From: Trichuris trichiura
Lineage: Eukaryota > Nematoda > Enoplea > Trichinellida > Trichuridae
DNA: 64,000 nucleotides
Assembly: GCA_037903355.1 (NCBI GenBank)
Contig: JBAJFE010000045.1
Location: 620,001 to 684,000, forward strand
Reading direction: 5' to 3'
Shown here: piece by piece, positions 1 to 64,000 of the stretch
Position numbering within the stretch: the first letter of the stretch is position 1
Layout of the letters: every line of letters starts with the position of its first letter
Notes under the pieces: model-generated
Seen by the model: the letters and a program-made list of their open reading frames with translations, nothing else
What the model was told of the DNA's origin: nothing
The model's database searches: none
Translations under genes and position numbers: made by a program

Positions 1-279
1 GCCTGCGCACAATGAATGCCCGTGTTCTCCCGTCAACAATCCTTTCACAAATGATGTCCTCAAGCTCTGGAAAAAGTGATTACCGACCTCATCCACACTT
101 ACGCTTCTTTGCGTTTCCCTCGTCCATCTTTTGAAGGAGTTCATCGCACTGTGTTCGGCATTTTCCAAACCGTTCGGCGATCGAGCTTCTTTTTGCACAA
201 AGCCATCAGATCTTTGCCTTGACAGTCTTCTACGATTGCTTTCTTGTACTCGACACTATAGCTCTTCTTCGTCACAGGC
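1..279 (-). pseudogene. pogo/Tigger-type transposase, N-terminal part, broken
   Basis: Read on the minus strand from the ATG at 279, the translation begins MPVTKKSYSVEYKKAIVED, like the psq-type helix-turn-helix at the start of pogo/Tigger transposases (CENP-B-like family). The frame stops near 145, and family resemblance continues in shifted frames towards base 1 (the stretch LEDIICERIVDGRTRA resembles the second DNA-binding helix region). The fragment runs off the left edge. It is frameshifted and cannot encode a working enzyme. It lies opposite in direction to the related catalytic-domain remains at 879-1399, so the two are either separate insertions or one rearranged element. Confidence 0.6.
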
Positions 280-878
280 ATCTTGCCTGAGAGTGAAAAT
301 GTTGTTCCCTTTTGCTAACAAAATTGCACTTTTGCGCCAACCTGTTCCACACAAAATTGCAAAAATCACTAAGAAAACTCGTTCGGACGGACTGCGTGAA
401 AGGTCACTACAACCGCAGATGTACCAAAGCACTTTACTGGTAAAATCTACAGCACAGAAATTTAACCATACACAACCTGCATATTTTAAGATACGATACA
501 TCCGTTACATTTTCCAACGGACTTGGTAAATATGCCTCTCTGGCGGACGATCGCAACTGAGGCTTATCATCAGGGTAAAAGTTATACTAAAGAGCATCCT
601 AAAAGTAGTGCTAGGGCGTATGCTCAGCGGAAATCTTATTATAGTATAAACATAACAGCGCAGGAAAAGTTCATTTCTTTAAAGGACAAACTGGTTGACA
701 TCCAGTCCTTCCGTGAAACTTTCTGACCGCGCTTTGACGATCAGTGTAAGCGTAATTACACAAGTGACAATAAATGGGCTTCATGAAACTGACTGACATG
801 CATAGATCAATCCTGCACGTCACAAAAAAACTAAAACTCCATTCCGTCTCATAGTGTTGTATGAGACTGGTCATTGCT

Positions 879-1399
879 ATGAGAGCGCAGCATCAGTTTG
901 CCCTGCCTGCTAACGAAAACAAGGCAGAGATAGCGATTTATTTCGATATGGTCAGCAATAAAACTCTTAATTCTGAAGCAGTTAAACTCATAGTGGTTCA
1001 CAGGAGTAGCTACTAAGAAAAATTGAGTTTTAACCCAACGTTGCCTTATTCAGAAAACACAACGCAACGGGAGCCATAGGTGATCTTAAAGCGAAAAGAA
1101 GATCAAATTATAGGTTTTCTGCCGGTGTGTTTACCCGTTTCCACAAATACGGTGCTGTTGAAAAAATAATGGCGTGGATTAATCATGCCCGCAGAAAACG
1201 GATCGGAGGTTGTAATTACGTAAGTTTCCTAGCTTGGGATTCGTTCCATGGTTATCTAACAAAAAATAAGTTTTATTTAAAGGAGTACTGCATAGAAACA
1301 GCTGTAATACCTGGAGAACTCACATCATTCTTACAGCTGCTAGCCGTCAGCCTGAACAAACTATGTAAAGACTACGTGAATAAAAAACGTAATAATTGA
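879..1399 (+). pseudogene. pogo/Tigger-type transposase, DDE catalytic remains
   Basis: From 879 to 1017 the frame reads a block containing NKAEIAIYFDMVSNKTLN, matching the Tigger segment around the first catalytic aspartate (usual form DETPVYFDMP). After stops and shifts, the frame at 1127-1399 carries VSFLAWDSFHGYLT (usual form LLVWDSFRGHLT, second catalytic aspartate) and then AVIPGELTSFLQLLAVSLNK (usual form AVIPGGLTSQLQPLDVSINK). Motif order and spacing fit one decayed copy. The family cuts and pastes DNA at TA dinucleotides; this copy has several stops and is dead. The assignment rests on motifs I recognise, not on a search. Confidence 0.75.
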
Positions 1400-3766
1400 A
1401 TGGTCAGGTCTTGCACAGCTGATGGGTCCATGCCAACACCATTTTTAGAAGAACGATGTCACTTCATTATCAGTGCGTGAAGTAAAACGAAACCGCACAC
1501 TCTCATGAAGACCTAGAAAAAAATGCTCAACGTCTAACGCATTGGATGACACAGAAAACGAATAGCTACGCTCCAATGATAAACATGAAGGTCGTCATCA
1601 ACCTTTCCTACGCGTAGCCATTATGATTTGCTGAACCCTTTCAGTATTTTTTGTGGATTCTGCTTTGCTTCATTGTTTTTTATGCAACATTTTCATAAGC
1701 TTGAAGGTTGAACCACCTTGGTAACAGTAACTTGTTTCCACAATGTCCGTTAGAGCATTTGTTGTTCTTTCGTGGGTACGAAGTAAAACCAAAAGTTCTC
1801 AGCCGTACGCTAACGAATAGATGGAGCTTTCAGGGCTGACCTTTTCCTAACCGACAGGATGTCTCCTGGAGAAAGTCAACTTTGAAAATTTCTGTTTATC
1901 CATCTGTGCACAATATAGAGGTTCTACTTTTTACTCCAGTTAGACAAAACAACAAGAAAATCCGCTACAAAGATCACATTTAGGCATGCTTGTTCATCAA
2001 TCTTTTTTGTACTTCTTGCATCATAGACGGGACCAAACAACACTTAAGGCTACTGAGGAAACGTCGTTTCTTGTAGCCTCATGCAAAGCATATAAGAACT
2101 GGCAATATGAAAACCACTTAAAGAGTTACCAGGTGGAAAGAAGTAAACGTCATCTGCCCATTAGACGTTTTCACGATCCAAGTACATTAACCTGTCTGAA
2201 CACTGTGCTAAGTTCCGTCCTGCGAAACACAGTGGCACGAAGCCATAAATCTCAAATTCTGTACAAAAGCGAAATCTTAGCTACCAGCATGCCCGTTATT
2301 TATTAAACAGAAAAGATATAGGCAAAAATATTCATCATTTAGACAAAGCCAGCAGCTTAAACTCAGCCACTCAGTTAATTCCAATCTGGCAGGATAGTGA
2401 AATCATGCTTCCTTAAATTTCCAGGGGTTACTACCCGTCTTCTGGGGTAATATATGCCGTAAATAGAGTATAAAACGCCCACTTACGCAATCGCTAAGAT
2501 AACCACCACGCGCATGGAACTGGACGCAGCGCAGAAACTTGGTCGTCAATTATAAACCATGTTTACCAGGCATCGTTTGAAAACTCGACTGCCGTCGCAA
2601 CGTCTCATCTCTATACGTCACAAAGGAAAACTTGCTGAACTATTCATTTTACGGATCCAGAATTCCCTGAACCCCACCGCCCATTGAGCACTAACAGACT
2701 GCCTAAGGGCATATGAAATTAGCTGCCTGAACTTTCTAAAGGCAAAATCAGAATCATTAATACTTCTCACGCACAGTAAGCCGAGGAACAGGCAGTGGGA
2801 ACAATGAGAAAACGTTTCAGTCAACCACAGACGCTTCAATCTCTTCATTTACCAAGCTACTCCGGTCGTTGTGCACATAGACTCCACAAGGCTGTGTATT
2901 CCTAGTTTCGCTGACAGAAAAACTACGTTCGGTCGCATAAGCAGCGTCAGGGTGATGGGCGATTAGCATTCTAAGCCTCTTATCTTTAGGAAACGATCAC
3001 AGGTTGTGTGAACCATCAAAAACATATTACAAAATTAACAACGGTTTAAGTAATCATCGGATTGTTTCACTAAAACCATCGCCAAGCGGCAATACAAGCA
3101 GAAGCTTCGTAAACGAAAGTTCAAATGTGGGTAAATATGCCAGATGAACTCGTCAAGTAACTGCGCGGCTGATGAGCATGACCAACTAACCATTGCAGAG
3201 GAATGCGTACTGAAAGTTCAGCATGCGCCCGCAAAACAGACTAAATTATACCGCAAACATTCACTTGCGCAGATGCAGTATCATCTCTCTGAAGTCGCTT
3301 TGGCAACCATGGTAAACCTGAACGAAGGACTCAGCTATCACCACAGATAACATATTACTGAAAAATCCACTGAAACACCAGTAGCTCCGTACCGCTTTTA
3401 CTTTGAATATCAATTTAAAAAACTCCAAAGTCACATGCCAACTAAACCTGGCACGAAACTACAAGCCCCACAAGCTTTTACCTTCTCAAGCAAGAAAGAG
3501 CACATGCCTTCATTAACTAACAGACCAGCACAGTTACTGGCTGTTTGCTGAGCCTACGCGAAAACCTCAAGACGAAGCAAGAACAGGAGCGTGGATAAAA
3601 ACAAAATCAACTAAGCCGCAAATTAAACATCGAAAACTTAACATTACGAAACCATAACACAATAAACCCACCACCTGAATAAACGAAGATCATACTATAA
3701 AAATGGAAACATCGAAAAGCACAACCATCATTGCTGGGCAGAAAACAGCCAAGCAAACGAAGGAAA
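1400..3766. other. intergenic, nothing recognised
   Basis: Only short open frames with no recognisable domain (for example 1986-2306) and no convincing exon boundaries in sequence. It must contain the promoter of the WAP gene that starts at 3767, but no TATA-like element is distinctive enough to name. Confidence 0.5.
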
Positions 3767-6700
3767 ATGACAGCTCCAAGCCCGCTGCTGATAGGATTGG
3801 CCATATGCCTCCTACAACGTGTACAAGGTAAGAACATAAAACTCCTTACAGTTAAAACAAGTCACAACTTGAAAATACCAGATGCGGAAAGCGCCAAAAT
3901 AGGTCGCTGTCCTTCGCCACCATTCGGCGCAGGAAGAGCTAGGTTTTGTTACACTGACAGACAATGCCCTGGACGCATGAAATGCTGCCTAACAAAACGG
4001 GGCTACGCTTGCACAGCACCGGATATCTCCTACCCAGGTAACCAAAACTCGTCCACAGAATAGCTAAAGAACTCTGTCCATGAAAACTTCTGAACAAACC
4101 AAACCGAATTCAAGGACCACCAAAACCAACATGGAACAACGCAAAATGCGATGAACACGGCGTTTGTTCAAAAACAATAGCACAGCGAAAAGAATATATC
4201 TAACCGACAACCATTCACCATAACCCGCTTATTTCAGACGCAGACAAACAAAAGCCAGGCACATGTCCACCTTCCAACATGTTTACCGGAACCGCACCAT
4301 TCTGCAACAGCGACAGTGACTGCAAGGGCACAGAAAAATGTTGCCTCACAAAAGCAGGACATCAATGCGTACAGCCAAATCAAACACGTATGAGATCACT
4401 GGCATACTCTGAATATTTTCATGGATAATTCCCATTTCAGCAAGACCAATTGCCAAAAAAGGATCATGTCCACCTAAACCAATCGGTGGTGTAGGATTAG
4501 AGAATTTTTGCCAAAACGATTATGACTGCGGTGGTTCTATGAAATGCTGTTTAACGAACGTTGGATACGACTGCAAAGCACCAGTAGAGGAGAGTATGAC
4601 GAATAATTCTTTCCCAGCGTTAGAACAGCGTTTATACAGCTAACCTATAGGTGAAGAAGTTAACAAACCGGGAATATGCCCAGTCGCGCCAGCAGTATAT
4701 ACAGGAGTATTCCTCTGCCAAAGCGACAAAGATTGCGAAGGTGCAAAAAAATGTTGTTTCACTGCGAAAGCAAAGGAATGCGTACAGCCGGAGGAAGAAC
4801 GTATGACATCATTGGCACAGTAGGAATATTTTGATGGATAATTTTGGTTTTAGTTACACCGTTCGGCAAAAAAGGATCATGTCCACCTAAACCAAACGGA
4901 GCTGTAGGACTAGCTAGTTTCTGCCAGAACGATTATGATTGCGACGGTTCCAAGAAATGCTGTCTAACAAGTATTGGATATGATTGCAAAGCTCCAGTAG
5001 AGGAGAGTATGATGATAAATTCATTCTATCTGATAGAACTGCGTTTATACAGCTAACCTATAGGTGAAGAAGTTAACAAACCGGGAATATGCCCAGTGGC
5101 GCCAGCAGTATATACAGGAGTATTCCTCTGCCAAAGCGACAAAGATTGCGAAGGAGCAAAAAAATGTTGTTTCACTGCGAATGCAAAGGAATGCGTAAAG
5201 CCGGAGGAAGAACGTATGACATCATTGGCACACTAGGAATATTTTCATGGACAATTTTGGTTTTAGTTAAACCATTCGGCAAAAAAGGATCATGTCCACC
5301 TAAACCAAACGGAGCTGTAGGACTAGCTAGTTTCTGCCAAAACGATTATGACTGCGACGGTTCCAAGAAATGCTGTCTAACAAGTGTTGGATATGATTGC
5401 AAAGCTCCAGTAGAGGAGAGTATGATGATAAATTCATTCTATCTGATAGAACTGCGTTTATACAACTAACCTATAGGTGAAGAAGTTAACAAACCGGGAA
5501 TATGCCCAGTGGCGCCAGCAGTATATACAGGAGTATTCCTCTGCCAAAGCGACAAAGATTGCGAAGGAGCAAAAAATGTTGTTTCACTGCGAAAGCAAAG
5601 GAATGCGTAAAGCCGGAGGAAGAACGTATGACATCGTTGGCACACTAGGAATATTTTCATGGACAATTTTGGTTTTAGTTAAACCATTCGGCAAAAAAGG
5701 ATCATGTCCACCTAAACCAATCGGAGCTGTAGGACTAGCTAGTTTCTGCCAAAACGATTATGACTGCGACGGTTCCAAGAAATGCTGTCTAACAAGTGTT
5801 GGATATGATTGCAAAGCTCCAGTAGAGGAGAGTATGATGATAAATTCATTCTATCTGATAGAACTGCGTTTATACAACTAACCTATAGGTGAAGAAGTTA
5901 ACAAACCGGGAATATGCCCAGTGGCGCCAGCAGTATATACAGGAGTATTCCTCTGCCAAAGCGACAAAGATTGCGAGGGAGCAAAGAAATGTTGTTTCAC
6001 TGCGAATGCAAAGGAATGCGTAAAGCCGGAGGAAGAACGTATGACATCATTGGCACACTAGGAATATTTTCATGGATAATTTTGGTTTTAGTTAAACCAT
6101 TCGGCAAAAAAGGATCATGTCCACCTAAACCAAACGGAGCTGTAGGACTAGCTAGTTTCTGCCAAAACGATTATGACTGCGACGGTTCCAAGAAATGCTG
6201 TCTAACAAGTGTTGGATATGATTGCAAAGCTCCAGTAGAGGAGAGTATGATGATAAATTCATTCTATCTGATAGAACTGCGTTTATACAACTAACCTATA
6301 GGTGAAGAAGTTAACAAACCGGGAATATGCCCAGTGGCGCCAGCAGTATATACAGGAGTATTCCTCTGCCAAAGCGACAAAGATTGCGAAGGAGCAAAAA
6401 AATGTTGTTTCACTGCGAATGCAAAGGAATGCGTAAAGCCGGAGGAAGAACGTATGACATCATTGGCACACTAGGAATATTTTCATGGATAATTTTGGTT
6501 TTAGTTAAACCATTCGGCAAAAAAGGATCATGTCCACCTAAACCAATCGGAGCTGTAGGACTAGCTAGTTTCTGCCAAAACGATTATGACTGCGACGGTT
6601 CCAAGAAATGCTGTCTAACAAGTGTTGGATATGATTGCAAAGCTCCAGTAGAGGAGAGTATGATGATAAATTCATTCTATCTGATAGAACTGCGTTTATA

Positions 6701-9700
6701 CAACTAACCTATAGGTGAAGAAGTTAACAAACCGGGAATATGCCCAGTGGCGCCAGCAGTATATACAGGAGTATTCCTCTGCCAAAGCGACAAAGATTGC
6801 GAAGGAGCAAAAAAATGTTGTTTCACTGCGAAAGCAAAGGAATGCGTAAAGCCGGAGGAAGAACGTATGACATCGTTGGCACACTAGGAATATTTTCATG
6901 GACAATTTTGGTTTTAGTTAAACCATTCGGCAAAAAAGGATCATGTCCACCTAAACCAAACGGAGCTGTAGGACTAGCTAGTTTCTGCCAAAACGATTAT
7001 GACTGCGACGGTTCCAAGAAATGCTGTCTAACAAGTGTTGGATATGATTGCAAAGCACCAGTAGAGGAGAGTATGATGATAAATTCATTCTATCTGATAG
7101 AACTGCGTTTATACAACTAACCTATAGGTGAAGAAGTTAACAAACCGGGAATATGCCCAGTGGCGCCAGCAGTATATACAGGAGTATTCCTCTGCCAAAG
7201 CGACAAAGATTGCGAGGGAGCAAAGAAATGTTGTTTCACTGCGAAAGCAAAGGAATGCGTAAAGCCGGAGGAAGAACGTATGACATCGTTGGCACACTAG
7301 GAATATTTTCATGGACAATTTTGGTTTTAGTTAAACCATTCGGCAAGAAAGGATCATGTCCACCTAAACCAAACGGAGCTGTAGGACTAGCTAGTTTCTG
7401 CCAAAACGATTATGACTGCGACGGTTCCAAGAAATGCTGTCTAACAAGTATTGGATATGATTGCAAAGCTCCAGTAGAGGAGAGTATGATGATAAATTCA
7501 TTCTATCTGATAGAACTGCGTTTATACAGCTAACCTATAGGTGAAGAAGTTAACAAACCGGGAATATGCCCAGTGGCGCCAGCAGTATATACAGGAGTAT
7601 TCCTCTGCCAAAGCGACAAAGATTGCGAAGGAGCAAAAAAATGTTGTTTCACTGCGAAAGCAAAGGAATGCGTAAAGCCGGAGGAAGAACGTATGACATC
7701 ATTGGCACAGTAGGAATATTTTCATGGATAATTTTGGTTTTAGTTAAACCATTCGGCAAAAAAGGATCATGTCCACCTAAACCAATCGGAGCTGTAGGAC
7801 TAGCTAGCTTCTGCCAAAACGATTATGACTGCGACGGTTCCAAGAAATGCTGTCTAACAAGTGTTGGATATGATTGCAAAGCTCCAGTAGAGGAGAGTAT
7901 GATGATAAATTCATTCTATCTGATAGAACTGCGTTTATACAACTAACCTATAGGTGAAGAAGTTAACAAACCGGGAATATGCCCAGTGGCGCCAGCAGTA
8001 TATACAGGAGTATTCCTCTGCCAAAGCGACAAAGATTGCGAAGGAGCAAAAAAATGTTGTTTCACTGCGAAAGCAAAGGAATGCGTAAAGCCGGAGGAAG
8101 AACGTATGACATCGTTGGCACACTAGGAATATTTTCATGGACAATTTTGGTTTTAGTTAAACCATTCGGCAAAAAAGGATCATGTCCACCTAAACCAAAC
8201 GGAGCTGTAGGACTAGCTAGTTTCTGCCAAAACGATTATGACTGCGACGGTTCCAAGAAATGCTGTCTAACAAGTGTTGGATATGATTGCAAAGCACCAG
8301 TAGAGGAGAGTATGATGATAAATTCATTCTATCTGATAGAACTGCGTTTATACAACTAACCTATAGGTGAAGAAGTTAACAAACCGGGAATATGCCCAGT
8401 GGCGCCAGCAGTATATACAGGAGTATTCCTCTGCCAAAGCGACAAAGATTGCGAGGGAGCAAAGAAATGTTGTTTCACTGCGAAAGCAAAGGAATGCGTA
8501 AAGCCGGAGGAAGAACGTATGACATCGTTGGCACACTAGGAGTATTTTCATGGACAATTTTGGTTTTAGTTAAACCATTCGGCAAGAAAGGATCATGTCC
8601 ACCTAAACCAAACGGAGCTGTAGGACTAGCTAGTTTCTGCCAAAACGATTATGACTGCGACGGTTCCAAGAAATGCTGTCTAACAAGTGTTGGATATGAT
8701 TGCAAAGCTCCAGTAGAGGAGAGTATGATGATAAATTCATTCTATCTGATAGAACTGCGTTTATACAACTAACCTATAGGTGAAGAAGTTAACAAACCGG
8801 GAATATGCCCAGTGGCGCCAGCAGTATATACAGGAGTATTCCTCTGTCAAAGCGACAAAGATTGCGAAGGAGCAAAAAAATGTTGTTTCACTGCGAATGC
8901 AAAGGAATGCGTAAAGCCGGAGGAAGAACGTATGACATCATTGGCACAGTAGGAATATTTTCATGGACAATTTTGGTTTTAGTTAAACCATTCGGCAAAA
9001 AAGGATCATGTCCACCTAAACCAATCGGAGCTGTAGGACTAGCTAGGTTCTGCCAAAACGATTATGACTGCGACGGTTCCAAGAAATGTTGTCTAACAAG
9101 TGTTGGATATGATTGCAAAGCACCAGTAGAGGAGAGTATGATGATAAATTCATTCTATCTGATAGAACTGCGTTTATACAACTAACCTATAGGTGAAGAA
9201 GTTAACAAACCGGGAATATGCCCAGTGGCGCCAGCAGTATATACAGGAGTATTCCTCTGCCAAAGTGACAAAGATTGCGAAGGAGCAAAAAAATGTTGTT
9301 TCACTGCGAAAGCAAAGGAATGCGTAAAGCCGGAGGAAGAACGTATGACATCATTGGCACACTAGGAATATTTTCATGGATAATTTTGGTTTTAGTTAAA
9401 CCATTCGGCAAAAAAGGATCATGTCCACCTAAACCAATCGGAGCTGTAGGACTAGCTAGTTTCTGCCAAAACGATTATGACTGCGACGGTTCCAAGAAAT
9501 GCTGTCTAACAAGTGTTGGATATGATTGCAAGGCTCCAGTAGAGGAGAGTATGATGATAAATTCATTCTATCTGATAGAACTGCGTTTATACAACTAACC
9601 TATAGGTGAAGAAGTTAACAAACCGGGAATATGCCCAGTGGCGCCAGCAGTATATACAGGAGTATTCCTCTGCCAAAGCGACAAAGATTGCGAAGGAGCA

Positions 9701-12023
9701 AAAAAATGTTGTTTCACTGCGAAAGCAAAGGAATGCGTAAAGCCGGAGGAAGAACGTATGACATCGTTGGCACAGTAGGAATATTTTCATGGACAATTTT
9801 GGTTTTAGTTAAACCATTCGGCAAAAAAGGATCATGTCCACCTAAACCAAACGGAGCTGTAGGACTAGCTAGTTTCTGCCAAAACGATTATGACTGCGAC
9901 GGTTCCAAGAAATGCTGTCTAACAAGTGTTGGATATGATTGCAAAGCACCAGTAGAGGAGAGTATGATGATAAATTCATTCTATCTGATAGAACTGCGTT
10001 TATACAACTAACCTATAGGTGAAGAAGTTAACAAACCGGGAATATGCCCAGTGGCGCCAGCAGTATATACAGGAGTATTCCTCTGCCAAAGCGACAAAGA
10101 TTGCGAGGGAGCAAAGAAATGTTGTTTCACTGCGAAAGCAAAGGAATGCGTAAAGCCGGAGGAAGAACGTATGACATCATTGGCACACTAGGAATATTTT
10201 CATGGACAATTTTGGTTTTAGTTAAACCATTCGGCAAAAAAGGATCATGTCCACCTAAACCAAACGGAGCTGTAGGACTAGCTAGTTTCTGCCAAAACGA
10301 TTATGACTGCGACGGTTCCAAGAAATGTTGTCTAACAAGTGTTGGATATGATTGCAAAGCACCAGTAGAGGAGAGTATGATGATAAATTCATTCTATCTG
10401 ATAGAACTGCGTTTATACAACTAACCTATAGGTGAAGAAGTTAACAAACCGGGAATATGCCCAGTGGCGCCAGCAGTATATACAGGAGTATTCCTCTGCC
10501 AAAGCGACAAGGATTGCGAGGGAGCAAAGAAATGTTGTTTCACTGCGAATGCAAAGGAATGCGTAAAGCCGGAGGAAGAACGTATGACATCATTGGCACA
10601 CTAGGAATATTTTCATGGACAATTTTGGTTTTAGTTAAACCATTCGGCAAAAAAGGATCATGTCCACCTAAACCTAACGGAGCTGTAGGACTAGCTAGTT
10701 TCTGCCAAAACGATTATGACTGCGACGGTTCCAAGAAATGCTGTCTAACAAGTGTTGGATATGATTGCAAAGCACCAGTAGAGGAGAGTATGATGATAAA
10801 TTCATTCTATCTGATAGAACTGCGTTTATACAACTAACCTATAGGTGTAGAAGTTAACAAACCGGGAATATGCCCAGTGGCGCCAGCAGTATATACAGGA
10901 GTATTCCTCTGCCAAAGCGACAAAGATTGCGAAGGAGCAAAAAAATGTTGTTTCACTGCGAAAGCAAAGGAATGCGTAAAGCCGGAGGAAGAACGTATGA
11001 CATCGTTGGCACACTAGGAATATTTTCATGGACAATTTTGGTTTTAGTTAAACCATTCGGCAAAAAAGGATCATGTCCACCTAAACCAAACGGAGCTGTA
11101 GGACTAGCTAGTTTCTGCCAAAACGATTATGACTGCGACGGTTCTAAGAAATGCTGTCTAACAAGTATTGGATACGATTGCAAAGCACCAGTACAAGAAA
11201 GTATGACAATAAGTCCAATCCATCCGATAGAACTGCGCTTATACAAAGATCCTATAGGTGGAGAAGTTCAAAAACCTGGATCATGTCCAGCGGCACCAGC
11301 AATCACGGGAAAAGCACTGTTCTGCCGAAATGACAATGATTGCGATGGTAGAGAAAAATGTTGTTCCACCAAAGTTGGCAAGGAATGTGTACAGCCAGTC
11401 CGATGGCGTATGTTTTCGCTTAGGCGCTGCAAATAAGTTTTCGAGATTGGCTGAATTTCAGCAGGACCAAATGCGAAGCCTGGGTCGTGTCCTCCTTCTC
11501 CTGTTGGAGCCGTAGGGTTAGCTTCGTTCTGCCAAAGGGACTTTGATTGTATGGGGTACCAGAAATGCTGTATTACGACTGCCGGATATGAGTGCACGCA
11601 TCCAGTGGATGAGAGTAAGGGAACTATTGGAACGCTGTTATGGGTATGAGTAATGGTAGGGTTGTAGATGTGAGACTGAGCAAGCGTGGAATTTGTCCGC
11701 GGCCGTCGTCTGTTCAGGGTCCTGTTCGTCTCTGTAATATTGATGATGATTGTGAAGGATCACAAAGGTGTTGCCCCACGAAGGCAGGCAATGGTTGCAT
11801 TAATCCTGTTAGTGAAGGTAGGGATATTGTTTCTTTGTGATTATCTTGGACGTTCTGCTACATCTTTGTAGAGATGGCAAGTGGACGAGCTTCGTGTCCA
11901 CCTGTTGCCTACGTGATGGGGTTGCCAGGTTCTTGTCGAAGGGATGAGGATTGCGACGATGGAAAGAAATGCTGTGAAGGTAATGATGGAAAATCGTGTT
12001 CTGTACTTGTACTGTCTAGTTGA
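3767..12023 (+). CDS. secreted poly-WAP protein, about 40 exons and 39 WAP domains
   Basis: Exon 1 (3767-3827) encodes a signal peptide (MTAPSPLLIGLAICLLQ, then RVQG). Exons 2-4 (3882-4037, 4238-4387, 4441-4593) each encode one WAP domain. Then 17 A-type exons (150 bases; starts 4651, 5064, 5477, 5889, then every 413 to 10845 and 11258) alternate with 17 B-type exons (153 bases; last 11462-11614), followed by 11668-11817 and 11872-12023 with TGA at 12021. All introns are phase 1 with GT-AG ends; total coding length is about 1,990 residues. A domains carry KPGICPVAPAVYTGVFLCQS and KKCCF; B domains carry KKGSCPPKP, FCQNDYDCDGSKKCC and GYDCKAPV. Each has six cysteines; usual WAP has eight. WAP domains are known as secreted protease inhibitors or antimicrobials, so a role at the host or cuticle interface is inferred. 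Exon 5477-5625 has a one-base deletion. The internal start at 3731 is a TTG and was not used; the ATG at 3767 precedes the signal peptide. Confidence 0.88.
4651..11257 (+). repeat. 16 tandem 413-bp units, each an A exon, intron, B exon and intron
   Basis: Unit starts are 4651, 5064, 5477 (412 bases), 5889, 6302, 6715, 7128, 7541, 7954, 8367, 8780, 9193, 9606, 10019, 10432 and 10845. Each unit is a 150-base exon, 53-base intron, 153-base exon and 57-base intron. Inner units differ by only a few bases, introns included, while the flanking WAP exons (4441, 11258 and beyond) are clearly diverged. This pattern fits repeated unequal exchange or gene conversion. Variable sites include GAAGGAGCAAAAAAATG/GAGGGAGCAAAGAAATG (silent), an N/K change in exon A, an N/I change in exon B, and intron sites ATCATTGG/ATCGTTGG and CACACT/CACAGT. 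Confidence 0.97.
5477..5625 (+). pseudogene. frameshifted WAP exon in repeat unit 3
   Basis: This A-type exon is 149 rather than 150 bases. The homopolymer before the paired cysteine codons has six A residues (from 5571) where sister exons have seven. The shifted frame hits TAA at 5608-5610. If real and spliced in, the protein would end after seven complete WAP domains. Because the flanking introns are both phase 1, skipping this exon would restore the frame. A homopolymer sequencing or assembly error is the main alternative. Confidence 0.85.
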
Positions 12024-12640
12024 TTTGATTGTTATTTTTCTGTTGTCTAGTTCGTATTTCATTCTGGTTCTTTGTACTGGAATTAAAAGTGGAATGTTCT
12101 TTTTTTCTGACTGCAGTTTTATGTAGTTTTACTGCACCCTTCATGTCGCCATTCTTATAGGTTAGTTGGCCCTGTGTTTACTAGCGCTTTTTGAATAGCT
12201 GGGGTCCATGCGCTTTTATCGTGCGGAAGGGCGGAGCGTTTCTTTCGCTGGGCTCGGTGCGCGCGGTACTTTGCGGATGATGCTGCTCTACTGGAAACGC
12301 GTTGTTGAGTTTTCTCGTTATTCTGTATTAAGGTTGTGTTCGGGAAGTCGGCTATTGCGTATGACTCGGAAGACGAAACTGTGTAACGCACTGACTGTGT
12401 TCATAAAATTCAGTTTCTGCAGTGTTCTCTATCAGACAAAATTGCCTCCCGGGGTTTGCTTGACAGCTAGCATGCACTCTCTGCGAATAGCAGCTGTTGG
12501 ATGAATATGAATGGAATGCGCGATTATGCACTCTAATCGTACAAGGTTACAAGATTTGCCAAATCTGGATGGGCCAAGAATTAGAGTTTCAGAGCTCCAG
12601 TGGTCGTTTTGTATGGTTTTGCCCTGAATATTAATGGTTC
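12024..12640. other. 3' flank of the WAP gene, nothing further recognised
   Basis: An ATTAAA at about 12082 could serve as a variant polyadenylation signal for the WAP gene. The remaining short open frames on both strands show no domain. Confidence 0.3.
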
Positions 12641-12644
12641 TTCG

Positions 12645-12845
12645 TGATGGTCTTCAAAACTGAATGCTTCTTAACCAGTCTGGAGATCTTCATGATAGGG
12701 TCTCGTATGGTTCTGTCTTGCCCATTGTTGGTTTCTGAAATAATTAAACCAAATGCCCTACCAACCGATTGATTAGCAATTGCTAAAGAGAATTCAGAAC
12801 AATGTTTCACGTTCAGAGCTTTTCGGACCAACCTTGTCTTGTCTT
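12645..12845 (-). repeat. SINE-like copy, minus orientation
   Basis: The reverse complement contains TCGGTTGGTAGGGCATTTGG preceded by AACATTGTTCTGAATT and a gttggtccgaaaagctctgaacg-type leader. This is homologous to 13085-13235 on the plus strand and, more loosely, to the better preserved copies at 42164, 45550 and 45888. With the next copy it forms an inverted pair. The core resembles the D-arm region of a tRNA. Confidence 0.6.
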
Positions 12846-13084
12846 TAGTGATGACGGTTGGGAAGCTTTGCTTTGAGAAAAAGTTATTTAAGGGCTGGGA
12901 AGGGACGCCAGTCGGTATGGAACAACATCCGGTTTTACTAGAAACGGCTGTCTATGTCGAGCTGACCTCCGCTTTTTTGGCAGAGTTAATGGGTACGTTA
13001 TTCCAAATGAAAAGGGGCTGTTTTGTCTGTCGAAGGCGAAATTTTTTCAGAGTAAAGCTTTTACAACCATCCCTACAGAAGACG

Positions 13085-13235
13085 GGACAAGGTTGGTCCC
13101 GAAAGTTCCGAACGCATAACATTCTTCTGATTTTTCTTAATAACTGCTCATCCATCCATTGGTAGGGCGTTTGCACTGGTTATTTCGGAAGCAAAGAAAG
13201 GAGAAGACAAAAGTGTACGACAGCTCCACAATGAA
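13085..13235 (+). repeat. SINE-like copy, plus orientation
   Basis: Contains GGTTGGTCCCGAAAGTTCCG, a CTTAATAACTGCTCATCC block and CATTGGTAGGGCG. It is a diverged member of the family seen at 42164-42350, and the inverted partner of 12645-12845. Confidence 0.6.
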
Positions 13236-14375
13236 GGTTTTCCCTAATGTACGTTTTACATATTTCAGGATAGATGACTAGATGTACGTGCGGCTTGTCC
13301 TATCCTTCTTGTAAGACTAAGGAAGTTACGACGAACTCTTCTAGCTACTTGCAATGCCTTCATTCTCTTTTTGAAACAGGCAGATCAGGAGCCCGGTTCT
13401 GGAAAGCCCGGCGATATAAAGCCTACTGAGGTAGCTGTAGAGAGAGAGAAAGATCTGCAAGCATTTTGTACTCTGCGTCGTTGGACTGCTGGCTTTTCCT
13501 GCACAACCAGTCGACGAGCTGTTAGGTGCTACTTCTGTGACCGACTTGCGGGAGATGAGGTTTTTCAATTGGAGTACTGTTTTGTAACTCGATTTGTGGG
13601 CGTGATTCACTGGTTGTTGAAGGATCCTTACTCGATATTTCGACTGCTGCTCAAGAACATATATCACCTGCCGGAATCAGCTTCACTTGTAACCTACACC
13701 AGGTTAAACTGTTGGCTGTTCCGCATAAGAAATACGGAAAAATTTCACTAAACGTTTTTTAAACGGTCTTTACGCGTTGTTCATCAAATAACGTTTATTG
13801 TTATAAACGTTCCAAAGGTAGCTTTTGGGTCACTCCGAGACCTGTCTTCAGCGCTAGCACTGCTCACTGTCGAGCCACTGCTGAGAAGGAGGCAAGTGAA
13901 AGCTGTCTTCAGGTGCTGGACAAGTGGTGATTGTAACGCACAGTACAGATGAATGGCAGATAAAACGTCCTCTCGGCAGCTGGAATAATTCCCCCGGCAT
14001 GATTCCGTGTCTTTCAGTTTAATTGTGAAGCCCGTCTGAAACTTTCTTCCTCACACAAGTGGGACGCTACCTGCAACTGCGATAGCTGCCTCTAACATTA
14101 GCTGCTGTTGTCACAACAGTATCCGAAGTTCTTCCGTGAGGTGCTCAGGATGAATGACTACATCTCTTGCATACAGCAAATCTGGGTTCTAGCAAGAATT
14201 AATTCTAGATTATTCCGATAGGTCAGCTTTACTTCTAAAATTTAGAAATGAAATTTTTGTCTCATCGATGGTCGTCTCTATTTCTGCAGTTATGTATAAG
14301 CGCAGAAAGCAAAGCGGCAAAAGCACACAAGAATAAGCATAAACCATTTGGTGGAGGTATCTAAATTCATTCGTG
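13236..14375. other. intergenic; one decayed foldback-family fragment
   Basis: At about 13812-13850 the text GAGACCTGTCTTCAGCG with a preceding AGCTTTTGGGTCACTCC resembles the arm of the foldback elements at 15282 and 38859. An inverted AACGTTTATTGTTATAAACGTT lies just before it at about 13787. Open frame 13371-13751 shows no domain. Nothing else is recognised. Confidence 0.45.
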
Positions 14376-15168
14376 TCAGACAGAGGTGAGGAAGTGATAT
14401 GCCCAGCGAATGCTGGACTGCGGGAAGTGTGGGGGTGCTGGTGAATACTCAGCACTGTCGGGACTCTGGCACGGAAGTGGTTGAGGAACTGTAGCCTGAC
14501 ACGGTGTTTCCCGATAGGACGATTTGGGTCTCCTAGCGGGTGCTAAAGGGGGCACTTGGGGCACTCTTGAGATAAGAGGGCATATGCCCCGCATGCGCCA
14601 CCATGTTAAAGGTATAGTTTGCGGGCCTGCTGTTATGTACACTGCGTAAGATAAAGTTGCATTTCCATTTGCGCGTGCATTCACAGTTTTGAAGCCGCCT
14701 AGCGCCCGCTCAACTACACAGACCAATCACTGCTTGGGAAATTAACTAATCAGAATACTGGACAATGATAGCGTCTAGGGGACGATGGCAACATCTAGGG
14801 AACGATGGAGGGCAAAAGGTTGGAAAACACTACCCTAATCGAATTATCAAAATGCATGTCAGCACAAAACGTTGAAGCATACTTAAGCGAATGGAAAAGT
14901 ACTTCAACGCAGCACTGGTGTTGCGGGAAAGTTTCAAAAAAGACATTTCGCTTAGCTTAAAACAACTAGAAATACTTGAACGAAGGATGAAACCTGCAAA
15001 GAAAGCAAAAGAATGAACTTACCCACCGGCAGACTTTCCTCCCACTCTGCGGTATAAATCTGTTGCACATGCAAACAAAGCGTAGGCTGTACACACAATG
15101 ATCAGCTGCCAAGCCAACAGAGCTCCGACCAGACAGTACTTCAATGCGCAGGCTCTTACATCTACTGG
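14376..15168 (-). CDS. membrane protein, last two exons only (partial)
   Basis: Exon 15023-15168 has an acceptor (TTACTTACAG on the minus strand) and a strong donor GTAAGTTC. It encodes a hydrophobic span including CLVGALLAWQLIIVCTAYAL and then a basic turn (DLYRRVGGKSAGG). Its phase-2 end joins exon 14376-14565 (acceptor after TTATCTCAAG), which encodes a proline-rich tail (VPQVPPLAPARRPK, PQPLPCQSP, SPAPPHFPQ) ending in TGA. The 146- and 190-base exons keep the frame. This suggests a small membrane protein with a cytoplasmic proline-rich C-terminus able to bind SH3 or WW partners (inference). No family is recognised. Earlier exons should lie above 15168 on the minus strand; I could not identify them confidently. 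Confidence 0.55.
14566..15022 (-). other. intron of the membrane-protein gene
   Basis: Starts with GTAAGTTC and ends with CTTATCTCAAG on the minus strand, about 457 bases. No other element was recognised inside. Confidence 0.45.
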
Positions 15169-15281
15169 CTGTAAGTAAGTGCTATGCAACGCGAGAAATT
15201 GGGATCACCTAAATGCAACCAATGCATGAACATCATTTTTCTTTGAATACTCGAACGTCGGAAAGTATAAGTTAAGATGTT

Positions 15282-15521
15282 ATCATAATGTAAAAGTTTT
15301 ATTACGGAAGTATTCCCGTTCAATGTGCTGAATAATTCCGGAGCTTTCGGGTCGACCGAGACCCGTCTTCAGCGGTTGTGAGTAAGACGAAAGAAGACGA
15401 AGACGGGTCTCGGTCGACCCGAAAGCTCCGGAATTATTCAGCACATTGAACGGGAATACTTCCGTAATAAAACTTTTACATTATGAAAACATTTGTTCCT
15501 GTAGCAAGAAACCACATTTTC
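15282..15521. mobile_element. foldback retroposon with perfect 87-bp arms and 13-bp target duplication
   Basis: Arms 15284-15370 and 15399-15485 are exact reverse complements (87 of 87 bases by my reading), separated by 28 bases. The right arm is followed by a tail ending AAGAAACCACATTTTC. The direct repeat AAGTTAAGATGTT flanks the whole insertion at 15269-15281 and 15522-15534. The second copy at 38859-39156 has the same arms, the same tail and its own 14-base duplication. Duplications of variable length plus a one-sided tail look more like target-primed retroposition than cut-and-paste transposition. Confidence 0.85.
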
Positions 15522-15534
15522 AAGTTAAGATGTT

Positions 15535-16500
15535 TTGCGCTAATCAGCAGACATGCAAACCTCAGGTCTTTTGGGCCATGCGCCCACAAAACATGCAGTA
15601 AATGAAGTTGTAAGCAAAGGCAAATATGTAGCGTCGAGTTAAGATGACGTAGTTCTGGCATCAAAACGCAGCTATCTCGTTATTGCGAATGGCCGAATTT
15701 GTTGTCCGCCATAGAGAAGCACGTTGACAAGCAAAATATAAACCTCCCATTACGAAAGAACTAATGTTTCAACGAACATGTAAAGGTTTCTCCACTTCAA
15801 ACAAATGAAGAAAGTGTTAGTCATGAAACAAATACAAACTGGTCGAAGTAAAAGTACATATGGGTGGTGCACTGAATAAGAAATGAAAGTTTAAATTTGT
15901 TTTTGCTTTGTCCTTTTCCTCATAAGCGCTATGCCAAAGCAGGAACGCAAGTGATGACCACAAAGGGACGAACGAATGGCAGATCACCAGAATTATCTCA
16001 GCATTGCACTCAGTGTATTGTACTACAAAACAGGAAAGGTTTTCTCCTGGAGGTTAGAAAATACCAATACAGCTGCGCAAGTACAGGAAAAGACGAGAGC
16101 CCGTTCCATGACCAGCAGCAATAAATGTCTGCCTTAAAGTTAGCCTCATCCTTTATCGTGAACAAACCGAGCAATAGACAATTCACGATATAAAAATTGT
16201 AGACAACGACGGCTGACTCTGTTCGGAATTACGACCTTTCCTAATTTCGAATTCTTCGCTATTTCGACTGTTCAATATCCTTTCGTTCCCAGGATTTTGG
16301 CTATTCGACATTTTGACCATTCGGTGTTTTGACATTGTCTTCTCAGTTTCCGTTTTATGACCGTCGCTGGGAGAGCCAATAGGACTCGCTGATCGTCCTT
16401 CACGCAATCGTTTGCCCAGAAAACCAGTTTTGCAAAATCCATTGACTTATGTGCTGCACGTTTCAATGAAAAAAGCTGAAAATACGATACTGTCACTGTA
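15535..16500. other. no gene recognised
   Basis: On the minus strand, 15560-15660 encodes a possible hydrophobic stretch (RRYIFAFAYNFIYCMFCGR) that might be an upstream exon of the membrane-protein gene, but no convincing splice pair was found. The remainder is AT-rich with scattered short frames. Confidence 0.3.
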
Positions 16501-16519
16501 GCAACCATCCTTTAATAGC

Positions 16520-16862
16520 ACGTTTTGTAATCCGCTGGAATCCTACTACTCTGACTTCTCTTTTTACACTCGCAAACGTTTCCCAACCATCCAACTGATT
16601 GAAAAACTGTACTTACGCGTGTGCATGCTTCCTGGACGATAAGGCAATGCAAGCGATTAACTAAATACATTAAATCATTCTCAGAGACATTTTTGCCAAT
16701 TTTTGGACGGTACGTTCTAATTGAGAGCAATAGGCATCAGTTAAAATGGTTTCACCGGACCTGAAAAATTTATGGTGGAACATAAGGGAAAACCAATTTA
16801 GGAGAGCGCACAAACCCATCCTCACATTAGCATTTGTTGGGCTACTCCTGTTGAACCACATA
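16520..16862 (-). pseudogene. mariner transposase fragment, middle region
   Basis: The minus-strand frame 16670-16861 contains FRSGETILTDAYCSQLERT, matching the mariner segment usually read as LLPSGETINSDLYCQQLERL just before the catalytic DNARPH block. The frame then breaks, and only a weak trace (SVGWLG) follows. It is a dead fossil of the Tc1/mariner superfamily. Confidence 0.6.
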
Positions 16863-17076
16863 GCTCCCAGCTTTTTGTTGCTACAAGGGAGCTATTTCTC
16901 TTTGCAAAACGAGATACAATCCACAAAGAATCTGTTTACCGAGGTTTCAGAAACTTTTTCAACTTGTTAGTCCTTCTGCCTTTCTGCTGATATGCCGAAT
17001 CGTGTGCCACTCATGTCTATAGCATTCTTATCCTATTAAACTGTCTGAGCTGCCAAATAATCATGTCGAAAAACGT

Positions 17077-17262
17077 CATGTTTACAGTAGAAACGATACA
17101 GTTGCAGAGCAGTTGCAGCAGCAGGTAGAGCAGTTGTCTCGTTTAATTACAGATACCAATACAGACAAAACACGGGAAAAGCCATAGAAGATCTACCAAA
17201 ACAATGAAACACTATCCCGTTACGAAGCTCCCCGTGTTCATGGAAGGAAACTCTGTCAAGTG
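17077..17262 (+). repeat. SINE-like copy, diverged
   Basis: Shares GGTAGAGCAGTTGTCTCGTT, ATTACAGATACCAATACA, CACGGGAAAAGCCATAGAAG and ACTATCCCGTTACGAAGC with the copies at 42164 and 45888. The 3' part matches the longer tail of the 45888 copy. Confidence 0.65.
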
Positions 17263-19223
17263 CTATATTACCTGTAGTGGTATTTGCATGATTTTAACCG
17301 GCTGGAACTGAATAGCGATAGAACAGAACATCAGGGGTTTATTTTGCCACTTCTTGTAAAATGGGAAAACATAAAAAAGGAAGACTAACCGCATTCATTG
17401 TGAGCGTTTAAAGATGGTTGTGCGACTTAAGCCCGTGCAACCCTGTCGTCAACAAAAGCTGCCACGTGAAAACGTTGGTTCCTCAATATGCATTAAAACG
17501 CTTGATTGGAAAAGGACATTTCTGCAGGTAGAAAGTCGGGAATGCAGGATGGAATGAAAGTTGGTTTCGCTGAATCGTACATACAGAGACCATGAAAGCC
17601 ACCCCATGGAGGCATATCGAACTGCAAGCAGGCAATGCACAAATATTGCGAGATCGAAAGGAAAACCGCATCGAAAGGAACATTTGGAAACACGGCTGGC
17701 GAAACATAATAGACGCGGAGATGTATGAAAAGGAGATTGCCCACTAGCGACAGTCATTTGCCGTTTGATAACATGTATTGTTGTAAACCAAAGTAAATGT
17801 ACCGCATGGAAAGGAAGCCACAAGGAATCGTGCCAGCATGAGAACTAAAGCGTCTCTAGAACATGGCTGGCGAAACAATGCATTCTCGTTCGAACCAAGG
17901 GAAGATCGTCTATTGACGGCATTCATAAGCCAGACAGCAGATGCCCTTAACACGAAACACGCATCTAACCGTACGCACGGAAAAAAACTGCATCCAAAAA
18001 CAAAAGATCAAAAATGGAAGCGTTGCTGCTTACCGAAACTAAATCTAGCCACTTTCTATTGTTTAACAGTTTGAGAGCAGTAGCGATGATAAACAATACA
18101 AACGTCAAGTTCACTTTATTCCGACGTTTCTGCGCTGCTAGCCTGCCTGTATGCTTTTGAACTCAAACATATCTACTTAAATTGTCTTGCCTGCTTTATC
18201 CCACGGCAAACGTTGGGGTTTTTTTGGTGGTATGCCCTGCCGTCATGCAGTAATTTTGTCTGCCTTCCTCGTCTATCCTTACGTAAGCTTACGCCTCAAC
18301 ATGAGGGCAGGTTTTAGTTTAAGCTTTAAGTAAGGGCAAAAAACGACAGCTGGCATTCTTGCCAGTAAGGGCAAAACTGGATGCTTGCCGTAAAGGAACC
18401 TGCATTTCTTAATCGTTGGGACAGACAACTGATAACTAACTGTATGTTTCGCCCGCCTTAATCAACATTTTTAAGCATTCACCCTTCAGTTTAAAAATAG
18501 TAAATCAGTTCTTCACCCCTTCGTTTTTGGCCAAAAGTAGCCATTGCTCGAACGGAGAAAGCCCTGTTGCCCTGACTGCGAAACAGATTATCAGGCATTC
18601 AACTGCATTCCTCTTAGGTGGCGGCGAAGGGATTAGCAGCTGCAGATTTAAATAAATTATTTGGGAAAAAGCCATCGAACATTCTTAGATTACGAAGTCG
18701 GCTGCACGGCCGTAACTACGTATACACTGACTAGGGGAATTTCCTGGTTACGAATTTTCTATGCCCATTTTCACTGCTTAGATTGAGTAAATGCCGTGAG
18801 AAGACGTTGTTTCACAAATTAAATAAGCAATCAGTGAAGGACACTTCACCCCGTAGCTACCTTTGCATGAAACCAAACAGAAAAAGCTCAGTAATTTTGC
18901 TGCCTGAATGCGAACTTCCGGCGGTCTAACGTTCATAATTCCATCCCATATTTAAACGAAATGCATTTTCGCAACAGCTCGCTTAAGAAACACTATTCAG
19001 CCGCACCAAAACCCTCAAAATAGTAATACCTACACTTGAAACCCTGCGATACATTTGGCATAATCCCATGTCGCGAAACACTTTCAGATTAGACGAATAG
19101 TTTGCCCAGTCTCGCTAAAGTCAAGTACTATTAGGGTAGAAAACAGTAGTTGCACATTACATGATAAAAATGCGTGATTACACTGCAGTTACAAAGCGCA
19201 AGAAGATTCGCAGTCGATTTAGT
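17263..19223. other. intergenic, nothing recognised
   Basis: Overlapping open frames on the minus strand at 17449-17823 look compositional rather than coding, with no domain or splice support. Short direct repeats (AGTAAGGGCAAAA at about 18330 and 18366) are present. Confidence 0.4.
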
Positions 19224-19239
19224 GGCCCTGAAAAGGGCC
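19224..19239 (-). terminator. histone mRNA 3' stem-loop
   Basis: The minus strand reads GGCCCTTTTCAGGGCC, a six-base stem with the four-base loop TTTC, 35 bases beyond the H2B stop codon. This is the signal bound by stem-loop binding protein and marks a replication-dependent, non-polyadenylated histone message. Confidence 0.93.
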
Positions 19240-19273
19240 GTTTTGGGTCATATGACAGCAACAGAGTTGCCGC

Positions 19274-19645
19274 CTACTTGGTGCTCATGTACTTGTTTAC
19301 TGCCTTTGTCCCTTCGTTTACCGCGTGCATGCTGAGCTCACCCGGCAGCAAAAGGCGAACTGCAGCTTGGACCTCTCTTGCTCCAATAGTCTTGCGTTTG
19401 CTGTGCTGGGCCAGACGGGAAGCCGCCAATGCTATTCGATCAAACATGTCATTGACAAAGCTGTTCATGATCCACATTGACTTTCTGCTTATTCCCAGTT
19501 CAGAATGATATAACTTCAGCATCTTGTAAATGTAAATGCAGAACGACTCCTTCCTTTTCTTCCGTCTTTTCTTGTCACCACTGCTCTTTGTCACACGAGA
19601 GCTCCCAGCTTGCTTCACGTCTTCCTCTGTAGACTGTCCAGGCAT
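19274..19645 (-). CDS. H2B: histone H2B, divergent but intact
   Basis: 123 residues, single exon. The histone fold is clear: [20 protein letters not shown], then [31 protein letters not shown] and the C-terminal [15 protein letters not shown]. The N-terminal tail has basic patches (KKRRKKRK). It packs DNA in nucleosomes with H2A. The start at 19645 was chosen because it follows the standard MP- start and has the expected length; an upstream in-frame ATG at 19672 adds nine hydrophobic residues and is unlikely. Several substitutions at normally conserved sites ([15 protein letters not shown] for SYSIYVYKVLKQVHPD) suggest a variant or a relaxed copy. The 3' stem-loop supports expression in S phase. 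It is head-to-head with an H2A relic at 19878. Confidence 0.92.
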
Positions 19646-19877
19646 CTCAAAAACTACGAGCAAAAATGACAAATGCCCATCCGACGGCGGTATAAATAGG
19701 CGGCTGGGGAGCCATCTGGGTTAGCGTTGACTAATCAGAATCGACCATTTAAGCAGTAGCGGTTGTGTAACTCACCCACGCACTATTTAAGCGGCGTACA
19801 TTCCGGTGCACGATTTTCTGCTCTTATGCTTTTGTATTAATTAGATGGCACGCTAAGACTGATCGCAGAAAAAAGAG
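19646..19877. promoter_or_regulatory. shared promoter region between divergent H2B and H2A
   Basis: About 230 bases separate the two starts. A TATAAATA lies at 19691 on the plus strand. Near-TATA motifs CCATTTAAGCAG (about 19745) and CTATTTAAGCGG (about 19783) read as CTTAAAT on the minus strand. Divergent H2A-H2B pairs sharing one short promoter are usual in animals; which motif serves which gene cannot be decided here. Confidence 0.5.
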
Positions 19878-20183
19878 AAGTCAAAGCTAAGGCGAAACTT
19901 CCTAGCAGCACACATTAGGCATGCAGTTTATCATTAGTCGTATTGACCGTCTGCTTCAACGAGGGAATTTTGCTGAATGAATTGAACCTAAAACCAGTGT
20001 GCCTGACTGCCAACATACTAGATAAGGGAAATTCTGGAGTTGCCCGGAAACGCAGATCGCGACAACAAAAAGTCAGGAATCATCCAACGCCTTCTGCAGT
20101 TGGCCGTACGAAATGCCGAAGAACGGAGCAGATTTTTAGGTGGCTTGACAATTGCTAAAGATGGTGGCAAGTACCATCTTTAA
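19878..20183 (+). pseudogene. H2A: histone H2A pseudogene
   Basis: H2A can be followed across three frames: VKAKAKLPSSTH (tail), GMQFIISRIDRLLQRGNFAE then a TGA at 19978, [10 protein letters not shown], and from 20028 an open block with [30 protein letters not shown] and [12 protein letters not shown], ending at TAA 20181. All parts are in the correct order for H2A (compare [21 protein letters not shown] and EILELAGNAARDNKK). The stop and frameshifts make it non-functional. No canonical histone stem-loop follows. Its head-to-head position with H2B shows an ancestral divergent pair in which one partner decayed. Confidence 0.88.
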
Positions 20184-20560
20184 CATGCAGTCCACTCGCA
20201 GAGAATAGGAGCTGCAGTGTACTTGAAATAAAAGACGGTATTGTAGGGGATCAAATTCACTCTCCAGAAAACTTTAGCTACAGTAGCTGTAGTTGCTTGA
20301 TCATGCCAGCCGCAGCACGGCACCGCGAGATGTCGCCTCCTAACTTACATAAAAGGACGGCACCTACTAATCCACAAATATAGGTAGCGCTTAGGAGATT
20401 GACAGCTGTAAAGGGCACATACTAACCTCACGCTTATAGTGCGAGACCTAGTAAACTAACGTCCTTAACCCCAACTGCATTATTATACCCCCTTCTACGA
20501 CCACCTACCGTCCACACGTGTATATATACCCTCTATTCTAATCATCAATATGCGTTGCAT
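20184..20560. other. intergenic, nothing recognised
   Basis: Contains TATATATA at about 20521 upstream of the minisatellite. No coding signal. Confidence 0.4.
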
Positions 20561-20570
20561 GCGTCGCATT

Positions 20571-20768
20571 ATTCCCGTACCGAATTTCCGTCTACCGTTC
20601 CCGTACCGACTTTCGGTCTACCGTTCCTGTACCGACTTCCGTCTACCGTTCCGTACTGACTTTCGGTCTACCGTTCCTGCACCGTCTTTCGGTCTACCGT
20701 TCCGTACCGACTTTCGGTCTACCGTTGCCGTACCAACTTTCCGTCTTTCCGTTTACCGTTCCGTTTGT
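20571..20768 (+). repeat. minisatellite, about 8 copies of a 24-26 bp unit
   Basis: The unit is approximately CGTACCGACTTTCGGTCTAC followed by CGTTC, with variants such as ACTTCCGTCTACCGTTCCG. Copies are imperfect. It is open in one frame (20550-20894), giving a repetitive FRLPFRTDFRSTV-like peptide, but this is almost certainly a by-product of the repeat. Confidence 0.9.
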
Positions 20769-20952
20769 ATATATCTGCCGTTTATACGAAATAAACGGTA
20801 TCGTTGCTACACGTTGAAGAAAAGCAAATCAGCAACGACAGTAGTAATATCGAATCTGCTGGTCTTGAAATACTTCCTATTTTCAGCGTGGTAAAAGTGA
20901 GTGCTGTCTATTAATTACTTCAGCTGCATATTTTTAGCTTCGAATTACTATA

Positions 20953-22122
20953 CACTCGGGCCTTGTTATCCACGGTTAATTCGTCCAAAATTTTGAGCTT
21001 TTCACTGCGTTAAGCTGAATCCGCGTTATATAGGGTACCTTACGAAAATGTTCTGGCCGCGTATTTGGTTTTGTACCCTTGCATTCCTTCTGGAACGGTT
21101 ATCATACGGAGTGATCCTTCGAAGCTTGGTACTACAGAATCTAGGTACAAAATAAGGATTTCCATGAGGCTGCGCTTCTCCAATGGAGCCAGCCATCAGA
21201 GTCCAGGCTGTTAGATACAAGAAGGGATGAAAATAAGATGCCCTTTTCTTAAAAGCCTGGAAAGAGCGTACTTTAATGAGCTAACCGATGTACTGGTGCG
21301 CGAATTGGGTACAGAGCAGGGGAAATATAAAACACAGAGGCGCACGTAAGCAGTAGTACTGAACATCGCATAGAACACGTCCACATAAAACAAAACGTCC
21401 ACGGCATAAACGCTTGGGGCGTCAGGAATCAATTTACCCACCTTCTGTAGGTGGACGGAGATCTCCTGGAGAACAGGCAGTTCTACGGTTTCCTGAGAAC
21501 TTGTTGGCAACGAAACGTCTTGCCTTAACACGTTAGTCTTCGCATCTGCCGGAGCTTTATTTAAAAGCATTGTTATAGGGAGCTGTTTCTCCCTTTTCCT
21601 CGTTTCAAAGAATAAATCTTGTAGCGGCTTCAACGAAACCGTTATTCCTCGTGTGCCCATGATGCCACGTTCCATGGATGAATCGTATTGAGCAATCATA
21701 TCTTTTAGGGCCTGAGCTTGCCGGAAAATACTGGCAAGCTTTTGCAGTGCTAATCCGAGGGTATTTAAGCTCCTGCATCTTCCATAACGTCGTCGTCCCT
21801 ACCCGTAAGTGATTGCATCAGTTCTTCGAGTTTCTCGTTGGTGAATGGCTTTCCACAATCTTCTATGTGCCCCCTGATCTCGTCCTCTATCATGTCGGTG
21901 AAACCGTCAGCCCCAACTACTTGGCAATTTTTACTATGTCCATGGCCTCATCGATGGCACCTAAGTCCTCTCATTCACTGGCTGCGTCTCCCCACAAACG
22001 CTTCTAGCAACCACAGACTGTTCTACGTTTTATATCGTGTACTGCCGTGTAAATGATGTCGTCACTATTTCACGCTGAACAAACCGAGTTGTATGGAATC
22101 CGCGGTTAACGAGAGCTGACTG
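20953..22122 (-). mobile_element. Tigger-like DNA transposon, decayed
   Basis: Flanked by TA (20951 and 22123). The ends read CACTCGGGCCTTGTTATCCA and, inverted, CAGTCAGCTCTCGTTAACCG, related to the better preserved TIRs of the element at 55594. On the minus strand, 21790-22000 carries a Tigger C-terminal-like acidic stretch (LGADGFTDMIEDEIRG, PFTNEKLEELMQSL). Frames downstream are broken, including the 162-residue open frame at 21211-21699, which has no recognised fold. Confidence 0.65.
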
Positions 22123-22440
22123 TACTATCTAACAGCGCGTTGCTTTTGCACGTAGAATTTTGTTCAGTTTGGTGGTCCTGGAAAGGTCCATTTCGCGTCA
22201 GCGAGAAGAACGAGTTCCTTTCAGTCTTTCTTGGCAACATTGTCCTCACTCTTTTTCAGCAGAAACCTAACTTGGATATTCGGCAGTACGCCATCGTGAA
22301 CAACTGTTACCCCTTTCAAGAATCTGCTCAGTTCTTCATCATTTCCCACGGCCAAAATGCAAATGCTGTGGGATGATCCATGTCATGAGTTCTCAGGTGT
22401 TTTCGTTCCATCGCTTTCTGTGGAAAACGTTTTTTAATAC

Positions 22441-22620
22441 CAATATTCGTGGGAAAATTTTGCACGAACGACTTTTACTCTTGTCGTCTTTGATGGGATC
22501 TCTGTGCTCTTTGAAACGCCTTACCCACTCGTAGACAGCTGATTAAATGGTGCACTACTTCTGTAAATCTGCTGCAAAGATTGAATAATCCTTCTTGACT
22601 GTCAACCAAATTTAGATAGA
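22441..22620 (-). pseudogene. mariner transposase fragment, N-terminal HTH linker
   Basis: The minus strand reads AVYEWVRRFKEHRDPIKDD, matching the mariner stretch VYEWHKRFKEGREDVEDD that ends the DNA-binding domain. A stop lies just upstream and no catalytic domain follows. Confidence 0.5.
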
Positions 22621-22624
22621 AATT

Positions 22625-25600
22625 TAATCAGTCAGTTCTGGCTTTAAAACACAGATTTTCCGTGTCATGAGAAAAATGGTTACATTAGGAGGAGCGTCAA
22701 ATAAGATAATCTCTCCGTACAAGGCTGAAGGCAACAAAGATAAGACTAAACATGTTTTGTCCCATTGGTTGGCGTCCTGCTAAACGCTGCACCGTTTTTC
22801 CGAGAACGTTCTGATCACCCCTTGTATTTAGTGAAGAAGGAGTTCACCGTACGATTGAGCTAATCGCGGTTGGTCATGACCATAGTGAATAACAAAACCA
22901 AAAAGAAATCTGCCTGTTCCGATGATTCCACAGCATCAGAACACTTTTCAATTATTAGGCGCACTTTCGCTGAGGAAAACTGAAAGCGTGTAGACAATTG
23001 GAAGTTGAAACTATAAGTCTGCTAATTCACAATAATAAGATTGGAATCACAGGGAATGAAATCTTCAGAATATGACTTCGAGAATTTGCAAGCTAATTCA
23101 ACCCTTCCGAAACCAATAGTGCTTTGCTTCACCAGTATTTTTTCAACGTGTACAGCAATGATAAGATGTAAAGGCGTGCCGTTGCCTGTGTGAAAAGCTG
23201 GCACTCTTAGGCCAGTCTCCGATAGATCTCCTGCGCTAGGGATAATTCTGCCAGAGTTCCTCCTTTGTGATTCCCATCGCCCCCCGGGAGCGATATCGCC
23301 CACTTTGAGAACCTAAGATGCATGCCAATTTGTTGTTCTTACAAGCTGCGTTCCTCGTTAGCTCCAGGATCTCGGTTGCAAATACTTAAGGACCGCAGTG
23401 AGATAGACACGAGCCGCAGCGCCAACTTGTTCGGCGAAGTTTCCCTGCCAATGGAGACACTATAAATGACGAACCAAAAACTGCACCACTGCTTTGCTGC
23501 GACGACTCTTTGACTTCCCTAGACTTTTCCTACTTTTCCGCTACCAGTCTTGAGGTGCCGTCAAGCGCAAAAGCACAAGAAAGCACAAGAACGAAATGGT
23601 ATATGGCAGAATGTGCGCTTATTATTGGGTAGTTTTATATGATTGTTCCGTCTTCTTTCGAAGTAAAGTTTCTTTGTACCTCATTGCTCGGACGACAAAC
23701 AATTTTTTTCATTCAACACTTTGCTTTGTTTTCTACAAGCCAGTACAGTTAAAGTTCGTTTCTTTCCCATCTGAGGCTCCGTGAAGAAAACCGTCGGCAG
23801 CTCAGATTGACAGCCCATTGTTGCTATGGTGGACATTTGTAATTTTAATGCTGCCTTTAAACCTTGCGATCATTTTTCAACGTAACAGGGCAATGCACCG
23901 ACTCGCATTTTGAATCTTAAGCTGAAACCATTTTCTGTTCGCATTTGTTCTCCGCAGTTAGAAATACTGGCGCCCAAACACTAATGCTGTACATTTTCAG
24001 CTGATGCTTACATTGCACACAGTAGCCACGTTTCCGTAAGGTATTTCATTTGACGAAAACGGGCAGGAGCACAGCAATGATGAACAACAGTGGTAACAGG
24101 AAAAACAGCACGTGAACAGCCTGCATCAGTGAGGTCAGAATACCGTGGCTATCTTTCAAAAGATGCTATGAAACTTTTGGTCATCGTTGCCTAACTTTTC
24201 GTGTCCATTAAACTCAGCTAGGTAGGAACCTAGCATGTGCCTATGTGTGGCAATCCATTCTTTATTGCGGCGCTTCGTCTGTGAGCGCACACACCCCGCC
24301 TTCTGTGCATGGATTTCATGATTTGTTTTGTCCACAAAATTAATCGAGTGATTAAATTAGAGATGCAGTTATCTCTTCTGCAGCTGCCTGCAGTAAGCGC
24401 GCCACTTACCGCTTATGGCTCAAACAGGTTGCTTTATCAGTGGTATCACGATGCTACTGGAACAGCCTTCTATGGAAACGATAAAGCAATCGCATGTTTT
24501 TCAGCAAATGACGCTGAATAATCATCGTTGTTCCTATTGCTACATGTAGTTGCAATTATATTTCCTTCATGAGAACAGCGTCACATTTATTTCAGGCGTT
24601 TGACTAGTTCTCTGATAGCTGTAGGAAAGCGTTGTGCAGATGGCAACGGATGGCTTCACATCACGCTGTTTCACTGCAGGGCTACTTTCCTGTTGATGCA
24701 CGTAACGCATCTAGTAGAACTGCTGGAAATAGAAAAGAGTACTGCTCTTAAAGTAATGTGTTGCTTGAGCTAATTAGTCTTTGGTATTCTTCAACGCCCA
24801 CGCATAAAAGAAAGGCACTATTTTCTTAAGCTCTATCTCTTAACCATGACAGTGGATTGAAATTGTGTAGCATCTGTCTCGCCAATCTTTACTGTCCATT
24901 TGCATGTCTGCAGGGACAGATAGTTCTATATGGCTGCAAGAGTTGACGCACCTGAAAAAAGAGGAATTCTCTGTGAAGATTTTGTAGTGGAGAAACCACC
25001 ACCAAAGTCTTCACAGAGAGCTGTTTTTTTATAAATTCCTCAGGCGATACCATTCTGATCACGCTTCATTGGTTCCCTGTCGACCAGTACGCCCATCAAC
25101 GGTCTATGAGAATTATTTAAGGAAGACGCTGACGTGCAATCTAAAGATAAAGCTAAGTAAATTTTTGCCTTACACCTCACCGTAATGAAAGTCAGTGCGC
25201 TAGAGCAGAAAAACTTTGATTGTTGACGTACGACTGATTTCTAGGTGTCTTGATGAAATGGCAGACACTGTTCACAGCAATGACTTTGATTTATTTCTAT
25301 CATTTAGACGGCTGCATATTTAGCTTCTTGTCAAGAACTTAAAATAGCGGATCGTATGACGTGGCTAAAAACGTTTAAGTGGCTGCGGTGCGATTTATCT
25401 GTTTTTCTGTTTTAGGATCGATAACCGTACCTTAAATAATTATGAGAAACTGTAGAGTTTCACATAACAATAGAATGAAAAAATTTGTTCACGCAGGGTG
25501 CAGCTTTCAGCCGTAGCACTGGCTCAGCTAACAGTAGGAATATTGATCATGTTGTCACGTCTGAACAACGTTATGTGCAGAACATTGTGATTATCAAATG

Positions 25601-26783
25601 TTAAATTTAATGGAAAAACGTTTTTACCCAGCTACTGTTGATCTGACGTGCTCAAAGAGTGTGATAATAAAAAGTCCGAAAGCTGGTCATTTTAAATTTT
25701 TACCAGCAGTCAACTAGAAGAAATTGCCAGCAAAAAGAGCACTTATCTCGTCAAGACATCGCCTTCGTTAATGTTTACGTTAAAAAATTTCTTTGTCGCT
25801 GAATACTTGCGGTTCATTCTAAACCAAGTGGAAATAGTAGCAATTGTTAGTTCACGTAGCGAACAGTACTCGTTTCTAAAGTTAGTTCTTGCCTTGATAT
25901 GCAAAAATGACTTACAGTTTACGATAGTTGGTCGTTCTTTGACGACGATTAGCAGAAAAGGCGTATCGATTTGCTCCTCAGCCTCCAGTGAACCCTGAAC
26001 GCCTTCCCACAACATCATCAACAATAAGCTATCCATACAGTCACCCAAGCGTGCGGTTTTCAGCGACCTGAGAATCACTTTAAACAATCTTTAAAAAGGG
26101 AAGATAAGCCGAGGGAGAATTATGTTTTGCTGGAACCATTTGATGCAAAGAATTCGACGTATCACTAGGGTCGTACTAATCAAGATTGACGCCTGATGTA
26201 TGAGTGTAGCCAATGGACCATCTCTTTTAAATATACCTTAGAGTACATTAACCTCTCCCGCCATGTTGACAGCGACAGGGATATTTATATTTTTAATAAA
26301 GTGTGCATCTGATCTTTTAGGTACCCCATTGTCATAATGTAAATTTCCCGACAGCCCTGTGCTGCCCTTACCTATGCCTAAACATAAGGTTTGTATTTCA
26401 GGTTAGGCTGAAGTAAGAGCAGAACAAGATGAAGCAGGATTGATCGCCAGTTAGCGCAGAACAGCATGGCCGCATGCCTGACAGGAAGAACTAGAATTTT
26501 TCAGATAGTCAGGCGGGCTAAGAGGTTGCTTTAATTCTACTGATAATTAAATATTTAATGGGTATTTCATTTGCGCGAGGTTAGAATAGCGACTGCATCA
26601 CCGTTCACTTTTCGTCTCCAAAATTCGACAGGAATGGCTTCATAGCCCTTTATTACAGCAGTTATAAGCACTACACACACAGCTTGTAAAGTGCAAATGG
26701 GAAAAGCAACATTTTGGAGTATAGCATGGAATAATGGCTGACATTTTATCGCTGTTATTGTCTAAGCATATTGATATGCATTA
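22625..26783. other. long intergenic stretch
   Basis: No gene recognised. Open frames 23022-23303 (minus), 24309-24521 (plus) and 25743-26087 (minus, 114 residues) lack domains and splice support. A hairpin at 24968-25020 is listed separately. Confidence 0.4.
24968..25020 (+). other. imperfect hairpin, about 23-bp stem
   Basis: Left arm TCTCTGTGAAGATTTTGTAG and right arm CAAAGTCTTCACAGAGA pair with one or two mismatches or bulges around a five-base AGAAA loop. It could be a transcribed hairpin or a decayed short inverted-repeat element. The loop and stem are short for a typical miRNA precursor. Confidence 0.4.
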
Positions 26784-27992
26784 TTAATGAAAATAGATTG
26801 CGCTTTCTGATTTTTTCATTTCACGAACTTTTCGAATCGCCTTGGTCAAGTCTGCTTGTACAATTGAGTCCCTGTCATCACGAATGGCATTGTAGCCTGC
26901 TTCCGTAACAACGTTTCTCATGTCGGCACCATTTAAACCCTCGGTCATGTGCGCAATGCTTGTTAAGTCCAATGACCCGCTTTTGCTTACATTTTTTATA
27001 TGTATTTTTAAAATTTCTAAGCGTGCTTTCTGATTAGGAAGTGGAATTTCAATTTTTCTGTCCAGTCGTCCCGGACGAAGTAACGCTGGATCCAGAGCAT
27101 CAGGGCGGTTGGTCGCCATTATTACTTTCACCTTTTGCAATGAGTTGAACCCATCCATTTGATGTAACAGCTCAAGCATAGTCCTTTGAATCTCTCGGTC
27201 TGCTGAGTTGCCATGCGACCGTCTTTTGCTACCTATAGCGTCAATTTCGTCGATAAAAATTATGCAAGGCTGGTTATGCTTGGCGTATGTAAACATTTCG
27301 CGTATAACTCTGGCGCTCTGACCTATGTATTTTTCAATTATTCCGCTGCTGACTATTTTTAAAAAGTTATAGCTCAGCTGACTTGCTACTGCTTTTGCAA
27401 TCAACGTTTTACCCGTTCCTGGGGGGCCATAGAGCAATACTCCTTTGGGGGGTTTAATCCCAACGCGCTGGAATATTTCTGGCTTTGCGATTGGCATTTC
27501 GACAACTTCACGAACACTTCTGATTTGCTCTTCCAGACCACCAATCATTTCAAATGATACACCGGAAAAGTCTTGATGAGCCATCTTGTATATGTTTATA
27601 TCTACTATTTGTGGCAATACGGCCATTATTGTTAGGCTTACGCTGTCGAGCGCTACTCGAGCGTCTTTTTCAATTTTCGACTTGTCCTTCACGTTTTGAC
27701 ACCCGACCACCATATGCGTCCCACTAGTAAGTGCAACGATAACTCTTTGATCACTCAACTTGTTCATCACCTCGCCAATGAGCATAGCGTTACTGCCAGT
27801 ATAAGAAACAACTCTATCAAATTTCGTCATGCTCTCTTTGAACCACTGTATTTGCTTAGTCATACGCTTTTCTTCAAACGCAAGTCTGTCATTTTCTTTA
27901 AGACGCTTTAGAAAAAGCGAATAAGGCGACATCTTCGTCCTCTGCCATATGGTGGCACTGTTTTCGGAAGGCAAATTTTCTTGAGAATGCAT
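26784..27992 (-). CDS. PSMC6: 26S proteasome ATPase, Rpt4/PSMC6 type, intronless
   Basis: 402 residues in one exon. The order is N-terminal coiled coil (about 20-60), OB-fold segment (GEVMNKLSDQRVIVALTSGT, MVVGC), then the AAA module: Walker A GPPGTGKT, pore loop KYIG, Walker B IIFIDEID, and sensor plus arginine fingers ATNRPDALDPALLRPGRLDR. It best matches Rpt4 (FQRVGIKPPKG, SADREIQRTMLELLHQMDGF). As part of the six-ATPase ring of the 19S particle it unfolds ubiquitinated proteins. Odd points: no introns in a genome where other genes have many, Q for E in the GESARLIREMF motif, and a diverged C-terminus (SAIYFH). These suggest a retrocopy that is still open and perhaps tissue-specific. The start at 27992 gives normal family length; the next ATG is 19 codons later. 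Confidence 0.92.
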   Translation of the reverse strand: MHSQENLPSENSATIWQRTKMSPYSLFLKRLKENDRLAFEEKRMTKQIQWFKESMTKFDRVVSYTGSNAMLIGEVMNKLSDQRVIVALTSGTHMVVGCQNVKDKSKIEKDARVALDSVSLTIMAVLPQIVDINIYKMAHQDFSGVSFEMIGGLEEQIRSVREVVEMPIAKPEIFQRVGIKPPKGVLLYGPPGTGKTLIAKAVASQLSYNFLKIVSSGIIEKYIGQSARVIREMFTYAKHNQPCIIFIDEIDAIGSKRRSHGNSADREIQRTMLELLHQMDGFNSLQKVKVIMATNRPDALDPALLRPGRLDRKIEIPLPNQKARLEILKIHIKNVSKSGSLDLTSIAHMTEGLNGADMRNVVTEAGYNAIRDDRDSIVQADLTKAIRKVREMKKSESAIYFH

Positions 27993-29701
27993 TAACCTTC
28001 AGTATGTACATGTAGATTTAGCTTCTGTCGGTTTCACCAGCAGTAGCAATTTTATCTGGCAGCCGTTTGTCACGGTCCTTTTCGTATGCATTGGCAGCAT
28101 ACGAAGTACGACCGCGAAGGCTGTTTGCACGTAAATTCACTTCTGTCCTGCTTTAAAGTAGCAACAGCATTAAAACGCCCGTTGCACAACTATGAGTCCT
28201 GTGGATCGCTTGGCGAAGTGCTGCTTTCTGTCAACAGTGTTGGCAAAAATGCTAAGCCTGGACCAACTGGAACACCTTTGTCTGACAGCATGCTTGCTAT
28301 CAAGAGCTATTCATTGAAATGACCTGCCTCTCCTTAGTTTGCAGAAAGAAATAACAAGAAGCTAGTCAAGTTAATTTTTTAATTTGTGACTGAAACATGG
28401 GCGGTTCCGCAGTCCAGTTCTTCTAGTTGGTTATTGAAATGTGTAGGCTGTATACAATAAGTAACTCTGCAGGCATTCAGCTACGAGGTAAGGCTAAAAA
28501 CCACCAGTGTGAGGAGTGATTAAGCAGGAAAAGGTCGCGTTCATACGCATTGAAAATGGATAAATTCCTGCAAATAAAAGACGCAGGAGAAGGACAGTTT
28601 TATGGAAAAAATATTTCGCTAGTTAATCTTCATCACTTCAGTATACGCTCATGCAGTTTAAAAATTCAATGAAGGCATAAACCGCTAGAAATTGCGCTAC
28701 CTATCAGTGATCAGTGCTCATTCAGAGTCACTTGAAAATAAGGATGGTTTTGCACGTCTGAAATGTTTTGCTTCATTCGAAGCGGCTAACCTGTTCCAGA
28801 AAACCGTCAGAAGATGCAGGTTGTTTTCTTGCAAGCATGGGCATATTGTTCCGGTCTTACTGGTTAGCCTGCAGGCCATGCTGTTCTCCTACTACCCAGG
28901 CTTTAGCCTAGGTACAAGTTTTATATTTAGGCTTCGTCTTCCGCAAAGGGATAACAGAATGCCATCAAACTTACTGTATGACAATGGGGGACGTCATGGA
29001 TAAAGCCTGCCAAACTAGGATCAATAAGGTGCGAACAGCGCTGAGTGACGCCAAAACTCGGTCGAAAGTACTTGCATTTCTCGGCATGCTACAGTATGAT
29101 TAAGAACAGGATCCAACGCGCAGCTGAAATGCATTAGATCGCAAAATTAAGGTTGCTTAAATGCCGTTGTGTTCCTACACTTAGTTATGCGATGGAATAA
29201 TATTCCACTTCTACTCCAAAACACTTTGTTCACAAAAAGGTTTCCTTGATACGAACTGCAAGTGTGTCGTATCATAGAATAAAAGTATGCCAACATTCTT
29301 CAGTAGTGTTCCGCAAAAATGTCTTGTTCAATGATTTTCGAAATACGCTCTTTCCGAAGCAAGACATTTGTTCCTAATAATTGAGTAACGCCCTTTCCTT
29401 GAATTTATTTACAGATTTGCAATGAACTACGACATCTAAAGAGCTGGTTTCCGTGAAAAAATTAGTATGATACGTTGAGCATGCCGTTTCGCATGAATTT
29501 GCGATTTCTTCACTACCTGATGCGTACAAAAAATAAATAATAAACATTTACTTGTCATTCGATAAGATTCAACAGAGCAAATGTTTTGCGCTTTAAGCGG
29601 TATTCAATTTCTCTCGTCTCTAAATGATCTTCAGGTTGATTTACTGTTGTTTTAGTACTGTACAAGTCGCGAGCGGTGATAGCGTTGCGGAGTCAAGGAA
29701 A
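27993..29701. other. intergenic, nothing recognised
   Basis: Open frames at 28086-28322 and 28692-29003 on the plus strand show no domain. The 5' flank of the snRNP gene occupies the right end. Confidence 0.4.
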
Positions 29702-30702
29702 ATGGCTGATATTCGACCGAATAATACGATTTACATTAACAACCTGAATGAAAAAATTAAAAAAGATGGTCTGTGGTTCATTTTTGACGGTAGATTCATT
29801 TATTGCTCGCTGCTTCTGTTCTAGAATTGAAAAGAGCTTTGTACGCCATTTTCAATCAATTTGGCCAGATTTTGGACATCGTCTGCATTAAAACCGTGAA
29901 AATGCGAGGTCAAGCGTTTGTGGCATTTAAAGACATAAGCGCTGCAACGAACGCGCTTCGATCTCTTCAAGGGTTTCCGTTTTACGACAAGCCAATGGTA
30001 AGTCTTCTCTAGTTTGATTGTCTTTGGTAAAAGCAGAGCAATACTTTCTCTTTCTTGACGGGTTGAGCCCTGATGAGTCTCTGCCACAGTTGCTAGGAAA
30101 GATAACGAGTTACTATGCATGGTTACCGACCGCTGTTCAAAAGCAAATTAACGTGGTTTACCGTTTGTCGACACGTTTTGACGTAATGGCGGACTGTCGT
30201 AACATGCTTATGTTGTAGCGCATCCAGTATGCTAAAACGGATTCCGATGCCGTTGCAAAGATGAAAGGTACGTATGTGGAACGTGCGAAGCCACCACGTA
30301 GAAACTTGGAAATCCCGGGCGAGTCAAAGAAGGAGCGAAAACGTCGTCTTGCAGCGGAAAAAATGAAACTTCGCGAAATGACCGGCCAGCCTAATCCTAG
30401 TGACACAGTTCAGGTTCCGAACAAAATTTTGTTCTGCACCAACTTGCCTGATGAGACTACGGAGCGGATGTTGCTGTTGCTATTCAATCGGTAAGAAGTG
30501 TTATCCCGTTTCCAGATGGACCAATAACGCGTGGTCGTTCAGATTCCCTGGTTTCAAGGAAGTTCGTCTGGTTCCGAATCGTCACGACATTGCGTTCATA
30601 GAGTTTGAAACGGAGTACGACGCGAAAACCGCTAAAGAGGCACTGCAAAACTTCAAAGTTACTGCGAACCATGCTATCAAGATTACCTTTGCAAAGAAAT
30701 GA
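29702..30702 (+). CDS. snf: U1A/U2B''-type snRNP protein (SNF family), 4 exons
   Basis: Exons 29702-29768, 29825-29997, 30219-30490 and 30543-30702 give 223 residues, the usual size. RRM1 starts [16 protein letters not shown] and holds RNP1 as RGQAFVAFK; then come [12 protein letters not shown] and [11 protein letters not shown] basic linker ([14 protein letters not shown]) leads to RRM2 ([34 protein letters not shown]) ending in FAKK. In animals with one such gene it binds both U1 stem-loop II and U2 stem-loop IV in the spliceosome. Phases fit across all junctions. The first donor is weak (GATG|GTCTGT), and intron 2 (221 bases) is four times longer than the other two (56 and 52). No lesions were seen. 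It is transcribed towards the SLC4 gene, tail to tail. Confidence 0.96.
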
Positions 30703-31425
30703 GTGTCGGCAAAGCATTATCGGATTGATATGGGCATTATTATCGTTCTGAACATTGATATCATTTTTAGCAAAGAAACTCACAGTTAAACTGCTGGAAT
30801 TTACCTAAATTACAGTCTTGAAAATTGTTGTGTGTTTTTTGCTCTATAGTGTACGTGAAACATTCAGTAACAATTTACTTCATTCCTTTCGGTCTGTATT
30901 AGGCAAGAATTTTTAAGCTCGTGATTTTGGACTAAACATGCTTGGGCTTGATAGTAATAGATCCTTACGACTTCTTCGATAGCAATGTAGACGTTGCTAT
31001 TAAACGTAGCAAGCAAATAGGAGAAATTACTGTGTAGTTATACATTGAGTTCCGAGAATTTGAGCAGTTAAGTTTCCATTTCGCATTTACCGTTTATCTT
31101 CTGTTTCATCTGTATTGCTTAAAGCGAGGTAATTAGTTTCACGTTGAAACTTAAGGAACGGCTTCATCCGAAAAGCACAAGCCATTCGTTGACGATTAAA
31201 CAGGAGGCATTGCTAAGCCTTTATGGACAGTTCTTTAATGAATCCGTTCGAACAGCGTAATTCAGTCAAACGTATCGACATGGAATGTATTTTGTCACTT
31301 TATTGTTGTTACTAGATGCTTTGTATAAATGGGCCAAACTTGGCTTTCAAAGTGTATCTGTTAGGCGGGCAAACAGAACGATTCTGCAGTAGCAGAATGG
31401 CTGTCGGTTTTCGTTGATAAATCTA
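30703..31425. other. spacer between convergent genes
   Basis: About 720 bases between the snRNP stop and the SLC4 stop. It presumably holds both 3' UTRs; no other feature was recognised. Confidence 0.5.
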
Positions 31426-34400
31426 TCATCGGTTCTTCTCGCGGACTTCTAATAGCATGGTTTCTTGCCCGCGTATTTTTTTTAAGTTCGACTTGTCGTA
31501 AGAGGTTCGCTTAGAACGCAGCAGTTCTTTCCAGTGCGGAAGCGGGTCATCCAAAACTTGCAACTCTCGGCTGGTGAATATCTTTTCGAGTATGATTTTG
31601 CGCACTGCCACAGAAAAGACCAGCTGAAACAGCAAGCGCTACTTTATACGATTTTATGGCTAAGCAGGACTACCATAAGAGGAAAAGCCATCGAAATAGC
31701 TTTATATTCTTCCACTACCGCGAGAAGAAGGAAACACGTAACCTGCACTGCCGTGAATAGGTGCACGCGTCTTATCTGTACCTGTCGAAGCCACAAGTAG
31801 TCTGGCTGATATTTTTTCGGCATAAATATAATAAGTATTCGTTGGAAGAACTAAAAGTATATCGTCATAATTGCTTATCATATTATTTCAGACCTGTTGT
31901 TCACTTAAAGAAACGATTCCCATGTACAGAAAGACTCCGAGTAGCACTGGCATGGGAATGAGCTGCAAGATGAGGCTTATACTAGCAGCACAGGAGTTAG
32001 CAGTACCTTCATAAAGGGAGTTAATAAAGCTGAGACACCAATAAGGAGATGGGCTATCAGTGCCGTGACTCGTTGTTCCCTGAAGATAAAATTAACCGCG
32101 CACTGTACATATGGTTAGTTCGAGTACTTGAGGCCTAAAAATTGAGGCTTATCTCCTGGGGCTGTAGTTTCGGAGATGATTCTAAGACTGTCGGCGTGCA
32201 TCAAAGAGATTACGGTAGCAGCCACGTAAAACGGTATTCCCATGAAGGAACAAATAGCAATTAAGATTGCTATCACCATTAAGTCCAGGTGGTATCCAAA
32301 GTGTTTCTGGAAAGGTCTGTGCCGCGCGGGGAATTGTTAGTCTCCATAGTTTATCACCTGTAATTTGTTCTCTGGTCGATTAATGATAACGGACGTTATG
32401 TTTTGATCCATCAATATGAGCAGGCTGAAGAAAGTGGCTGGGAGAATGCACACCAGGGTGATCCACCAAGGTTCAATTCCAACAGGGTTTAGAAACCAGC
32501 TTCGATTGATAGTCGGCTAAAACGTTGTTACGTAAAAGCCTTTAAAAACGTTTAAACTGGCCGGTTTGATCCGTATGCGTATAACAGATACGCGATTTTT
32601 AATTATGGACTAACTGTGCAATGGTTTCTTACCGAAAATGTGGACGGCACTTCCAGACAGGGCACATCTACCCCAACGAACCATTTTGCTGCTGTCATGA
32701 TCGTTATTGCAATTGTAACGTTGAAATCAGCCACTGTATTCCTAACCTTATATAGATTCTTGTTGGCGGCAATGTCGACTTGTCAGAAGTCCAGTTTACC
32801 TTGGTGGTAAAAAAACGCGAATTTCGGAGCACCTTTAAAGTCTCGGCTATGAAGAAAGTTCCGCAGAACAGTATGAAAGAGAACATGAATACGTCGGGCT
32901 TGTAATTGCACTGCAAGCCTTCAACTGCCCCGCCGATGGTCAAACATTCTGAAAAAGCATCGCAAGGCGCTTAGGTTATTTATTTACTTGTTTTCGCCAA
33001 CCTTCTCTTGACATGTTGGAGTTGGCGCTTGGCGGAAGAAGAAAGTTGGAGAAGTTCAGAGCTCTGCTGCTGTTCTGTTTAAAAGTGCACTCGCACTGGC
33101 TGCGGTAAAGTTCCTTTAATTAAGGACGTTTATCTTGTAGCTTTTTTGAGCAGGATAGTAATGCATGCTTACTTCCATTGAAGTCATAACCGGTGATGTA
33201 TGACTTATCTCCACAAGTTCTTCGACAGCTTTCACTAAGAAGATCAGGGAAATAAGCGTTGCAAATGCTTCTTCCGTAAATCTTGTTATGAAGGCAACAA
33301 ATACCGAAGCGTCGATGGCGACCAGTAGTATTAACCACGCGGATGTCCATAAGCCCACCCATAAGCGTAGAGTCAGAAAGTCCATACCATGCTTTCTGAA
33401 AATTGCAATCTACTGGCGTCATGGATGGAATTCTTACTTGCAGAATTCGTTCATAATCACTTCGAACACGAGGCATGGACCGGTTGCAGACAGGACGCAT
33501 AACGGCTGTCCCGAAAAGAGGGCGTAAATAACCCCGCAGATTCCTCCTGCTAGCAGATTTTCGATCGTACCATAAAACGAAACAAATATGAATTTAAATG
33601 TTTGGTCATTTCCGGATTGCAATAAAGTACGTCAACTGCGTTTTCAGGTTCTGCTGTACAAATTGTGAAAAAGTTTACGAGATTTGGATGCTCACTGCAA
33701 TTCTTGAAATAGAATAGTATCGACATTTACGAAAGGTACATTTCCAACTGGGACAGAAGGCGGGCTGTTCGCAATCGAAGTTTCAAACTAGTGACAAGCT
33801 AACGAAAAGTAGAACGGAACGGCAAGGTTAGTGCATCCTTTCATGTATGATTAGCTTATCAGTACAGTACAATTTTTTACCAAACACCGTAGGTACCACC
33901 GCTCCACTTCTGACACGCACAGCTGTTGCTTAATTAAGTACACATTTTTCTTACCATTTGCTTCTGTAGCACGTGATCCATTACACCGCCGAAGGTGATG
34001 ATTTTAGAAACGTTGGCAAAGAAAAGGAATATTGCGGCTGCGACAGTCTGAGTGAACCGTCCCCGAAAGGCATCGTAGAAATCGCTCCAGTACCACTTGG
34101 CTTTTATTTTCACGTCTTCAACAAGCCCACCGAATAGCCTAAGAATAATCGATTTATCAAAAGTGATCTGTGCTTCGTAGATTTCCCGGAAACGAGGGCA
34201 AAGTCATTGGAAGTTGATTCACTAATTCTTTGAAGTAAGAAGAACTCTTAGAGAACAAATACTTTTCTCTATTTTAGCGATAAACTCCTGTCGGTTAGTT
34301 GAACAATTCTTTAAATTCCGAATGTTTACTAACAACGGGCAAAACTGTTTGGTATAAAAAATGAACACCTCACATTATCTTAGTTGTTGTCAATAAAACG

Positions 34401-37400
34401 ATATTCCAGAAAGATTCAATATTTTGAGCCGAAAAACATAACATCGCTGCTATTACCTTCCTGGCTGTTTTCAGGTTGAAAAAGCTTTTGCGCTAGGTGA
34501 CCACTTACGGTAATTTTTAAATAAACTTTCTATCACGCATTGCTTACTTCCCAGTTCTTTGTAGTCGTTCTTCATGGTCTTGCACTGCCGAAAGCACCAA
34601 GTCAACCGGTTTCCCAATTGAGCGTGGCACCGGCTAAAATGTGCAGTTTTTCGCATCACATTTTTGGGTGAATATTGTTACTGGCAAAAGGCCTTCATGC
34701 GGCTCCAGCCGACAGTTCAACGATAGTCGTCCTGCCGGTACAACGACGCACTGACTAAGGAACTCGTCTATTCCTTGGCAAAGCTCATTTCCATCTCTTG
34801 CTTTGTAACAGACTTTCGAGAATACCTGAAAGTACTGGTGGCAATGGTGGTTTCACTATTCCCGGTGAATTATGCTATTTTAGGGGAAGCTGCGAGTTTC
34901 TTGGCTCTTTTTTGATAAGAAGAAAATTAATCTTATTAGTAAAGCTCCGAGCAGTCACTTTTCGATGTGAAATTGATATGTCGATTAGTAGTTGTGCATA
35001 TACTTAGGCAGGCTTTAGTTTAGTTGCTTACCTCGTCAATAAAAAGCGTACCCATGCATCGAGCGATAGCCTCAGCTTCTTTTTCAACATGCTCCTTTGG
35101 AACCAGCAAGACGAACAGAAAGCGAAGAGGGATGGGAATCTATGAATGGTGAAGTTTAAAAATGTGCTTTACTTACTTACGTAAAATCTGCTGCAGAGTT
35201 GACTATCAAAATGAAAGATGTTTGACGTAACTCATCGATTGGAGAATTCCATAAATTATATATAGTCATACTTGTCTTCTCACTAATTAAGAAACGTATT
35301 TTCAAACTTTAACCCGCTAAGTACCTAATGTGGTTGGGTCATTTCATGTTCTAGCCATGAAAAGTCTTACTTCAAACAGATTTTTCATCATAGTCGCATT
35401 TCTTAGCCTGACAAATTGCGTAAACGGTATAGAGATGTTGTCAGGCCGTCCAATGAATACGCAAGCTCCTTCGGTGTCTTTGGCAACTTTTCTTAGCAGG
35501 TTTATCTGAGGAGACCGGATGGACGGCAGTTTTGTCTCAGATTTGTACATTGCGAGATTCTCTTCGTGAATCGGCTCGTTTGTGTTGTAGAACGATTCGT
35601 TGATGGTTAGCGATCCTATACGGTCTGTTAATGACGTCACCAATTTTTGTCAACTATTTTGCCTTGCCTTCCCTGCCGCAGCCGTATTTGCTTCCGACTA
35701 GCTGGTATTTTGGTGCCATCAATATGTCTTTGCAAGCTTTCATTTCGGCACGAGACAAACTGGCCATCTTACTCCAATTTTCCACGATCTTTTCTGAAAT
35801 ATTCAAACAGACTCTTTCATTCTACGGCTGCGTAAAGCAGTACAAGCTGCAACACTATATTTCACGAATTCCATCAAGTAGAGCTTTATGGAATTATTTT
35901 ACGTGCACCTGAAATAGGTTACTTTTCAAAATGTATTAACAAACATTTGCGTTTTAAGGAACTTTGTTTACTATTTTTCCTGAGCCACATTTTTGATATC
36001 TCAACCTTTCGTTGCTTTTTTATTTCGCAATTTTGACTTAAACCTGAAGGAAGCAGCACGCAGTCTCATTTGAGAAGCATATTTGCCCATTTCACGATTG
36101 GCCTTTGCGTAAACCCGATGCCTGGCTGTAGAACACTGTTAGTCCATAGTAATTTACCTTAACGTGGAATCGATCATGTTAAAGAAGAAAAATTGTTAAT
36201 ATTTCGTATTGGTTTAGCTGCGCAGAAAGAAAGCTTATCGTTGGTGCAACTTCGCACTAAAGGTGCTATTTTTTGTTAAAGAATTGATTGCTCGATTTCG
36301 AGTTACATTATTTGACACAGTTTTTTCATTTAGAAAGCAATGGAAATAATGATAACAGACTATTTTTAAGCTGGAAAAAACGCAAATAATGGGCGTTACC
36401 TTACATCAGCTAATTATAATATAATCGCCGTAGTATAAAGCGGGGGTATTCACTGCTCCCCAAAGGAGATTAACAACTCCTAATGGTACCACAGGCAATA
36501 ATTGGCAGCCCTACTGGTCGAATCGGTTCCAGCATTTCTTTTATGAAGTAACCTAGTGATTAAGCCAACATGTTGGTACCACAAGGATGCGGTCTTAACA
36601 CTGTAACAACTTCCTTGTAAAGATTTCAAAACAGCAATATTCACAATGCATATTCATGATATAATAGAATTTCACGGGTGAATCCAGAATAGCGGCAGGA
36701 GCTTAGTATAACCATGTAATGGACACAGGAATATAAGTTTCTAGCGCCTCAGCTAATCTATGAGACGTTCGAATGCTGTCCCATTTTGTAAAGCAGAATA
36801 GCAATGGCAATTGCCTCGATTAATTTTTAGAAAATGTGACAAAAGAAAAATTACTTTACCTGCTAGAACACTGAATTTGTCCACGTTGACGTCAAGCATA
36901 AGCTCTGCTCCCGAACGAATGCTGTTCCTCAACTGCAGCAAGCATTGCAACGTAAGCAATGTTATATGCGGTTTCGACCATCGGTTGCTTTCAGTTTCGA
37001 CCGTTTCTTCATATTTGATCCATCTTGAAACTTCCCGCCAGCACACTGCGCTGAACCTATTTTCGCTACGAATGTCGAAAAGTTTTAACATTTCGCAAAA
37101 TAACGGATGATACGCTCGCTCAGTGATCTCGCCTTCCTCGTCTTCAATAATGCTGCACAACCTGTGCACAGGACCTAAACAAAATAAACCTCTCGTTTCG
37201 CCTCCTGTCAATGTTACAACATAGCATAAAAGATTGCAAAAGGTCGTGAAAGTACTGCTGGACTTATGGAAAGAAACATTTGACGTAAAAATGGCGTACA
37301 ACATAAATGTATTAAAGCTGTTGAGAAAAGCAACGTTAATGTGCTTTGTATAGTTAGCAAATTTTTCATCATGAAGCACCATTTGAAAGCTGTTGCTCTG

Positions 37401-38197
37401 TCGTTACACGATTTTTTAGAAATTGTTCTCTTACTTAAAATTTGCAACAAGTAGTTATCAATGTCTTGGACAAACATCATTTGCAAAGCACGTGAAAGCA
37501 AAGTGCGAACATCTTCACATTTTACTATGGCTAAACTGGAATCATTTTGTTTAAGGCTGAAGTTGCTCCGAAAAATGAATTTAAAAGTTGATATGTTCCT
37601 TGAGGTTGGGAAGAGTAGGGAACGTTGATGCTTCTAAAAGGTAGTCGAAAAACTGATGCAACGATTCCTGCAGCAGCTGTCACTTGCAAATAGAGATTCA
37701 AATTCGAATAACATGCGAAAACGCAACTACCTCCTGAGTGCGAACATTGTTACTCATTGTTAAAGTGCCAATTGCTCAGTCAAAATGTGTATTATACATT
37801 TTCTTTGCACATTTACTTAATTTGCAATTTGAAATGAAGAACAAAAGCTTGTGAACACTATGGATTTAACGAAAACTGTTGCGCAGTTTTTAATAAGCCA
37901 TTTTAAGATAAACAGAAATGGAATACGGAGTTGTACTAACCATTTTCTCCCAAACCGATATTCACTTTTTGTGCGAATATCAATGGATCGATTAGAAAGT
38001 CACCTAAAAAAAAGTTCATTAAAAAAGCAACAAAAATTGCGCTGCTTACTTCTTCCTTCGATGACTGAGTCTTTCCGCGTCGGGCCCGATACACCCAGCG
38101 TATTCGAAATTTTCCTTACAATACGATTCATCGCTTTTGACTTCAACAGACGAAGTTTTCACACTGCATAGAACGTCGTAGTGAATATGGAAACTTT
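31426..38197 (-). CDS. SLC4 bicarbonate transporter, Na+-coupled type, about 19 exons
   Basis: Minus-strand exons from the 5' end: 38050-38197 (tentative), 36860-37174, about 35660-35793, 35371 to about 35640, 35032-35139, 34682-34825, 34548-34633, 33955-34138, 33438-33571, 33173-33395, 33002-33095, 32800-32948, 32633-32746, 32358-32516, 32128-32306, 32007-32079, 31894-31962, 31674-31850, 31426-31623. The cytoplasmic domain shows NRWSKPHI, PFTQFVRL, LRFLFVLLVP and CQGIDEFL. The membrane domain shows ITFGG, YALFSGQPL, TGPCLVFE, RFTEEAFATLI, EQRVTAL and MPVLLGVFLYMG, then FTSRELQVLDD. Four cysteines in the large extracellular loop (CEC, EEC, QCNY) favour the Na+-coupled bicarbonate group over anion exchangers. 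It moves bicarbonate across the plasma membrane for pH control. All phases agree from 35139 to the stop. Two uncertain points: the join near 35650, and exon 33438-33571, which lacks an AG acceptor. Confidence 0.9.
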
Positions 38198-38844
38198 CTA
38201 AAGAAATAAATATTGGAAAGGTGTGGGAAGGCCATCAGTTTTAAACTTTTAGTAGTGTCACGTAAGGCCAAACTGTTTTTTGGTCAAACACGTTAGAATA
38301 AGTGGATCAGTTTTACTGAGTGCTCCTGATTCCGCAAACATTGTTTTTTGGTCAGCTGCATTCAGAAAGTTTTGTAACTTTTAGCACTTAACAGTAGATA
38401 TCAATTCAATCTGACGCATTCTGACTATGAGAACTTATGTACCCATAACCAAACATCCTATAGTTATCTAGGTTGTTAGTTATGGCAAAATTCCATTTGT
38501 CTATGCTTAAGTAGATATTGGGTAAGTTCTAGGGTTACACGCTTTGCCGCGTATACACGGGAATTTTTGAAGGCTAAAACGTCCTCTATGTAGCGCAAAG
38601 TCAATCATCATTTCAACGTGTTCTATTGTAACATGACGCTAGCTTTCGCCGTTTTAAACTTTGGTATACTTGCCAATGATTTATGTACAAATTTCAGTGA
38701 AACAGTAATTCGTGGTCTTTTTGCTTTGTTAATTCTTCAGTACCATTCAGCCAACAAATATGTTGAGTAAGTGACTTAATGCCATTAAATTAGCATAATA
38801 TTAATTTTTTAAGGGCTCTATTAACGTGAGCAGTTTGAAAAGCT
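38198..38844. other. 5' flank of the SLC4 gene, nothing recognised
   Basis: AT-rich, with no coding signal. A first exon with the SLC4 start codon may lie here or further right but was not found. Confidence 0.35.
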
Positions 38845-38858
38845 ATGCTTAATTTGTT

Positions 38859-39156
38859 CTCATAATGCAAACACTTTATTACGGAGTAATTCCCGTTTAT
38901 TGCGTGTTGGCACCCGAAGTTTCGGGTTAGCCGAGACCCGTCTTCAGCGGTTGTGAATTATGGGTATAAATTGTCCGCGTGATTTGAGTCGAGAAGACTC
39001 AAGTCTATTTAATTACCCATAATTCACAACCGCTGAAGACTGGTATCGGTTGACCTGAAAGCTCCGGGTGCCAACACGCAACAGACGGGAATTACTCCGT
39101 AATAAAGTGCTTGCATTATGAAAACATACGTTCCCGTACGAAGAAACCACATTTTC
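38859..39156. mobile_element. foldback retroposon, second copy, with 14-bp target duplication
   Basis: The outer arms begin CATAATGCAAACACTTTATT and end with its near complement at 39120. Pairing extends inward to the GGGTATAA/TTACCCATAATTC region, leaving a short centre around 38980-39000. Arms are imperfect, so this copy is older than the one at 15282. The same tail (AAGAAACCACATTTTC) follows. ATGCTTAATTTGTT is repeated at 38845-38858 and 39157-39170. Confidence 0.85.
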
Positions 39157-39170
39157 ATGCTTAATTTGTT

Positions 39171-42151
39171 TAATTTATATGACTGAATACGGCATCTTTT
39201 CGCCTATGCCTTGTTATCTCAAGTACAATTTTGCAGCCTTAGGCTAGAAACAGCTGCGCGGGTTCAGCAGTAATTGCTGACCTAAGGGAGTAAGGCTGCA
39301 TGCTGGTTTCGCTATCACCGCCTATGCTTTCTCTGTACTGTTGGCCTCACCAGTGTTTTAATCAGACAATAGTATCTAAGTGAACAAAAGTTATTATGCT
39401 TAAGGGTTTACGCACTTCAGAACTGAGAAATAAGTTTAAATTGAATCAGCTTAATTGATTAATTGTTGCCCAGTGGCAACATACTTTAACTTTCTTCGTA
39501 GAAAAATATGCTAACAACTTAAGCTCGCATTAACTGGCACTTGGCTTTGCGTCACTGAGCTGTTTTTAGTTAGAAAAGCGTTAACAGCACCAATGGTCTA
39601 TGCATAAAGGATAACGACCGTTTATTGAATGTTTTGAAAGCAGGGTTTTCAGGATTAACCTTTCCTCATCATTAGTGCAATATGTCTATTGAAAGTGATG
39701 ATGGAGAAAGATCACCTCTGGCAGCACTGCATTTAAAGATCTCAATAAGCGGTTTTTATCCTGTATAAATACAAAATTCCAAGAAACTGAAAAGGAAAAG
39801 GAACCAAATTTTCATAGATTTTCAATGTGCCTTACAAAATGGTACACATTCGCTTATTGGAAGAAATGCTACCAGACTACGAATAATCTTCTTTTTATTA
39901 TTATAATAATTGCCTCTGATTAAGATTCCACGGACATGTTATTTGAACGGCTAATATTAGAATAGTTTGCCATTCAGAGGAATTGATTTCTTGGTAAACT
40001 TTTAAAATAATAATTAAAGTTCACCCGTAAGAACTAAAGAATTCAAAAATTTCCAGTATAAATCGTTATTATTTTGTTTGCATAATCCAAGCAGTTATTT
40101 TTAACTGACCACTACGATGTGATGAAATATGTACAAGGACGTTCGCTTACTTTCTCCTCGCAACTATATTCATAATAACTATGATTTACTTAGAAGCAAG
40201 AAGTGCTGGATACAGATAGCCACTGAAATCAATCCTGTCGGGTGCCCATCGAAAGTTTACAACATGAAAGTTTTATGAGATCAAACTAAGAACTCTTAAG
40301 TCCGCTGGTGAACAGTTTCCAAGTTCGATCCGAGCGTGCAAATACGGATACGGTTTTACTGTTTTCGTTCGAAACGTACAACTAATCATGTACACAGAGT
40401 AACTTTGGTTTTGTAGATTCACGTTAAGTAGGACAATCTCTTCCAGAAAGTGCTTACCAAAAAAATTATTCATGCAAACAGAATTACCTAGAAAAAAAAC
40501 TTGATCCTTCTTCGTCCAGATCGTTTTGTTAATATTTTGTTTATTCATCATGCTGATTCGTAAAGTATACTACAACAAGGTATCCATGCTGTTTCCTGTT
40601 TTATATAGTTATCGGAATTACCATAATTTTTTAACTGGAAACTGTCATACGTAGCTGTAAATGAAGCGCCTGTTCCTGTGTGGAAGTGGCACAAAAGTAC
40701 GAAGACATTTTTGGAAATTTAAAAATAAATCTTTCTAGCTTAGTTGAGAAATTGCATGCGTGAGAAGCGAACAGATCTGTTTCCCTGTTGTTCTTCAAAA
40801 GCTCGATGAAATGGCAACGCTTTAACGTCAGGACAGCATTCGTAAACTTTCCTTTGCTGTATTTGTCTTAATCAGTTGAAATAAAGCATTAGTATAATAG
40901 TTTGCGTTTATCGCGCTGGTGCTCTTATACTTGCTGTATGGCTGCTTAATAATTCAAATAAATGTTTGATGTGTGCTTTCAACGCATGAGATAGTGCATT
41001 TTTAATAATATTGCTAACGGGGAGTTCATGGCTGCAAGTGTAGTTATAATAACGATCGTGCTCACGCTCACCTTTTTCCTGCCTGTAGTGCAAAGCGTGC
41101 TTAAAGTATGTCGAGGTCAAAATCTATGCAGATAGAAACCCCAACAGGCCAAAGCCCTGATAAATAGAATCGAAGTGCGTGTGGATCAAATCCCTGTGAA
41201 CTTCCGTAAACACAGAGCAAAGTACAAGCCTAATACTTAATAGCTAAAAGGTGAGTATAAAATTATTTTGTGAGCATGAGCTAGTGGTAGGGACAGAAGG
41301 GCAGCTCAAGATTCTGACACTCAGCACTTTGACCAGGTACCGCTCAAAATGTCCCCGTACGTTGTGACATGCCATGGCACGAATTCAGCCATTTCCTGAG
41401 CAATGTAAGCTAGTATTTCCCAAAGTAGAAATTGAAGCATAGACTAACATCAATGCTACTAATAAGTAGCAGCTTGCCAACAATGTAAAGGTAGTTTACT
41501 TTTCCATTTTGATTAAATGTAGAAATGTTCACTTACGGATTCACCTCAAATGGATATCGGACAACGTGGGATGAGAAATATTGTATGAGATTGTTTTGGT
41601 GGCAGTTTGAACTGGACTACGGGTGAGCTCACCTAGCTATCTGGAATTGCATTCCAAGATAAAAGTATAATGCAAACAAGAATGCAGCGCTTAGCAACCT
41701 TTTGCGCCTGAGCAAATTTGTAAACGTTCCACCATGAGTTATTATCAGTAAAACGTGTCGAGAGCACAGTGGCATAATCAATCTTCCTTACATTTGCTCG
41801 TTACCTTTGTGCCCCTCTTTCTCTGCCTGATAAAAACATATAGAATAAAAGCATAAAAACTTTGAGCCAAATGATGCCCAAAAAGCGCATGTACTCTCAT
41901 TATAACTTAATCAACTGCTATCTAAGGATTTGTTTCAGTAATTATTGCAACCGGAACTTGTCTAATGCGGCTATGACTATTTACGCAAATGGTTTCAAAT
42001 TCAAAGCACGTTGGTTACGTTGTATCTGTTTATTCTTACGAAGAATAAATGTCCAACCTAACCAAATCAACTTTAATTTGAAAATCGAGATGGCTGTTCT
42101 TTAGAATAATTTCGAAAAGCACTTTAGGCTACGGAATGATTGCTTACTTAG
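39171..42151. other. intergenic, AT-rich, nothing recognised
   Basis: Only short open frames without domains (such as 40273-40551 and 41862-42104). Confidence 0.4.
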
Positions 42152-42163
42152 TATAGTAGTTCA

Positions 42164-42350
42164 CCACCTCACTGACGACGGAACTAGAGCGTTCCGAAAG
42201 CTTTGAACATTAAAAAGTTGAGTGCATTGACATCTGTACAATTTTTCTTAATAACGGCTCATCCACCCGTTGGTAGAGCAGTTGTTTCGTCTAATTTACA
42301 GATACAAGCACAACAAATAAACGGGAAAAGCCGTAGAAGATCAGACACTA
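42164..42350 (+). mobile_element. tRNA-like SINE with 12-bp target duplication
   Basis: TATAGTAGTTCA is repeated exactly at 42152-42163 and 42351-42362. The body carries GACGGAACTAGAGCGTTCCG, GTTGAGTGCATTGACATC, CTTAATAACGGCTCATCC, the tRNA-like CGTTGGTAGAGCAGTTG and a decayed B-box (TTTCGTCTAATTT where sister copies have CGTTCAATTCC). It ends in ACGGGAAAAGCCGTAGAAGA. Length is 187 bases. Flanking duplication plus internal polymerase III-like boxes are the usual signs of a SINE. Confidence 0.8.
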
Positions 42351-42362
42351 TATAGTAGTTCA

Positions 42363-43035
42363 TGTCGTTTTCTGTCTAAAAGGCTACAAGTAGTTTCCCT
42401 CTCATTTCGATTGCCTTTATTTGGACCGCTCCAATATTGCTCACTTCATTCCAACATATTATGACAAATATCTTTGTCTTGAGCTTCATCTATTTCAAAA
42501 AATTAGTTTACCTTGGCATTATATATTTCTTGAATTGTAATGCGGTTTAGAAAAGTAAGTCTTCACGCTTTTCAGCCTAACTCGAACAAGCATATATCAC
42601 AGATGCAACTTAATTGAATTTCAAAGATTCGGTTAGCCATTTACAGAATAAAGCAAAAAATTACAATACAGTGAAAATACGACTTTATGTAGCGCTTGTG
42701 TACGTTTCCAGAAGAAATAGCGAAGCCAATCGCCCGACATTTATAAAAGCCTTTTTACTTGACAGAGCTTTCAAATCAGCCTACTTTCATCATCATCATT
42801 ACTCATTACTATGCGAGAATGTAAGATTAAACTATCACAAAAAAGTTTCACGTTTTTGTTGCAGGACAGGACGCAGTAATGCATGGGTTACCCACATTGA
42901 TGCTCACATGTATGTATTAGAGGCCATGTTAGGGAAATTGTGCTTTACAGGACTACATCTGCAATCAAGCAATAACATTTTTAAAATGAGATAATATTAG
43001 ATTGCCCGCTTTTTTATTAATTTAAACTGCTCTCT
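42363..43035. other. no gene recognised
   Basis: The plus-strand frame 42614-42994 (126 residues) has no domain or splice support. Confidence 0.35.
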
Positions 43036-43039
43036 AAAT

Positions 43040-43440
43040 CAGGTTGCAGCAGTACTGTTTGTTCAAAATATCTCCTCCGCAATCGATAACCCTCTGCTAG
43101 CGTTCTAGCAACAACTGGATGGCACGGCGATAGAAGCTCTCTGCTTTTGATTTCAAAAAGCGAACTACCTATTTTTAGACACACTCACGAAGGTCTTAAC
43201 GAGCTACCGAGGCAGGTAATGCTGCATCGTCTTGAACAGATGGTTGTCAGAAGGAGCTTTGTAATAAAAGGAGTACGCTGAGGACGGCACTGGTTTTTGA
43301 CACAACTGGAAGACATCGTTGTCATTCATGTGACACGCGGTCGTGCCTCGATCTGTACGACTACAACGTTGCTACTGCTTTGAAGCAAATTTCGACCCCT
43401 TCTCTTGCAAAGCTTCCACTAGATTTGTAACTTAAACGCA
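43040..43440 (-). pseudogene. mariner transposase fragment, C-terminal part
   Basis: The minus strand shows APSDNHLFKTMQHYLP (usual LAPSDYHLFRSMQHFL, the third catalytic block), then FYRRAIQLLLER, a stop, and QRVIDCGGDIL, the normal mariner C-terminus. Several in-frame stops are present. It is a dead copy. Confidence 0.75.
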
Positions 43441-43779
43441 CTAGAGGTTTACAGTAAACGTCTGGCCTGATTTCATTACCTCGAAATACGCTTTGCCTGC
43501 TTTGTCTCATCGTATAGGGCTGACTGTTTTTTTTTCTGCCTTTTATGGATAGCTTTGCTATGGAAGTAGTTCCTTCCCAGGGCTGGTGAAAGTAATTTAA
43601 ATTTGGAGATTAAGGAATCGACAGGAGAAGGCAATGCAGGGAAATCTTGATTATTTGAACTAGCCGATTTCCCAGAAACTGAAAAATGTTGTTTCTGATA
43701 ATCTTCAATTGAAAACCCGGATCTTATCAACACTGCTCACCCCAGAAGTTGCGGCGGAAGCTTCGATAGGTAATACGCG

Positions 43780-45165
43780 ATGAAACTGCGTAATGAGGTA
43801 TGATTAGAGGAACAACGGGAGGGACGTCATAGTGCGGGTAACTGAAAGCATGCCAAGCATTTGGGACGGGCAGCGCAATGCAGCGTCAGTGGCACATGCA
43901 GGAGTTGCGGTTATTTGCCGAGCGGATTACCTGGTGAGGAATTCCGTAGCAGTGCAGGGAATAGTGGTGAGAAGTGTCACGAATGCGGTTACTGTCCCTT
44001 GCGAAACAATGGACGTAAGGGACTGAAACAGCTGCGCATAGATTGCTGGCACGGAATGCACAATGCTGCAGCAGCGGTGCATGCTGTGGTTTGGTCGGTG
44101 ATTCGTCGAAAACATCGAAGGTCAACGGTCTAATGTGCATTGTGCCACGGTAAACTGCGTAGAGGTCATTCTGCGTTATGACTACGCTGACGACAAGCCC
44201 AAATTTGCTAACGACAAGCCAAAGTGGACGTTCACGAAAGAGCCGGCGTAAGGGCATGGTATGGCTGCAGCAGACGGTGCCAGACGAAGAGACGGCGGTG
44301 CAGTTCCTTCGCGGTAAGGCGCTGTTGCACAGTGACAGGCAGTGCCTCTTGTGCGGACAGGCGATGCGTCTGGGGCGAGGCGGTATGCCCTGGCGGTGCC
44401 AAAAACAGTCCTGCCGCAAGGAACTGTCCATACGGAAAGGTACGTGGTTCGACGGTAAGCGCACTAAGTGTAGTAGCCGTCTTCGGGTCTACATTACAAT
44501 GTTTCTGTTACAGTCCCCCGGCACAGGATGAAGTTCCAGAAGGCTGTAGAGCTGATTTACTGTTGGAGCTGAGAGCTAATTAACCTCAGCGAAATTCTGC
44601 GAACAGGAGCTGGATAGTGATACGCGCGTCTTGTTTTGTTCCTGTAGGCAGTGTCTTTATTGCAGGGGTGAACCACACCACCGCAGTGCAGTGGTGTAGG
44701 TACCTGCAGCAAGTTGCAGGAGAAGCACTGGCTGAAGCGCCGGTGCAACTGAGAGAACCACTGATGACGGTCGAGCTAGACGAGTCCCTGTTCTCCCGGA
44801 GCAAGTACAACCGAAGAAGGAAGTACCGATCGCTGTGGGTCTTCGGTGGTGTATGCTAGGAAACCGGTGAATCGTTGATTGTACCCGTGGAGAACCGCTC
44901 GTCTGGCACGCTGCTCCCCGTTTTACGGTCGCACGTAAAGCGTGATTCTGCGGTGATGACGGACGAGTGGCGTGCGTACCGGTGTCTCAGCCGCGAGGAG
45001 TACCACCACTCAGCGAGTTTCGTGGACCGAGGCACGGGCACGCACATCCAGTCCGTGAAATCACTGTGGGCCCAGTTCAAACAAGGCAATAAGCGGCATT
45101 GTGGAACGCATCGAAGCGCGCTCCCATTGCACCTCTCCGAGTTCAATGTTGCGAAGACCTGAAAA
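43780..45165 (+). pseudogene. Merlin (IS1016-like) transposase, copy 1
   Basis: The N-terminal zinc-finger-like block is at 44178-44531 (CLLCGQAMRLGRGGMPWRC, SCRKELSIRKGTWF). After a shift comes KFQKAVELIYCWS, a stop, then ELINLSEILR. The catalytic part 44617-45162 has VELDESLFSRSKYNRRRKYR, SLWVFGG, then a single TAG at 44857, VPVENRSSGTLLP, MTDEWRAYRCLS, and HIQSVKSLWAQFKQ, ending at TGA. This fits the DDE transposase of ISXO2/IS1016 and eukaryotic Merlin. The 5' part (43830-44180) has an internal duplication shared with copy 2. At least two stops and one shift make it inactive. Confidence 0.82.
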
Positions 45166-45180
45166 CCCATTATTTTCCAA

Positions 45181-45549
45181 AATAATTTCTCTTGTTTCTC
45201 TGCTATTCCTTTTTTCTTAAGGATGTTTTTGTTAATACCTTACTTGCTGCAAGCGTTGATTAACCCACTGCTTTACTCAGGCTACATTCTTTTGCCCTGA
45301 TTATTCTTAGTGGCAACCTATTTTTCCAAAAGTACTTGAATTTAAGGAATAAAGCTTCACATGCGTGAATTTTAAAGCAAGACAAAAGATAACAAAAAGC
45401 CCATGATTATAAAAATTTGCCATCGCTGTAACTGCTCTTGTGCAAGCACACCTGCAATAAGCAAGGAATTACCCTACAAATATTTTAATTCATTCTCTTA
45501 ACAAATGAAGAAATACAAATAATATTGTCACTAGTATATACTAATATAA
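45181..45549. other. no gene recognised
   Basis: AT-rich sequence between the Merlin copy and the inverted SINE pair. Confidence 0.4.
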
Positions 45550-45720
45550 CTAATTACTGTTCGATCTTCTACGGCTTTTCCCGTTTATTTGTGCTGGTAT
45601 CTGGAATTGAACGAAACAACTGCTCTACCAACGGATGGATGAGCCGTTATTAAGAAAATTGCACAGATATCAATGCACTCAACTTTTTAATATCAGAGCT
45701 TTCGGAACGCTCCAGTTCCT
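45550..45720 (-). mobile_element. tRNA-like SINE, minus orientation, left arm of an inverted pair
   Basis: The reverse complement reads GGAACTGGAGCGTTCCGAAA, CGTTGGTAGAGCAGTTG, CGTTCAATTCCAGATACCAG (B-box-like) and ACGGGAAAAGCCGTAGAAGA. It differs from 45888-46090 at only a few positions over about 145 compared bases. Confidence 0.8.
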
Positions 45721-45887
45721 TATGTTCGCCATAACCATACTATCAGCCGTGACAAAGGACTAGTGGTTAGCTCGGCTTGGAACCCACTGATTAGTAAAAC
45801 TAAGTGTTGCTCACTGCCGCGCTGACCTCGCCCCAATTCCTATCGTTACACGAGCCTATATAATACCGTTCGGAGAATAACACCACC

Positions 45888-46090
45888 ACCTCAATGACGA
45901 CGGAACTAGAGCGTTCCGAAAGCTCTGATATTAAAAAGTTGAGTGCATTGATATCTGTACAATTTTCTTAATAACGGCTCATCCATCCGTTGGTAGAGCA
46001 GTTGTTTCGTTCAATTCCAGATACCAGCACAAATAAACGGGAAAAGCCGTAGAAGATCAAACAGTATGAAACTCCAACCCGTTACAAAGC
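45888..46090 (+). mobile_element. tRNA-like SINE, plus orientation, right arm of an inverted pair
   Basis: Same body as the copies at 42164 and 45550, with an extra 3' tail (ACTCCAACCCGTTACAAAGC) also seen at 17225-17255. A spacer of about 170 bases separates it from its inverted partner and contains ACTAGTGGTTAGCTCGGC, which also looks tRNA-derived. Confidence 0.8.
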
Positions 46091-49000
46091 ACCCAGTTTT
46101 CAAGAATATCGCTAATTTTTGTTTTACTTGACAGCCGTTTCAAACTTATGGTGGCTTGATTTTAAATCCATAGTTAACTTTATGATTTATACTGCGTTAT
46201 CTGCTGTTTTAAGAAAAGCGCTGCATTATACGGATAATTGAGAAGTTCCAATAGCACCAGGACACGCAATGCCACAAAAATGAGTCTTTTCCTGTTTAAC
46301 TGGTATCCTTTTTTTGTTAACTGACTTTTTAGGAACGTTGCAATTAAAGTTAAGTTTAAAAACAAACTAAAAACGTTTAAATAAAAGTTCATTGCTCATA
46401 AAGCTAGCAATAAATTAAACAGACCGGTTTTATTCTCTTTCATCCGATGGTTCCGTTCTTTGAATTGTGCAACAAGAACAGTATAATAGCTGCTTTTATA
46501 CAACTGGATTCAGACTTTTACCGTACCCTATGTTCGGGAATAAATAATTTCATTTGGCATTTTAGAGCGACGCAACGCTTTCTAGAACTTCCGTTGCTTC
46601 ACGTTCGTTGCCATCCTTATTTCTAAGCGCCTACAATGCTTTCTGCTGGTCACAGTTGGCCTTTAGGCCATTTGTTAAAGTAGGCATTTCAAGTCGTTTT
46701 ACCCCTGCCTCAAGATGAAGTAGCAAACTGGGGCACGTTACCTGGTGGGTGGAAGAGAGTATACACTAGCTACTGAAACTGGAACAAGCCTGAATAATTA
46801 ATTTTACCGTTACTATTATTCACTTGAAGCTTGTATACTATGCATTACTGTGGCACGTGCGTTTGAACTCAGAAGAATGCGCAAATGCTATGTAATTCTT
46901 GTACACATAAACTCTTTAGATAACTGATCTGTGGAAACAGTTCAGGTCCGATACGTCCCCAAAGAGATCCTATTAGGAAATGCAAATACTTGTCTGTTGT
47001 AAAGCCCCGAGAGCTTTTCAGAAAGGTCATGTTTAAGGAGCAGAAATGCAAAGTAAGACGAAACAGTAAGGCTTTTTGTTTACAGGTGCATAAAGTTGGA
47101 CATTTTGTTATGGAATAATCCACCACTTTTTGAAGATGGAAGGTAGTGAGCCCGGAAAGGTACAGACGGTTGTTCAATAACAGCGCATTACTCCTCAACA
47201 AAATATAAAACAAAAGATCCTAACAACTGTGTGTACTTTCAGGTATGGGAATAGGGCTGTCCTTTGTTGCGGCTCATATTTAGAGGAAAAATAACCTTCA
47301 TCATTGAATTTAGTAAGGGCGTAAATATGTTTTAGTATTCCTCAAGAATGAGGTGCATTTAATAGCTGCATATGCATCAGTGTGCATTGAAATGAATCAT
47401 TTCTGGACGAAGTCGTATTTAAAGAAACGTTCTTCGTTCAAGAAGTGCAAAAACAAGGAAGTTTTACCCAAACTAGCAGCTTCGGAAACGTGTTTCATGC
47501 ATGCATGCATAAGTCATGGTAACAATAACAATAGTAATATCAGTAGTAATATTAATGTTAGTATCCTTCGACAGCTGCACACTTCGTGCTTCGAGTTGTT
47601 TCCTCTAAGTAGAGTATAACTCGTTGCTACATGTAACAATTATAATGGAAAAATTTAGGAAACGCAATCCAACGTTGATACAATGCTAGTTGAGTAAAAT
47701 GAGCTTCATCAGAAGGGATAAAGGATGAAATATATTTACGCACACGGTGGCTGCGCAGGAATTCAAGATCTGTTTAAGATGCAGCGTCAGCAAAAGTTGA
47801 CAGGTTTACACAGACTCCTGAACATTTAAACGAGTCGCACAAATTGCAAAACGCTCGGCAAAGAAGTGGTCATGGCGACTCAAATTGATCACTGAAGTGC
47901 AAGTAATCTTCTTTAACGAAAAGTACACCAAAACTGGAAGGCGTTTTGGTTAGGCACGTTTTTCCGCAGTGGTAGCGGAATAACTCCTCACTGTCATTCA
48001 CGACGAACAAAAGGAATATATTCACCGTTAGCCAAGTGCTTTCGCTGAAAGCATCACATTTCTGCGAGCTACAGTTACGGCGACTGAGCCGTTTACGTAA
48101 CGGTACTCATGTTAACCATAACTATATTAGACCTTCGAGGCATATCGTTTTACAACCACATTTATTCCCCTGGAGATAGGATTATACCTATGTTCTGGAA
48201 GCTTCAGAACATTTTTCAACGAATAGTTGTTCAACAAAGGGGTATCCATAACAATTTGTCTACATATCGTTTTATTAAATTCACTGCTGAATTGATAAGG
48301 AGTCACACAATTTTAACGTACAACTACTACAGTTTCCTACATAATTCCAAGCATATATTACAGAACGGTTCAGCATATTGTTATCCAACTCAAGATTCAG
48401 CATTGGAATGACAAGCGCGTCAAAGCAGCTGCTTTAATGCGCTTGGTGGCTCGACGTGAATTTACTTTAGTTAGGTACTGTTGAATAGCATACACAAAGA
48501 AGTTTTACGTACCGTACTTTGACCGCAGAAGTACAGAAGCAGACTTGTAAAGAAATCAGGCTATTTTCAAACTGCGCTTGCTTTGAAGTACTATTCGGCC
48601 AGTTTCAAACCGGAACAAAAAGTGTGCTTTGTAAGCTTGGCCAGAAGTTTTTTTCTAAAAATGGAAGAAACCTAGACGCTCTTGCTTTGCAGGTTCGTGA
48701 AAAATTTATCAAACTAACTGTCACTTTCCGGTTACACGGTAATTTCCATGAAGCAAGCGGCGCGTAAGTATAATGGATCACCGGTTTCTATGCAAGTTTT
48801 AACACGGCCCGATTAAACCTGTTTTCCAGGTACACCTTGTCCTTGAAGAGGGAAAAGCACAAATTTAAATTATTGTCCTTCCCAGCGTCGAGCTACGTTT
48901 ACGTTCCCTTAAACTTGCACGGTGAATATTTGCATAGACAAAATCTACAATTTAAAAGAAAGCGTGAAGATTTGCCATGATTTTTCTCTTGGCCGTATAT

Positions 49001-52000
49001 AAAATCAGGAATGGCTGCGTTTAGCTTCCGTTTCCTATCCACCTTTTATAAAGTAACTGCAGGTAGCCTGCTTTGTTTGTCAATTGGTTAGGTGGGTTCC
49101 ATTATAATTTCTATGAACTTCTCTGTTCCCCGCGCTTAATCACTCACTTCACTTCCGCTTTGTTGAGAGAAATTAGCATTAAAATGAAAATGCCTTCGGA
49201 GCGGTAAAAACTTTTTGTGCAGCCATTCTTGTTGCGATAGATGGAACAGGCAAGACTGTTGAACTTGCCTATTAACTAACGGAAAACTTTTGAAGCTTCT
49301 CCATTTATGCGAAACTTTTCAAAAGCATGACTTCCTTCTGTTCAACGTAGTGCATGAGGAAAGGGAGAAACTTAGTCTAGTTTAGATCTCATAGTTTTTT
49401 CCTGTTGTTCTTTATGTGTCTTTGACATTTTATTAATCGCGAGACATTTATCCTCTTTTTTTCGAATCTGCAAGCAAAAACTTCGAATGTACCTTAATAT
49501 GTGCGCAGTTAACTGCAACAGAATAACGCACTCGGTTTCCCTCAAATGAATGGAAATCTGACAGGACACTTTTTAACTTAAAGTAAAAGGTTTATTGCGC
49601 AGTTAACAACGTAGATTCATTATATTGCGCCATAGAAATTCTAAAACGTTTACAGAGCCGCAGTATATAGGCATCGAATTCCCCAGATGAGACCAGACAT
49701 GTATAACATGTGCCAAGTATGCTTGTCTTGGTTAAAGGCATTTGTCGCTACTGTGCGCGTTGAACACGGGCGACATTAAGGGCTTAAAGTACTTACATCT
49801 TAACGCGGTAGTTTATTTTGCCTCTGTTAGACAAAAAAAGAATGGATTATCTGCTGACTGATTCTGTGTGCACGGTTCACTAAATTATTGCTCGATGTGG
49901 AGTTTTGATGGCTAATAGCTAGAAAAACATTTCTCATTGAAATCCAGGTTGAAGAATCAGTCTTCATCCTCTGCTGCAAAAATGGTTTGCCTTAGTTGGA
50001 ATTTACAAAAACGTTACAAAGTCCGCCTTGATTGGTACCGTGGGAAATCTGAAGTTTTATTCAAAACTTTTGAGTACTACTGACATTTCTGGGTTAGAAG
50101 TCCTACCAAAAATGCAACTGCACTTTCAAGTCACTGTGTCCTGTATTTCAGAGAAACAAAATATACGTAGTTGCGTATTTTGTGAAACAACAATTATCAG
50201 CCTTATTTAACCAAAGAAATCAGTACTGAACCTGTGAAAATTTAATAGCTTAACCTCCAGCCGGTAAAGTTACTGAAAGCACACTGTTTTAGGTAAGCCA
50301 TAACGCTTAAAACTACGTTGCATTTCGCTGAAATCCAGTAGCAAATTTGCATTGGTGAGTGCAAAGTACAATCAGCGATGCAACATCATTAACAATCGCT
50401 GCTCTAAAATAGCGATCATATTTCAGGATATCTGAAACAGTTGCTGCAGACTGTCCTGTACTTCAATCCCTCCAGCCTTAGATCAAAATACACTAGAACG
50501 TCCGTAAGTTGGCCATTCAAGGGCTGGCAACAAACTGGTCAACACAGAGAGGTGGTCAAAATAGAAAGTAGGCCAAGCCTACTCCAGCAACATGCATAGA
50601 TACTTTATTTTCAAATATATAATTTTCATGTTTGGAGTCTTTGTACGGAGCTTGTCCCGTTGAAAAATACAAACATTTCTAATGGTAGGCCGTAGCTTTC
50701 AGGCCGCGCTTGACCTGTCCACAGCGGTACCGCTGCGGTACTGTTCACGTATTTTGCATATTGATCAGTTACGTTTCCTATTTAGCACAGCGTTTTGCTT
50801 TTTCAAAAGGCCTTAACCGAAATTCTAAACACCATCACAATGAATACTGGCGCCTCAACGTTAGGGGAAACTAATTATACTCACAGGTTAATACCTACGT
50901 TCGACACTGACGTATTAAGGGAATAGACTTACCGTGCTTGTTCGACGTACAAAGATGCCATTACTGAGCTAGAGCTTTTCTTTCGAATAAAATTAACCCT
51001 TTCGTTAATGAATTTTTCTTTACTTGCAGATGATTAACATGAGAGCGAACATGAAACAGGTATTTTATGTTCAAGGTTCTTATGCTCCGCCTTCGTTCTG
51101 TTTAAAAAGAATTAAGGTGTAATTAGCGATGCCACCATTCAGCAGCGTAATGATGTGAACCCGAACAACTCTAAGAACTCTCGATATAAATATTTCAGTT
51201 ATACTATGAACTAATCATGGGAGCGTGGCGCAATTTCCTTTTGTTATAATAGGAAATATGCTGTCGCAATAATCAAAACCTGTGACGCTCAACAGTTAAA
51301 AAATTTTAAGGTCAGTGTTGCAGTAACTGATGGCGGAGTGCTGCGTAATGCGACACATGCTATTGCAGTTCGACAGAAGCAGCATATCAGCTGTTTTCAT
51401 AGAACCTGCTGTTACGCCCTGAAACGCTTACTTTTCTTAATACGTGTCCGTTATGACAACTACAACGGTTTAGTGAACCGTAAAATAAAATTCATTTTGC
51501 TAGCAGTAAATTATTAACAAAGAAATTCAACTGCATGAAAGAATCGTGCATTGATAAAATGGCTACTCTTACAAGTCTCATAAATTGACTATTAGTTGAG
51601 CGCTGGAGGCAAGACTGATCCAATAGTTCACCTTACTAGCAATATTAATTTAGGAGATGACAGTATTTAAGCATACTGCATACTTTCTTTCAACATGGAA
51701 CGTGGAACACAGAACCTAAAAGTCCTATGCATAGGGAGCTCCTTATGCATACATACGTGTCAGCTATTTCGGTTATACCGCTTTTCCAGATGCCGGTTAA
51801 AATTTTTTTTTTGATAGCACTCAATTGAGGTCGGAAAAGCTCCCATTGTTTGTGCAAGACATAACGGTAAGATTGCAACTTCTATACCTATCCTTCCTTG
51901 GAAGCTGCGTGACCTTGCCGTCAAGGAAAGGTAAATATTATTAGCATTGACCCAATGGTTCCTCTACGCACAGCAATCACTTTCACTGGCAGAAGGGGAA

Positions 52001-54170
52001 GTTCAATTCGTGTTAACGAAGAACCTTTGGTTTTAGAGATTTTATTCCACTCGCAGCGTGTACCCCTATCTAGCGAACCATAACAGTTTACAGATACTAA
52101 AATTTGGGCCAACGTAAGCTGCTTTAAATCAGCATGAGTTTATTAGAAGTTCATAAGTAAACTGGACGAACTGTATTACAATGACCTCACTCTTTGACCT
52201 CTGTACGCGTCAATGATACAGTGGCACAATAAATTTTTGGTTTGAAGGAGAACAACGCTTTCTTACATTTTTAACCTTTGACACAGTCGCCCCACTGTTG
52301 TATAGACCAATAACATGCTCATAAAAAGGGAAGACAAAAGACCTTACTTGCTGTACAGCGCTAGATATCTTGCGCCACCTCCTATTCACGGTAATATTGT
52401 CAGTACGAACCGTCAATCAGCTTTCAGCTACTGACAATGTCTTAGCGTAGCACTTTCAGCATGTACCAATCGCTTGCTACCATTACAGCTCAGTTATGTA
52501 CGTTGAATTTCAGTTTGCGAAAACGAATGCCTGTATTGTGCTTACTCAAAGTGACTTAGGACCAATATGGAGATATGATAGGAAGATTACCACCCTGTTA
52601 TTTATATTCACCATATTCAACTTCTTTGAGACCTAAGAATTAAGCGTATTTTCTCTTTGTGCGCCAGACAATATAGATGAAGCGTATAAACAGATGATAA
52701 CTTTCACAAGACCTACCTAACCACGAAAATCAAACCGCCACTGCTTGGTGTAGAATGCAGAAAATCCATTAGGGTTTTTCACTTTGCGAAACCATTATGT
52801 CATAAGTGGTAGAGACTACCGTTTCAAGAGAACCTGCTTTTTTCACTTGGAGACGCTTTGCGATGCGCTGTTGACAACTACACACCGGTTTACCATTCGA
52901 ACCGATCTTCAATTAGGGCATCTGAAACGAGGACAAGCATGAAGGTCGATTTAACGTGACTGCTTCACAACCGGATGCAATATTCACCCGCTTCAAGTTC
53001 TTGCCGCTGCATTGCCTTCATTGCGTATTTTTTTCCATCAGGCAGCTTTGTACAGCATCAGTAAATTACTTTTCACGTTGGTTTGTCTTCCAAACAAACG
53101 CTCGTCAAATTGCGCAGAAAGATTTCAGTATGATTCTTTTGGATTTGTACGCATTAAGATTTATTCGCTCAGGATGTATCTGTTCGCTTATTGAGGTCAA
53201 ATCTGTCATTTGTAGGCCTTAACAATTTCTTTCGTTCACCTTATCTTCTTAAGAAGCTGAATTAGACTCTATTTGGCGTCATGCATCTGGTTTGCGTGCA
53301 CTCAGACGTAAACAACTTTCTTTGCCCACTGAATGTGCACTGATGGATTAATGAAGAAACTGTCTTCTTCTTTAGACATGAAATCCATTGCTAACAAGAC
53401 GTCAGTCTCATTTCGTTTCTGTTTACTACGTTTTTTATACTAGCTCAAACAAGTCAGGGTAAAGCTTTTTGCATTGGCAGCTTTCATAATGCTTCCAGAA
53501 GAAGCTGAAGGCGGAATAAGGTCGGTTGTAAGAGCTTCGCAAACTCTAGTGCAATACAGAGCAACACCGGAGACTTCATTCGCCCAAACAAGTTATGAAT
53601 CCTCAAGAAAAACGATATTGTAAGATTCCATTGTTTGCTGTGCTGAAAACAGCATCTGCCTACGACACAAAGAAAGAACAGCACGACGTACCTTTACGAT
53701 CATTTTCAAGCTTTCTGCGTATTACACTGCAGCACAGTTACTTTCAATTTTCACTTCTGAGGGTTTCGTATTATTCAGGTTCGCCTTTTCGTAACCGGCC
53801 AAACGAGCATCTACTCAAGAAAGTTGGAAACCGCTATGCCAACCGAACAAGTAAGAATAGCATTTCAATGACAGAGCGGTACAAACTGCTCGACGAAAAC
53901 CAGTATCCACAGATTATGGGCGATACGCCTCTTGCCACACAGAGCGATAAGATAAACTCCGCACGAACAGACAAGCAATGACTCATAGCTGAAATTTGCC
54001 GTATTCAGGAGCGCGTCGATCTCCGTGAAATCGTCAGACTCTCTTTTTGCAACGTGTTGCAATATGCGCACTCGGCGACTAAACTCATTTAATTTATTCC
54101 CTCACGGGGAGCTTACTTTGTGCTTTGACAGCTTCTGCCACTGAAAGATACCCTTTAAATTCTTGAAAAT
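46091..54170. other. 8 kb with no recognised gene
   Basis: AT-rich DNA with many short open frames, none with a domain or paired splice sites (largest: 46869-47213 minus, 53595-53981 plus, 48109-48411 plus). Low-complexity AATAGTAATATC-type sequence lies at about 47520-47560. A decayed TIR scrap lies at about 50490-50565 (GTCCGTAAGTTGGCCA, AGAGAGGTGGTCAA), related to the MITE at 62400. A possible old foldback fragment lies at about 50690 (AGCTTTCAGGCC, CCTGTCCACAGCGG). Confidence 0.4.
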
Positions 54171-54177
54171 GCGCGAC

Positions 54178-55375
54178 GCTGCTGCGTAATGAAGTGTGAT
54201 TAGCGGAACAACGGGAGGGACGTTTTACTGTGAGTGACTGAACACAGGCCAAGCAACTGGCACGGGGAGCACAATGTAATATCAGTGAAACATGCAGGAG
54301 GTGCGGTTATTGACCCGCGGAATACCTGTCGAGGAATTCCGGTACACTGCAAGGGAATTGGGGTTGCAGGTGTCACTGATGCGGTTACTGACGCCTGCAA
54401 AAGAGTGAAGGTGAGGGAATGAAATAGCTGTGCAGGGATTGCTGGCACGGGAAGCACAATGCAGCAGCAATGGTGCATGCTGAGGGTTCCGTTAGTGATT
54501 TGTGGAAAACATCGAAAGTCAGTGGTCCGATCCGCGTGGCAACTTGGTAAACGGCGTAAACCGCATTCTGCGTTATGACTACTCGAAAGAACACCGCCTG
54601 CCTGCACGAGACAGTGAAAGATGAAGAATTAGCTGTACAGGTCATTCGCGGTAAAGAGCACTTGCACAATGACAGGCTGTGCCCCTCGTGCGGACAGGCG
54701 ATGCGTCTGGAGCGCGGCGGAAAGGCCTGGCGCTGCTTCAAAAAGTCTTGCCGCAAGGAATTGTCCATACGCAATGGCAAGTGGTTCGGAGGTAAGCGCA
54801 CTAAGTGCAGTGGCCGTTTTGAGCGCTACAGTGCAATGTGTCCTTTACAGCTCCCCGTCACCTGGTGAAGTTCCAGGAGGCGAAGCAAATTATATTCCTT
54901 TGGAGTCGAGGGTACACCTCAACGAAATTCTGCGAAGACGAGCTGGGTAACGATCCGCGCGTCTTGTATTGTTGCTGTACGTATTCTCTCCCTTTCATGA
55001 CTAAATAAGAGCGTCACAGCCCGCTGGAAAAGGCACTTGCAGCAAGTTGCAGCACAAGCGCTGACCGAAGCATCAGTGCAACTGGGAGCCCCGTGGAGGA
55101 CGCTGGAGCTGGACGAGTCGCTGCTTTCCCGGAGAAGGTACAACAGAGGCAAGAAGTAGCCGTAGCAATGGGTCTTCGGAAGTACATGCTGGAGAACTGG
55201 CGAAGCCTTTGTTGTACCCGTGGAGGACCGCTCGTCTGGCACGCTACTCTCCATCATACACAGGCACGCAAGGCCTGGGTCCACGATGATCACGGACGAG
55301 TGGCATGCGTACCAGTATCTCAGCCGCGAGCCGTACACACACCTGCGAGTGAAAGTGAAAGATCTCATTCGCTCT
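54178..55375 (+). pseudogene. Merlin (IS1016-like) transposase, copy 2
   Basis: Homologous to copy 1 from GGAACAACGGGAGGGACGT onward. The zinc-finger block at 54575-54868 reads CPSCGQAMRLERGGKAWRC and SCRKELSIRNGKWF. The catalytic part has LELDESLLSRRRYNRGKK, two in-frame TAGs, VPVEDRSSGTLLS and TDEWHAYQYLSRE, and is cut off before the last catalytic block at about 55375. It is more damaged than copy 1. Confidence 0.8.
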
Positions 55376-55593
55376 TTTACCAAATACTACGAGTTTTGAT
55401 GCCAACAACGACTTTTCTTGCAATAATCCTCTTGTAAACCTCTCCTGTGGCATTAAAAAAAGATAGTATAATTATTTCGCAACGGAGATAATCGAAGATG
55501 GAAAAGTATTCTGCACTGCACCAAGTAAACTGCAATATGTCAAAGTTGCTGAGCTGAGGAATCATTTTTAAACGGTTGAACTTCAATATACTA

Positions 55594-57097
55594 CAGTAGG
55601 CCCTCGTTATACGCGGTCTTTTTATTCGCGGATTTGACTCAACGCGGTTTGTCTTTAGAAAGCAATGACTTAATTTTTAGCAGAGATTGACGAACCGCTG
55701 CTGAACATGATAGCAGCGCAGTATCCTTTTTTGTGTATGTAGTGGTAGGATTCCATGACGTGGCCTGAGAAAATGTTTTTTTCTATTCTTATGTCTTCTC
55801 AACCCTGCGCGTAATGCTAATACCTCGTGTTACTCCAATGAGCTATCACTCACTTGTTGCTTTTAGTTTCTCATTGCCCCAAATTAAGCTTAGGTGCCTC
55901 ATGCTATTGTAAGTCAATTTCTTAAATCATAATGGCTTATGAATAGTAATGAACTTCCTTACCCATAGAAGCAGTTAAGTTTTCAATATTGACTGTCTCA
56001 GAAAGGCTGCATACGTTTTCTGAAGAAACATTGTAAGATCGCTTAATGCAGCAAAGTTTTAAATTTGCTTAAGCTAATTGCCTGCTTGATGGATTAAGAA
56101 GTCTGTTAACAACAGCAAAGATTGAAAATGCTAACAGCACAGCTTAGTCTACTGAACTTGAAATGTCGTTTGTGTGCAACAATTTTAAGTAAAAAAAATG
56201 AAATTTGCAGCATAGTTTAACCACTTCTATTAGTGAAAAGTGCAAATGGATGTCAGAATCGTCACCCCATTATGTTCATCCAAGATAGTCGTTGCTCAAT
56301 ACTGACAGCTGCTATACGACCTGGGTTTTAATTGTTGAAGGTTGAGAATGCTGAGAGAAGAATTTTATGCTTAGGTGACAATAGAAGATGGTTGCCTCAA
56401 AGCTTCCGGAACGCTTTTGCTTCTGCAGCCAGCAGAAGTTAATTAACTTTCAACATAGGCCTTTCGGATCACCAGTGACTTATCATCAGCATGAACTCTG
56501 CCACTCAGCGGAAAAGGTCATACCGCCTGAAAAATCTTCTACCTAGCTAACATTCAAGTAAAAGATAAAGCTGATGTGAAGGTGCAAGCAACGATTGTTG
56601 GTAAAGACGTACTGGAATCAATGGTGCCAGCTGAGGTTCAGCGATTTTACTTTTCGTTTACATCATTGAAACAGTTTCTTTGCGCGGAACTGTAGCAGTT
56701 CATGCGGAGTACGCAGTCTTTATTGTTACGATGTTGTCCGTAGCTTCGTACTAACTTTGTTTATACTGAAATAACGGGGCAATACCGTAACAATAAAAGC
56801 CTGTATATTTCGCGTACAGCTGAAACAGTGTATTCTGAAAGTAATTCGCATTCCAATATATTTTTGGATAGTTGAATGTCATTATTTTCTTTAATGTTCT
56901 TCACTAAACTATTTATTTAACACTAATTGATATTAGTAACTACGAGCAATTTCGTGTCTATTTGTAGTGTACACGAGAAAGCGCGCATGTTATTTACAAA
57001 GGATTCTATATTTTGCGCAGGGGACTTGACTTTACGCGGAATTTGTTATACGCGGAAAGTCCTGGAACCAAAAACCGCGAATAACGAGGGCCTACTG
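55594..57097. mobile_element. 1.5-kb TIR element (pogo/Tigger-like), non-autonomous
   Basis: Bounded by TA on both sides (55592 and 57098). The left end reads CAGTAGGCCCTCGTTATACG; the right end is its inverted counterpart CAGTAGGCCCTCGTTATTCG. GCGG-rich subterminal stretches follow (CGCGGTC, TTATACGCGG). TA target duplication and CAG ends fit pogo/Tigger. No transposase-like frame was recognised inside, so it would depend on enzyme supplied elsewhere. Confidence 0.88.
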
Positions 57098-57559
57098 TAT
57101 TAACAGCACGTATGAAGAAGCGTTGCCTCTTTCCTATTGATAAAATGTTCACCTATCATAGAAGTCTATTTTCCACTGATCGCAAATTTATAGCAGACAA
57201 ACGGGTAATCCAAGAGGACTGCTTAAACGAAGAAGCGAAGTTTCAAGCTCATCATATCACATCCACATCATCCGTTGCCTGGTAGAAGTATAAAAAAGGG
57301 AGGCCCTCACGTGCGTTAATATTTTATTGCCCATTATCTGAATTGCCTATTGTGAGACAACTGCCTAATCGACGCATATGTCAAACCCTCTTTCAAAAGC
57401 CAAAACTGTATCAGTGCCGTGTATAACTTGGGATCGAATTGTAAAAGACAAAGTGCAATACGTGCATAAAAATGCTGTTACACGATGCATAGAAACAATC
57501 GGTGCAGGATTAGAAGACTTGTGAGTATAAGTCAAGAGTAAATGGGATGATGTCAGTAC
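57098..57559. other. intergenic, nothing recognised
   Basis: About 460 bases between the TIR element and the stop of the bromodomain gene; it should include that gene's 3' UTR. Confidence 0.4.
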
Positions 57560-60353
57560 TCAATCTGCCTTTAGAAGGGCAACTCGCTCATCAAATGCTT
57601 CCATGACATCCACGCACATGCTCACCATGCGTTCGTACAGAGGATCGGAGACTGGATTAGAAAAGAACGCGTTATTAAACATGAGCACTAGCCTTTCACG
57701 CAATGCTGGAATTGTCCCTATCTGGCCATTTCGAATATCTCTGCCGATGTCATTAAGACAAACAGGACTAAAGCAAATAAACTTAAAAATGAGAACGAAT
57801 TAAATTAGCAAAAATCTTACTGGCGCACCACTTTGCCGTAAATGGGATCTTTATCCATAGGGCGACGAAAGATAGATGAGTATCGGTGCTCGGAAGCGAT
57901 CTCAAGCAACGACAGCAGGGTCTTTCTGGTTTTACACCACTCCTTATGTGCTGTAAGGAACAAACAATACAAGTTAAGTACCAATAGTGTAGAATAAAAG
58001 CGATTAACGCGGCAAACGTCGCGTGCAATGTTTTTAAAGCTTAATCAAACTATAACCCAGCACCACCAAAGACCACTTACTACCAGTTGATGTACATTAC
58101 AACCACTATATTCTCCACTTGCTGCTACCTTATTCCAGCAATTAAACGGAAAGGATTAGAAGAACGTCAAGCTACGCTTCGGCGACTGCGGAAAGTTCGT
58201 AGAAATGCAGTTCAAGTTTTCAGGGAACAATCCCAAGAGAAACGAGTAGTTCGATACTGGCAATAACGGGCGCAATGCTGACCTGCAATGAAGCGTCGAT
58301 GCTAAAAGAGCAAACAAGCAGCTTACGGGAATTCACAAATTCAGGTAACCGCCGATTTATGAATTTCCTGAGAATCAAGTAAAGGGCAAATAACACCAAG
58401 GTTGAATGCTAGCAGACTTTCAACTCTCGTGTAGAATTGGATTCTATTCTGCACCGCATTTTTGTCAGTAACCAGAGGGGGTGCATATATGATAGTAGAA
58501 AATGTTTGGATGTGAAGGAGGACTAAAGAAATCCATAACAATCGTTCTCAAACAAAATCGTCACGCGAAGGTCATGTTGTAGGAATGCACCGAAAAATTA
58601 TGCACTATTGGTTGTCATTCCGGACCTTATACTCCTCTGTCTCTCACGACGACGCTATGCACGCAAAAGCTCTGGCCCGTCTGCTCTTTTCGTTCTCCCA
58701 TTTCACGGGAATTAGCACGTTAGTGCGGTGCCTGCTCTTTGATGAACCTGTATTTACAGGTGACTCCCAAACTCATATCTGTTCATCGAATGGCCAATGA
58801 ACAGCTCCACAACGTCAGCAAGCCGTAACGAAAGGTGCTTTCGAATCACTGTTTTATACACGACGGATCTGGAAAGCGCTAAAAGCTTCGAGATAATCCT
58901 TGTTTCCTTTGTTTTCTGCTCTGAACAATATCTATTCGCAAAGATCAGTTTTAACGTGAGCCTTAAGCGTTAACTTAAGCAATACAAACACCTTCTCCAA
59001 TACAAACGCCTTTCTGTCAGAAAACAGAAATGTAACACCAATATGCCCTTAGCAATAACCCGGCTTTCAAAATTGGCTCTTTCAAAAGAAAGCGACGAGG
59101 GTTCAGAAAGTACGAATCTGTTACTAATAGGTACGTGTATGAGAGGGGCATCCGGAGTTTAGCTGCGACGTTGATTAAAACGCATCCCAGGGAAAATAAT
59201 AGTCCTAGTGCTCTCATAAACAACTGATGAAATGAAGTAACACATAGAAAACCAGAGGTTGCAAGAAAGAACGCCTTAGCGACGAGGTAAACAAAAGATA
59301 TAAGTTGCATGCTGATGCGCATACAAAACAGAAAAATTACATTTTGGTTTTATAACGGGACGTCGCTCAGAAGCACTTCCAGCAATGACAGCTGTATCGA
59401 CTTTTCCTTTTCCGGAACCACATGCTTCTTGTTCAGCAATAGAGTCATCTTCTAAGTGGATCGTAACGCAAATAATCACATTAAGCATTCCTGTCAGCAT
59501 ACCTAAGCACTTATCCGCAGTTGACAGTGTAGCTAGTTCTTCGGCAACGTTTTCGACACTTTCAGAAGCAGCCCCACTTCCTTTGAGACGTTTTTCTTCT
59601 TCCAAAAGCTTTAAGATGACTTCTTCTGGCACTGGTTTAACCGTTTCATCGTCGATAGTAATTTCCCGCCACCATTCACCGATTACAATTGGCTCGCAAG
59701 GGCATTTAAACGCCATAGCTTCACGAATTTTTCTATAACAGACAGTTACCGCAACATGACAGATAGCTAACTGCCTCACTCCGCAGCTTCTTTTCCCAAA
59801 GCAATCGCAGCTGCAACCGGTAGGCGTTTTTCCTCTACATCTGCAAGTGCGTCCTGCCAAACGCTAAAACAATAAAATGACAACACCAAATAAAGCAACG
59901 AATGTGATTTTACTCACTCGTAAGTGGCGAGCACTCGCCTAAGCGTTGGTCCTTCATACTTAAGAAATTTCAGATAGAAAATATCTCTTATTAGGGGCCC
60001 AATCTCTGCACGTGTTCCGATCTCTTCGTTGTCGTTCATGTACACACGTACGATGAAACCTTCCAATACGCCGTACTGCAATTCGCAGCTCTAAATAAGA
60101 TGAGTAAGCAGAGTCCAATTCTCATTTTCACTTTTACGAGAGCATTCAGGTAGCCGGGCTTGAATTCAGTGTTCGTACGTTCCTGCAGAGTTTCGCATAT
60201 TTTCTCCCTAAATGAAAGCATTCAAAAATATATTCTACAAATCTCGTCACTTCGTTCATAGCAGTGCTAATTTTGTACCCTTTGCATACGCACGCCATGT
60301 CTTTGTAGGAAGAAAAATTGCTTTCAAACTGCAATAATTCTATACGAGTCGCC
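57560..60353 (-). CDS. bromodomain protein, BRD8-like, partial 5' end
   Basis: The last two exons, 57821-57950 and 57560-57767, encode a bromodomain (HRYSSIFRRPMDKDPIYGKV, then IGRDIRNGQIGTIPALRERL, LMFNNAFFSNPVSDPLYERM), most like BRD8 of the NuA4/TIP60 acetyltransferase complex, and end in TGA. The acetyl-lysine-contact asparagine of canonical bromodomains appears as the FFSNP region. Upstream exons with matching phases are 60290-60353, 60132-60203, 59918-60090, 59780-59863 and 59341-59732. They encode unrecognised sequence, partly charged (EEVILKLLEEEKRLKGS). The 59341 exon ends in phase 1 and the 57950 exon begins in phase 1, so one gene is plausible, with or without further exons between. 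No start codon was located, so the gene continues to the right of 60353 or the first exon is missed. Two adjacent genes is the alternative. Confidence 0.7.
57951..59340. other. probable intron or spacer inside the bromodomain gene; possible HTH relic
   Basis: About 1.4 kb. On the minus strand near 58830-58930, ETRIISKLLALSRSVVYKTV resembles a transposase helix-turn-helix but nothing catalytic follows. No exon was recognised. Confidence 0.3.
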
Positions 60354-60597
60354 CTAACCAATTTGATGGTAACGAAGCAATGAGAGAAAAAAGATGCATG
60401 ATATTACTCTCAGTAACCGGCACTGTGAACATGGACTTCCACCCTCTCTTATCAGCTTGCTGCCAATTCCAAGCGTCTGAAAGGCTGAGGGCAGAATAAT
60501 GGTCGTTCAGAATGTTCGTTTCTTCCTTTTTATATTTGAATTACCGTCGATGTTGCATAGTAAGTTTACAGTTGCTAAGCTGCTGAAGACTGCGCAG

Positions 60598-60598
<1 letters not shown>

Positions 60599-60661
<63 letters not shown>
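60599..60661. repeat. (AT)n microsatellite, about 30 repeats
   Basis: Uninterrupted alternating TA over about 60 bases, followed at 60675 by a run of ten G residues. Confidence 0.98.
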
Positions 60662-60689
60662 CGCCCAGTCCTTGAGGGGGGGGGGTAAA

Positions 60690-60710
60690 TTTACAGAGGC
60701 TCTACTGTAT
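60690..60710. repeat. isolated TIR-like end
   Basis: TTTACAGAGGCTCTACTGTA resembles the right end of the MITE at 62400 (TTATGGAGGTTCTACTGTA). The matching left end was not found; the adjacent AT and G runs may have replaced it. Confidence 0.35.
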
Positions 60711-60819
60711 ACTGAAGCTTTTGAAAACTGACTATTTCCGTCTTTAGCGATGTTAAGGCATAGGCAATTTGTTAACACCTATAACGGTCTCGTATAAGGC
60801 ACAAAACGTATCAAGGGGG

Positions 60820-61038
60820 TAATGCGCAAAACCTCTGGCTGATCAGAGTAGCCTTCCCCCCTTTAGCAACCACGACACCCTTGTCTCTGCCGAACGACTC
60901 ATTATGGCGGACGTGGAACGCCTCTTTAATTTTTCTTAGGGAAAGCAGGCTCTTGTAACACAGGATCTTCGACTGGAGGTCGAGCAAACATTGAGAGGAA
61001 TGTTCGACCACCGCTGACGCTCTGACCGCGTCAGCCAT
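60820..61038 (-). pseudogene. retroelement C-terminal fragment (GIY-YIG-associated)
   Basis: The minus strand reads SAVVEHSSQCLLDLQS and then RKIKEAFHVRHNESFGRDKG. The pattern 'AxxEH ... RxxKEAxxIRK ... NRDxG' is the common end of the endonuclease region in Penelope-like and related retroelements. No reverse transcriptase was seen upstream. Assignment by pattern only. Confidence 0.45.
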
Positions 61039-62399
61039 CGTTTTCTCATGATTCAGTTTTCGTTTCTCAATCTGTAAGGGTTTCTTCTTTGATGCTTATC
61101 GTGATTAAAATCTTGAACTTCATGAGAAACACCATCATTACAAAGGCAAAGTTGTCGTTTTTTTCGATATGCTAACATTTTCAAAGCGCTACTGAAAGGG
61201 AGAGACTGTGAAGTTTAGCGAAACGTAGAGCACCAAGACTAACTGAACTATGAATGAATGTCGCATGGTTAATACACATCCGGCTTAGACAATAATGATT
61301 CACAAAAGTTCAGATGCCCATTGAATATTCAATGCCACTGAACGATATGATAAGGGCGCTCTGACTCACTGGCGTGCGCTGACGTCAGAACATATCAGTT
61401 CTGAAAGCTCTGTTTTACGTTACGCCTCAACAATGTTCGCTTTTTCTGATAAACCTTTAACTGATGAGCAATTTGTTTTCTAGTGGTTAAAGCTTATTGT
61501 GCAAAGTCAACTCTTAAGAATGAGTTTAAAAGAAGACAAAACTTTATTGACCTGTTACAAAATACCCGATGAGCAAACAGTTCAGAACGCTGGGTGATTT
61601 TCGGAATAAACCGTTTCGTTTCATTGTCTTCAAACGCCCCAATAGGATAGAGAGCTGAGAATTTAAAATAGAACAGTATACAAGTATGCATATTCAATGC
61701 CCAATTTCACACTGAACTTACCAATCTATTGCCACGTACATTGGCGACTCGCAGCAGAGTACAAGACTTGATAAAACAAAGTTGTCATACGCACGCCAAA
61801 AATCTCTTGGAAAAGGCGTGTCCACGAAATCTTCAGCTTTCAGCGGGTAACGAGTCATCACACTGTTGTAATAGACAACGTTGGTTGAATAAAATGCACA
61901 ATGTGTCTGTCTAAGGAGAAACACATTGTATCAGAAGGAAAGGTAGCAATGGTCAAGAGCTATGCAGGGCGTCGTGTAGGCCATCGGCAATCAGTAACAG
62001 AATTAACGAGTAAATAAAGTGGACAACTTGTTCAATCGGGCACACTACCCAGTGCACGCTTTAAGCGATTGAACTTTACAAAATCGCAAATAACACCGTC
62101 GAAAAAGTTCGCTTTGTTGCAAACAGTAAACGTAAAAGAAAAGTAGGTGCAAAAATTGCGTCACGTCAGTCGCTACATGCTTGGTACAGGGTACAACGTG
62201 AATTATTACTGCTAATAACATCCAGGAATGAAATCGGCGTTTAATGTTTAAAATTTTTTGAACGAATAAAAGTGTTGCTTCTTGCATGCCTTCCCTCTTC
62301 TGCATCTTTCTTGAATTGACAAAATGAAAGGATGTTCAAGTAATTTTGCTAATTCGCACTCTATACTGTTTATCGTTACGAAATACTAAAATAAGAATA
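61039..62399. other. no gene recognised; one possible exon
   Basis: Minus-strand frame 61727-61924 ends at a strong donor (GATTG|GTAAGTTC) and reads RYPLKAEDFVDTPFPRD and FWRAYDNFVLSSLVL, plausible as coding. The next acceptor (TTAAATTCTCAG at about 61655) does not keep the frame. Left unresolved. Confidence 0.3.
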
Positions 62400-62585
62400 C
62401 AGCAGAACCTCCGAAGTTAACCACCTCTCTATGTCGACCACCTCCCTAAGTTGACCGAATTTTGTCCACTTGGTTAGTCCGCACGTTAATAATATAATAT
62501 ACCAACAACCTCTTATGTTGACCACCTCCTATGTTGACCAGTTTTTCCCGGTCCCTTAGGTGGTCAACTTATGGAGGTTCTACTG
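62400..62585. mobile_element. 186-bp MITE with TA target duplication
   Basis: The left end CAGCAGAACCTCCGAAGTTA and the inverted right end CAGTAGAACCTCCATAAGTT are flanked by TA (62398 and 62586). Inside, GTTGACCACCTCC-like blocks recur about five times in both orientations, so much of the element is internally repetitive. Ends and TA duplication fit the Tc1/mariner-pogo superfamily. Confidence 0.88.
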
Positions 62586-62908
62586 TATGTTGTTCATCGC
62601 GATGGAAGACGCGAAATACTAAAATGCTCAGCTGCCGAGAAAACAGGGCAGCTTTCAAAGCTCATGTTCAAACTATGACGCCTTACTGCCGAACAAGTCC
62701 AATTAACCATCCTCTTGGTATCTCACACTTACGGCCACTGTAAATAGCAGAAAGCAGGCGCTTTAAAATTACGATTTCCTTGTTTAAAATAAAAGTGGCT
62801 GACAACGGGAAAATGAAAACTGTAAGTATTTCGAATTGTTCTACCACAGTGAGACAGGTGTAGGTTAAGCAATCGATTTATACTAAAATATAGTTCGTTC
62901 ATTTCGAC
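62586..62908. other. 5' flank of the 235-residue ORF
   Basis: About 320 bases, nothing distinctive recognised. Confidence 0.4.
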
Positions 62909-63616
62909 ATGGGCGATAAGCGAGTCAAAAAGCAGGTTGGGTTCTTCCAAATTTATCACGATGACCAACAATTTCGTGATATGGCAATGAATCAGGGGAA
63001 GGCGGCAAAAATGGGATGTGGACCCAGTCAGCGTCCGGTGGAACATGAAACTGTTTGGGCAACAGATCACCCAGCCGCTGGGCCATTGCTGGATGAACTA
63101 ATTGACGCACTTGTTTACGCTAAGTGTGATATCCAACGTGCCGATGATGCTGCGGCTCAAAGTGTAATGACCCTTCGCTCCTGTATGCAAAGTGATGCTC
63201 AAAACTTTCAATCTTGCGCTGGTGCAAGCATGAAATCAGTCGCCTTAGATCCTGAACGTATGAAAACTGTTCTTCAATCAATGCAAAAACAGCAACAACA
63301 AGGGGGTGCTCCTGGTGCAGGTGATAAAGAAGGCGTAGAAAAGGCATTAAAGATGCTTGAAGCGGTGAGCAAAGAGAAAAGAGCAACGAACATTGATGAA
63401 ATAGAGCAAATATTAAAAATGCTTGAGCAAAATGTCAGCCTGTCTGCTGATGGAATAAAACAAATGTTCGATAATTTGATAAAAGATAAAACAATTACTG
63501 AAGCTGAAGCGAAGGAGCTCCAAGAACAGCTTATGAAAAAGGCGGTTGACGGAAAAGTGCCAATGGTCGAAGTTCGTCAGGCTCTTAAGGAGTTCACTTC
63601 AAAGAAGAAAGCTTGA
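62909..63616 (+). CDS. uncharacterised intracellular protein, 235 residues, single exon
   Basis: Open from ATG 62909 to TGA 63614. No signal peptide or membrane span. The N-terminal part (1-110) is rich in M, Q and D, with cysteines at MGCGPS, YAKCDIQ, RSCMQS and QSCAGAS. A Q-run (SMQKQQQQGGAPGAG) leads to a helical, charged C-terminal half with three similar stretches: KALKMLEAVSKEKRATNIDE, QILKMLEQNVSLSADGIKQM and MFDNLIKDKTITEAEAKELQ. These look like short helical repeats of about 25-30 residues (I see L/M spacing, not a named motif). It ends in FTSKKKA. No family is recognised. Composition and length make a chance ORF very unlikely. Confidence 0.8.
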   Translation: MGDKRVKKQVGFFQIYHDDQQFRDMAMNQGKAAKMGCGPSQRPVEHETVWATDHPAAGPLLDELIDALVYAKCDIQRADDAAAQSVMTLRSCMQSDAQNFQSCAGASMKSVALDPERMKTVLQSMQKQQQQGGAPGAGDKEGVEKALKMLEAVSKEKRATNIDEIEQILKMLEQNVSLSADGIKQMFDNLIKDKTITEAEAKELQEQLMKKAVDGKVPMVEVRQALKEFTSKKKA

Positions 63617-64000
63617 TGAACCGCTTTGCGAAAAAACTATAACATTTGCTCCACATAACCAATTTATAACGTGACACCTCTTTAGCTGATTATCTTTGTC
63701 AACTTTCGAGCCTTTGGAAGCACCTGATGCTTACATGTGATCAGTAAACTAATTTCCACCAAAGCGAATGTATGTTGAAATTCCAGAACGTAGTAGTTAA
63801 CACAAACCTATCGCAAACTGCTGAAAGAGTAATTCCCTTAAATTAGGCTTGAATATCATTGACTTTATCTCCACGTACATGTGCCTGATATGGATTTGCG
63901 TAAAAGTATTACAACTGATGTTCCCTACGAAACGTTCTGACCCAATTATGATGATAAAAGTACCTACCCGAGGTTTTCTAATAACATTAACAACGGATTT
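63617..64000. other. 3' flank, nothing recognised
   Basis: AT-rich sequence with no coding signal up to the window edge. Confidence 0.4.

What the first reader, a model, noticed from the sequence alone, without database searches (positions are those of the whole stretch)
3767..12023. A 39-domain secreted poly-WAP protein built from one-domain exons
Every internal exon is exactly one WAP domain and every intron is phase 1. The summed exon lengths give a whole number of codons only if the single deleted base at unit 3 is counted, which supports the model. Few WAP proteins reach this domain count. A secreted multivalent product of roughly 2,000 residues could act as a repetitive matrix or a multi-site inhibitor rather than a simple protease inhibitor.
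Basis: partly seen in the sequence, partly recalled or inferred. Interest (0 to 1): 0.85.

Follow-up and report, generated by a model that had tools for sequence, protein, structure and literature searches.

The report
Whipworm gene with 39 WAP domains
A whipworm gene codes for a secreted chain of 39 small disulfide-locked WAP domains, the longest of seven sister genes found in its genome; the family is already known, one domain is broken by a frameshift in this copy, and the domains lack the loop that makes ordinary WAP proteins protease inhibitors.

Summary
3767-12023 reads as one gene: a signal-peptide exon and 39 exons, each one WAP unit, all 39 introns GT-AG and phase 1. Variation is codon-like (A exons pN/pS 0.18, above 1 in shifted frames). 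Probes for the start module and the end module each match seven places in the 72.7 Mb genome, one of each per array, so each array is best read as one gene. The genome is Trichuris, close to T. trichiura.

Two corrections. Exon 8 is one base short and, as sequenced, stops the frame after seven domains; the codon sum is no independent support. And 180 of 180 intact array domains have six cysteines, lacking C2 and C7, with a C1-C3 loop shorter than elafin's. That loop makes the protease contact in elafin, so a "multi-site inhibitor" is unlikely.

This is the longest member seen of a published family (Tm-WAP, TT52, TT95: secreted, six-cysteine repeats, reported pore-forming). The core of this array has been replaced between conserved caps, probably by unequal exchange. 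Novelty: new member of a known kind.

The parts
3000..3766 (+). 5' flank shared with the five sister arrays compared (likely promoter and 5' UTR; role inferred)
   Evidence: blastn of 767-800 bp upstream of the start: 95% identical to L009, 86% L010, 82% L014, 73% L012, 73% L011. L013 was not in that comparison but shares the start module.
3767..3827 (+). exon 0: start codon and hydrophobic signal sequence MTAPSPLLIGLAICLLQRVQ, ends in phase 1 (signal peptide judged by eye and by the like start of relatives; no predictor was run)
   Evidence: start module matched at 7 places in the genome, one per array (two of the seven cover only the first 84 of 173 bases)
3882..4037 (+). exon 1: WAP domain 1 (N-terminal cap 1)
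   Evidence: 97% nt identity to the L009 cap exon
4238..4387 (+). exon 2: WAP domain 2 (N-terminal cap 2)
   Evidence: 97% nt identity to L009
4441..11200 (+). exons 3-35: alternating A (153 nt) and B (150 nt) one-WAP exons, 413-bp A+B period, introns of 57 (A to B) and 53 nt (B to A)
   Evidence: unit identity matrix
5477..5625 (+). exon 8: damaged B exon, 149 nt, frameshift and stop inside
11258..11407 (+). exon 36: WAP domain 36, last B-type exon
11462..11614 (+). exon 37: WAP domain 37 (C-terminal cap)
   Evidence: 99% nt identity to L009
11668..11817 (+). exon 38: WAP domain 38 (C-terminal cap)
   Evidence: 90% nt identity to L009
11872..12023 (+). exon 39: WAP domain 39 and stop codon (C-terminal cap)
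   Evidence: 91% nt identity to L009; end module matched at 7 places in the genome, one per array

Best explanation
It is the longest of seven sister genes found in a whipworm genome (Trichuris, T. trichiura group) for secreted poly-WAP proteins of the Tm-WAP / TT52 / TT95 kind. SHOWN: one gene model with a signal-sequence exon, two N-terminal WAP exons, a core of alternating A and B exons and three C-terminal WAP exons; coding constraint; six cysteines per intact domain with C2 and C7 missing and the C1-C3 loop shorter than elafin's; core units of this array much more alike than they are to the cores of the other arrays, while caps and 5' flank stay close to those of the nearest sister. INFERRED: symmetric phase 1-1 exons let unequal exchange add or drop domains without breaking the frame, so length is free to drift and reached 39 here. 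INFERRED: the product is a disulfide-locked chain released from the stichosome at the host epithelium, where it acts by repetition (many weak contacts with membrane, mucus or antibody) and not as a canonical serine-protease inhibitor. Pore formation in lipid bilayers is reported by others for the relatives TT52 and TT95 and is the most concrete activity on record. As sequenced, this copy breaks its frame in exon 8, so it would make a seven-domain product unless that exon is skipped or the base call is wrong.
Against: No transcript or protein data for this gene. The frame is broken in exon 8 as sequenced, and two of six sister arrays also carry one damaged WAP exon each. Loss of C2 and C7 lowers but does not exclude protease inhibition by another geometry; six-cysteine WAP domains also occur in other animals (8 of 18 cores in P0009). 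TT52 and TT95 sequences were not in hand, so kinship with them rests on the Tm-WAP comparison in PMC6130879, and another paper attaches the pore work to TT47 and TM43 (PMC3160910). Array-specific likeness of cores is not general: L010 B exons are no more alike within L010 (pS 0.20) than to L009 (0.13), L013 cores are nearly as diverse within as between arrays, and L011 and L012 A exons are alike. The lag-three signal is slight and untested. The number of units depends on the assembly. Foldseek E-values are weak (best 0.004).
Confidence: 0.6

Rival explanations
1. A multi-site SLPI-like serine-protease inhibitor: each domain blocks a host or worm protease and many domains raise local capacity.
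For: PF00095 match. P0004 is named 'SLPI-like' by its source, and Foth et al. as cited in PMC8660643 call the family SLPI-like and find it high in the anterior worm (passages). The predicted fold matches SLPI and elafin.
Against: 180 of 180 intact array domains lack C2 and C7 and have 12-14 residues between C1 and C3, where elafin has 15; in elafin the loop L20-L26 with scissile bond A24-M25 is held by the fourth disulfide (PMC10098471, passage). A limit of this argument: 12 of 180 array domains have 14 residues there, as do 22 of 117 eight-cysteine domains, so length alone is not decisive.
Confidence: 0.2
2. A gene in decay: the exon 8 frameshift is real, and the locus yields a short seven-domain product or none.
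For: Exon 8 is 149 nt with a stop inside; sister arrays L010 and L013 each have one damaged exon, the latter by an insertion with inverted repeats.
Against: 38 of 39 domain exons are intact and the A and B exons show constraint, though that signal could predate the break. Phase 1-1 exons can be skipped without loss of frame. A base-call error in a near-identical repeat cannot be excluded.
Confidence: 0.2
3. Assembly artefact in copy number: the true array is longer or shorter.
For: Units 2-16 are 96.9-99.8% identical, and within the groups 3, 6, 9 and 7, 10, 14 units differ by one to two bases in 413, the kind of repeat that assemblers miscount.
Against: No two of the 16 units are identical, so private differences order them, and sister arrays with other cores have 18-31 intact domains.
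Confidence: 0.15
4. Several separate short WAP genes in tandem.
For: ATG-started open frames of 126 aa recur in the array.
Against: The one such frame translated (5089-5469) runs out of the domain frame through a B exon, through the 53-nt intron, then through one A domain, and ends at a stop in the 57-nt intron. Start and end modules are matched once per array in 7 of 7 arrays, the start module nowhere inside an array.
Confidence: 0.03

Closest known systems
Tm-WAP (Tm-WAP49) of Trichuris muris
   Same: Signal peptide, tandem repeats of about 50 aa, six conserved cysteines, secreted from the stichosome (PMC6130879, passages)
   Different: 3-10 repeats there, 39 here; sequence not compared directly because it was not in hand
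TT52 and TT95 of T. trichiura ('porin-like' proteins)
   Same: Reported homologues of Tm-WAP (47% and 54% identity) and said to belong to a multigene family by duplication and elongation (PMC6130879, passages)
   Different: Sequences not in hand, original papers not read; pore formation not tested for this gene
T. suis predicted proteins P0001, P0002, P0003, P0006 and T. trichiura P0004
   Same: Same N-terminal caps, C-terminal caps in the T. suis ones, six-cysteine domains
   Different: 8-25 cores counted; several look like imperfect gene models; P0004 runs into unrelated sequence after its first C-terminal cap
SLPI and elafin
   Different: Eight cysteines and an inhibitory loop held by C2-C7 (pairing recalled); one or two domains
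Ptychodera flava poly-WAP protein P0024
   Same: Very long poly-WAP chain: 32 cores in 2187 aa
   Different: 32 of 32 cores have the eight-cysteine pattern; other Pfam domains present

Membership tests
WAP domain, Pfam PF00095 | Profile score above the curated cut-off | tested here: met
   14 of 14 exon translations given match at E <= 0.01, the first 39.5 bits against 20.8; all 150 places listed, window places among them, are over the cut-off
WAP domain, Pfam PF00095 | Eight cysteines, four disulfides (the 'four-disulfide core') | tested here: not met
   180 of 180 intact array domains show six; of 237 cores in the window and L009-L028, 229 show six, 8 another pattern, 0 the eight-cysteine pattern (only fetched regions were examined)
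WAP domain, Pfam PF00095 | WAP fold | tested here: met
SLPI/elafin-type antiprotease | Inhibitory loop between C1 and C3 with C2 pairing to C7 | tested here: not met
   C2 and C7 absent, loop 12-14 residues; R22-C23-A24 of elafin fall in an insertion
SLPI/elafin-type antiprotease | Measured inhibition of a serine protease | not testable with these tools
   needs an assay
Trichuris six-cysteine poly-WAP family (Tm-WAP, TT52, TT95) | Tandem repeats of about 50 aa with six cysteines behind a signal peptide | tested here: met
   (signal peptide by eye); definition from PMC6130879
Trichuris six-cysteine poly-WAP family (Tm-WAP, TT52, TT95) | Sequence kinship with Trichuris relatives, caps included | tested here: met
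   P0001-P0006, P0017 and P0018 of T. suis, T. trichiura and T. muris
Trichuris six-cysteine poly-WAP family (Tm-WAP, TT52, TT95) | Direct alignment with Tm-WAP49, TT52 or TT95 | not tested
   their sequences were not in hand
Trichuris six-cysteine poly-WAP family (Tm-WAP, TT52, TT95) | Expression in and secretion from the stichosome | not testable with these tools
   seen reported for Tm-WAP (PMC6130879)
Trichuris six-cysteine poly-WAP family (Tm-WAP, TT52, TT95) | Pore formation in lipid bilayers | not testable with these tools
   reported for TT52 and TT95 in PMC6130879; one original paper was asked for and is not held

The most novel reading that the evidence does not exclude
Whipworms have turned the WAP antiprotease into a non-inhibitory building block: by losing the C2-C7 bond and the inhibitory loop, and by putting each domain in a symmetric exon inside a homogenising array, they evolve secreted chains of freely variable length whose multivalent contact with host epithelium (membrane or mucus), not protease inhibition, is the function.
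Probability: 0.28. Interest if true: 0.62.

Novelty: new member of a known kind. Interest (0 to 1): 0.42.

Why it matters
Trichuris WAP proteins are prominent secreted antigens and vaccine candidates (PMC6130879, PMC9778506), and they have been called SLPI-like. If their domains cannot inhibit proteases, that label misleads functional work. The array also shows how repeat number in such an antigen could change without breaking the reading frame, which matters for diagnostics and for gene models that split, truncate or fuse such genes.

Tried and rejected
Rejected: several short genes in tandem (start and end modules are one per array). Rejected: that the 126-aa frames are genes; the one translated runs out of frame through a B exon and the 53-nt intron, then through one A domain to a stop in the 57-nt intron. 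Of 16 A-to-B introns of 57 nt counted in the window, 15 have an in-frame stop (the one before exon 8 was not counted). Rejected: that the codon sum supports the model. My first cysteine pattern found nothing because it was too narrow; it was corrected, which still missed exon 8 and the last exon. The exon caller missed exon 8 and the other damaged exons, and chose wrong acceptors in places (27-30 nt extensions); the window table is the one used, and those extensions were trimmed by a fixed 27 or 30 nt. The Rfam scan of the window gave no match. The terminator and AATAAA scans were uninformative (AATAAA 97 found, 16 of 100 shuffles had as many). In the fold search rows beyond the WAP proteins had E of 2 or more. 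In the cysteine count 8 of 237 cores with other patterns were kept in the total; they look like another small domain beside WAP domains. In the second count the eight-cysteine sample was taken by a pattern that requires eight cysteines, so six-cysteine domains of those animals are not in the 117. Not done: a phylogenetic tree, a tandem-domain structure, a signal-peptide predictor, any read-level check, a significance test of the lag-three signal.

Full report
WHAT IS THERE. The window lies in an unnamed 72.7 Mb genome (G000:C48:620001-684000). Exon 0 (3767-3827) gives a start codon and a hydrophobic signal sequence. Exons 1-39 follow, at 3882-4037, 4238-4387, 4441-4593, 4651-4800, 4854-5006, 5064-5213, 5267-5419, 5477-5625 (damaged), 5679-5831, 5889-6038, then on with a 413-bp period as A (153 nt) and B (150 nt) pairs up to 11048-11200 and 11258-11407, then 11462-11614, 11668-11817 and 11872-12023 with the stop codon. 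All 39 introns are GT...AG and phase 1 by the frame of the domains they join. The A-to-B introns of the core are 57 nt, the B-to-A introns 53 nt; the first intron is 54 nt and the one between exons 1 and 2 is 200 nt.

IS IT MORE THAN CHANCE. Among 17 A exons pS is 0.108 and pN 0.019 (ratio 0.18); the two shifted frames give 2.06 and 1.28. Among 16 of 17 B exons (exon 8 left out) the ratio is 0.41, against 1.29 and 1.14. Between arrays the JC-corrected ratio is 0.08-0.55. So the exons are coding and constrained. 14 of 14 exon translations given to Pfam match WAP and no other family.

THE BREAK. Exon 8 is one base shorter than its sisters and stops the frame as sequenced. Read as it stands, the product is the signal sequence, seven WAP domains and part of the eighth, about 419 residues by my count from that table. 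The summed exon length is 5972 nt, not a multiple of three; that it becomes one if the base is counted follows from the phase rule and supports nothing further. A real frameshift, a base-call error and a skipped exon cannot be told apart here. Sister arrays L010 and L013 each have one damaged exon too: L010 by loss of frame, L013 by an insertion of about 317 nt (a 577-nt gap where 260 is usual, my subtraction) with inverted repeats seen by eye.

ONE GENE PER ARRAY. A 173-nt probe of exon 0, the first intron and the start of exon 1 matches the genome at 7 places, two of them over the first 84 bases only; a 206-nt probe of the last intron and exon matches 7 places; each of the seven arrays has one of each. 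Intact domains by pattern: window 38, L009 31, L010 22, L011 18, L012 24, L013 24, L014 23, in all 180. This is the strongest evidence against separate short genes. The seven arrays are those found through a capped family search (150 of 315 candidates scored) and confirmed by the two probes.

WHICH ORGANISM. The best protein matches are T. suis and T. trichiura, with T. muris in the second search; weaker ones are other animals. P0004, named 'WAP domain containing protein, SLPI-like [Trichuris trichiura]', is 96% identical to sister array L009 over 256 aa. I therefore take the genome for T. trichiura or a near relative; the genome itself is unnamed.

HOW IT EVOLVES. Core units 2-16 of the window are 96.9-99.8% identical over 413 bp, introns included; the first is about 89%. 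Mean identity is slightly highest at a lag of three units (98.8% against 98.3-98.6% at other lags to eight; untested), and units 3, 6, 9 and 7, 10, 14 differ by one or two bases, as block duplications would leave. Against L009, the 5' flank is 95% and the five cap exons are 90-99% identical, whereas the core introns are on average 77% and 60% identical and core pS is 0.45-0.52. So in this array the caps and flank are shared parts and the core has been replaced. This is not equally so everywhere: L010 B exons are closer to those of L009 (pS 0.13) than to each other (0.20), L013 cores are nearly as diverse within as between arrays, and L011 and L012 A exons are alike. Phase 1-1 exons permit gain and loss of domains without frame damage; unequal exchange is inferred.

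HOW IT LIKELY WORKS. Tm-WAP, the best studied relative, was the commonest clone in an expression screen with serum against secretions (63 of 102), has six-cysteine repeats, lies in the stichosome and is secreted (PMC6130879, passages seen). That paper says TT52 and TT95 make pores in planar bilayers; the original papers were not read, and a T. suis paper attaches the pore work to TT47 and TM43 instead (PMC3160910, passages seen), so the pore link to WAP proteins is not clean. I commit to a secreted multivalent chain acting at the epithelium by repetition, with membrane activity as the leading concrete activity, and not to protease inhibition. All of this step is inference for the gene in hand.

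WHAT IS KNOWN. PMC9778506 (passages seen) gives 25, 20 and 10 WAP proteins in T. muris, T. trichiura and T. suis, most with 1-3 domains and two proteins with 15. My searches of the paper library listed no paper whose title or abstract start names a 39-domain WAP protein; beyond the passages cited no full texts were read. Duplication and elongation as the origin of the family were already proposed (PMC6130879).

Noticed in passing
L013 (G000:C46:38500-47500): One B exon of this sister array is split by an insertion of about 317 nt with inverted repeats, like a small DNA transposon.
   Followed up: partly
L010 (G000:C48:470500-477500): One A exon of this sister array has lost its reading frame while its neighbours are intact.
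   Followed up: partly
57-nt A-to-B introns of all seven arrays: These introns are a multiple of three; with an in-frame stop in 15 of 16 (window), 5 of 9 (L009), 0 of 8 (L010), 5 of 5 (L011), 9 of 9 (L012), 6 of 8 (L013), 1 of 9 (L014) (only introns called at exactly 57 nt). The T. trichiura model P0004 reads some of them as coding, so some may be retained or the model may be wrong.
   Followed up: partly
P0004 (T. trichiura): The annotated protein continues past its first C-terminal cap into a long stretch without WAP domains and bears other Pfam domains (PF27073, PF27046), which looks like a fused gene model.
   Followed up: no
G000:C5:457491-459305 and G000:C42:273175-281157: Poly-Kunitz runs lie in long open frames (1415 aa; and 807 aa frames), in contrast to the one-domain exons of the WAP arrays.
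   Followed up: no
window 12703-13220: Two nested imperfect inverted repeats (91 and 75 nt arms) just downstream of the gene, like a decayed foldback element.
   Followed up: no
window 20572-20746 and 60600-60660: A 26-bp tandem repeat of about seven copies and an AT dinucleotide run of 30 copies.
   Followed up: no
window 26784-27992 and 36753-37382, minus strand: Neighbours: an AAA ATPase open frame with a proteasomal ATPase OB domain, and an open frame with a band 3 cytoplasmic domain.
   Followed up: no
P0025 (Soboliphyme baturini): A 1309-aa WAP protein of another nematode in which 13 of 17 cores also have six cysteines, hinting that the loss is older than Trichuris.
   Followed up: no
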